From the IMG/VR virus record IMGVR_UViG_3300037245_002409, positions 1-22,668 of that record: a stretch of 22,668 bases of DNA, one strand, 5' to 3'. Both the position numbers and the translations under genes were made by a program. Below are positions 1 to 22,668 of the stretch, piece by piece. Below the pieces are notes generated by a model. It made no database searches. It was not told the origin of the DNA and saw only the letters and a list, made by a program, of their open reading frames with translations. Origin of the DNA: a virus. Within the stretch, counting starts at the first letter, position 1. Every line of letters starts with the position of its first letter.

Positions 1-3
1 ATA

Positions 4-1398
4 TCAATACCCCGTTATAGGTGAGCGTCCGGTGAGGTTCACGAACTCGTCGTAGTCTTCTTCATCGTCGTCGTAATAGGTTACGCCATCGGCCTTGGTG
101 ATTCGGGAGTTGTCAAACATAAACAGGCGAGTGGCTGGATACTGGATAGCATCATGAATGTGCGAGTATTCATTCTTGATCGCCTCTTCAACGAACATCC
201 CTGGCATATTTTTGATCTCCCGAAAAGCATAACCACCATCAAAACCCTGGATAATCATCGGGCATTCATTGTAATCAATCAACAGCCCTGGACCTTTGTT
301 ACGTAAAGATGTAAGACGACCAGCGACCGACTCCCGGCGAACCTTCCAAGTTTGAACACCGTCGATAGGCCAGATCTCTTGGCCCATCTCTCTGGCTTTA
401 AGAATTGTGTATGCTCTGGCTGTCATCTTGATGCTGTCCCTGTTTTGTCCATCTGGGTCAGCATAGTCAACAAAGGTGCATTCCGGGGGCAGGTTGAGAT
501 TACTCCAGAGGATTACGGCCTCAGTTGCTTCCTGGATACCAACATCGAAGAAGCACATTTCTTTAAAAAGCTGCCATTGGCCAGTTGGTGTTAGGTGAGT
601 GAATACGACCGCTGGAGAAAGGCCGGTGTTGTCCCAGCCACGAATGATCTTGGTCGGTTGGGTTGGTCGGAGACTAACTTCTGGATCGGCTACGTGAACT
701 CTGTGACTGAACTCAGGATAGATACGTTTACCAATAATCGAGTCGAAGGAGCATTCATATTCTCGTGCGTACTCCTCCTCGGTCATAATAGATCGAGCAT
801 CGGCAAGCTCATCTTGCGGGATTATGCCAGTTTCACTACCCTTCAGAATTGCCCAGTACCAACTTGGAGAGGCTTGAGCATATTGGAGCTTTTTGAAGAA
901 ATCATTACGGCCATTCGGAGTACCACTGAAAATCACCCACCCGCCACGGTCACTTACCGCTGGTCGAAGGATGGATGAGAAGATCGTTGAGTTACATTGA
1001 GCGTACTCGTCAAGGACAGCGCCATCACAATAAATACCACGAATAGCATTGGGATTGTCAGCACCGAATAGTCGGATCTGTGAGCCGTTCGGGAGATTGA
1101 CGCGAGTTTCTGATTCACTATAAGTTCGACCGGGGATGGGATCAGTAAATCGTTTTAGGTAATCCCATGCGAGGGTTTTGGCTTGTTTCAGGAAGGGAGC
1201 GATATAAACGTAGCGGCCATCGGGGAGTGGGCAGGTCATTGCCCGTTTGATGAGTTGGTTCAGGAGCATAACGGTCTTGCCCCAACGACGATGGATGACC
1301 ACGACAGAAAATCGATGGGCATCCAGTTCTTTGTGCATGGCCGCTTGTTGCTTACGAGGGACGTAAGGGATACGGACTATTTGGTCTTTGGTGGTCAT
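4..1398 (-). CDS. terL: Terminase large subunit (TerL), DNA-packaging ATPase/nuclease
   Basis: This is the packaging motor that pumps the genome into procapsids and cuts the concatemer. The 464-residue length is normal for TerL. The N-terminal ATPase shows a Walker A-like HRRWGKT at residues 36-42, a Walker B ending in LDE (D130, E131) and a coupling motif SGTP at 158-161. The C-terminal RNase H-like nuclease shows acidic residues in RGWD (D256), in VDYADPD (about 310) and in HIHDA (about 415). Its ATG overlaps the stop of the 49-residue gene upstream (ATGA). The small terminase candidate lies just before that, the usual order. Identity is firm; the packaging type (cos, pac or direct repeats) cannot be read from this. 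Confidence 0.96.
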   Translation of the reverse strand: MTTKDQIVRIPYVPRKQQAAMHKELDAHRFSVVVIHRRWGKTVMLLNQLIKRAMTCPLPDGRYVYIAPFLKQAKTLAWDYLKRFTDPIPGRTYSESETRVNLPNGSQIRLFGADNPNAIRGIYCDGAVLDEYAQCNSTIFSSILRPAVSDRGGWVIFSGTPNGRNDFFKKLQYAQASPSWYWAILKGSETGIIPQDELADARSIMTEEEYAREYECSFDSIIGKRIYPEFSHRVHVADPEVSLRPTQPTKIIRGWDNTGLSPAVVFTHLTPTGQWQLFKEMCFFDVGIQEATEAVILWSNLNLPPECTFVDYADPDGQNRDSIKMTARAYTILKAREMGQEIWPIDGVQTWKVRRESVAGRLTSLRNKGPGLLIDYNECPMIIQGFDGGYAFREIKNMPGMFVEEAIKNEYSHIHDAIQYPATRLFMFDNSRITKADGVTYYDDDEEDYDEFVNLTGRSPITGY

Positions 1399-1544
1399 AC
1401 CTTTGAGCTATCGATCTCTGCCAAAAGAAAATCAATGAATTTCAGCAACTTCAGTTTTTGTCCTCTTGGCTTTAAATCATCTTCAGTCTCTTCTTTTATA
1501 CAATTGGTGTATTCTCTTATAAATTCCACTGTTAATTCAATCAT
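1395..1544 (-). CDS. Small protein of unknown function between terminase genes (49 aa)
   Basis: A 49-codon reading frame starting MIELTVEF and ending DSSKV. It has a textbook ribosome-binding site, GAGGAG, about 7 bases before the ATG. Its TGA overlaps the TerL start (ATGA), so the two are probably translationally coupled. The product is helical and charged, with no signal peptide or membrane segment. I recognise no family. The position between the small and large terminase genes suggests a packaging or late function, but that is inference only. Confidence 0.75.
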   Translation of the reverse strand: MIELTVEFIREYTNCIKEETEDDLKPRGQKLKLLKFIDFLLAEIDSSKV

Positions 1545-1582
1545 TTTTATCTCCTCTATAGGATTTTATCTAGGGTGTGCTA

Positions 1583-1942
1583 TTAATCATCATCCTCAAG
1601 GGCAAGGGACTGAGCCACTGAGGCGACTGCTGATTGGGAAACATCGACATCTTTTTCAGTTAATTTCGCTGGATCATTCAGGCCACCCTCCCAGATGAAG
1701 CGCATCGGGCCACCGTCTGGAGCTGAGTGAGTAGCCTCCACTTGTTTCGGGACCAGCTTAGGTAGGATGTCGCGGTAAAAGATTCGTTTATTGGCGGTGT
1801 TGGAATCGATCCATTCTATGAAGCCCTGATCACCCCCTAACTTAGCAAAGACGGACTCCATCGACTGACGAAGGTTTTTAGGCTTTTCGTCTGGAGTTGG
1901 TTGTTCCTCGTCTGTGATTGGTGGTTCTGTCAATTTAGTCAC
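1583..1942 (-). CDS. Putative terminase small subunit
   Basis: 119 residues. The N-terminus is proline- and acid-rich. The core reads KLGGDQGFIEWID, then a helix with FYRDILPKLVPKQVEA, followed by a low-complexity acidic tail ending in EDDD. The pattern 'LGG..gfi.W......F Y..ilpKLvPk.veA' is what I know from small phage proteins encoded directly before terL and annotated as small terminase or DNA-recognition subunits. The assignment rests on that resemblance and on the position. The start is a GTG at 1942, overlapping the 3' end of the lipoprotein gene by 8 bases; the next in-frame ATG would remove 27 residues. Confidence 0.6.
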   Translation of the reverse strand: MTKLTEPPITDEEQPTPDEKPKNLRQSMESVFAKLGGDQGFIEWIDSNTANKRIFYRDILPKLVPKQVEATHSAPDGGPMRFIWEGGLNDPAKLTEKDVDVSQSAVASVAQSLALEDDD

Positions 1943-2123
1943 TCAGGCACTCAATAATAATCCGATTAGGGGCAGTTATTGAGTCAGTAGCTGCTTGTGC
2001 TGCTACGCGCGCCATAGGATCTAAATCGCAAAATCTTTGTGTTATTTTAAATCCTTGTTCGTTTATACCAGCACAACCAGAGATAAAAGCTACAAGAAAC
2101 AAGATAGAAATGATTTTACACAT
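1935..2123 (-). CDS. Small phage lipoprotein
   Basis: 62 residues with a type II signal peptide: MCKIISILFLVAF, then the lipobox ISGC. Lipidation would fall on Cys17, leaving a mature part of about 46 residues with two more cysteines. The motif CDLDP...R and the ending TAPNRIIIEC look like a recurring class of short phage lipoproteins. It could be an outer-membrane spanin, since lysis genes often sit beside terminase genes, but no inner-membrane spanin partner is visible and the mature part is not proline-rich. AAGGAG lies 8 bases before the ATG. It is the first gene of the terminase transcript. Confidence 0.7.
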   Translation of the reverse strand: MCKIISILFLVAFISGCAGINEQGFKITQRFCDLDPMARVAAQAATDSITAPNRIIIECLSD

Positions 2124-2178
2124 AATTGATCTCCTTTTTATCTATAAATTATTGTGGAATGATTTTAATCATAAGATA

Positions 2179-2207
2179 AGTGTAGCATGAATGAGGGTGA
2201 GAGTCAA
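2179..2207 (-). promoter_or_regulatory. Sigma-70 promoter, leftward, for the lipoprotein-terminase operon
   Basis: On the minus strand, TTGACT (2207-2202), a 17-base spacer, then TACACT (2184-2179), with TG one base before the -10 (extended -10). The predicted start is near 2172, about 50 bases before the lipoprotein ATG. It shares the CCATTGACT core with the promoter at 2448-2476. Confidence 0.7.
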
Positions 2208-2221
2208 TGGAAAAACACTTA

Positions 2222-2404
2222 TTAGCCTTGGACTGATCCATCTTCTGGGGTATGAAGATTTCTAACTACCGACATAAGCTCAAAAACACCTAGTAGTGGT
2301 TTAAGCGGGTTCTTACTGTGGTGTGCTCGTCTAATCCCCAGTTTGTTGTGCTTCCACCTAAATACAAACTCATTTCTTTCATACTTGTACGTTGGGTATA
2401 ACAT
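2222..2404 (-). CDS. Small basic protein, unknown function (60 aa)
   Basis: A 60-residue, lysine/arginine/histidine-rich protein starting MLYPTYKYERNEF. It has no signal peptide or membrane helix. A GGAGAG ribosome-binding site lies 5 bases before the ATG, and a strong dedicated promoter lies 45-70 bases upstream, which together support a real gene. No family is recognised. The high positive charge would allow nucleic-acid binding, but no motif shows it. Confidence 0.6.
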   Translation of the reverse strand: MLYPTYKYERNEFVFRWKHNKLGIRRAHHSKNPLKPLLGVFELMSVVRNLHTPEDGSVQG

Positions 2405-2420
2405 ACACTCTCCTTTTCGT

Positions 2421-2457
2421 CCTATATGCTGATGTCCTTAGGACTTAAGTATATAGG
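2421..2457. promoter_or_regulatory. Nested palindrome over the -10 and start site (possible operator)
   Basis: The outer arms CCTATAT (2421-2427) and ATATAGG (2451-2457) and the inner arms GTCC (2434-2437) and GGAC (2441-2444) share the same centre, position 2439. The element overlaps the -10 box and the predicted start at about 2441. In the transcript the inner arms would form a hairpin at the extreme 5' end. It could be a repressor site or a 5' stabilising stem-loop. Confidence 0.4.
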
Positions 2458-2476
2458 ATAAACTACATAAAGTCAA
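2448..2476 (-). promoter_or_regulatory. Sigma-70 promoter, leftward, for the 60-residue gene
   Basis: On the minus strand, TTGACT (2476-2471), a 17-base spacer, then TATACT (2453-2448): five of six matches to consensus in each box with ideal spacing. The predicted start is near 2441. The -35 box begins only 10 bases after the tRNA 3' end, so the RNA unit and this gene are separate transcription starts. Confidence 0.75.
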
Positions 2477-2485
2477 TGGAAAAGT

Positions 2486-2561
2486 TGGTAGGGGTGGAAG
2501 GATTCAAACCTTCGACATCACGCTTATCGAGCGCGCGCTCTAGCCACTGAGCTACACCCCT
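2486..2561 (-). tRNA. tRNA-Ile (anticodon GAT), CCA encoded, unusual C33
   Basis: A full cloverleaf reads on the minus strand. The acceptor AGGGGTG pairs with CACCCCT. The D arm is GCTC/GAGC with loop AGTGGCTA. The anticodon stem is CGCGC/GCGTG (one G-T pair) with loop TCGATAA. The T arm is GAAGG/CCTTC with loop TTTGAAT. A73 is followed by encoded CCA. The loop places GAT at 34-36, giving isoleucine. Position 33, almost always U, is C here (the loop starts TC where CT is usual). It is transcribed from the promoter at 2712-2740 behind two other structured elements, so 5' processing by RNase P would be needed. Confidence 0.9.
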
Positions 2562-2573
2562 ATTTTATTGTCG

Positions 2574-2630
2574 CCTCGGACTCCGTGTTTGCACACTCGA
2601 CTTCAGCTGCTCTGGCCACTTAGCCCGAGG
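2574..2630 (-). ncRNA. Shrunken tRNA-like element
   Basis: Closed by a perfect 6-bp stem, CCTCGG (minus, 2630-2625) with CCGAGG (2579-2574). The next segment, GCTAAGTGGCCAGAGC, matches the D arm of the adjacent tRNA-Ile at 14 of 16 positions. A GTGT-GCAA-ACAC hairpin sits where a T arm would be. The total is 57 bases, and no proper anticodon stem can be built. It is either a decayed tRNA or a minimal tRNA mimic. It lies 12 bases before the tRNA-Ile in the same predicted transcript. Confidence 0.45.
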
Positions 2631-2645
2631 ACTTTTATTATCAAG

Positions 2646-2667
2646 CACCGAGCGACCAACCCCGGTG
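2646..2667 (-). ncRNA. GC-rich hairpin near the 5' end of the RNA transcript
   Basis: On the minus strand, CACCGGG, the 8-base loop GTTGGTCG, then CTCGGTG: a 7-bp stem including one G-T pair. It is preceded by a second imperfect stem, CCTTC...GAAGG (roughly 2668-2688), whose loop contains CTTAAAT, which resembles an anticodon loop. No T-tract follows, so it is not a normal terminator. It may be part of another decayed tRNA-like unit; no complete cloverleaf could be drawn. Confidence 0.35.
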
Positions 2668-2711
2668 GCCTTCCCATTTAAGTGAAGGACTTCAAGTTAA
2701 GCTACTATTTG

Positions 2712-2740
2712 ACTATATCATATAAGAACTTGAATGTAAA
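2712..2740 (-). promoter_or_regulatory. Strong extended -10 promoter for the tRNA/RNA unit
   Basis: On the minus strand, TTTACA (2740-2735), a 17-base spacer, then TATAGT (2717-2712), with TG one base before the -10. Both boxes match consensus at five of six positions. The predicted start is near 2705, just before the first structured element. The first 200 bases transcribed contain RNA structure and no gene. Confidence 0.75.
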
Positions 2741-2955
2741 GCTAAAAATCAAACAAATTTTGTCTGTCGGTATCTCACCCCCAACTCGCGACTACCCCCA
2801 GGGGGGTCTATGCCGACTTGGCATTTGGCGTTTGCACATAGTTTGAAATTGATTATCATTACCACCTATGCCGATGGGCCTGGAGATGAGCAACCAGAGC
2901 CGGTCAATTATTTTAGAGGTGACCTTTGGGTTTTGGGGATCGTAGACAAAGAGAG
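2741..2955. other. Non-coding stretch with short repeats
   Basis: I see no convincing gene here. It contains a G/C block (ACCCCC at 2794-2799 facing GGGGGT at 2802-2807, too tight to form a normal hairpin loop) and a direct repeat CTATGCCGA at 2808-2816 and 2866-2874. A 36-codon leftward frame at 2749-2859 has two cysteines (CANAKC) but only a badly spaced ribosome-binding site, and was not accepted as a gene. Confidence 0.5.
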
Positions 2956-2980
2956 GCCCATCACCAACTAGGTGATGGGC
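2956..2980 (-). terminator. Hairpin after the 53-residue gene, probable terminator
   Basis: Perfect 10-bp inverted repeat GCCCATCACC / GGTGATGGGC with a 5-base loop, 16 bases after the stop of the 53-residue gene. On the minus strand it is followed by CTCTCTTTG, a weak T-rich tail, so factor-independent termination may be inefficient. The arms contain the same CCATCACC word as the repeats at 3360-3432, so a protein-binding role is also possible. Confidence 0.5.
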
Positions 2981-2996
2981 TGATGTAGTGGGCTGT

Positions 2997-3158
2997 TTAG
3001 TAGCGCTTCATGTACCCACGTCTAGAGACAATGATCCATGCTAGGCTAAGGCGGATAATCATTTCGCCTTTGCTGTTGAGTTCGTGACCAAGGACAGTAT
3101 GGGCTATAGAATCGTTGAATCTGTCGAGCTGTCTAATTTGCGTGGCTGTCGCTTCCAT
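2997..3158 (-). CDS. Small protein in the control region (53 aa)
   Basis: A 53-codon frame, MEATATQIRQLDRF...RRGYMKRY. It has AAAGG about 8 bases before the ATG, its own TTGACA-16-TATTGT promoter 25-60 bases upstream, and a hairpin after the stop: a complete single-gene transcription unit. The product is a short amphipathic helical protein with a basic C-terminus and no membrane segment long enough to be sure of. Given its place beside a palindromic operator-like site, it could be a small regulator, but no helix-turn-helix can be claimed. Confidence 0.65.
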   Translation of the reverse strand: MEATATQIRQLDRFNDSIAHTVLGHELNSKGEMIIRLSLAWIIVSRRGYMKRY

Positions 3159-3188
3159 GATGATCGCCTTTCGTCTTGAGTTGATTTA

Positions 3189-3216
3189 ACAATAGCATAC
3201 CGTCAACCAGTGTCAA
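3189..3216 (-). promoter_or_regulatory. Sigma-70 promoter, leftward, for the 53-residue gene
   Basis: On the minus strand, TTGACA (3216-3211), a 16-base spacer, then TATTGT (3194-3189), with TG one base before the -10. The -35 box is a perfect consensus. The predicted start is near 3182, 24 bases before the ATG. The palindrome at 3238-3258 lies just upstream of the -35 box. Confidence 0.7.
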
Positions 3217-3237
3217 GCATTTATTTTATTTTATTTA

Positions 3238-3258
3238 AAGTGTATACTGTATACACTT
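3238..3258. promoter_or_regulatory. Perfect 21-bp palindrome (operator-like)
   Basis: AAGTGTATAC (3238-3247), a central T, and GTATACACTT (3249-3258): 10-bp arms with no mismatch. This is the geometry of a dimeric repressor or initiator site. It lies between the leftward promoter at 3189-3216 and the repeats at 3280-3550. No obvious DNA-binding partner is encoded in this window. Confidence 0.6.
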
Positions 3259-3294
3259 GGTGACTGGCGTTTGACTAGGTAATGTGATAATGCC

Positions 3295-3319
3295 CCTATA
3301 TAGTGAGTTTGAAAAAAAA
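3295..3319 (-). repeat. Left copy of a 25-bp inverted repeat with CACTATATAGG core
   Basis: Read on the minus strand it is an A/T-rich lead followed by CTCACTATATAGG. The copy at 3525-3549 reads outward in the opposite direction with 23 of 25 bases identical. The CTCACTATA..GG word resembles the core of T7-type phage RNA polymerase promoters. No such polymerase gene is in this window, so the promoter reading is only a hypothesis. Confidence 0.55.
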
Positions 3320-3359
3320 TTTTTGCAAAACTTTATTTCAAATGCTGATCGGCAGATAT

Positions 3360-3432
3360 GGTGATGGTAGAGAGATGAAGAGCAAAGGGTTGATAAACCA
3401 TCACCTCTAGTCCATCACCTCCAAACCATCAC
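3360..3432. repeat. CCATCACC iterons, 14-bp period, plus one inverted copy
   Basis: Direct copies begin at 3398, 3412 and 3426, exactly 14 bp apart (the third is CCATCACT). An inverted copy GGTGATGG lies at 3360-3367. The same word forms both arms of the hairpin at 2956-2980. Regular spacing close to 1.3 helical turns and the neighbouring AT-rich tract suggest initiator or regulator binding sites. Confidence 0.6.
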
Positions 3433-3524
3433 TAAACAACGTATTCAACAGTTTACTGAACAATAACACTAGCTTAATGTGATAATACGTAAATACGTTG
3501 TCAACTAGTATTTTATTTTAATAA

Positions 3525-3549
3525 TTTTTTTTTAAATTCACTATATAGG
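3525..3549 (+). repeat. Right copy of the 25-bp inverted repeat
   Basis: Plus strand: a T-run, then AAATTCACTATATAGG. It is the mate of 3295-3319 in opposite orientation, separated by 205 bases, and both point outward. It could direct rightward transcription toward 3749 if a phage RNA polymerase exists elsewhere in the genome. About 190 bases separate it from the first rightward gene, with only the sigma-70 promoter in between. Confidence 0.55.
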
Positions 3550-3672
3550 ATAGTATTTAGTCATTGAGTGTAAGTGTATGAAATGACTGCATAAATATTT
3601 TGGCCTGATATTTGCACTACTATGAATTAAGCAGAGCAGCAAAAGAAATATAAATTTATCGTATTTATTTAC

Positions 3673-3700
3673 TTGACACCCTGGTAGTCAATGATATAAA
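3673..3700 (+). promoter_or_regulatory. Strong sigma-70 promoter for the rightward early block
   Basis: TTGACA (3673-3678), a 16-base spacer, then TATAAA (3695-3700), with TG one base before the -10. The -35 box is perfect and the -10 is five of six. The predicted start is near 3707, about 42 bases before the first rightward ATG. No other strong rightward promoter was found before 8610, so this one probably drives the entire block. Confidence 0.8.
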
Positions 3701-3748
3701 TAGAGCATAGAAAATAAAGTTGTTTAAATATTAGCCTGGAGAATAATT

Positions 3749-4156
3749 ATGTTACCTTTTAAAAAGATTTACCACACTACATTAACAAACGAAATTAACC
3801 CTGGTGACCTGGACTGTATAAAAGAGGCTCACGCCCAGGGCTTTAAAGTGATCTTTTGTAACAGTATTTATAGCCATAAAAACGACTGTATCTTGTTTAA
3901 AGGATGTCCCTATTGTGAAACTGAATCAGGTATAAGACCTGAAAAAAGAAGAGGCCATATAGCTTATAAAGGTGGTTTTTATACATGTAGTTATTGTGGA
4001 TTTTTTGAAATAATTCTTGAGTATGCCGCCTCCTCTATTAAACACTGGTTGAAAGCATATCAAGAATTCAACCTAGGTGATGACAGAGCTTTAGAGGTAG
4101 CACTAGCAGAAGCCTACTCTGCAACTGAGTATATTCTAAACGGAGGCTCACAATGA
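3749..4156 (+). CDS. Zinc-ribbon protein, first gene of the early block
   Basis: 135 residues. Two CxxC knuckles, CPYC (53-56) and CSYC (80-83), form a probable zinc ribbon. The N-terminal half holds further cysteines (23, 37, 47) and the C-terminal half is helical. No enzyme motif is seen. GGAG lies 8 bases before the ATG. Its TGA overlaps the next ATG. As the first gene after a strong host-type promoter it is likely among the earliest phage products. The function is unknown; it could bind nucleic acid or a host protein. Confidence 0.75.
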   Translation: MLPFKKIYHTTLTNEINPGDLDCIKEAHAQGFKVIFCNSIYSHKNDCILFKGCPYCETESGIRPEKRRGHIAYKGGFYTCSYCGFFEIILEYAASSIKHWLKAYQEFNLGDDRALEVALAEAYSATEYILNGGSQ

Positions 4157-4317
4157 AATACATGACTCTTCACATGATCTGGCGGCTGTTCTATGAAGCC
4201 TTTATAATTGCCGCCTTTGTCACCACTGCATTAATCGCTGCCATTACCGCCTGTATGGCCTCAGGCAGTGGCGTTCTTGCCCTTTGGCTCGCCAGCATCA
4301 TTACTGAGAGGTATTAA
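4153..4317 (+). CDS. Two-helix membrane peptide (54 aa)
   Basis: A 54-codon frame overlapping the previous gene by 4 bases (ATGA) and ending 2 bases before the next ATG. A hydrophobic helix at about 14-36 (FYEAFIIAAFVTT...) and a second short one at about 40-50 (VLALWLASII) predict an inner-membrane peptide. GGAGG sits about 6 bases upstream. Unknown function. Confidence 0.7.
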   Translation: MKYMTLHMIWRLFYEAFIIAAFVTTALIAAITACMASGSGVLALWLASIITERY

Positions 4318-4319
4318 CT

Positions 4320-4748
4320 ATGAACAAGGAACTACAAGAACTATTCGCAATTCTCCACAAAGCCAAGGTCATTAAACAACGGGAGATAGATTTTACCATT
4401 AACAAAAACAATGAGAGAGCCAGGTATAATTGTTTCGGTTTTGCTCTCTATATGCTAGGACTATCCCAGCGGTTGTTTTGGATGAATAGTTTTGATGGCA
4501 CAGAGACACTACTGGAGCAATGCACAGCCCCGGTCAATGATGCTCTACAAATCGGTGATATAGCTGTTTATAGATCTTATGGTGATTTGCAGCACCTTGC
4601 ACTAATAACCGATCCCGTTACAGAAGCCATGCTTCACAAGCCCGGTGGTTATCCTTTAGTCGCTGGATCTCGGGCTAACATGCACAAAGTATGGGATTAC
4701 GGCAAGCTGGTAGAATACCGCCGGTCAACTCTAACAATAACCCATTAA
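4320..4748 (+). CDS. Papain-like (NlpC/P60- or CHAP-type) fold protein
   Basis: 142 residues. The sequence has the landmarks of the papain-like amidase fold: YNCFGFAL with Cys38, then IGDIAVYRS at 78-86, then QHLALI with His92 and HKPGG near 106. This order, Cys on a helix, then GDi.vy, then H.a.i on a strand, is typical of NlpC/P60 and CHAP domains. It has no signal peptide and sits in the early block, so it is unlikely to be the lysin; an intracellular protease, amidase or acyltransferase-like role against a host target is more plausible. GAGAGG lies before the ATG. Catalytic activity is inferred, not shown. Confidence 0.6.
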   Translation: MNKELQELFAILHKAKVIKQREIDFTINKNNERARYNCFGFALYMLGLSQRLFWMNSFDGTETLLEQCTAPVNDALQIGDIAVYRSYGDLQHLALITDPVTEAMLHKPGGYPLVAGSRANMHKVWDYGKLVEYRRSTLTITH

Positions 4749-4765
4749 CGCAAGAGGTACTAAAT

Positions 4766-5029
4766 ATGAAACGCTATTATAAAGACGTGTATTATGAGCC
4801 GACATTTAAGCTAGTAACAACAGAAGAGTATCACTACGACCTGGAAGTTCATACGCTCATTGATCCACCCCGCGACATTGACTTGCCGACCGCTCGCCGG
4901 GTATGCACCGCCAGTGTTCACCCTGACGATATGGATCAAATCAGATTCTTCGAACGCTACGCTGATGAACAAATCATCAAGGCAATAAGCTTATTGGATT
5001 ATTGCGATTACTACATCGTGGAGGTTTAG
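4766..5029 (+). CDS. Acidic/tyrosine-rich small protein, unknown function (87 aa)
   Basis: Start chosen at 4766, where AGAGG lies 8 bases upstream; the frame stays open further 5' but that part overlaps the preceding gene. The protein begins MKRYYKDVYYEPTF and ends DYCDYYIVEV. It is soluble and rich in Asp, Glu and Tyr. No family recognised. It ends one base before the next ATG, consistent with one polycistronic message. Confidence 0.65.
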   Translation: MKRYYKDVYYEPTFKLVTTEEYHYDLEVHTLIDPPRDIDLPTARRVCTASVHPDDMDQIRFFERYADEQIIKAISLLDYCDYYIVEV

Positions 5030-5030
5030 C

Positions 5031-5282
5031 ATGCCTGAACATGGCTGGTATAAATGTTATGTTAACAGCCTCTCTATCGGTAAAGTCATTGGTCGAGTAC
5101 ACTCTACCCCTAGAGGTAACGACGTGTTTTCTTTCGTGGATAAGCGCGGTTGGTCGGCCACTGTGCCGACTGCTAATATGCTGGAGCCTGTCCGTTTTCA
5201 TCTTTCACATATTCAACAACATCTGGAGCTTAATCATGGGACAAACAAAAACAACCAAAACCATCGAACGCAAGCGCAATAG
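5031..5282 (+). CDS. Small protein, unknown function (83 aa)
   Basis: Starts MPEHGWYKCYVNSL, with GGAGG 7 bases before the ATG. The N-terminal 50 residues look like a small beta-rich domain; the C-terminal tail is rich in His, Asn and Gln and overlaps the next gene in another frame over 47 bases, so the tail is probably under weak constraint. No family recognised. Confidence 0.65.
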   Translation: MPEHGWYKCYVNSLSIGKVIGRVHSTPRGNDVFSFVDKRGWSATVPTANMLEPVRFHLSHIQQHLELNHGTNKNNQNHRTQAQ

Positions 5283-5412
5283 AACCTCACATCGTGCCGG
5301 TCAATTTGGCGTAAACATCACGCATCGGAATAAGTGCCGCCGACTGAAGCGACACTTGCGCCATCACCCGGAAGATCAAGCCGCCCGTAAAGCTTTGTCG
5401 AGGTACTCATGA
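5236..5412 (+). CDS. Very basic small protein (58 aa)
   Basis: Starts MGQTKTTKTIERKR. GGAGC lies 6 bases before the ATG inside the previous gene. About a third of the residues are Lys, Arg or His, with a core NKCRRLKRHLRHHPED that should form a basic helix. It is likely to bind nucleic acid, but there is no recognised family. Its TGA overlaps the next start (ATGA). Confidence 0.65.
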   Translation: MGQTKTTKTIERKRNRTSHRAGQFGVNITHRNKCRRLKRHLRHHPEDQAARKALSRYS

Positions 5413-5546
5413 GATGGAAAGTGCTTATAAAAGGAGTTTGTGCAATTATTATTGCTAACACACTAGGCTATGATGTAACGACGCTTGAGTGGTGGGCAAT
5501 ATATGTATCAATAGGTGTGCTTGCAAACATAGACACTATAGTATAA
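5409..5546 (+). CDS. Small membrane peptide (45 aa)
   Basis: A 45-codon frame, MRWKVLIKGVCAIII...LANIDTIV, overlapping the previous stop by 4 bases. Two hydrophobic stretches (residues 5-19 and 28-40) flank a short acidic loop. Probably an inner-membrane peptide of unknown function. There is no strong ribosome-binding site of its own, so translation is probably coupled. Confidence 0.55.
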   Translation: MRWKVLIKGVCAIIIANTLGYDVTTLEWWAIYVSIGVLANIDTIV

Positions 5547-5556
5547 AGGAGCCTAA

Positions 5557-5766
5557 ATGATCGGACATAACACAACCTACGACAAGTCGTTGTCGAAAGC
5601 CTATGGTCAGGATGTACATAGTGAGATCATCCTGGATGCTAGCAGCTGGTGGATGGATGACTGGGATAATCTGGAGGACGTTTGGTTTTATGAGGATATA
5701 TGGGAAGATTATTGTCTTGATGAGGATTACGATTACAACTATTATTTAGATGATTATTATCTATAA
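5557..5766 (+). CDS. Highly acidic, aromatic-rich protein (candidate DNA mimic)
   Basis: 69 residues with 14 Asp, 5 Glu and only 2 Lys and no Arg. From residue 27 onward there are 16 acidic and no basic residues, mixed with 10 Tyr (8 of them after residue 44) and 5 Trp in the whole protein. GGAG lies 6 bases before the ATG. A small, early, strongly acidic phage protein is the hallmark of DNA-mimicking inhibitors of restriction, nucleoid or repair proteins (Ocr, Ugi and Gam are well-known examples). No sequence similarity to those is claimed. Confidence 0.7.
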   Translation: MIGHNTTYDKSLSKAYGQDVHSEIILDASSWWMDDWDNLEDVWFYEDIWEDYCLDEDYDYNYYLDDYYL

Positions 5767-5777
5767 AGGCCCACACT

Positions 5778-6209
5778 ATGAAAATTTGGCTGCTCAAATT
5801 TACTACTCTGATCTTGATAATTTTAATCTGCGCTTTTTGTACCAGATCCGAGGCTGCAAGCGTCACCACCGCATCCGGTGTTAGCCGTACAAGTGGTGCT
5901 CTTATCGAATTGGGTGCTACCTATGACCTCGGCTCTTATATGGCCACCACCGCATCGGTAGGTATCTTTAACCACAGCCCCTACGTCGATGCTGGGCTTA
6001 CCCTGACCTATAAACGCCTCACAATCGGTTGTTCTCTGGCCTATCTCTACCACGTCCCGGTCGAGCTGACCATGCACGGACAATTTAAGCCGAACGTCAG
6101 TTTTCGCTTGACAAATAACATTAGCCTGAGATATGTTCATTTCTCTAACGCTTCACGTAAACACCCCAACTATGGCCGTGATTTTCTCGGCCTGGAATGG
6201 AGCTGGTAA
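5778..6209 (+). CDS. Lipid A 3-O-deacylase, PagL-like outer-membrane enzyme
   Basis: 143 residues. A signal peptide (MKIWLLK, hydrophobic 8-21, cut after SEA at 26) precedes alternating hydrophobic strands of a small beta-barrel, with a C-terminal aromatic residue (Trp143) as outer-membrane insertion signal. The segment LRYVHFSNASRKHPNYG (117-133) matches the PagL active-site signature (R..H.SNA, then PN.G), giving His121 and Ser123 as catalytic candidates; the acidic third residue may be Asp135. PagL removes the 3-O acyl chain from lipid A in the outer leaflet. In a phage early block this suggests remodelling of the surface of the infected cell, for example against superinfection. The family call is firm, the role inferred. 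Confidence 0.85.
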   Translation: MKIWLLKFTTLILIILICAFCTRSEAASVTTASGVSRTSGALIELGATYDLGSYMATTASVGIFNHSPYVDAGLTLTYKRLTIGCSLAYLYHVPVELTMHGQFKPNVSFRLTNNISLRYVHFSNASRKHPNYGRDFLGLEWSW

Positions 6210-6484
6210 TGACTGACAAAGTTGACTACCCACTAGTACTCAAAGCCTGTGCCGATACCATTGAGGATCTTCGTACTGGTCCCGATGATGCAAAGCACAT
6301 CGTCCTGCTCGTTTTACCACATGCCAAAGGTGGTGGAACTGTCACCACTAGCTCAAGGGCCGACGTTGAATTGACTTTGGTCATGCTAGATTATATCTTC
6401 GAACAGGTCTCAGCTGAGATCATCGATAACGCTATCGCCTATCGGACATTACAGAAGGTGTCAGTCAATGCTACTAAGCATTAG
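6209..6484 (+). CDS. Small soluble protein, unknown function (91 aa)
   Basis: Start placed at the ATG at 6209, which overlaps the PagL-like stop (TAATG) and has GGAG 6 bases upstream; an ATG 12 bases earlier lacks good spacing. The sequence MTDKVDYPLVLKACADTIEDL...DNAIAYRTLQKVS looks alpha-helical with one short beta hairpin. No family recognised. Confidence 0.65.
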   Translation: MTDKVDYPLVLKACADTIEDLRTGPDDAKHIVLLVLPHAKGGGTVTTSSRADVELTLVMLDYIFEQVSAEIIDNAIAYRTLQKVSVNATKH

Positions 6485-6492
6485 GAGATATC

Positions 6493-6753
6493 ATGGTCAG
6501 ACTTGAGGATGGCTTCGTCAAAATAAGGTATCCCGGCTACTACTGGAACGTCTATACTCAAGAGCTGTGGAGCCTGAAGATTGCTGGAAGGTTACGTAAA
6601 ATGAAGCGCCACGGTTATTATGGTTACGCTCCTAACGGCAAGAAAATAAGCTTTGACGGCTATACTCTGAGCCACAAAGGGCAACAGGTATATATCAACC
6701 ACAAGACCTTGGCCAAAAAAGTGTATACCATCACACCGGAGTTCGTATTATGA
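6493..6753 (+). CDS. Small basic protein, unknown function (86 aa)
   Basis: Starts MVRLEDGFVKIRYPGYYW, with AGGAGA 6 bases before the ATG. Segments such as YWNVYTQELWSLKI and GRLRKMKRHGYYGY recall the DNA-contacting leader found on some phage HNH proteins, but there is no HNH motif here, so it could be a stand-alone or eroded version. It is basic and beta-rich. The TGA overlaps the next ATG. Confidence 0.6.
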   Translation: MVRLEDGFVKIRYPGYYWNVYTQELWSLKIAGRLRKMKRHGYYGYAPNGKKISFDGYTLSHKGQQVYINHKTLAKKVYTITPEFVL

Positions 6754-6848
6754 TCCAATCACTAATCTGCATCTATGGCCCTCTGGCTCTGCTCATTACC
6801 GTTGAGGCTGTATGCACTTGGAAAGAGAGGAATAATGGAACTACTTAG
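6750..6848 (+). CDS. Tiny membrane peptide (32 aa)
   Basis: MIQSLICIYGPLALLITVEAV followed by a short polar tail. One transmembrane helix. ATGA overlap with the previous gene; its end overlaps the next tiny frame. The coupling pattern matches the rest of the block, but the length makes it uncertain. Confidence 0.45.
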   Translation: MIQSLICIYGPLALLITVEAVCTWKERNNGTT

Positions 6849-6891
6849 CATATTTATCTTGGTCACCTGGATCATGTGGGTGTGGCCATGA
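6835..6891 (+). CDS. Possible 18-residue membrane peptide
   Basis: MELLSIFILVTWIMWVWP: a single hydrophobic helix. AGAGG lies 5 bases before the ATG, and the stop overlaps the start of the zinc-finger gene (ATGA). It may be a real peptide, or a leader that couples translation to the next gene, which lacks a good ribosome-binding site of its own. Confidence 0.35.
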   Translation: MELLSIFILVTWIMWVWP

Positions 6892-7139
6892 AAATAACAG
6901 ACACTCTCAGAATGTATAGTGTCCAGTTCCGGGAAGTTATCAAGGTCAGTGACCATACCGTCACTTGTATGGGTACTCAGCCCTCTGGTCACTCCGATGA
7001 TCGCCATGAGCCCTGCGGCAAGAAGGTCAAGCTGACTAACGCTTATCGCTGCCTGTATTGTCAGTTCTGGTTCTGTGCCCCTTGTGCCGAGAAACATTTC
7101 GGTAAGACAGTCAAGCAATTTCTTAATGAAAGGGAATAA
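6888..7139 (+). CDS. Treble-clef-type zinc-finger protein (83 aa)
   Basis: Start set at the ATG at 6888, overlapping the preceding stop; an upstream GTG in frame is less likely. The C-terminal half has C...C near 28 and 44, then CLYCQFWFCAPCAEKHF, which supplies four Cys and a His for a treble-clef or B-box-like zinc site. Probably a binding protein rather than an enzyme. Unknown target. Confidence 0.65.
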   Translation: MKITDTLRMYSVQFREVIKVSDHTVTCMGTQPSGHSDDRHEPCGKKVKLTNAYRCLYCQFWFCAPCAEKHFGKTVKQFLNERE

Positions 7140-7140
7140 T

Positions 7141-7305
7141 ATGTGCGACACAACTCCTGACCTTTGTGAAGAGATGCAGCCAGATAACGCTTGCCAAGTC
7201 TGCAATCGTGATATCGATAGCTGCTATTGCCCTGATTGTCCAGTCTGCGGAAAGTATGGTGATCCTGATTGCGCCATTAATGGAGGCACACAATGCGAAT
7301 TGTAG
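7141..7305 (+). CDS. Cysteine-rich mini-protein (54 aa)
   Basis: Start set at 7141 (MCDTTPDLC), with AAAGGG 6 bases upstream. Ten cysteines in 54 residues, including CQVC, CYCPDC and PVCGKYGDPDC. The CPDCPVCG..GDP.C pattern recurs in many phage mini-proteins and implies one or two bound zinc ions. Overlaps the next gene by 13 bases. Confidence 0.7.
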   Translation: MCDTTPDLCEEMQPDNACQVCNRDIDSCYCPDCPVCGKYGDPDCAINGGTQCEL

Positions 7306-7523
7306 ACCAACAAGCAGCTATCACCAGAGTCAGAGAGCTGACTGAAGCAAAGCCAACCAACGAATGCCCACTGGCGAGCCTAAAACGCTGTAGTAAACTT
7401 TGCCCCTGCGTCGCAAAACCATTTAAAAATGGACCAAACACCGGGATGAAGCGTGGCGACGTTGAAGCGTTCGACGTTTACGGCTGGACTTGTCATAACC
7501 CGATGTTGATTAAAGGGAGATAA
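7293..7523 (+). CDS. Small cysteine-containing protein, unknown function (76 aa)
   Basis: MRIVDQQAAITRVREL then CPLASLKRCSKLCPC: an amphipathic N-terminal helix followed by clustered cysteines (five in all). GGAGG lies 7 bases before the ATG. It may bind metal. No family recognised. Confidence 0.65.
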   Translation: MRIVDQQAAITRVRELTEAKPTNECPLASLKRCSKLCPCVAKPFKNGPNTGMKRGDVEAFDVYGWTCHNPMLIKGR

Positions 7524-7526
7524 CTC

Positions 7527-7883
7527 ATGACTGAAATCAGATGTACCAACTGTGGTACAGAAGAGGTCCATTGCTACAAGACTGGGTTGGAGGTAAGGTC
7601 TGACAAATTCCATTATCTCTGTGATGCCTTTATCTGTACTCAGTGTAATCGGATATTCTTTACCGGCTTTTGCTGCGGCGAAGACAATTTTCCAATGTAC
7701 GTTAAGGGGCGTACTGAATGCCCATTCTACTACAACGCAGAAGATATCCATTTCATGGAAGACATTGACCGGGTGTATCTCTGCACCACATCAGGCGCAT
7801 GGAGCCACGCCTTTATCCGCTGGAATCAAGAGTGGTATCCGACTTACAAACTCGATCAACAGTTTGAGGAGGCATCGAAATGA
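7527..7883 (+). CDS. Zinc-ribbon protein, unknown function (118 aa)
   Basis: An N-terminal ribbon with CTNC (6-9) and CTQC (37-40), plus CC at about 49-50 and further Cys (CPFYY, LCTTSG). GGGAGA lies before the ATG. The stop overlaps the next ATG. The domain looks like a nucleic-acid or protein-binding ribbon with a beta-rich C-terminal part. Function unknown. Confidence 0.65.
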   Translation: MTEIRCTNCGTEEVHCYKTGLEVRSDKFHYLCDAFICTQCNRIFFTGFCCGEDNFPMYVKGRTECPFYYNAEDIHFMEDIDRVYLCTTSGAWSHAFIRWNQEWYPTYKLDQQFEEASK

Positions 7884-8161
7884 ATAAAATATTTATCTAT
7901 AGTAATGTGCGTGGTGGTGATGGTGTTGCTTACGCAATGGCCGAAGATGGTACAGTCCTTGGAAGTCACTGGTGTAGTCGCGAATCCTTTGTTCATATAG
8001 ATCTTGGCGATGGGCGCAAGGACCGTAAAGAAGCATACCAGAAGCATTATCCAGACGGTTATGAAATTGAATTTATACCACTCTCAGACGTAACAGCTCA
8101 TGCTGGATTGATTGAAGCCTATCGTCTAAACCAAATACAAGGAGAGGAGCACAACCAATGA
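7880..8161 (+). CDS. Small soluble protein, unknown function (93 aa)
   Basis: Starts MNKIFIYSNVRGGDGVAYAM. GAGGAGG lies 7 bases before the ATG; it overlaps both neighbours by 4 bases (ATGA). Beta-strands early, a polar helix in the middle and a helical tail. No recognisable family; all features indicate a real gene. Confidence 0.7.
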   Translation: MNKIFIYSNVRGGDGVAYAMAEDGTVLGSHWCSRESFVHIDLGDGRKDRKEAYQKHYPDGYEIEFIPLSDVTAHAGLIEAYRLNQIQGEEHNQ

Positions 8162-8334
8162 CCCGAGCTGAACTACACGATAAGATAATCAAACTGGTCC
8201 ATGACCATACCATGCTGAAGAAGATCTCTCTGACCGCCCTTGATGGCGGTCAGGCTATGGTCCTGGATCTGAATGAGCAAGCCCAATGCCATAGGGAGTT
8301 AGCCGATCTGCTAAACGAATACTATGCACAGTGA
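8158..8334 (+). CDS. Small helical protein (58 aa)
   Basis: MTRAELHDKIIKLVHDH...LLNEYYAQ. Mostly two amphipathic helices. GAGGAG lies 10 bases before the ATG, and the start overlaps the previous stop. Function unknown. Confidence 0.65.
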   Translation: MTRAELHDKIIKLVHDHTMLKKISLTALDGGQAMVLDLNEQAQCHRELADLLNEYYAQ

Positions 8335-8473
8335 ACATCACAGTTGGGTTATCATGCCGATTATTGGCTTACTGGTGGGAGTCTATCTGGCAATCACACT
8401 GATTATTGCCATAGGCATGTTCCCGTTCTACCTTTATCAACAGTTGTTAGGCGAAAGAGAGGTTTGGGAATGA
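8324..8473 (+). CDS. Single-pass membrane peptide (49 aa)
   Basis: One hydrophobic helix (VIMPIIGLLVGVYLAITLII), then a polar tail ending GEREVWE. It overlaps the previous gene by 11 bases and the next by 4. The ribosome-binding site is weak for the ATG at 8324, and the ATG at 8354 is an alternative start. Function unknown. Confidence 0.55.
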   Translation: MHSEHHSWVIMPIIGLLVGVYLAITLIIAIGMFPFYLYQQLLGEREVWE

Positions 8474-8610
8474 ACAAAGAAATCATACAGGCTCTGTTAA
8501 TTATTGTAACATCAGTTATTGTAATTCTTATGGTAGGACCATGGATAGGTGCTTATTACTCATGGTATTTAGATTTTGTAGCTGGATCAATTTACATGGC
8601 ATCTCATTAA
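8470..8610 (+). CDS. Membrane peptide, last gene of the rightward block (46 aa)
   Basis: MNKEIIQALLIIVTSVIVILMVG forms a strong transmembrane helix, followed by a short aromatic segment. AGAGG lies 8 bases before the ATG. The stop is 11 bases from the stop of the convergent nuclease gene. Function unknown. Confidence 0.65.
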   Translation: MNKEIIQALLIIVTSVIVILMVGPWIGAYYSWYLDFVAGSIYMASH

Positions 8611-8621
8611 GGTACTTTGAC

Positions 8622-9047
8622 TCACACCTTATGCCCTTTTTCCAGCAATTGGAAGAAGGGCATGGCTTTAAACGCGCCGACCGTTGAATAAAACCTACAG
8701 TTCATTCGCCACTCGCTCTTGGTCCAAGTCTCAACCAACATCGTCTGATCATAACTGAATAGAAACACCTCGTCCTCTACTCTAATCATCATCCAACAGT
8801 TGCCGCTTACTTTCCCCCTTCTCAATAACCACTGTTTTTGAACACCAGTCCAATGATGTATTCGAACTTTGGTGGTTTTGCGCACGGGGAATTTCTTCAG
8901 CCACTTCAGCTCGATCCAGCCCTGGTGAGATGGCACTCCATAGTTCACGTCCGGGACACCGCAAGCAAGGCCATTCTCTATCCGCTCTGCATCCCAATAG
9001 CACCGCATCTTATCTCTAAGCCATTGCCAGAAGCCTGATTCATTCAT
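8622..9047 (-). CDS. PD-(D/E)xK nuclease (Holliday-junction or VRR-NUC-like)
   Basis: 141 residues. The signature reads E24...GVPDV (Asp33)...GWIELKW (Glu46, Lys48), followed by a basic region RKTTKVRIHH and a helix carrying the conserved-looking GVQKQWLLRRGK. This is the fold of phage resolvase-like and VRR-NUC nucleases, which cut branched DNA using Mg2+. In a replication module it would resolve recombination or packaging intermediates. It is the last gene of the leftward block. The last codons form a 14-bp stem in the DNA (8631-8663). Fold call firm; exact substrate unknown. Confidence 0.75.
   Translation of the reverse strand: MNESGFWQWLRDKMRCYWDAERIENGLACGVPDVNYGVPSHQGWIELKWLKKFPVRKTTKVRIHHWTGVQKQWLLRRGKVSGNCWMMIRVEDEVFLFSYDQTMLVETWTKSEWRMNCRFYSTVGAFKAMPFFQLLEKGHKV
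8631..8663. terminator. 14-bp stem at the convergent gene ends
   Basis: ATGCCCTTTTTCCA (8631-8644), the 5-base loop GCAAT, then TGGAAGAAGGGCAT (8650-8663), with one mismatch. It lies inside the last codons of the nuclease gene and 20 bases after the rightward block ends. No T-run follows on either strand, so it is a candidate bidirectional pause or processing hairpin rather than a standard terminator. Confidence 0.45.
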
Positions 9048-9235
9048 TTAATTACCATGAGGAGCCTATGATTTTCCTCCCTAAGCTCTTCTACCTCATA
9101 GGCCAGAGCAAGGATAAGGCCATCACCACAACAGTCACGCCATTTTTCACCATAACGCAAAGCACTCAGCCTGTCATTTTCATCAAATAACACTGTGTAT
9201 TTACCGTCACCAACAGTTACTTTAAGATCACTCAT
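9044..9235 (-). CDS. Small protein with C-terminal coiled coil (63 aa)
   Basis: Start set at the ATG at 9235 because GGAGG lies 5 bases upstream; an in-frame GTG further 5' would place that site inside the gene. The sequence is MSDLKVTVGDGKYTVLFDENDRL, a small beta domain, then YEVEELREENHRLL, a short coiled coil. Its start overlaps the stop of the rearranged gene upstream. Unknown function. Confidence 0.6.
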   Translation of the reverse strand: MSDLKVTVGDGKYTVLFDENDRLSALRYGEKWRDCCGDGLILALAYEVEELREENHRLLMVIK

Positions 9236-9483
9236 CACTTCCTCCACCACTTAAGAATTTCCCCTAAAGCCTCCATGACAACCCATACAATCGTAGCGCC
9301 GCCGAAGGTGACGGTGTGCATATTGGCTTTGTTCCTGTTCCTGGCGCTAGTGCCGAAAGCGCCGGTCATTACTATGTTTATCAGCGCTATACTCGGCGGC
9401 GCTACGATTGTATGGGTTGTCATGGAGGCTTTAGGGGATATGCACACCGTCACCTTAATGTCAACCTTTGTCTGCTTTTTCAT
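9235..9483 (-). CDS. Small membrane-protein gene rearranged by an internal inverted duplication
   Basis: As it stands, the frame encodes 82 residues: MKKQTKVDIKVTVCI, a polar middle, then GGATIVWVVMEALGEILKWWRK. The middle is the reverse complement of the gene itself. Arms of 46 bp (9260-9305 and 9393-9438) and 19 bp (9305-9323 and 9438-9456) are exact inverted copies around a unique 69-base core. Reading that core in the other orientation and removing the duplicates gives an uninterrupted 61-residue frame with two membrane helices (a helix with ILALFLFLALV, then VITMFISAIL and GGATIVWVV). AAGGAT lies about 8 bases before the ATG. The observed product is probably not functional unless the block can flip. 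Confidence 0.7.
   Translation of the reverse strand: MKKQTKVDIKVTVCISPKASMTTHTIVAPPSIALINIVMTGAFGTSARNRNKANMHTVTFGGATIVWVVMEALGEILKWWRK
9260..9456. repeat. Compound inverted duplication (template-switch signature)
   Basis: Order on the plus strand: arm A 9260-9305, arm B 9305-9323, unique core 9324-9392, A' 9393-9438, B' 9438-9456. A/A' and B/B' are perfect inverted repeats of 46 and 19 bp. The order A-B-core-A'-B', not A-B-core-B'-A', is what a polymerase leaves when it jumps to the complementary strand and back. The net gain is about 63 bases, a multiple of three, so the frame stays open. Confidence 0.85.
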
Positions 9484-9485
9484 GT

Positions 9486-9698
9486 CTATCTATCCTTCAT
9501 CTTATCATACAGTCTTTTAATCAGAGTATACCTCTCCCGCCATTGCTTGACTTCTGAGATAAGACCTGTTCTCTCTTTGATTTGATCGAACCCTTCCCAT
9601 CGATGCTTCTCCAACAGCCGCTCATAGGCCGCATCCATCCGCTCGATCTTCCGCGCTAATCGCCGGTTCTCAGTCCGTAGCCGTTTGAGTTCACCCAT
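9486..9698 (-). CDS. Coiled-coil protein (70 aa)
   Basis: MGELKRLRTENRRLARKIERM starts a basic leucine-heptad coiled coil that covers most of the protein. It overlaps the upstream gene by 8 bases, and GAGG lies 8 bases before the ATG. It probably forms dimers; a DNA- or partner-binding accessory role is possible. No family recognised. Confidence 0.6.
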   Translation of the reverse strand: MGELKRLRTENRRLARKIERMDAAYERLLEKHRWEGFDQIKERTGLISEVKQWRERYTLIKRLYDKMKDR

Positions 9699-9966
9699 TT
9701 AGCGCCTCGGCCTTCTCAAGTTTGTCAGCATACCAATCAAGCGTTTTGTGTGTACGTTCGTCTGACTTCTTCAGCGCCTCCAGCTCTACCTTGAGTTGCT
9801 CATTCTCTATATTTAGTCGGTTGAATTCGTCAGTAAGCTCTTTCCATTCCCATCGATCACCTTCTTGGTGACCACAAGTCGAACAAGACTTTGGGAAAGA
9901 TGCTCCTGTGTGTCCAATCGTTCTAAACGCCTCAGACTGGCACCATCTACATTTCTCAACTATCAT
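9691..9966 (-). CDS. Zinc knuckle plus coiled-coil protein (91 aa)
   Basis: Start set at the ATG at 9966, which overlaps the polymerase stop (ATGA) and has AGGTGG just upstream. CRWC (6-9) and CSTC (28-31) form a zinc ribbon, followed by a long coiled coil (NIENEQLKVELEALKK). Many phage replication modules carry such ribbon-coil proteins of unknown role. Confidence 0.65.
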   Translation of the reverse strand: MIVEKCRWCQSEAFRTIGHTGASFPKSCSTCGHQEGDRWEWKELTDEFNRLNIENEQLKVELEALKKSDERTHKTLDWYADKLEKAEALNG

Positions 9967-11924
9967 TCCACCTCTCCCCATGATGGGCCTGACTCGGTAT
10001 CACAGGCCAGTGGTATTTTCAGCTTAACACAATTCTCCATTATGTGCAGCATTTCTTTCGCTGCTTCATCGGCTTCTTTTGTCTTTGGCTGTGAGAAATC
10101 TAATTCGTCATGAACTGTCAAATGGATCTTCAGCACATCAAATACACCTGAATCCCAAACATCTTTCATCGCTTTCTTCATAACATCGGCAGCAGAGCCC
10201 TGGATGAGTTTATTCATAGCCGTCCACGTCTCGGCTCTACGTACCGTTCCCCACAATTCAACTGCCCATTCTTTATCTAGCTTTGGTGCATTGGCGTGTG
10301 CCGTATCCCAATCAGTCGATTCCCAAAAAGGAAACCGGGCTCGTCTATTCATCAGTGTTCTAATATAGCCTCGATTACTGGCTACCCTTGATGTTGCTTT
10401 TTGTAGCGACTGGACAAAAGGCACTCGGGCATGATAGGTTTTAAATAGCTCTTCGGCCTCTTCGACGGATACCCCCAAGTCTTCGGCTAATTTCTCTACA
10501 CCCATAACATAAGCCAAACCAAAATTGATAGTCTTTGCCGGGTCGCGGTCAATACCACACATCCTACCGACCAAGGCATGAAAGTCTGTGGTCGGATCAT
10601 TTACATATTCCGACCGAGCCGCTTCAGCTTCTGGGCCTGTTCCATACTGGGTGATCAGCCGGAACTCGACTTGACTGTAATCATCTTTTACCCATAGACA
10701 ATCTTCTTCCGGCAAAAAACAACTACGAATAGCTTTACCTAAGCGCATCATAACACCATCGACACAGATTAGGGTCTTATCGCGCATCGGGATATTTTGC
10801 AGGTTAGGTAGGCTACTGCTGAAGCGGCCTGAAATTGTACCATTCTCATCGGTTCTTAATGGATGAAACATGCCATACAATCGACCGTTGACATTTTGAC
10901 CAATTATATAACCCTTAATAAATGTGTTGAGGATCGTCGTATATTTACGGAGCCCCAATATCAATTGGATTTCCGGGTTTGGTAAGTTTAGTTTTTCTAA
11001 CCACTTCTTCTGAAAAGAAGGTTGGCCATTGGGGTGTGACTTTGTTGGCTTTGTTCTTAGGTAGGGTATATGCAGCTTATCAAATATTCTACTTAAATGA
11101 CCAGCGGAATTTATATTGCACTGAAAACCGCACAGCACGTTAAGCTCTTTCTGCCAGCGGGTGATTTCCTTTTGCAGCCCTGCGCCGATCCGTTCGGCTT
11201 TCGGTACATCAACCCTAACCCCGTTCAAACGCATGGCTAGCAGCATCGGCAGCAGGGAGCACTCCATTTCGAAAAGGTCTTCAAGGTTCTGCTCTCGCAG
11301 CTCCTTGCGCTGTGATTCCAGAATCCTTAGTGGCAAGTCAACATCACCTTCAGCATATGGCCCGACCAGACCGACCGGAGCCTCCCAGATATGGTTGCCG
11401 GGGTTTTGCTTGCCGTAGGCCATAGTAATCCAATCATACATAGCATTACTGACTTTGCCCTCACCCAAGCGCTCTTTGGCGATATTGTCCAGGCTATACG
11501 ACAGTTTGTGCTCATCGAGCAGCGGCTCGGCATATTGAACGTCGTAGAGCTTCCCGGCCACCGGCACATCGGCCACTGCCAAGAACTCCAAGTCGTATAT
11601 TAAATGCGCTCCAACCTTCGGCTGAGATGACCGACCTAACTCTTCCTTCGCCCAGCGCAGCACTGTATCCCGATCCATATTTCCCCCGAGCTGATGGGCG
11701 ATAGGATAATAGCCCCGGAAGCCATCGTCAGTCCCGATAGCCACCCCGGCAATAAAAGCTCCCCTCCTGGTTCCCGGCCCCTTGGTTTTAAGATCCGGGT
11801 CGCAAGTCTCAAGGTCAACCGATATCATCTTAGCCGATGATAGGTCGGGAAAGGAATCAGGCGGCATCCAATCGGTCTTCACCGGATGGAGCGTACCCTT
11901 ATCGATGAGGTCGAGTTGTTTCAA
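9963..11924 (-). CDS. Family A DNA polymerase with 3'-5' proofreading exonuclease
   Basis: Replicative polymerase, 653 residues from a TTG start at 11924. That start overlaps the stop of the upstream membrane gene, has GGAG 5 bases before it, and gives a natural N-terminus (MKQLDLIDKGTL). A longer ATG frame to 12044 would run through the membrane gene in another frame and adds an odd Trp/His-rich leader. The exonuclease has Asp37/Glu39 (SVDLET), HLIYDLEF and YAEGD. The polymerase has motif A with Asp415 (DDYSQVE), motif B R460-K464-F468-Y472 and motif C VHDE (604-607). Phe468 aligns with E. coli Phe762, the residue that disfavours dideoxynucleotides. There is no 5' nuclease domain, as in T7-type enzymes. 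Confidence 0.97.
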   Translation of the reverse strand: MKQLDLIDKGTLHPVKTDWMPPDSFPDLSSAKMISVDLETCDPDLKTKGPGTRRGAFIAGVAIGTDDGFRGYYPIAHQLGGNMDRDTVLRWAKEELGRSSQPKVGAHLIYDLEFLAVADVPVAGKLYDVQYAEPLLDEHKLSYSLDNIAKERLGEGKVSNAMYDWITMAYGKQNPGNHIWEAPVGLVGPYAEGDVDLPLRILESQRKELREQNLEDLFEMECSLLPMLLAMRLNGVRVDVPKAERIGAGLQKEITRWQKELNVLCGFQCNINSAGHLSRIFDKLHIPYLRTKPTKSHPNGQPSFQKKWLEKLNLPNPEIQLILGLRKYTTILNTFIKGYIIGQNVNGRLYGMFHPLRTDENGTISGRFSSSLPNLQNIPMRDKTLICVDGVMMRLGKAIRSCFLPEEDCLWVKDDYSQVEFRLITQYGTGPEAEAARSEYVNDPTTDFHALVGRMCGIDRDPAKTINFGLAYVMGVEKLAEDLGVSVEEAEELFKTYHARVPFVQSLQKATSRVASNRGYIRTLMNRRARFPFWESTDWDTAHANAPKLDKEWAVELWGTVRRAETWTAMNKLIQGSAADVMKKAMKDVWDSGVFDVLKIHLTVHDELDFSQPKTKEADEAAKEMLHIMENCVKLKIPLACDTESGPSWGEVE

Positions 11925-12064
11925 ACGAACTCCGGGTATACCAGCCAAGCCAGCGTCATTAAGCCAATGATACCAATGACGGTGAAGAAGCCACCAGTGA
12001 AAGCAGCTGCTATGAAAAGTACGAATAATATTGACAAACACCAAACGATTATTTTACTGAACAT
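11921..12064 (-). CDS. Two-helix membrane peptide before the polymerase (47 aa)
   Basis: MFSKIIVWCLSILFVLFIAAAF then GFFTVIGIIGLMTLAWLV: two transmembrane helices. The ATG at 12064 is chosen because GGAG lies 6 bases upstream; the ATG at 12070 directly abuts that site. Its TGA overlaps the TTG start of the polymerase, so polymerase translation is probably coupled to it. The start overlaps the upstream gene by 11 bases. Function unknown. Confidence 0.65.
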   Translation of the reverse strand: MFSKIIVWCLSILFVLFIAAAFTGGFFTVIGIIGLMTLAWLVYPEFV

Positions 12065-12380
12065 TTTCATCTCCTATTGCCTCGACAAGGGCTTTGCGGA
12101 GTGCGTCGGATTCAGAGGTGTAATTCTCACTATAGGCGAATCTTTTTTCTGGCAATCTCCATCTGATTACATCACACGCCCCGCCGAGGTCAATTCTGAT
12201 TTCATCAAACCCTAGCTTACCAGCCAACCGGAACAACTCGTTTAGGTCTGTTGGGGATGGGTTGATTCCAAAGTTGCCTTTACATTTAGTACAAATAGCC
12301 AAATCCCCAAACACGCTTGATTCGTGCCAGCACTCATCAGCCGACTCAACTATCTTCTGCATTTCCTCTTGTGGTGTCAT
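12054..12380 (-). CDS. Small protein with zinc knuckle (108 aa)
   Basis: Start at the ATG at 12380, with GGAGG 5 bases upstream. The N-terminal helix MTPQEEMQKIVESADECWHE leads to CTKC with a preceding C..H, a likely metal site. The C-terminal segment (PSPTDLNELFRLAGKL...SESDALRKALVEAIG) resembles the small phage ABA-sandwich domain, where alternating strands end in an A-rich helix. That resemblance is weak. Unknown function. Confidence 0.6.
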   Translation of the reverse strand: MTPQEEMQKIVESADECWHESSVFGDLAICTKCKGNFGINPSPTDLNELFRLAGKLGFDEIRIDLGGACDVIRWRLPEKRFAYSENYTSESDALRKALVEAIGDENVQ

Positions 12381-12382
12381 TC

Positions 12383-12574
12383 CTACCTCCCCATACAAGC
12401 TAGACCGACTATAACCCATAGCACCGATATAAACGAGTAAAGCTGGCTCATAGCATAGTCCTTTTTCTGTGGATCTTTTTTACGCCGATAACCATCGGCC
12501 ATTACCGCTGCGGTGATAGCGCACATCAGACTGATGAATGGCATGAACGATAGGAAATGTGCGAATGTTGTCAT
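12383..12574 (-). CDS. Two-helix membrane protein (63 aa)
   Basis: MTTFAHFLSFMPFISLMCAITAAVMA, a basic loop YRRKKDPQKK, then SFISVLWVIVGLACM. GAGG lies 8 bases before the ATG; the start overlaps the previous stop. The positive loop predicts both ends outside and the loop in the cytoplasm. Function unknown. Confidence 0.65.
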   Translation of the reverse strand: MTTFAHFLSFMPFISLMCAITAAVMADGYRRKKDPQKKDYAMSQLYSFISVLWVIVGLACMGR

Positions 12575-12894
12575 TTGATGGCCTCACTAAAAGTCCACAC
12601 GACCAGCTCATTACCGTTCGGGTGTGACAGGAACAGCGCCGTAAGCCCGGTGTCGGTAGTTTCCACGACAGCAATGAAAATCTGATCGACAATCTCTTGT
12701 GGTATCATTCCACAGACACCCATCAGTGCTTCCATAGCTGCAACATCCTCGGCCTCAGAAGCGTAATAAAGCTCAATGATCTGATCCTGAGTATCGCAGA
12801 CCGGATAGGCCACGTCGAATGTTGTTGCATTAGCTACCGTCATTAACGCAAAGAACAGAATGAATAGGCTCATTACTACGTATAAAGTCTTCAT
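12571..12894 (-). CDS. Exported protein, unknown function (107 aa)
   Basis: A clear Sec signal peptide (MKTLYVVMSLFILFFALMTV, cut after ANA at 23) yields a mature protein of 84 residues, acidic and helical, with two cysteines (in YPVCD and GVCGM) that could form one disulfide. It is presumably periplasmic. AGAGG lies before the ATG. An exported protein inside a replication operon is unusual; it could affect the envelope of the infected cell. Confidence 0.65.
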   Translation of the reverse strand: MKTLYVVMSLFILFFALMTVANATTFDVAYPVCDTQDQIIELYYASEAEDVAAMEALMGVCGMIPQEIVDQIFIAVVETTDTGLTALFLSHPNGNELVVWTFSEAIK

Positions 12895-12895
12895 G

Positions 12896-13027
12896 TTAGC
12901 CTCTTTTCTTTTTATGAAGATCGAGACACGCTTTACAGATAGCGTGTCCTAAACCTCTACCGGATGGTCTTTGTATGCTATAAAGAAGTTTCTCTTCTTT
13001 TCCACAGTCATAACAATTATTTTTCAT
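12896..13027 (-). CDS. Zinc-knuckle mini-protein (43 aa)
   Basis: MKNNCYDCGKEEKLLYS...ICKACLDLHKKKRG: two CxxC pairs about 22 residues apart and a basic tail, a minimal zinc ribbon. AAGGAG lies 8 bases before the ATG. The start overlaps the stop of the next gene upstream. Confidence 0.7.
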   Translation of the reverse strand: MKNNCYDCGKEEKLLYSIQRPSGRGLGHAICKACLDLHKKKRG

Positions 13028-13371
13028 CGAATAGCTCCTTCATAAACGCCGATGATTTTTGCGCCATGTTTAGTGATTAGATCGTAAACACAGAATGTGT
13101 CTAGCGGGAAAACCCCAGCTATCGTACAAGGCATGTCCTGCCATGTAACTGGTTGGAATCTATGGAACTTTGGCGTTAGTGACGGTTTAGATGCCCCATT
13201 AATATCAATTACTTTTGCAAGAGTAACCTCCTTTGGTTGAGCCTCCACCTGCTTAATGCACTCCACCAGAAAGCCCTCGGCAATCTTCAAATCTTGCACG
13301 TCGCCGGTTTCCTTCCACCGCTCCAGATGCAGCATAATACCTTTTTGAAATATCTCATTGATTAGCTTCAT
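13024..13371 (-). CDS. Protein of unknown function (115 aa)
   Basis: MKLINEIFQKGIMLHLERWKET begins a helical half (a TPR-like helix pair, to about residue 45), followed by a beta-rich half (FHRFQPVTWQDMPCTIAGV...KHGAKIIGVYEG). GAGGG lies 8 bases before the ATG. No family recognised. It sits in a four-gene run from the promoter at 13629-13657. Confidence 0.65.
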   Translation of the reverse strand: MKLINEIFQKGIMLHLERWKETGDVQDLKIAEGFLVECIKQVEAQPKEVTLAKVIDINGASKPSLTPKFHRFQPVTWQDMPCTIAGVFPLDTFCVYDLITKHGAKIIGVYEGAIR

Positions 13372-13607
13372 AACAATCCCTCCAAAATGTCCTTTGCTTT
13401 AGGGTTGAGTTTGAACAGGCTGTTCAGCCATGTTTTTGCAACATGTTTGTCGTTTAATCCTATTACGTGGCGATAACTTTCTTCAAACAATCGAATAGGG
13501 ATCTTCACCACTCGCCTCGCACCTCTATGGCGTTTGATTACGGTTTTGGTGCTATTGGTTGAATCTATCAATAGCACCAATTCACTTTTATGATCGACAT
13601 AGACCAT
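13368..13607 (-). CDS. Small basic protein (79 aa)
   Basis: Start set at the second of two adjacent ATGs, 5 bases from GGAG. VYVDHKSELVLLIDSTNSTKTVI then a basic patch KRHRGARRVVKIP and helices. It could bind nucleic acid. It is the first gene after the internal promoter. No family recognised. Confidence 0.6.
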   Translation of the reverse strand: MVYVDHKSELVLLIDSTNSTKTVIKRHRGARRVVKIPIRLFEESYRHVIGLNDKHVAKTWLNSLFKLNPKAKDILEGLL

Positions 13608-13628
13608 CATTTCTCCATTTCTAGGTGA

Positions 13629-13657
13629 AATGTATCATATACAATGCATGGTGTCAA
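13629..13657 (-). promoter_or_regulatory. Internal sigma-70 promoter, leftward
   Basis: On the minus strand, TTGACA (13657-13652), a 17-base spacer, then TACATT (13634-13629), with TG one base before the -10. It lies just after the methyltransferase gene. The predicted start is near 13622, 15 bases before the ATG of the next gene. It would boost the zinc-knuckle, exported-protein and DNA polymerase genes. Confidence 0.65.
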
Positions 13658-13659
13658 CA

Positions 13660-14292
13660 CTATAATCCCATTTCATCAGCATAAAAGTCTGGTTCTCGGA
13701 GTGATTCAAAAATGTGCTGACCTACTTTAGGGTGAACACAGTTCCTCAATATTTGTGCAGGGCAATGATTGCTGCCATAATAAATATTTTCCTCATAATA
13801 AATCCCTAACCAATCCATGAGTGCTTGTTTGCCAGCAAGATTAGCCTGGTTAATAAATCCTTTTGGTCTTTGCACATCAAAATAAGTAAAAGCAAAATTT
13901 GACCAGAACATGTGCCGACCCATCTTTTTTCCTTCAATAAGAGGCTCATAGTAAGGTATTACATTTTCAACAACCCAGTTACCCTTGAAGAAATGTTTCA
14001 AAAATAGTATCTCTTGATACAAGGCCATTTCAGGGTATCGATTTAGTTTGTGTCTGGTTGCCTTCATCATTCTACTATGGGTTTGACACGGTGGCGAAGA
14101 CCAAATAAAATCAAACTCTTGGTGATTGTACAAAAGATACTCATGAGCATCACCAATTATCACAGTATCGTTAGGGTTCAACCTTTGATATATGGCTGCA
14201 ATTTTAGGATGGTTTTCAACTGCCGTAACTTCGCAGCCTGTCCAGTTTTTGCGGTTGCCTCCAAGTCCTGCATATAGATTAAGAACTTTCAT
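13660..14292 (-). CDS. Small C5 cytosine DNA methyltransferase
   Basis: 210 residues from the ATG at 14292 (MKVLNLYAGLGGN), where it overlaps the stop of the upstream membrane gene; the longer open frame covers that gene and was rejected. Motif I is LYAGLGGN (6-13), motif IV SSPPCQ with catalytic Cys69, motif VI ENV with Glu109, and a C-terminal motif X-like segment (Q.LRNCVHP..G..IF). The usual QRRxR of motif VIII is absent. At 210 residues it is much shorter than bacterial enzymes (over 300), so the target-recognition domain is minimal. It could protect phage DNA from restriction. No cognate nuclease is encoded beside it. Confidence 0.85.
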   Translation of the reverse strand: MKVLNLYAGLGGNRKNWTGCEVTAVENHPKIAAIYQRLNPNDTVIIGDAHEYLLYNHQEFDFIWSSPPCQTHSRMMKATRHKLNRYPEMALYQEILFLKHFFKGNWVVENVIPYYEPLIEGKKMGRHMFWSNFAFTYFDVQRPKGFINQANLAGKQALMDWLGIYYEENIYYGSNHCPAQILRNCVHPKVGQHIFESLREPDFYADEMGL

Positions 14293-14462
14293 AGCAGAAA
14301 CAACTGTAAGAATATTACGCTCATCTGCACCACAATCACGATCAGCGTAACCACCATCGACGCTAGGCAAATGGCGCAGAGCATCCATCGACTCAGGATC
14401 GCAAATACAATACTGGAGATGAAGTTCACCGCAAAGAATATCGCCGCTATAATTTCAATCAT
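14289..14462 (-). CDS. Two-helix membrane protein overlapping the methyltransferase start (57 aa)
   Basis: MIEIIAAIFFAVNFISSIVFAIL then WMLCAICLASMVVTLIVIVVQM: two strong transmembrane helices. The ATGA overlap with the methyltransferase and AAAGG about 10 bases before the ATG support it. Because it covers the otherwise open 5' extension of the methyltransferase, it decides the start of that gene. Function unknown. Confidence 0.65.
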   Translation of the reverse strand: MIEIIAAIFFAVNFISSIVFAILSRWMLCAICLASMVVTLIVIVVQMSVIFLQLFLL

Positions 14463-14486
14463 CGTCGTTTGCCTTTAGTTGCTTAG

Positions 14487-15032
14487 TCATATTGATTCCG
14501 TTAGGTCTTTGATGATAGCACTCGTCTTCGCAAAAGCATCGTCTTTAGTACCATCATTGACCAGTGAATAGTCGTACTTCTCCAAGTACGACCGGCTATC
14601 ACCGTCGAAACTACAGCCTGGACGTGAGAGCCGAACGACAATCACTTCCCCGACATCGTGCAGCGGCAGTAGCTCGTCCTCAAATCCTCCATCGGATATG
14701 ATGATTACATCCTTGTCACTCTTCTTAATATCGATAGCCAACAGCTCACCGAAATGCTGCTTGCCAAAGAGTGGTTTAATTATAACCTCACTCATTTCAA
14801 TAAGTGCTTGTCTCGGAGTTTTACCACCAAAAGTAGCATTTGATTTTTCTTTCAGGACTCGATTACTACACATGGCCTTAATTCCATTTGGGGTTCTGCC
14901 ATAGTACATAGCCAAATACTTATACAGGCCGGTTTTAAACCGCATATGACCAAAGCCAAATTGCTCAAACTCATTGGCAATCATGTCCTTACCGCTGTTA
15001 GGTGGTCCGTTGAGGATGATAATTGTTTTCAT
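14487..15032 (-). CDS. P-loop (deoxy)nucleoside monophosphate kinase
   Basis: 181 residues. The P-loop GPPNSGKD (9-16) begins the protein, and a later VIIISDGGFEDEL matches the segment seen in phage dNMP kinases. The size is right for that family, which turns dNMPs from host DNA breakdown into dNDPs. GGAGG lies 7 bases before the ATG, which overlaps the stop of the previous gene. It sits beside a deoxyribosyltransferase-like gene and a cytosine methyltransferase, so nucleotide supply is the probable role. The exact base specificity cannot be read. Confidence 0.75.
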   Translation of the reverse strand: MKTIIILNGPPNSGKDMIANEFEQFGFGHMRFKTGLYKYLAMYYGRTPNGIKAMCSNRVLKEKSNATFGGKTPRQALIEMSEVIIKPLFGKQHFGELLAIDIKKSDKDVIIISDGGFEDELLPLHDVGEVIVVRLSRPGCSFDGDSRSYLEKYDYSLVNDGTKDDAFAKTSAIIKDLTESI

Positions 15033-15370
15033 AGACCGGCCTCCGCTTGATATACAACTTCCAGATCAAGAAACTCAGCATAGGCAACTTCAACCAGTGC
15101 ACCACTGCTAACCTTCCAACCTCTAAGCATATAGATAGAGTCACAATTTGATAGGCCATTTATATCGCGGCCCATAAACCTGACCAGATCAGCTCTGCTC
15201 GGGTCGAAATCGACAGGTGGATATTTACCCCAACCCTCGAATAGCCTATCCAGCTCCGCTGGATTAACCACTTGATAGCCTTTAGCCCGTAGAGCTTTGG
15301 CTGCTTTGTCGAACTCATCGAAGTTCGAATTATCGTACCCCCGCATCGGTCCTGCTATGTAGATTCTCAT
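15029..15370 (-). CDS. Nucleoside 2-deoxyribosyltransferase-like protein (DUF4406 type)
   Basis: 113 residues. The N-terminus MRIYIAGPMRGYDN...NFDEFDKAAKAL followed by GYQVVNPAELD is the pattern of DUF4406, a family with the fold of nucleoside 2-deoxyribosyltransferases. Later DLVRFMGRDI..LSNCDSIYMLRGW and GALVEVAYAEFL complete it. Such enzymes exchange bases on deoxynucleosides or cleave dNMPs. AAGGAG lies 7 bases before the ATG. It probably takes part in nucleotide salvage or base modification together with the kinase gene. Confidence 0.75.
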   Translation of the reverse strand: MRIYIAGPMRGYDNSNFDEFDKAAKALRAKGYQVVNPAELDRLFEGWGKYPPVDFDPSRADLVRFMGRDINGLSNCDSIYMLRGWKVSSGALVEVAYAEFLDLEVVYQAEAGL

Positions 15371-15546
15371 GGTGTCTCCTTAATCAACAAACAGCTCTCA
15401 ACCTCTTTAAATATTTCTTCTATACTATCCTCTCTATCAGATTCAAGATAGTCATCAGCCTCATATAACACATGCTGGATAGCTAGAAATTCATCCACAA
15501 ATGCTTCATCTGGATAATTGCAACACATTGTTATATAAATAATCAT
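15367..15546 (-). CDS. Small acidic protein (59 aa)
   Basis: MIIYITMCCNYPDEAFVDEFL then an acidic helix (EADDYLESDREDSIEEIFKEVES). It overlaps both neighbours by 4 bases (ATGA). There is no own ribosome-binding site, so it is probably translated by coupling. Unknown function. Confidence 0.6.
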   Translation of the reverse strand: MIIYITMCCNYPDEAFVDEFLAIQHVLYEADDYLESDREDSIEEIFKEVESCLLIKETP

Positions 15547-16517
15547 GAGTACAACGGGAACCAGCGTGGGGCGATTGACTCCAGCCCTTTACTGTTCCAC
15601 TCCAGGTCGATAATGTAAAAGCCACAGGCGGCTTGGAGTCGTTTACCACGCATCCAAGTAGTCTGAGGGCACATGGTCCCTGATGCTATCGCCTGGACAT
15701 TACGATAATGGAAATGCCCTTGCTTGTGGTCGTGGCCGGTGAACAGAACATGTGGTTTATCTCCCCCGGACATCGCCTCAATAATCTTCTGGATACGATA
15801 ACCCAGAGCATAGGCTGCACCGTCCAGACCATGATGAAGGCCGATATCCAATGTACCAACTTTCACAGTAGCAAAATGATCCCCGAGGTAGTTGAAATTG
15901 GTGTGTTGGTCTAGCTCTTTCCCAGGGCTGATTCCACTGTTGCCTTTCTGCATATACCATAGATCATGATTGCCCATGACACCATTAATCACCAACGGGA
16001 TATCCTCCATTAACTCAAAGGCTTTGTTCTTTTGTGCGTCCCAACCGATCTCGGAGCACTCGTAAATATGCCCAGGGCGAATTGGCGGTCCCTCTAGAAC
16101 ATCACCAATACAGAAAGCCATTTCAGCCCCGTACTTAGCAGCTGCGTCCCACATAGCATACCACCAATCATCCCGGAACACTTTATTGCCAATATGTGGG
16201 TCCGAAAACACCAACAGCTTGGCTTTATCCCCGCCCCAATTGAAATTATGCACATTGGTCGTAGTGCCTTGTTTGGAGCTTTTCAGGATTGCCAGTAAGT
16301 CAGCATCGGAATAAGGTGAATAGGCTAGCTTCTCCAAGATCTTGGCTCTCGGCGCTTCAATATCATTCAATCTGATTTGGCGCTCAAGCCAGCGCTGCAC
16401 CGCAGATTGGCTTCCGGTATAGCCTCTGGTTTTTGCTTCTTTGAATAGCAACCTTCGCCCAAAGTTAGGATTCTCTTCTTTAGCTTCTGCCAATATTCTT
16501 TCATTTTCTGGGGTCAT
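15543..16517 (-). CDS. Metallophosphoesterase with N-terminal helical DNA-binding-like domain
   Basis: 324 residues. The N-terminal 60 residues (RRLLFKEAKTRGYTGSQSAV QRWL) look like a winged or helix-turn-helix module. From 100 on, the calcineurin-like fold shows SDPHIG (Asp106, His108), GDVLEG, GNHD and GHDHKQGHF, the full metal-binding set. Phage relatives are often annotated as SbcD-like exonuclease or phosphoesterase. GAGG lies 9 bases before the ATG. In this operon it could process DNA ends. No SbcC-like partner is present, so an independent nuclease or phosphatase role is more likely. Confidence 0.8.
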   Translation of the reverse strand: MTPENERILAEAKEENPNFGRRLLFKEAKTRGYTGSQSAVQRWLERQIRLNDIEAPRAKILEKLAYSPYSDADLLAILKSSKQGTTTNVHNFNWGGDKAKLLVFSDPHIGNKVFRDDWWYAMWDAAAKYGAEMAFCIGDVLEGPPIRPGHIYECSEIGWDAQKNKAFELMEDIPLVINGVMGNHDLWYMQKGNSGISPGKELDQHTNFNYLGDHFATVKVGTLDIGLHHGLDGAAYALGYRIQKIIEAMSGGDKPHVLFTGHDHKQGHFHYRNVQAIASGTMCPQTTWMRGKRLQAACGFYIIDLEWNSKGLESIAPRWFPLYS

Positions 16518-16518
16518 T

Positions 16519-16794
16519 TTAATACCTCACATAAGTGCTGTGCCTTGCGGCGTGATCTTCTTTACTTAGCAGCTCAAGATTTTCTATAGCATCATTAAGC
16601 GAATTACCATCTTTGTGGTGAATAACTTCACAGGAGAGCAGTGTTCTGTCAAGGTCTACAGCTACCACATATCGAGCATTGTTCACCCATTTTCTATTCG
16701 GGAACAACGGATGACCAGCTACCTTAACTTCATAGCGATTATGGCTTTGATCAAACCGTTTTGTTCCTATAGGAACTGCTTCAAATGGCTTCAT
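16519..16794 (-). CDS. HNH endonuclease (homing-type)
   Basis: 91 residues from the ATG at 16794, which overlaps the helicase stop (ATGA). RYVVAVDLDRTLLSCEVIHHKDGNSLNDAIENLELLS contains the HNH core (HH.DGN...D...NLE). An N-terminal segment (YEVKVAGHPLFPNRKWVNNARYV) is typical of phage HNH homing proteins. These are selfish elements that nick DNA. Its position between two replication genes is normal for such an invader. The longer open frame runs into the helicase gene and was rejected. Confidence 0.8.
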   Translation of the reverse strand: MKPFEAVPIGTKRFDQSHNRYEVKVAGHPLFPNRKWVNNARYVVAVDLDRTLLSCEVIHHKDGNSLNDAIENLELLSKEDHAARHSTYVRY

Positions 16795-18215
16795 AGCTCT
16801 ATTGCGTGTAGGGTTTGTGGCATGATGATATGCAGCTCTTTTCGGGCTCGGGTGATAGCTACATACCAAACTCTCCATTCAGCATCCGGGTTGACATGAA
16901 AGCCCTCAATCGTTCGCTGGGTGGTGTCGGTCAATAAGAGCACATTGTCAGCCTCTCCACCTTTAACGCTATGGATGGTGTTGATGTTTATCCTTGGTTT
17001 TTGTGTAATCTTCTCACCACGGCGGAGCAAGCTAATGTAGAATTCACGCTCTCTAAGCGGTATTTTTTCTAAGGCTATATGCCATATAACTGTAGGCCAC
17101 TTCGTCGTTCCTAGCGGCAGGTAGCTCTCTACCAGCGCTTTTTCAGTGTCAGTCAAGGTGTTACCTTTGCGCCAATACTCCCAAGCGGAGATGGCCTTCA
17201 TATGTTCTTTATTAACTACTGACTTTCCACGAAAGGAATACATATAACCCTGGTCCCGCATGAGATTTGCAAGCTGATTTAGCAAATAGCCGTTCCTGGC
17301 TAATAGTAGCCAAGAGCCGCTACTGAAGTCAATAGAATCCATATTATAATGGTACTCTACTTTTCCTTCGACCTCTGTTGGTTTATACTTTTTATGAATC
17401 CTAGAATGGATTCTTCCAGCGAGTTCCTCCGCGAGTCTGTGAATCGCTTTTGGAACTCGGTGCGACTGATTGAGAACCTTTCTGGTGCCTTTGAGCCCGA
17501 GGAAATGATGAACGTCAGCTCCTGACCAAGTATAGATAGCTTGGTCATCATCTCCTGCGATGTATAGTCTTTCGGCATTAGCAAACATCCTTAATATGAA
17601 TTTCCATTGTAGCGTTGATAGATCTTGGGCTTCATCGATAATCCCAACCTTGATCGGTAACGGCGCACACTCAATTTCCAACAGGTCGGAGAAGTCCTTC
17701 AAGCCCCGTTCTTCTTTGTAGAGGCATAATGCCCTTGTGAACCTCTCATATTCCCACCAGTTGAGGTCGTAATCTCCAAGCAGCGCCCATGCTTTTTTCG
17801 CGCTGATTTGACGGCTTCTAGCAAACCCATCCAGGTAGACATACTGATCTCCCGACTTTCGGTGTAACATGGAAAGAAGGCCACCCTCCTCGAAGTCTCC
17901 GGGAGTTGAGAACTCCAGTCCAAGCATCTCTCCGAGTTCAAGGTAGTGCTCTCTTTGCATAATCTCATCTTTTCTAACTCCACCAGACTGATAGGCAAGA
18001 CTGTGAATCGTTCTGACATAGGGGAAATCCTTTATGTTTAGTAGCAGCCGGTCCAGCACCCGGTCGATAGCCTCTTGAGCAGCTTTACGGGTAAACGACA
18101 CGAAAGCAATCTCTTCCGGCTCCACCTGATTGCCCATCTCTGCTTCGATAATATCCATTAGCGTCGTGGTTTTCCCGGTTCCCGGCGGCCCGAGGATGAT
18201 TACAGGTTCATTCAC
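16791..18215 (-). CDS. UvrD/Rep-like superfamily 1 DNA helicase
   Basis: 474 residues. All key motifs are visible: Walker A GPPGTGKT (9-16), motif Ia FVSFTRKAA, motif II IIDEAQD (about 190), motif III GDDDQAIYTWSGA, motif IV NQSHR, motif V IHSVKGGEADNV and motif VI VAITRAR (about 452). At 474 residues it is shorter than UvrD (about 720), as expected for a phage enzyme with a reduced 2B domain. It unwinds DNA 3' to 5' in the family. It is coupled by an 8-base overlap to the upstream small gene and has no clear ribosome-binding site of its own. It works with the primase-like protein and polymerase encoded on either side. Confidence 0.92.
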   Translation of the reverse strand: MNEPVIILGPPGTGKTTTLMDIIEAEMGNQVEPEEIAFVSFTRKAAQEAIDRVLDRLLLNIKDFPYVRTIHSLAYQSGGVRKDEIMQREHYLELGEMLGLEFSTPGDFEEGGLLSMLHRKSGDQYVYLDGFARSRQISAKKAWALLGDYDLNWWEYERFTRALCLYKEERGLKDFSDLLEIECAPLPIKVGIIDEAQDLSTLQWKFILRMFANAERLYIAGDDDQAIYTWSGADVHHFLGLKGTRKVLNQSHRVPKAIHRLAEELAGRIHSRIHKKYKPTEVEGKVEYHYNMDSIDFSSGSWLLLARNGYLLNQLANLMRDQGYMYSFRGKSVVNKEHMKAISAWEYWRKGNTLTDTEKALVESYLPLGTTKWPTVIWHIALEKIPLREREFYISLLRRGEKITQKPRININTIHSVKGGEADNVLLLTDTTQRTIEGFHVNPDAEWRVWYVAITRARKELHIIMPQTLHAIEL

Positions 18216-18459
18216 TATTTACACAGTCTTCATGTTCACAATTATCACAGTTATATCCTTCAGAGTATGTTTCCTTTTCAGCGTTACAATGTGGCTTATT
18301 TTCCTTTCCAAAGGATACTGTAAATGATGTTACTTCTGAGTCTGTGAAGTCATTATCTATAGCTCCGCATTTAATGCACTCAACCTTGCAAAAGAAGCCC
18401 ATTAGACCAGTCATCGGTTTATAGTCATGGCGACAAAAGAGTTGTTTAAGCCACTTCAT
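18208..18459 (-). CDS. Cys/His-rich zinc-binding protein (83 aa)
   Basis: Start at the ATG at 18459, with GGAGG 7 bases upstream; the longer frame covers the preceding gene. MKWLKQLFCRHDYKPM...VECIKCG gives a C-H-C-C zinc site of a type frequent in phage mini-proteins, and the C-terminus (CDNCEHEDC) may form a second. Function unknown. Confidence 0.65.
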   Translation of the reverse strand: MKWLKQLFCRHDYKPMTGLMGFFCKVECIKCGAIDNDFTDSEVTSFTVSFGKENKPHCNAEKETYSEGYNCDNCEHEDCVNSE

Positions 18460-18601
18460 CTTTGTCCTCCGGTCGCCCAACATCAGGATAAATCCGCTGG
18501 CTGCATATCGCACAGCGATAGACTGAACACTTCCCTTCGGAACTATATTCTTCCAGAGGCTCAAGCCATTTGGATTTACATTTAGGGCATTTAGTATTCA
18601 T
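18446..18601 (-). CDS. Zinc-ribbon mini-protein (51 aa)
   Basis: MNTKCPKCKSKWLEPLEEYSS then CSVYRCAICSQRIYPD: two CxxC pairs form a classic ribbon of the transcription-factor or ribosomal-protein type. ATGA overlap with the upstream gene and a 14-base overlap with the next. Not seen as an open frame of its own at the usual length cut-off, but the pattern is clear. Confidence 0.65.
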   Translation of the reverse strand: MNTKCPKCKSKWLEPLEEYSSEGKCSVYRCAICSQRIYPDVGRPEDKDEVA

Positions 18602-18852
18602 TTATATAACTCCCCATAGTCTCTCGCTTCTTTGGCGGCGTGAATAGAGTTGTATTCTTTATTGGTGACAATATCATCGGATCTGGCTGCTTTGATCATT
18701 GTTGCTAATTCACCTTCCGTGTGCATCTTTTCCCAAGCGCAAAGCATGGCTTGTCGGCTGTTGTTTATGGGCTCGCCTAGCCATTGTTTTGGCAAGAAAA
18801 TCAAAAGCACAAATATAAGACAAAACCCTATCGCTATCTTAAGGAGTTTCAT
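18598..18852 (-). CDS. Membrane-anchored small protein (84 aa)
   Basis: Start at the ATG at 18852, sharing one base with the stop of the primase-like gene (TGATG); GGGAG lies 7 bases upstream. One N-terminal transmembrane helix (IAIGFCLIFVLLIFL) is followed by a soluble helical domain. It could also be a signal-anchored periplasmic protein. Function unknown. Confidence 0.65.
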   Translation of the reverse strand: MKLLKIAIGFCLIFVLLIFLPKQWLGEPINNSRQAMLCAWEKMHTEGELATMIKAARSDDIVTNKEYNSIHAAKEARDYGELYK

Positions 18853-20387
18853 CAATAATCTCCCTGTTGCACATTCGGTACATCAAAGCCTTCAGTCTGT
18901 TCTTCAAATGGCAGCATCGACCAGCAAGCAGTGCATTTACCTTTAATCATAAACTGGTGATTCCTTGCACCCCAGCGACGGAAGATCGGATAAAGCTCTT
19001 TCATTTTGTAGATCTTAAACCGCTGCATTTCCAGATATTTAAAAAAGTCCGGGGAGCGGAAATAGATCCTATCGCCAATTGCTTCAGTATCCTCAATATC
19101 CCGCCAAACTTTACCTAACAGTAGCTCGTCTTTAACTCGCGCTTGGACCTTGCCGGTACAGAAGGCTTCCAGGTGAATTCTAAGCTGACCTTCCGGTCCA
19201 GCGTCTGGAGGCAGATCGTGATCAACTGCCTCCTCAAGTATTTTGTTCACCGCCTTCATCCATCTGGTTTCATCAATCGCCAGAGCCACCCGGCGAAATT
19301 TCTTGAGGTATTCTCGCATAAACTTTATTTGACTCTGGACCATATCGATGCTAACGTCCATATCCACACCGTTAATTGTAAACACCCAGTAAGGCTCATC
19401 GGCTGAGTCCGGGGGCGGCATGTAGCAATGAGCTGGGGGCTCTACATCGTCAAGGATACAGGGCCGGAATTGCTTCTGACCGGCAGAACCTTTATATGGT
19501 GAAGCGTCGGATTGAATACCGAATTCACGTTCAGCACAAAGAACCTTGTTGCAATGGCTGCAAATAGGGTCTTCTTTGCACTTATACATATATTTCTTTT
19601 TGTCAAGACTTTTAATTACTGTATGGACTTCTTGCGGTGCTATTGTTCCCATGAATCTTTCATTATAGTCATGGACCCAGCGCTGCCAGTCGTTCGGATA
19701 CTTCATCCGGGCATAAACACCCATACTATATAAAGCAGTATCCATGAAGCCGTTGGGGAAGCCTCCGGCAATAAGATGCTCCAGGCAAGGAGGAGCCCCG
19801 GAGAACTCCAGAGGTGGAGGCTCCAGGGCATATAAATCAGCCATACTTATACGGCGAGAATTTGCGTATTTAATAAATGCTGTTAATGATAGATCTTCAC
19901 CTTCTTTTATAGCACAACAGGCAGATTTTTTAAAATCAAAATATGGTACATCAACCCAATTATCAATATCGACTGTATCTAGCATAGGATAAAAGTGTAG
20001 GGTTTCAGGGGAATTAAACGCCGAGGCAAACATGCCTAATTTACTTGTAAGAATTTTTGCTGGTACTTCCTGGTTGGTAAAGAGATAAACGGTAGCTCCT
20101 CCTGCTTTATTTCGACAAGTTACCAAAGGCCAATCATACTTTTCCACTATATTGGCTATGGTTTCTGGATCAACACCGACTTCAATTGCACCAAAGAGAC
20201 ACTTGCTACTGTCCCTAAGCGGGGCAATACCTATGCTCTGCTCACCCTTGAGATGCTTCTCCCAGAGAGCCGCTGTCACCGGCTTGGAGACTGTGATGGC
20301 CCGCCCAGCTCCTTTCTTAGCACCGATTTTATATGTGCCATAGGCTCGGTCGAGCCCATTAAATAATTTCGCTATTTTATTTTTCAT
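18852..20387 (-). CDS. Archaeo-eukaryotic-primase-like protein (TOTE-type), catalytic motifs altered
   Basis: 511 residues. Positions 8-155 resemble the primase domain found in TOTE systems and many phages: FNGLDRAYG, LWEKHLKGE, IGIAPLRD, FGAIEVGVD, then LVTCRNKAGGATVYLF. In the relatives I know, the motif I segment reads GAIDID and the motif II segment ends SGGAH. Here these are E69-V-G71 and A-G-G-A-T99, so the metal-binding Asp pair and the His are missing. A zinc knuckle follows (YKCKEDPICSHCNKVLC, near 270), then winged-helix-like C-terminal parts. It may be a catalytically dead loader or use other residues. AAGAG sits before the ATG, behind a 17-bp hairpin. The family call rests on memory of the pattern. 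Confidence 0.7.
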   Translation of the reverse strand: MKNKIAKLFNGLDRAYGTYKIGAKKGAGRAITVSKPVTAALWEKHLKGEQSIGIAPLRDSSKCLFGAIEVGVDPETIANIVEKYDWPLVTCRNKAGGATVYLFTNQEVPAKILTSKLGMFASAFNSPETLHFYPMLDTVDIDNWVDVPYFDFKKSACCAIKEGEDLSLTAFIKYANSRRISMADLYALEPPPLEFSGAPPCLEHLIAGGFPNGFMDTALYSMGVYARMKYPNDWQRWVHDYNERFMGTIAPQEVHTVIKSLDKKKYMYKCKEDPICSHCNKVLCAEREFGIQSDASPYKGSAGQKQFRPCILDDVEPPAHCYMPPPDSADEPYWVFTINGVDMDVSIDMVQSQIKFMREYLKKFRRVALAIDETRWMKAVNKILEEAVDHDLPPDAGPEGQLRIHLEAFCTGKVQARVKDELLLGKVWRDIEDTEAIGDRIYFRSPDFFKYLEMQRFKIYKMKELYPIFRRWGARNHQFMIKGKCTACWSMLPFEEQTEGFDVPNVQQGDY

Positions 20388-20405
20388 TTATTACTCTTAG
20401 ATTAT

Positions 20406-20440
20406 TGGGCAGATGTAAAGTAATACTTTACATCTGCCCA
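20406..20440 (-). terminator. Perfect 17-bp hairpin between the ssDNA-binding candidate and primase-like genes
   Basis: Arms 20406-20422 and 20424-20440 are exact inverted copies around a single base, with the core GGGCAGATGTAAAGTA. In RNA this makes about 15 pairs and a small loop. No T-run follows on the minus strand, so it may act as an attenuator, an RNase III site or a 3' stabiliser for the upstream message rather than a full stop. It lies 5 bases after the upstream stop codon. Confidence 0.6.
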
Positions 20441-20445
20441 CAATA

Positions 20446-21204
20446 TCAATAAGCTGGTTCTGTTTCGTCGGCCACCTTGGCCACACCAGAACGGACCATC
20501 TCACGGAAGGCTCTCGCTGCTGAATACTGTGCTACATCAACAACCTCACTTACATGAGCGATATTAATAGCAGACCAATCCCCTGCTTCATTCGAATCAG
20601 GAACAGTGGTCAAATGATACACTTGACTAAACATTGGTTTAATTCGACCATCTTCCAATTTAAATGCGTTCATCTGTGAAAGCCAACGTTTAGAGTTCTT
20701 GATCTGAGTGCTGGATAGCGGGAAGAAACATGGCTCCAGCTGTTTGGTTCTCGGGTTGATTACCAATACGTAATGATTTCGAGTATCAACGAGCTGATGA
20801 CCATTCGGCAAAAACATCTCGCCTTTTGGTCCTTCGGTACAATCATCATACAAAGATTCACCATCAACAACCGACCAGATTTTAACTGATTTGCTTTCTT
20901 TTGAACCACGCTGTGGCCATTCATTGATTGTACGAAGGAAGTAACAAGGAATAATCAACAGTCCTTTATCGCCGTCAAACAGTTCCTGGGTTACGCTATT
21001 AACCAACATCCCTTCTCGCGCATCCTCATTATACTCAGGCTTGGTCTTTTTCACTTGGGGGCTACCCGATTGAATTACCCTCAAGATCGGAATAGCGAAA
21101 CACTTGGAATCGGTATCCTCAAATCCCGCCCCGGCATCGGCTCCGAAATCGATTTTTGCTAGTGCTCCTGCTGTTTTTTTCACCAACTCTTTTTTCTTAG
21201 CCAC
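20446..21204 (-). CDS. Conserved phage replication protein, possible ssDNA-binding protein
   Basis: 252 residues, GTG start with GAGGAGG 6 bases upstream. The first 20 residues are Lys/Ala-rich (AKKKELVKKTAGALAK). FAIPILRVIQSGSPQVKKTKPEY, then GLLIIPCYFLRTINEWPQR and YVLVINPRTKQLEPCFFPLSSTQIKNSKRW, are the landmarks of a protein family common in phage replication modules and usually left unnamed. The acidic C-terminus (ADETEPAY) is what ssDNA-binding proteins use to recruit partners. That function is inferred from layout and tail, not from a diagnostic motif. Confidence 0.55.
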   Translation of the reverse strand: MAKKKELVKKTAGALAKIDFGADAGAGFEDTDSKCFAIPILRVIQSGSPQVKKTKPEYNEDAREGMLVNSVTQELFDGDKGLLIIPCYFLRTINEWPQRGSKESKSVKIWSVVDGESLYDDCTEGPKGEMFLPNGHQLVDTRNHYVLVINPRTKQLEPCFFPLSSTQIKNSKRWLSQMNAFKLEDGRIKPMFSQVYHLTTVPDSNEAGDWSAINIAHVSEVVDVAQYSAARAFREMVRSGVAKVADETEPAY

Positions 21205-21216
21205 TTTGGCCTCCTC

Positions 21217-21441
21217 TTAGTTTTCTGTGAAAATAGTTATTTCACCGTGGAATGGTTCAAACTCGTTTTCGCACCACTCATCAGTATAATAAGCAAAATT
21301 TGTGTATCCTGTTCCACCACCTAAAAACACCCCAGCCTTTGGTTCAGTAAACAAAACAACCATGCCTGATATATGCTCTTTCATACATGGATAGGTTTCT
21401 GGGACAGTCGATATCGATAGTGGTTTAACTTTGCTGTGCAT
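21217..21441 (-). CDS. Small protein, tandem paralogue A (74 aa)
   Basis: MHSKVKPLSISTVPETYP, then SGMVVLFTEPKAGVFL and FEPFHGEITIFTEN. AGGAGC lies 4 bases before the ATG. It aligns with the neighbour at 21450-21668 along its whole length (YP.....SG.VV..F....GV, FEP..G.IT). Beta-rich, probably one compact domain. Family unknown. Confidence 0.65.
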   Translation of the reverse strand: MHSKVKPLSISTVPETYPCMKEHISGMVVLFTEPKAGVFLGGGTGYTNFAYYTDEWCENEFEPFHGEITIFTEN

Positions 21442-21449
21442 AAATGCTC

Positions 21450-21668
21450 CTAATTGCTAAGGGTGATTGTCCCGCGAAGGGGTTCAAATTTATCTTGGAC
21501 AACATTGCTTTGATGGTTTCCAACCGAGTCTGGATACTTTGGGGAATGAACAATAACCCCAGTACCTGCTTTAGAAAACATTATAACAACCCCAGATTCA
21601 TTAATCCCTAAAAATGGATATTCTTGGTACACTCTCTCTTCTGGTTTACCGACTAAATCACTTCGCAT
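21450..21668 (-). CDS. Small protein, tandem paralogue B (72 aa)
   Basis: Start set at the ATG at 21668 because AAAAGGAG lies 6 bases upstream, and because it makes the protein co-linear with paralogue A. An upstream ATG at 21719 has a ribosome-binding site too close. YPFLGINESGVVIMFSKAGTGVIV and FEPLRGTITLSN carry the shared pattern. Separated from its sister by 8 bases. A recent or retained duplication. Confidence 0.65.
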   Translation of the reverse strand: MRSDLVGKPEERVYQEYPFLGINESGVVIMFSKAGTGVIVHSPKYPDSVGNHQSNVVQDKFEPLRGTITLSN

Positions 21669-21725
21669 AACTTCTCCTTTTAGTCTCCCACCATCGTACA
21701 CTTGGTTCTGCCATATCATTGTCCT

Positions 21726-22289
21726 TTACTTGAGTTTAATGACCGCTTTTCGGTCGTCAAAAATGCTAAAATACTCTTCTGGAAATTGAACGCCTTTTGT
21801 TCGTTGTTCTTTGATCGTTGCTTTTAGGGTTCCGGCGTGAACCGATTCTGCATCGTCGTAATCCAAATCCAATTCGTCACACATTTTAACCAGAGTTGTC
21901 GTATGCTCTCCTTCCCCTCTGGCAAGTTTAATACGGAAATCGTGTTTAACAATTCCGCCTAGTGAATTATCGTCAAGCCAAAGAACTGCCTCACGCTTGA
22001 AATCAGCCCGAATAGAGGCCCGAATACTCTCTTTGATCTCAATGTTTTTACCATTCTTAAGAGTAAAGTCGATAATCCCCAGCTGGTCAAACATTGCCGG
22101 GATTGTTACAACTTGAATCGACTGAAGGTTCTCACCTAGCGTTTTAAGGTATGCTTCTACCTCGACAATCTTTTGCTCGATCTTCAGTTGCTTATTGGCC
22201 AACACCTCCAAGTCTCCAAGCTCTTCTTTGGTCGGCAATGCCACCGCATCGGCATCGTCCTTCATCATTTGTTGCAGTGATTTAGGCAT
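21726..22289 (-). CDS. Coiled-coil phage protein, DUF7173-like (187 aa)
   Basis: VALPTKEELGDLEVLANKQLKIEQKI VEVEAYLKTLGENL forms a coiled coil (15-65). Then IPAMFDQLGIIDFTLKNGKNIEIKESIRASI and a C-terminal part with SVHAGTLKATIKEQ and FPEEYFSIFDDRKAVIK follow. This domain order is one I know from unnamed phage proteins near ssDNA-binding or recombination genes. It is probably structural or a partner in recombination. AGGAGA lies about 12 bases before the ATG. Confidence 0.6.
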   Translation of the reverse strand: MPKSLQQMMKDDADAVALPTKEELGDLEVLANKQLKIEQKIVEVEAYLKTLGENLQSIQVVTIPAMFDQLGIIDFTLKNGKNIEIKESIRASIRADFKREAVLWLDDNSLGGIVKHDFRIKLARGEGEHTTTLVKMCDELDLDYDDAESVHAGTLKATIKEQRTKGVQFPEEYFSIFDDRKAVIKLK

Positions 22290-22495
22290 TACTTTCTATC
22301 TCCTGATCCGCAGCACTTCAAAAACCTCTTACCGCTACCACAAAGACACGTTTGCTTCCTAGCCCAGCGCCTACGTTGAGCACGATTCATTTGAATGACC
22401 ATCCCAAGCTCTTCTTCTGGAATGCCAACACTGACCTCATCAGTTATAACACTGTCAAAACCTAAACCACGAATGTCGCCTGTTGCTGGATTCAT
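22289..22495 (-). CDS. SEC-C zinc-motif protein (68 aa)
   Basis: The C-terminus carries RRRWARKQTCLCGSGKRFLKCC, the SEC-C motif (CxCxSGKxxxxCC) first seen in SecA, which binds zinc. The N-terminal half is acidic. GGAG lies 8 bases before the ATG, which overlaps the stop of the upstream gene region. It may tether the product to a protein partner or to RNA. Confidence 0.7.
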   Translation of the reverse strand: MNPATGDIRGLGFDSVITDEVSVGIPEEELGMVIQMNRAQRRRWARKQTCLCGSGKRFLKCCGSGDRK

Positions 22496-22496
22496 C

Positions 22497-22667
22497 TCAA
22501 TCTCCTTTGATCCCCTTCCAAACTTTTAAGGTAAGATATCCTAACAGATATGATTTTAACTCGCCGGTTGGATCGCCTAAACTCAGATGCTCAAACAGGT
22601 CATCGACATAATGGTTTAGCTCATGGGCCAGAATACCTTGATCTAGTTTTTCTAGCCAAATAAATGA
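22497..22667 (-). CDS. C-terminal fragment of a zinc-metallopeptidase-like phage protein
   Basis: Only the last 56 residues lie in the window; the gene continues past the right edge. It starts SFIWLEKLDQGILAHELNHYV, and AHELNH is an HExxH zinc-binding motif. The rest (GELKSYLLGYLTLKVWKG) matches the tail of short phage proteins of this type, where a Glu about 20 residues on is the third ligand. A minimal metallopeptidase fold is likely. Substrate unknown. Confidence 0.6.
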   Translation of the reverse strand, partial: SFIWLEKLDQGILAHELNHYVDDLFEHLSLGDPTGELKSYLLGYLTLKVWKGIKGD

Positions 22668-22668
22668 T

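Follow-up and report, generated by a model that had tools for sequence, protein, structure and literature searches.

A backwards copy within a small viral membrane-protein gene and its probable origin by inter-strand template switching

Short-range template switches in replication are described by four points: the descendant sequence is read as an ordered series of three ancestral fragments, of which the second is reverse-complemented, and the event is local, covering tens to about a hundred bases within one replication fork (PMC7954356; PMC8794818). In the gold-standard set of great-ape events, the copied (2→3) stretch has a median length of 12 and a maximum of 128 (PMC7954356). In E. coli, quasipalindrome-associated mutations perfect or create inverted repeats by a replicative template switch that exploits a pre-existing imperfect palindrome together with the nascent strand (PMC7202029). 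For inversions that start from staggered breaks, the model predicts that only the derived state has an inverted segment with flanking inverted duplications (PMC7584159). Joins of inverted sequence are also made in vitro: among inverted chimeras of less than 10 kb formed in phi29 multiple displacement amplification (MDA), 93.5% have junction complementarity, scored as at least 2 bp (PMC1855051). Here we analyse a small membrane-protein gene that carries its own middle copied backwards, in an IMG/VR record of 22,668 bases, the whole of which is called the window below.

Architecture of the rearranged gene

The window carries genes for a family A polymerase, a UvrD-type helicase, a primase and a terminase, and the rearranged gene lies on the minus strand among small genes downstream of the polymerase (Table 1). 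The original prediction, made from the letters of the window, described two exact inverted arm pairs, and both were recovered at the predicted coordinates (46 of 46 positions matched for A/A', 19 of 19 for B/B') and in the predicted plus-strand order, A-B-core-A'-B'. On each side a single base, 9305 or 9438, is common to both arm pairs, and ungapped extension of the A/A' pair gives 49 nt at 98%. The whole structure covers 197 bp. When the window was shuffled 20 times, no perfect inverted pair within 600 bp reached 17 bp, and a chance origin of the arms is therefore excluded.

Table 1. Features of the rearranged site and its neighbours, in window coordinates
Feature	Position	Strand	Remark
Rearranged gene	9235..9483	-	observed 82-codon frame
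Arm A, 46 bp	9260..9305	+	original copy of the minus-strand gene's 3' part
Arm B, 19 bp	9305..9323	+	reverse-complement copy of B'
Core, 69 bp	9324..9392	+	inverted relative to the inferred ancestor
Arm A', 46 bp	9393..9438	+	reverse-complement copy of A
Arm B', 19 bp	9438..9456	+	original copy of the gene's 5' part
81-codon ORF	9275..9520	+	now holds the intact two-helix stretch, inverted; no ribosome-binding site seen
Upstream neighbour	9486..9698	-	small protein, 70 aa
Downstream neighbour	9044..9250	-	68 aa from GTG; resembles phrog_3052 (unknown function); internal ATG at 9235 shares bases with the stop of the rearranged gene
phrog_2165 protein	8622..9047	-	judged by position and similarity, the VRR-NUC gene found after the polymerase in relatives
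Family A DNA polymerase	9963..12044	-

The site can be written as head + revcomp(x-M-y) + y, the pattern that had been proposed for it. An exhaustive search over four cut points reproduced the observed 249 nt exactly from an inferred gene of 186 nt, which upholds the predicted net gain of 63 bases. The cut points fall at 27-28, 45-46, 115-116 and 160-161 of the inferred gene, with a 1-bp ambiguity per junction, and the stretch copied in inverted orientation measures 132-134 bp (bases 28-160 of the 186).

Several other features of the window were recorded. A perfect 17-bp hairpin with a 1-nt loop lies at 20406-20440, between the primase gene and a gene resembling Pam3 gp34. A tRNA-Ser with anticodon CGA is found at 2486-2561 (minus strand), and the UvrD-type helicase gene shares its 3' end with an overlapping HNH_3 endonuclease-like ORF (16519-16878, minus strand). 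Between the two gene arms, where genes are few, CCTATATAGTGAGT (3295-3308, plus strand) and CCTATATAGTGAAT (3536-3549, minus strand) face each other and are reminiscent of T7-type promoter cores. Among the scanned proteins, none was recognised as a phage RNA polymerase. Finally, a 143-aa protein (5778-6209, plus strand) with a signal-like stretch at its N terminus matches PagL, a lipid A 3-O-deacylase (Pfam E 4e-8, above the cut-off); neither 50,697 phage records nor the window's closest relative yielded a relative of it. An outer-membrane lipid-modifying enzyme would be unusual in a phage.

The inferred 61-codon gene and its relatives

When the extra arms are collapsed and the core is turned round, the site becomes, as had been predicted, a 61-codon gene encoding two helices, MKKQTKVDIKVTVCILALFLFLALVPKAPVITMFISAILGGATIVWVVMEALGEILKWWRK, which shares its start, stop and frame with the 82-codon form. 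On the minus strand this gene reads L + A + revcomp(core) + B' + R, and its product has two hydrophobic stretches and charged ends. An AAGGA ribosome-binding site precedes the ATG, which stands just past the stop of the upstream gene; the gene's own stop overlaps the ATG of the next gene (TGATG, 9237-9233), with GGAGG just before. The codon score, taken over a small sample, is 0.148 per codon for the whole inferred gene; the restored core reaches 0.207, the polymerase 0.189, and the inverted part, read in the observed frame, 0.025. Small as the samples are, they agree in direction: the codon usage of the inferred gene resembles that of the other phage genes more closely than does that of the inverted part. 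From gene anatomy alone, we infer that the 61-codon form was the ancestor and the 82-codon form the derived state. A holin match of the 61-residue form (E 0.2) was not significant, and this identity was rejected.

No relative of the 61-residue protein was confirmed in viral contigs, phages or species-representative genomes, in searches that left out records very near this genome, and comparison with plasmids gave matches at chance level only (E 7-9). The exact DNA of the arms had no match in viral contigs. The neighbouring small genes, used as search bait, found no relatives; the polymerase and primase led to distant relatives and the terminase to one near relative, IMGVR_UViG_3300032272_000021, whose identity to the window is 67% for the polymerase, 73% for the terminase and 56% for the VRR-NUC protein. 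A further search with an alignment of the two polymerases added none. Neither the 61- nor the 82-residue form is present in the relatives' loci that were retrieved. In the near relative, the slot between the polymerase and VRR-NUC genes holds genes of 85 and 125 aa unrelated to those of the window. The contents of this slot of small genes are entirely different in the window (9044-9981) and in the nearest relative (locus L080, 12874-13518), which marks it as an island of changing small genes.

To place the structure against a base rate, comparable arrangements with both arms of at least 10 bp were sought in other viral contigs (0.77 Mb) and in prokaryotic contigs (1.46 Mb). None was found in the viral set, and the prokaryotic set gave one weak, inexact case: an A-B-core-A'-B' arrangement with arms of 15 and 11 bp in a bacterial MAG contig (L154, 4370-4508), which does not abut exactly and was taken as chance. 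Perfect separated inverted repeats of at least 25 bp numbered 0 in the viral and 14 in the prokaryotic set.

Origin of the rearrangement

We think it probable that the locus records a real inter-strand template switch in viral DNA replication, one that probably damaged the gene. The original prediction had already named template switching as one reading. It gains from the reconstruction, in which three ordered ancestor fragments with the middle one reverse-complemented give the site without a mismatch; it loses by the lack of the ancestral form in any relative. Synthesis, in the sense of the minus strand, would have completed the first ~45 bases of the gene, and the polymerase would then have jumped to the opposite strand ~115 bases ahead, copied 132-134 bases backwards past its point of departure, and returned to resume ~70 bases beyond that point. 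The outcome would be an inverted gene middle with inverted copies of 18-19 and 45-46 bases at its sides, in a frame of 82 codons. We take replication to have been the agent of the rearrangement.

Two properties of the switch points narrow the mechanism. First, their order on the ancestor is 3-1-4-2, which the mirrored direction of replication also gives, and point 2 lies ahead of point 1; the nascent strand therefore cannot have been the template and an inter-strand switch is required, following the logic of PMC7954356. Second, the overlap at each switch point is 1 bp in the inferred ancestor, and so the event was not guided by a quasipalindrome. A quasipalindrome-associated mutation was rejected, as no prior imperfect inverted repeat is present. 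Junctions of 1 bp fit a switch that lacks prior inverted repeats. The copied length of 132-134 bases keeps the event local, within one replication fork, and stands at the top of the range known for short-range switches in great apes; however, it exceeds nearly all published short-range events, and this counts against a template switch.

An artefact would require no such mutation: a chimera made in phi29 MDA or in library preparation would have been taken up by the assembler, and the virus would truly carry the 61-codon gene. This reading is unlikely, though it carries real weight. The structure comes from one uncultured virus record, a contig without reads, and its absence from the other 0.77 Mb of viral contigs means that it is no common feature of these viruses. 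Chimeras of MDA within 10 kb are mostly (85%) inverted (PMC1855051), and those of sonication too flip the stretch between inverted repeats (PMC10908179). However, sonication chimeras arise from prior inverted repeats (PMC10908179), and the inferred ancestor has none at the switch points. An artefact also needs two distinct junctions, both winning in assembly, and by our reasoning the assembler needs reads that carry both. The complementarity of at least 2 bp that characterizes MDA chimeras is not seen at either junction; 1 bp at both is atypical, and ~0.4% of such pairs would be expected to have this appearance if the junctions were independent.

Staggered breaks offer a different route: opposite-strand nicks 46 and 19 bases apart, with the overhangs filled and the fragment rejoined backwards, as in the isochromatid model. 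Breaks with fill-in and a template switch would give the same sequence and be indistinguishable by it. The inverted duplications predicted for the derived state are present at both ends, the uninverted state is found in no relative, and 1-bp junctions are compatible with end joining. Against this, two staggered breaks ~70 bases apart are needed, with rejoining on both sides. To our knowledge such end joining is not a usual route in lytic phages. We hold this route to be quite improbable.

As for the age of the event, the arms show no mismatch at 64 sites, which puts their divergence below ~4.6% (95%), in arms that are partly under coding constraint. The event is thus not old, and the wording of the prediction, 'very recent', goes further than a bound of ~4.6% allows.

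Consequences for the gene

In the observed 82-residue frame, the first helix is lost, and the best 19-residue Kyte-Doolittle mean falls from 2.55 in the inferred form to 1.65. The rearranged product probably lacks most of the original membrane fold and is likely non-functional. The transcript is predicted to fold at -122 kcal/mol, compared with -74 kcal/mol for shuffles (z -9.9), and its new 46-bp stem ends ~15 bases ahead of the ribosome-binding site of the next gene, a position from which it could reduce the expression of both genes. The z of -9.9 would also speak for a hairpin within the gene that is selected, as RNA or as DNA, for a regulatory or structural role. However, any perfect 46-bp inverted repeat folds likewise, the copying event explains the stem, and the site has neither an Rfam match nor conservation; selection for a hairpin is hardly credible.

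The net gain of 63 bases keeps the reading frame, as had been pointed out, but this is no sign of selection. Among random events of the same class, 33% are in frame and 12% stay open. With the in-frame size of the observed event given, the frame remains open in 15 of 47 slides within the gene and in 14% of the events in 11 other genes; overall, 5-11% of events of the observed size stay open. Open frames are thus common enough among random events for frame retention to be rejected as a signal of selection, and the locus is likely a damaged, dispensable small gene.

The alternative that the gene holds an invertible segment, also part of the original prediction, or has become a flip switch, fits poorly. 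Here recombination across the 46-bp arms would flip the middle, and a copying accident would have made an in-frame phage gene switch between a two-helix 82-residue protein and the observed 82-residue form without the helices. The 46 perfect base pairs are suitable for homologous recombination, and the computed flip isomer, MKKQTKVDIKVTVCISPKASMTTHTIVAPPKVTVCILALFLF...KWWRK, is in frame over 82 codons, carries a 21-residue insert and keeps both helices. An in-frame flip, however, is an automatic result of the +63 origin, for which selection is not needed, so that it is not independent evidence. The order A-B-core-A'-B' is not that of a cassette, whose arms mirror each other from outer to outer; A/A' alone could recombine, which leaves unexplained the second arm pair that a template switch accounts for. 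The arrangement is not conserved, and the window and its nearest relative, both of which may be fragments, contain no serine or tyrosine recombinase, with no match to Resolvase or Phage_integrase. We consider both the origin of the segment as an invertible element and a present role of the scar as a flip switch very improbable.

Provided that it is real, the template switch in this virus record is unusually large and legible: its switch points can be read to within one base, and their order allows inter-strand switching only. A single replication error could then lengthen a gene by 63 bases while inverting part of it, keep its frame open and leave behind a 46-bp hairpin. The locus is a legible example of an already well-described type of mutation, and it may reflect an artefact or a mutation private to a single virus.

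Compared with the described systems, the locus differs from MDA chimeras, with which it shares an inverted join and a strand jump inside one molecule: these typically have a single join, an intervening deletion and at least 2 bp of complementarity, whereas two joins, a net gain and 1 bp at each are found here (PMC1855051). Staggered-break inversions share the inverted segment, the inverted duplications at both ends and their restriction to the derived state, but those described are chromosomal inversions of Drosophila, and the present structure measures 197 bp in all (PMC7584159). Quasipalindrome-associated mutations of E. coli resemble it as bacterial replicative switches that perfect or create inverted repeats; they rely on the nascent strand and on an imperfect palindrome that is already there, whereas the overlap here is 1 bp and the switch inter-strand (PMC7202029). 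For four-point template switches, L→1, 2→3 (reverse complement) and 4→R describe the descendant fully, on a local scale and with perfect inverted repeats created, although ~133 bp were copied, slightly more than the great-ape maximum of 128, the order 3-1-4-2 yields two inverted repeats where a single one is commoner, the ancestor is inferred rather than seen in a sister genome, and the source is a virus record, not a great-ape genome (PMC7954356; PMC8794818).
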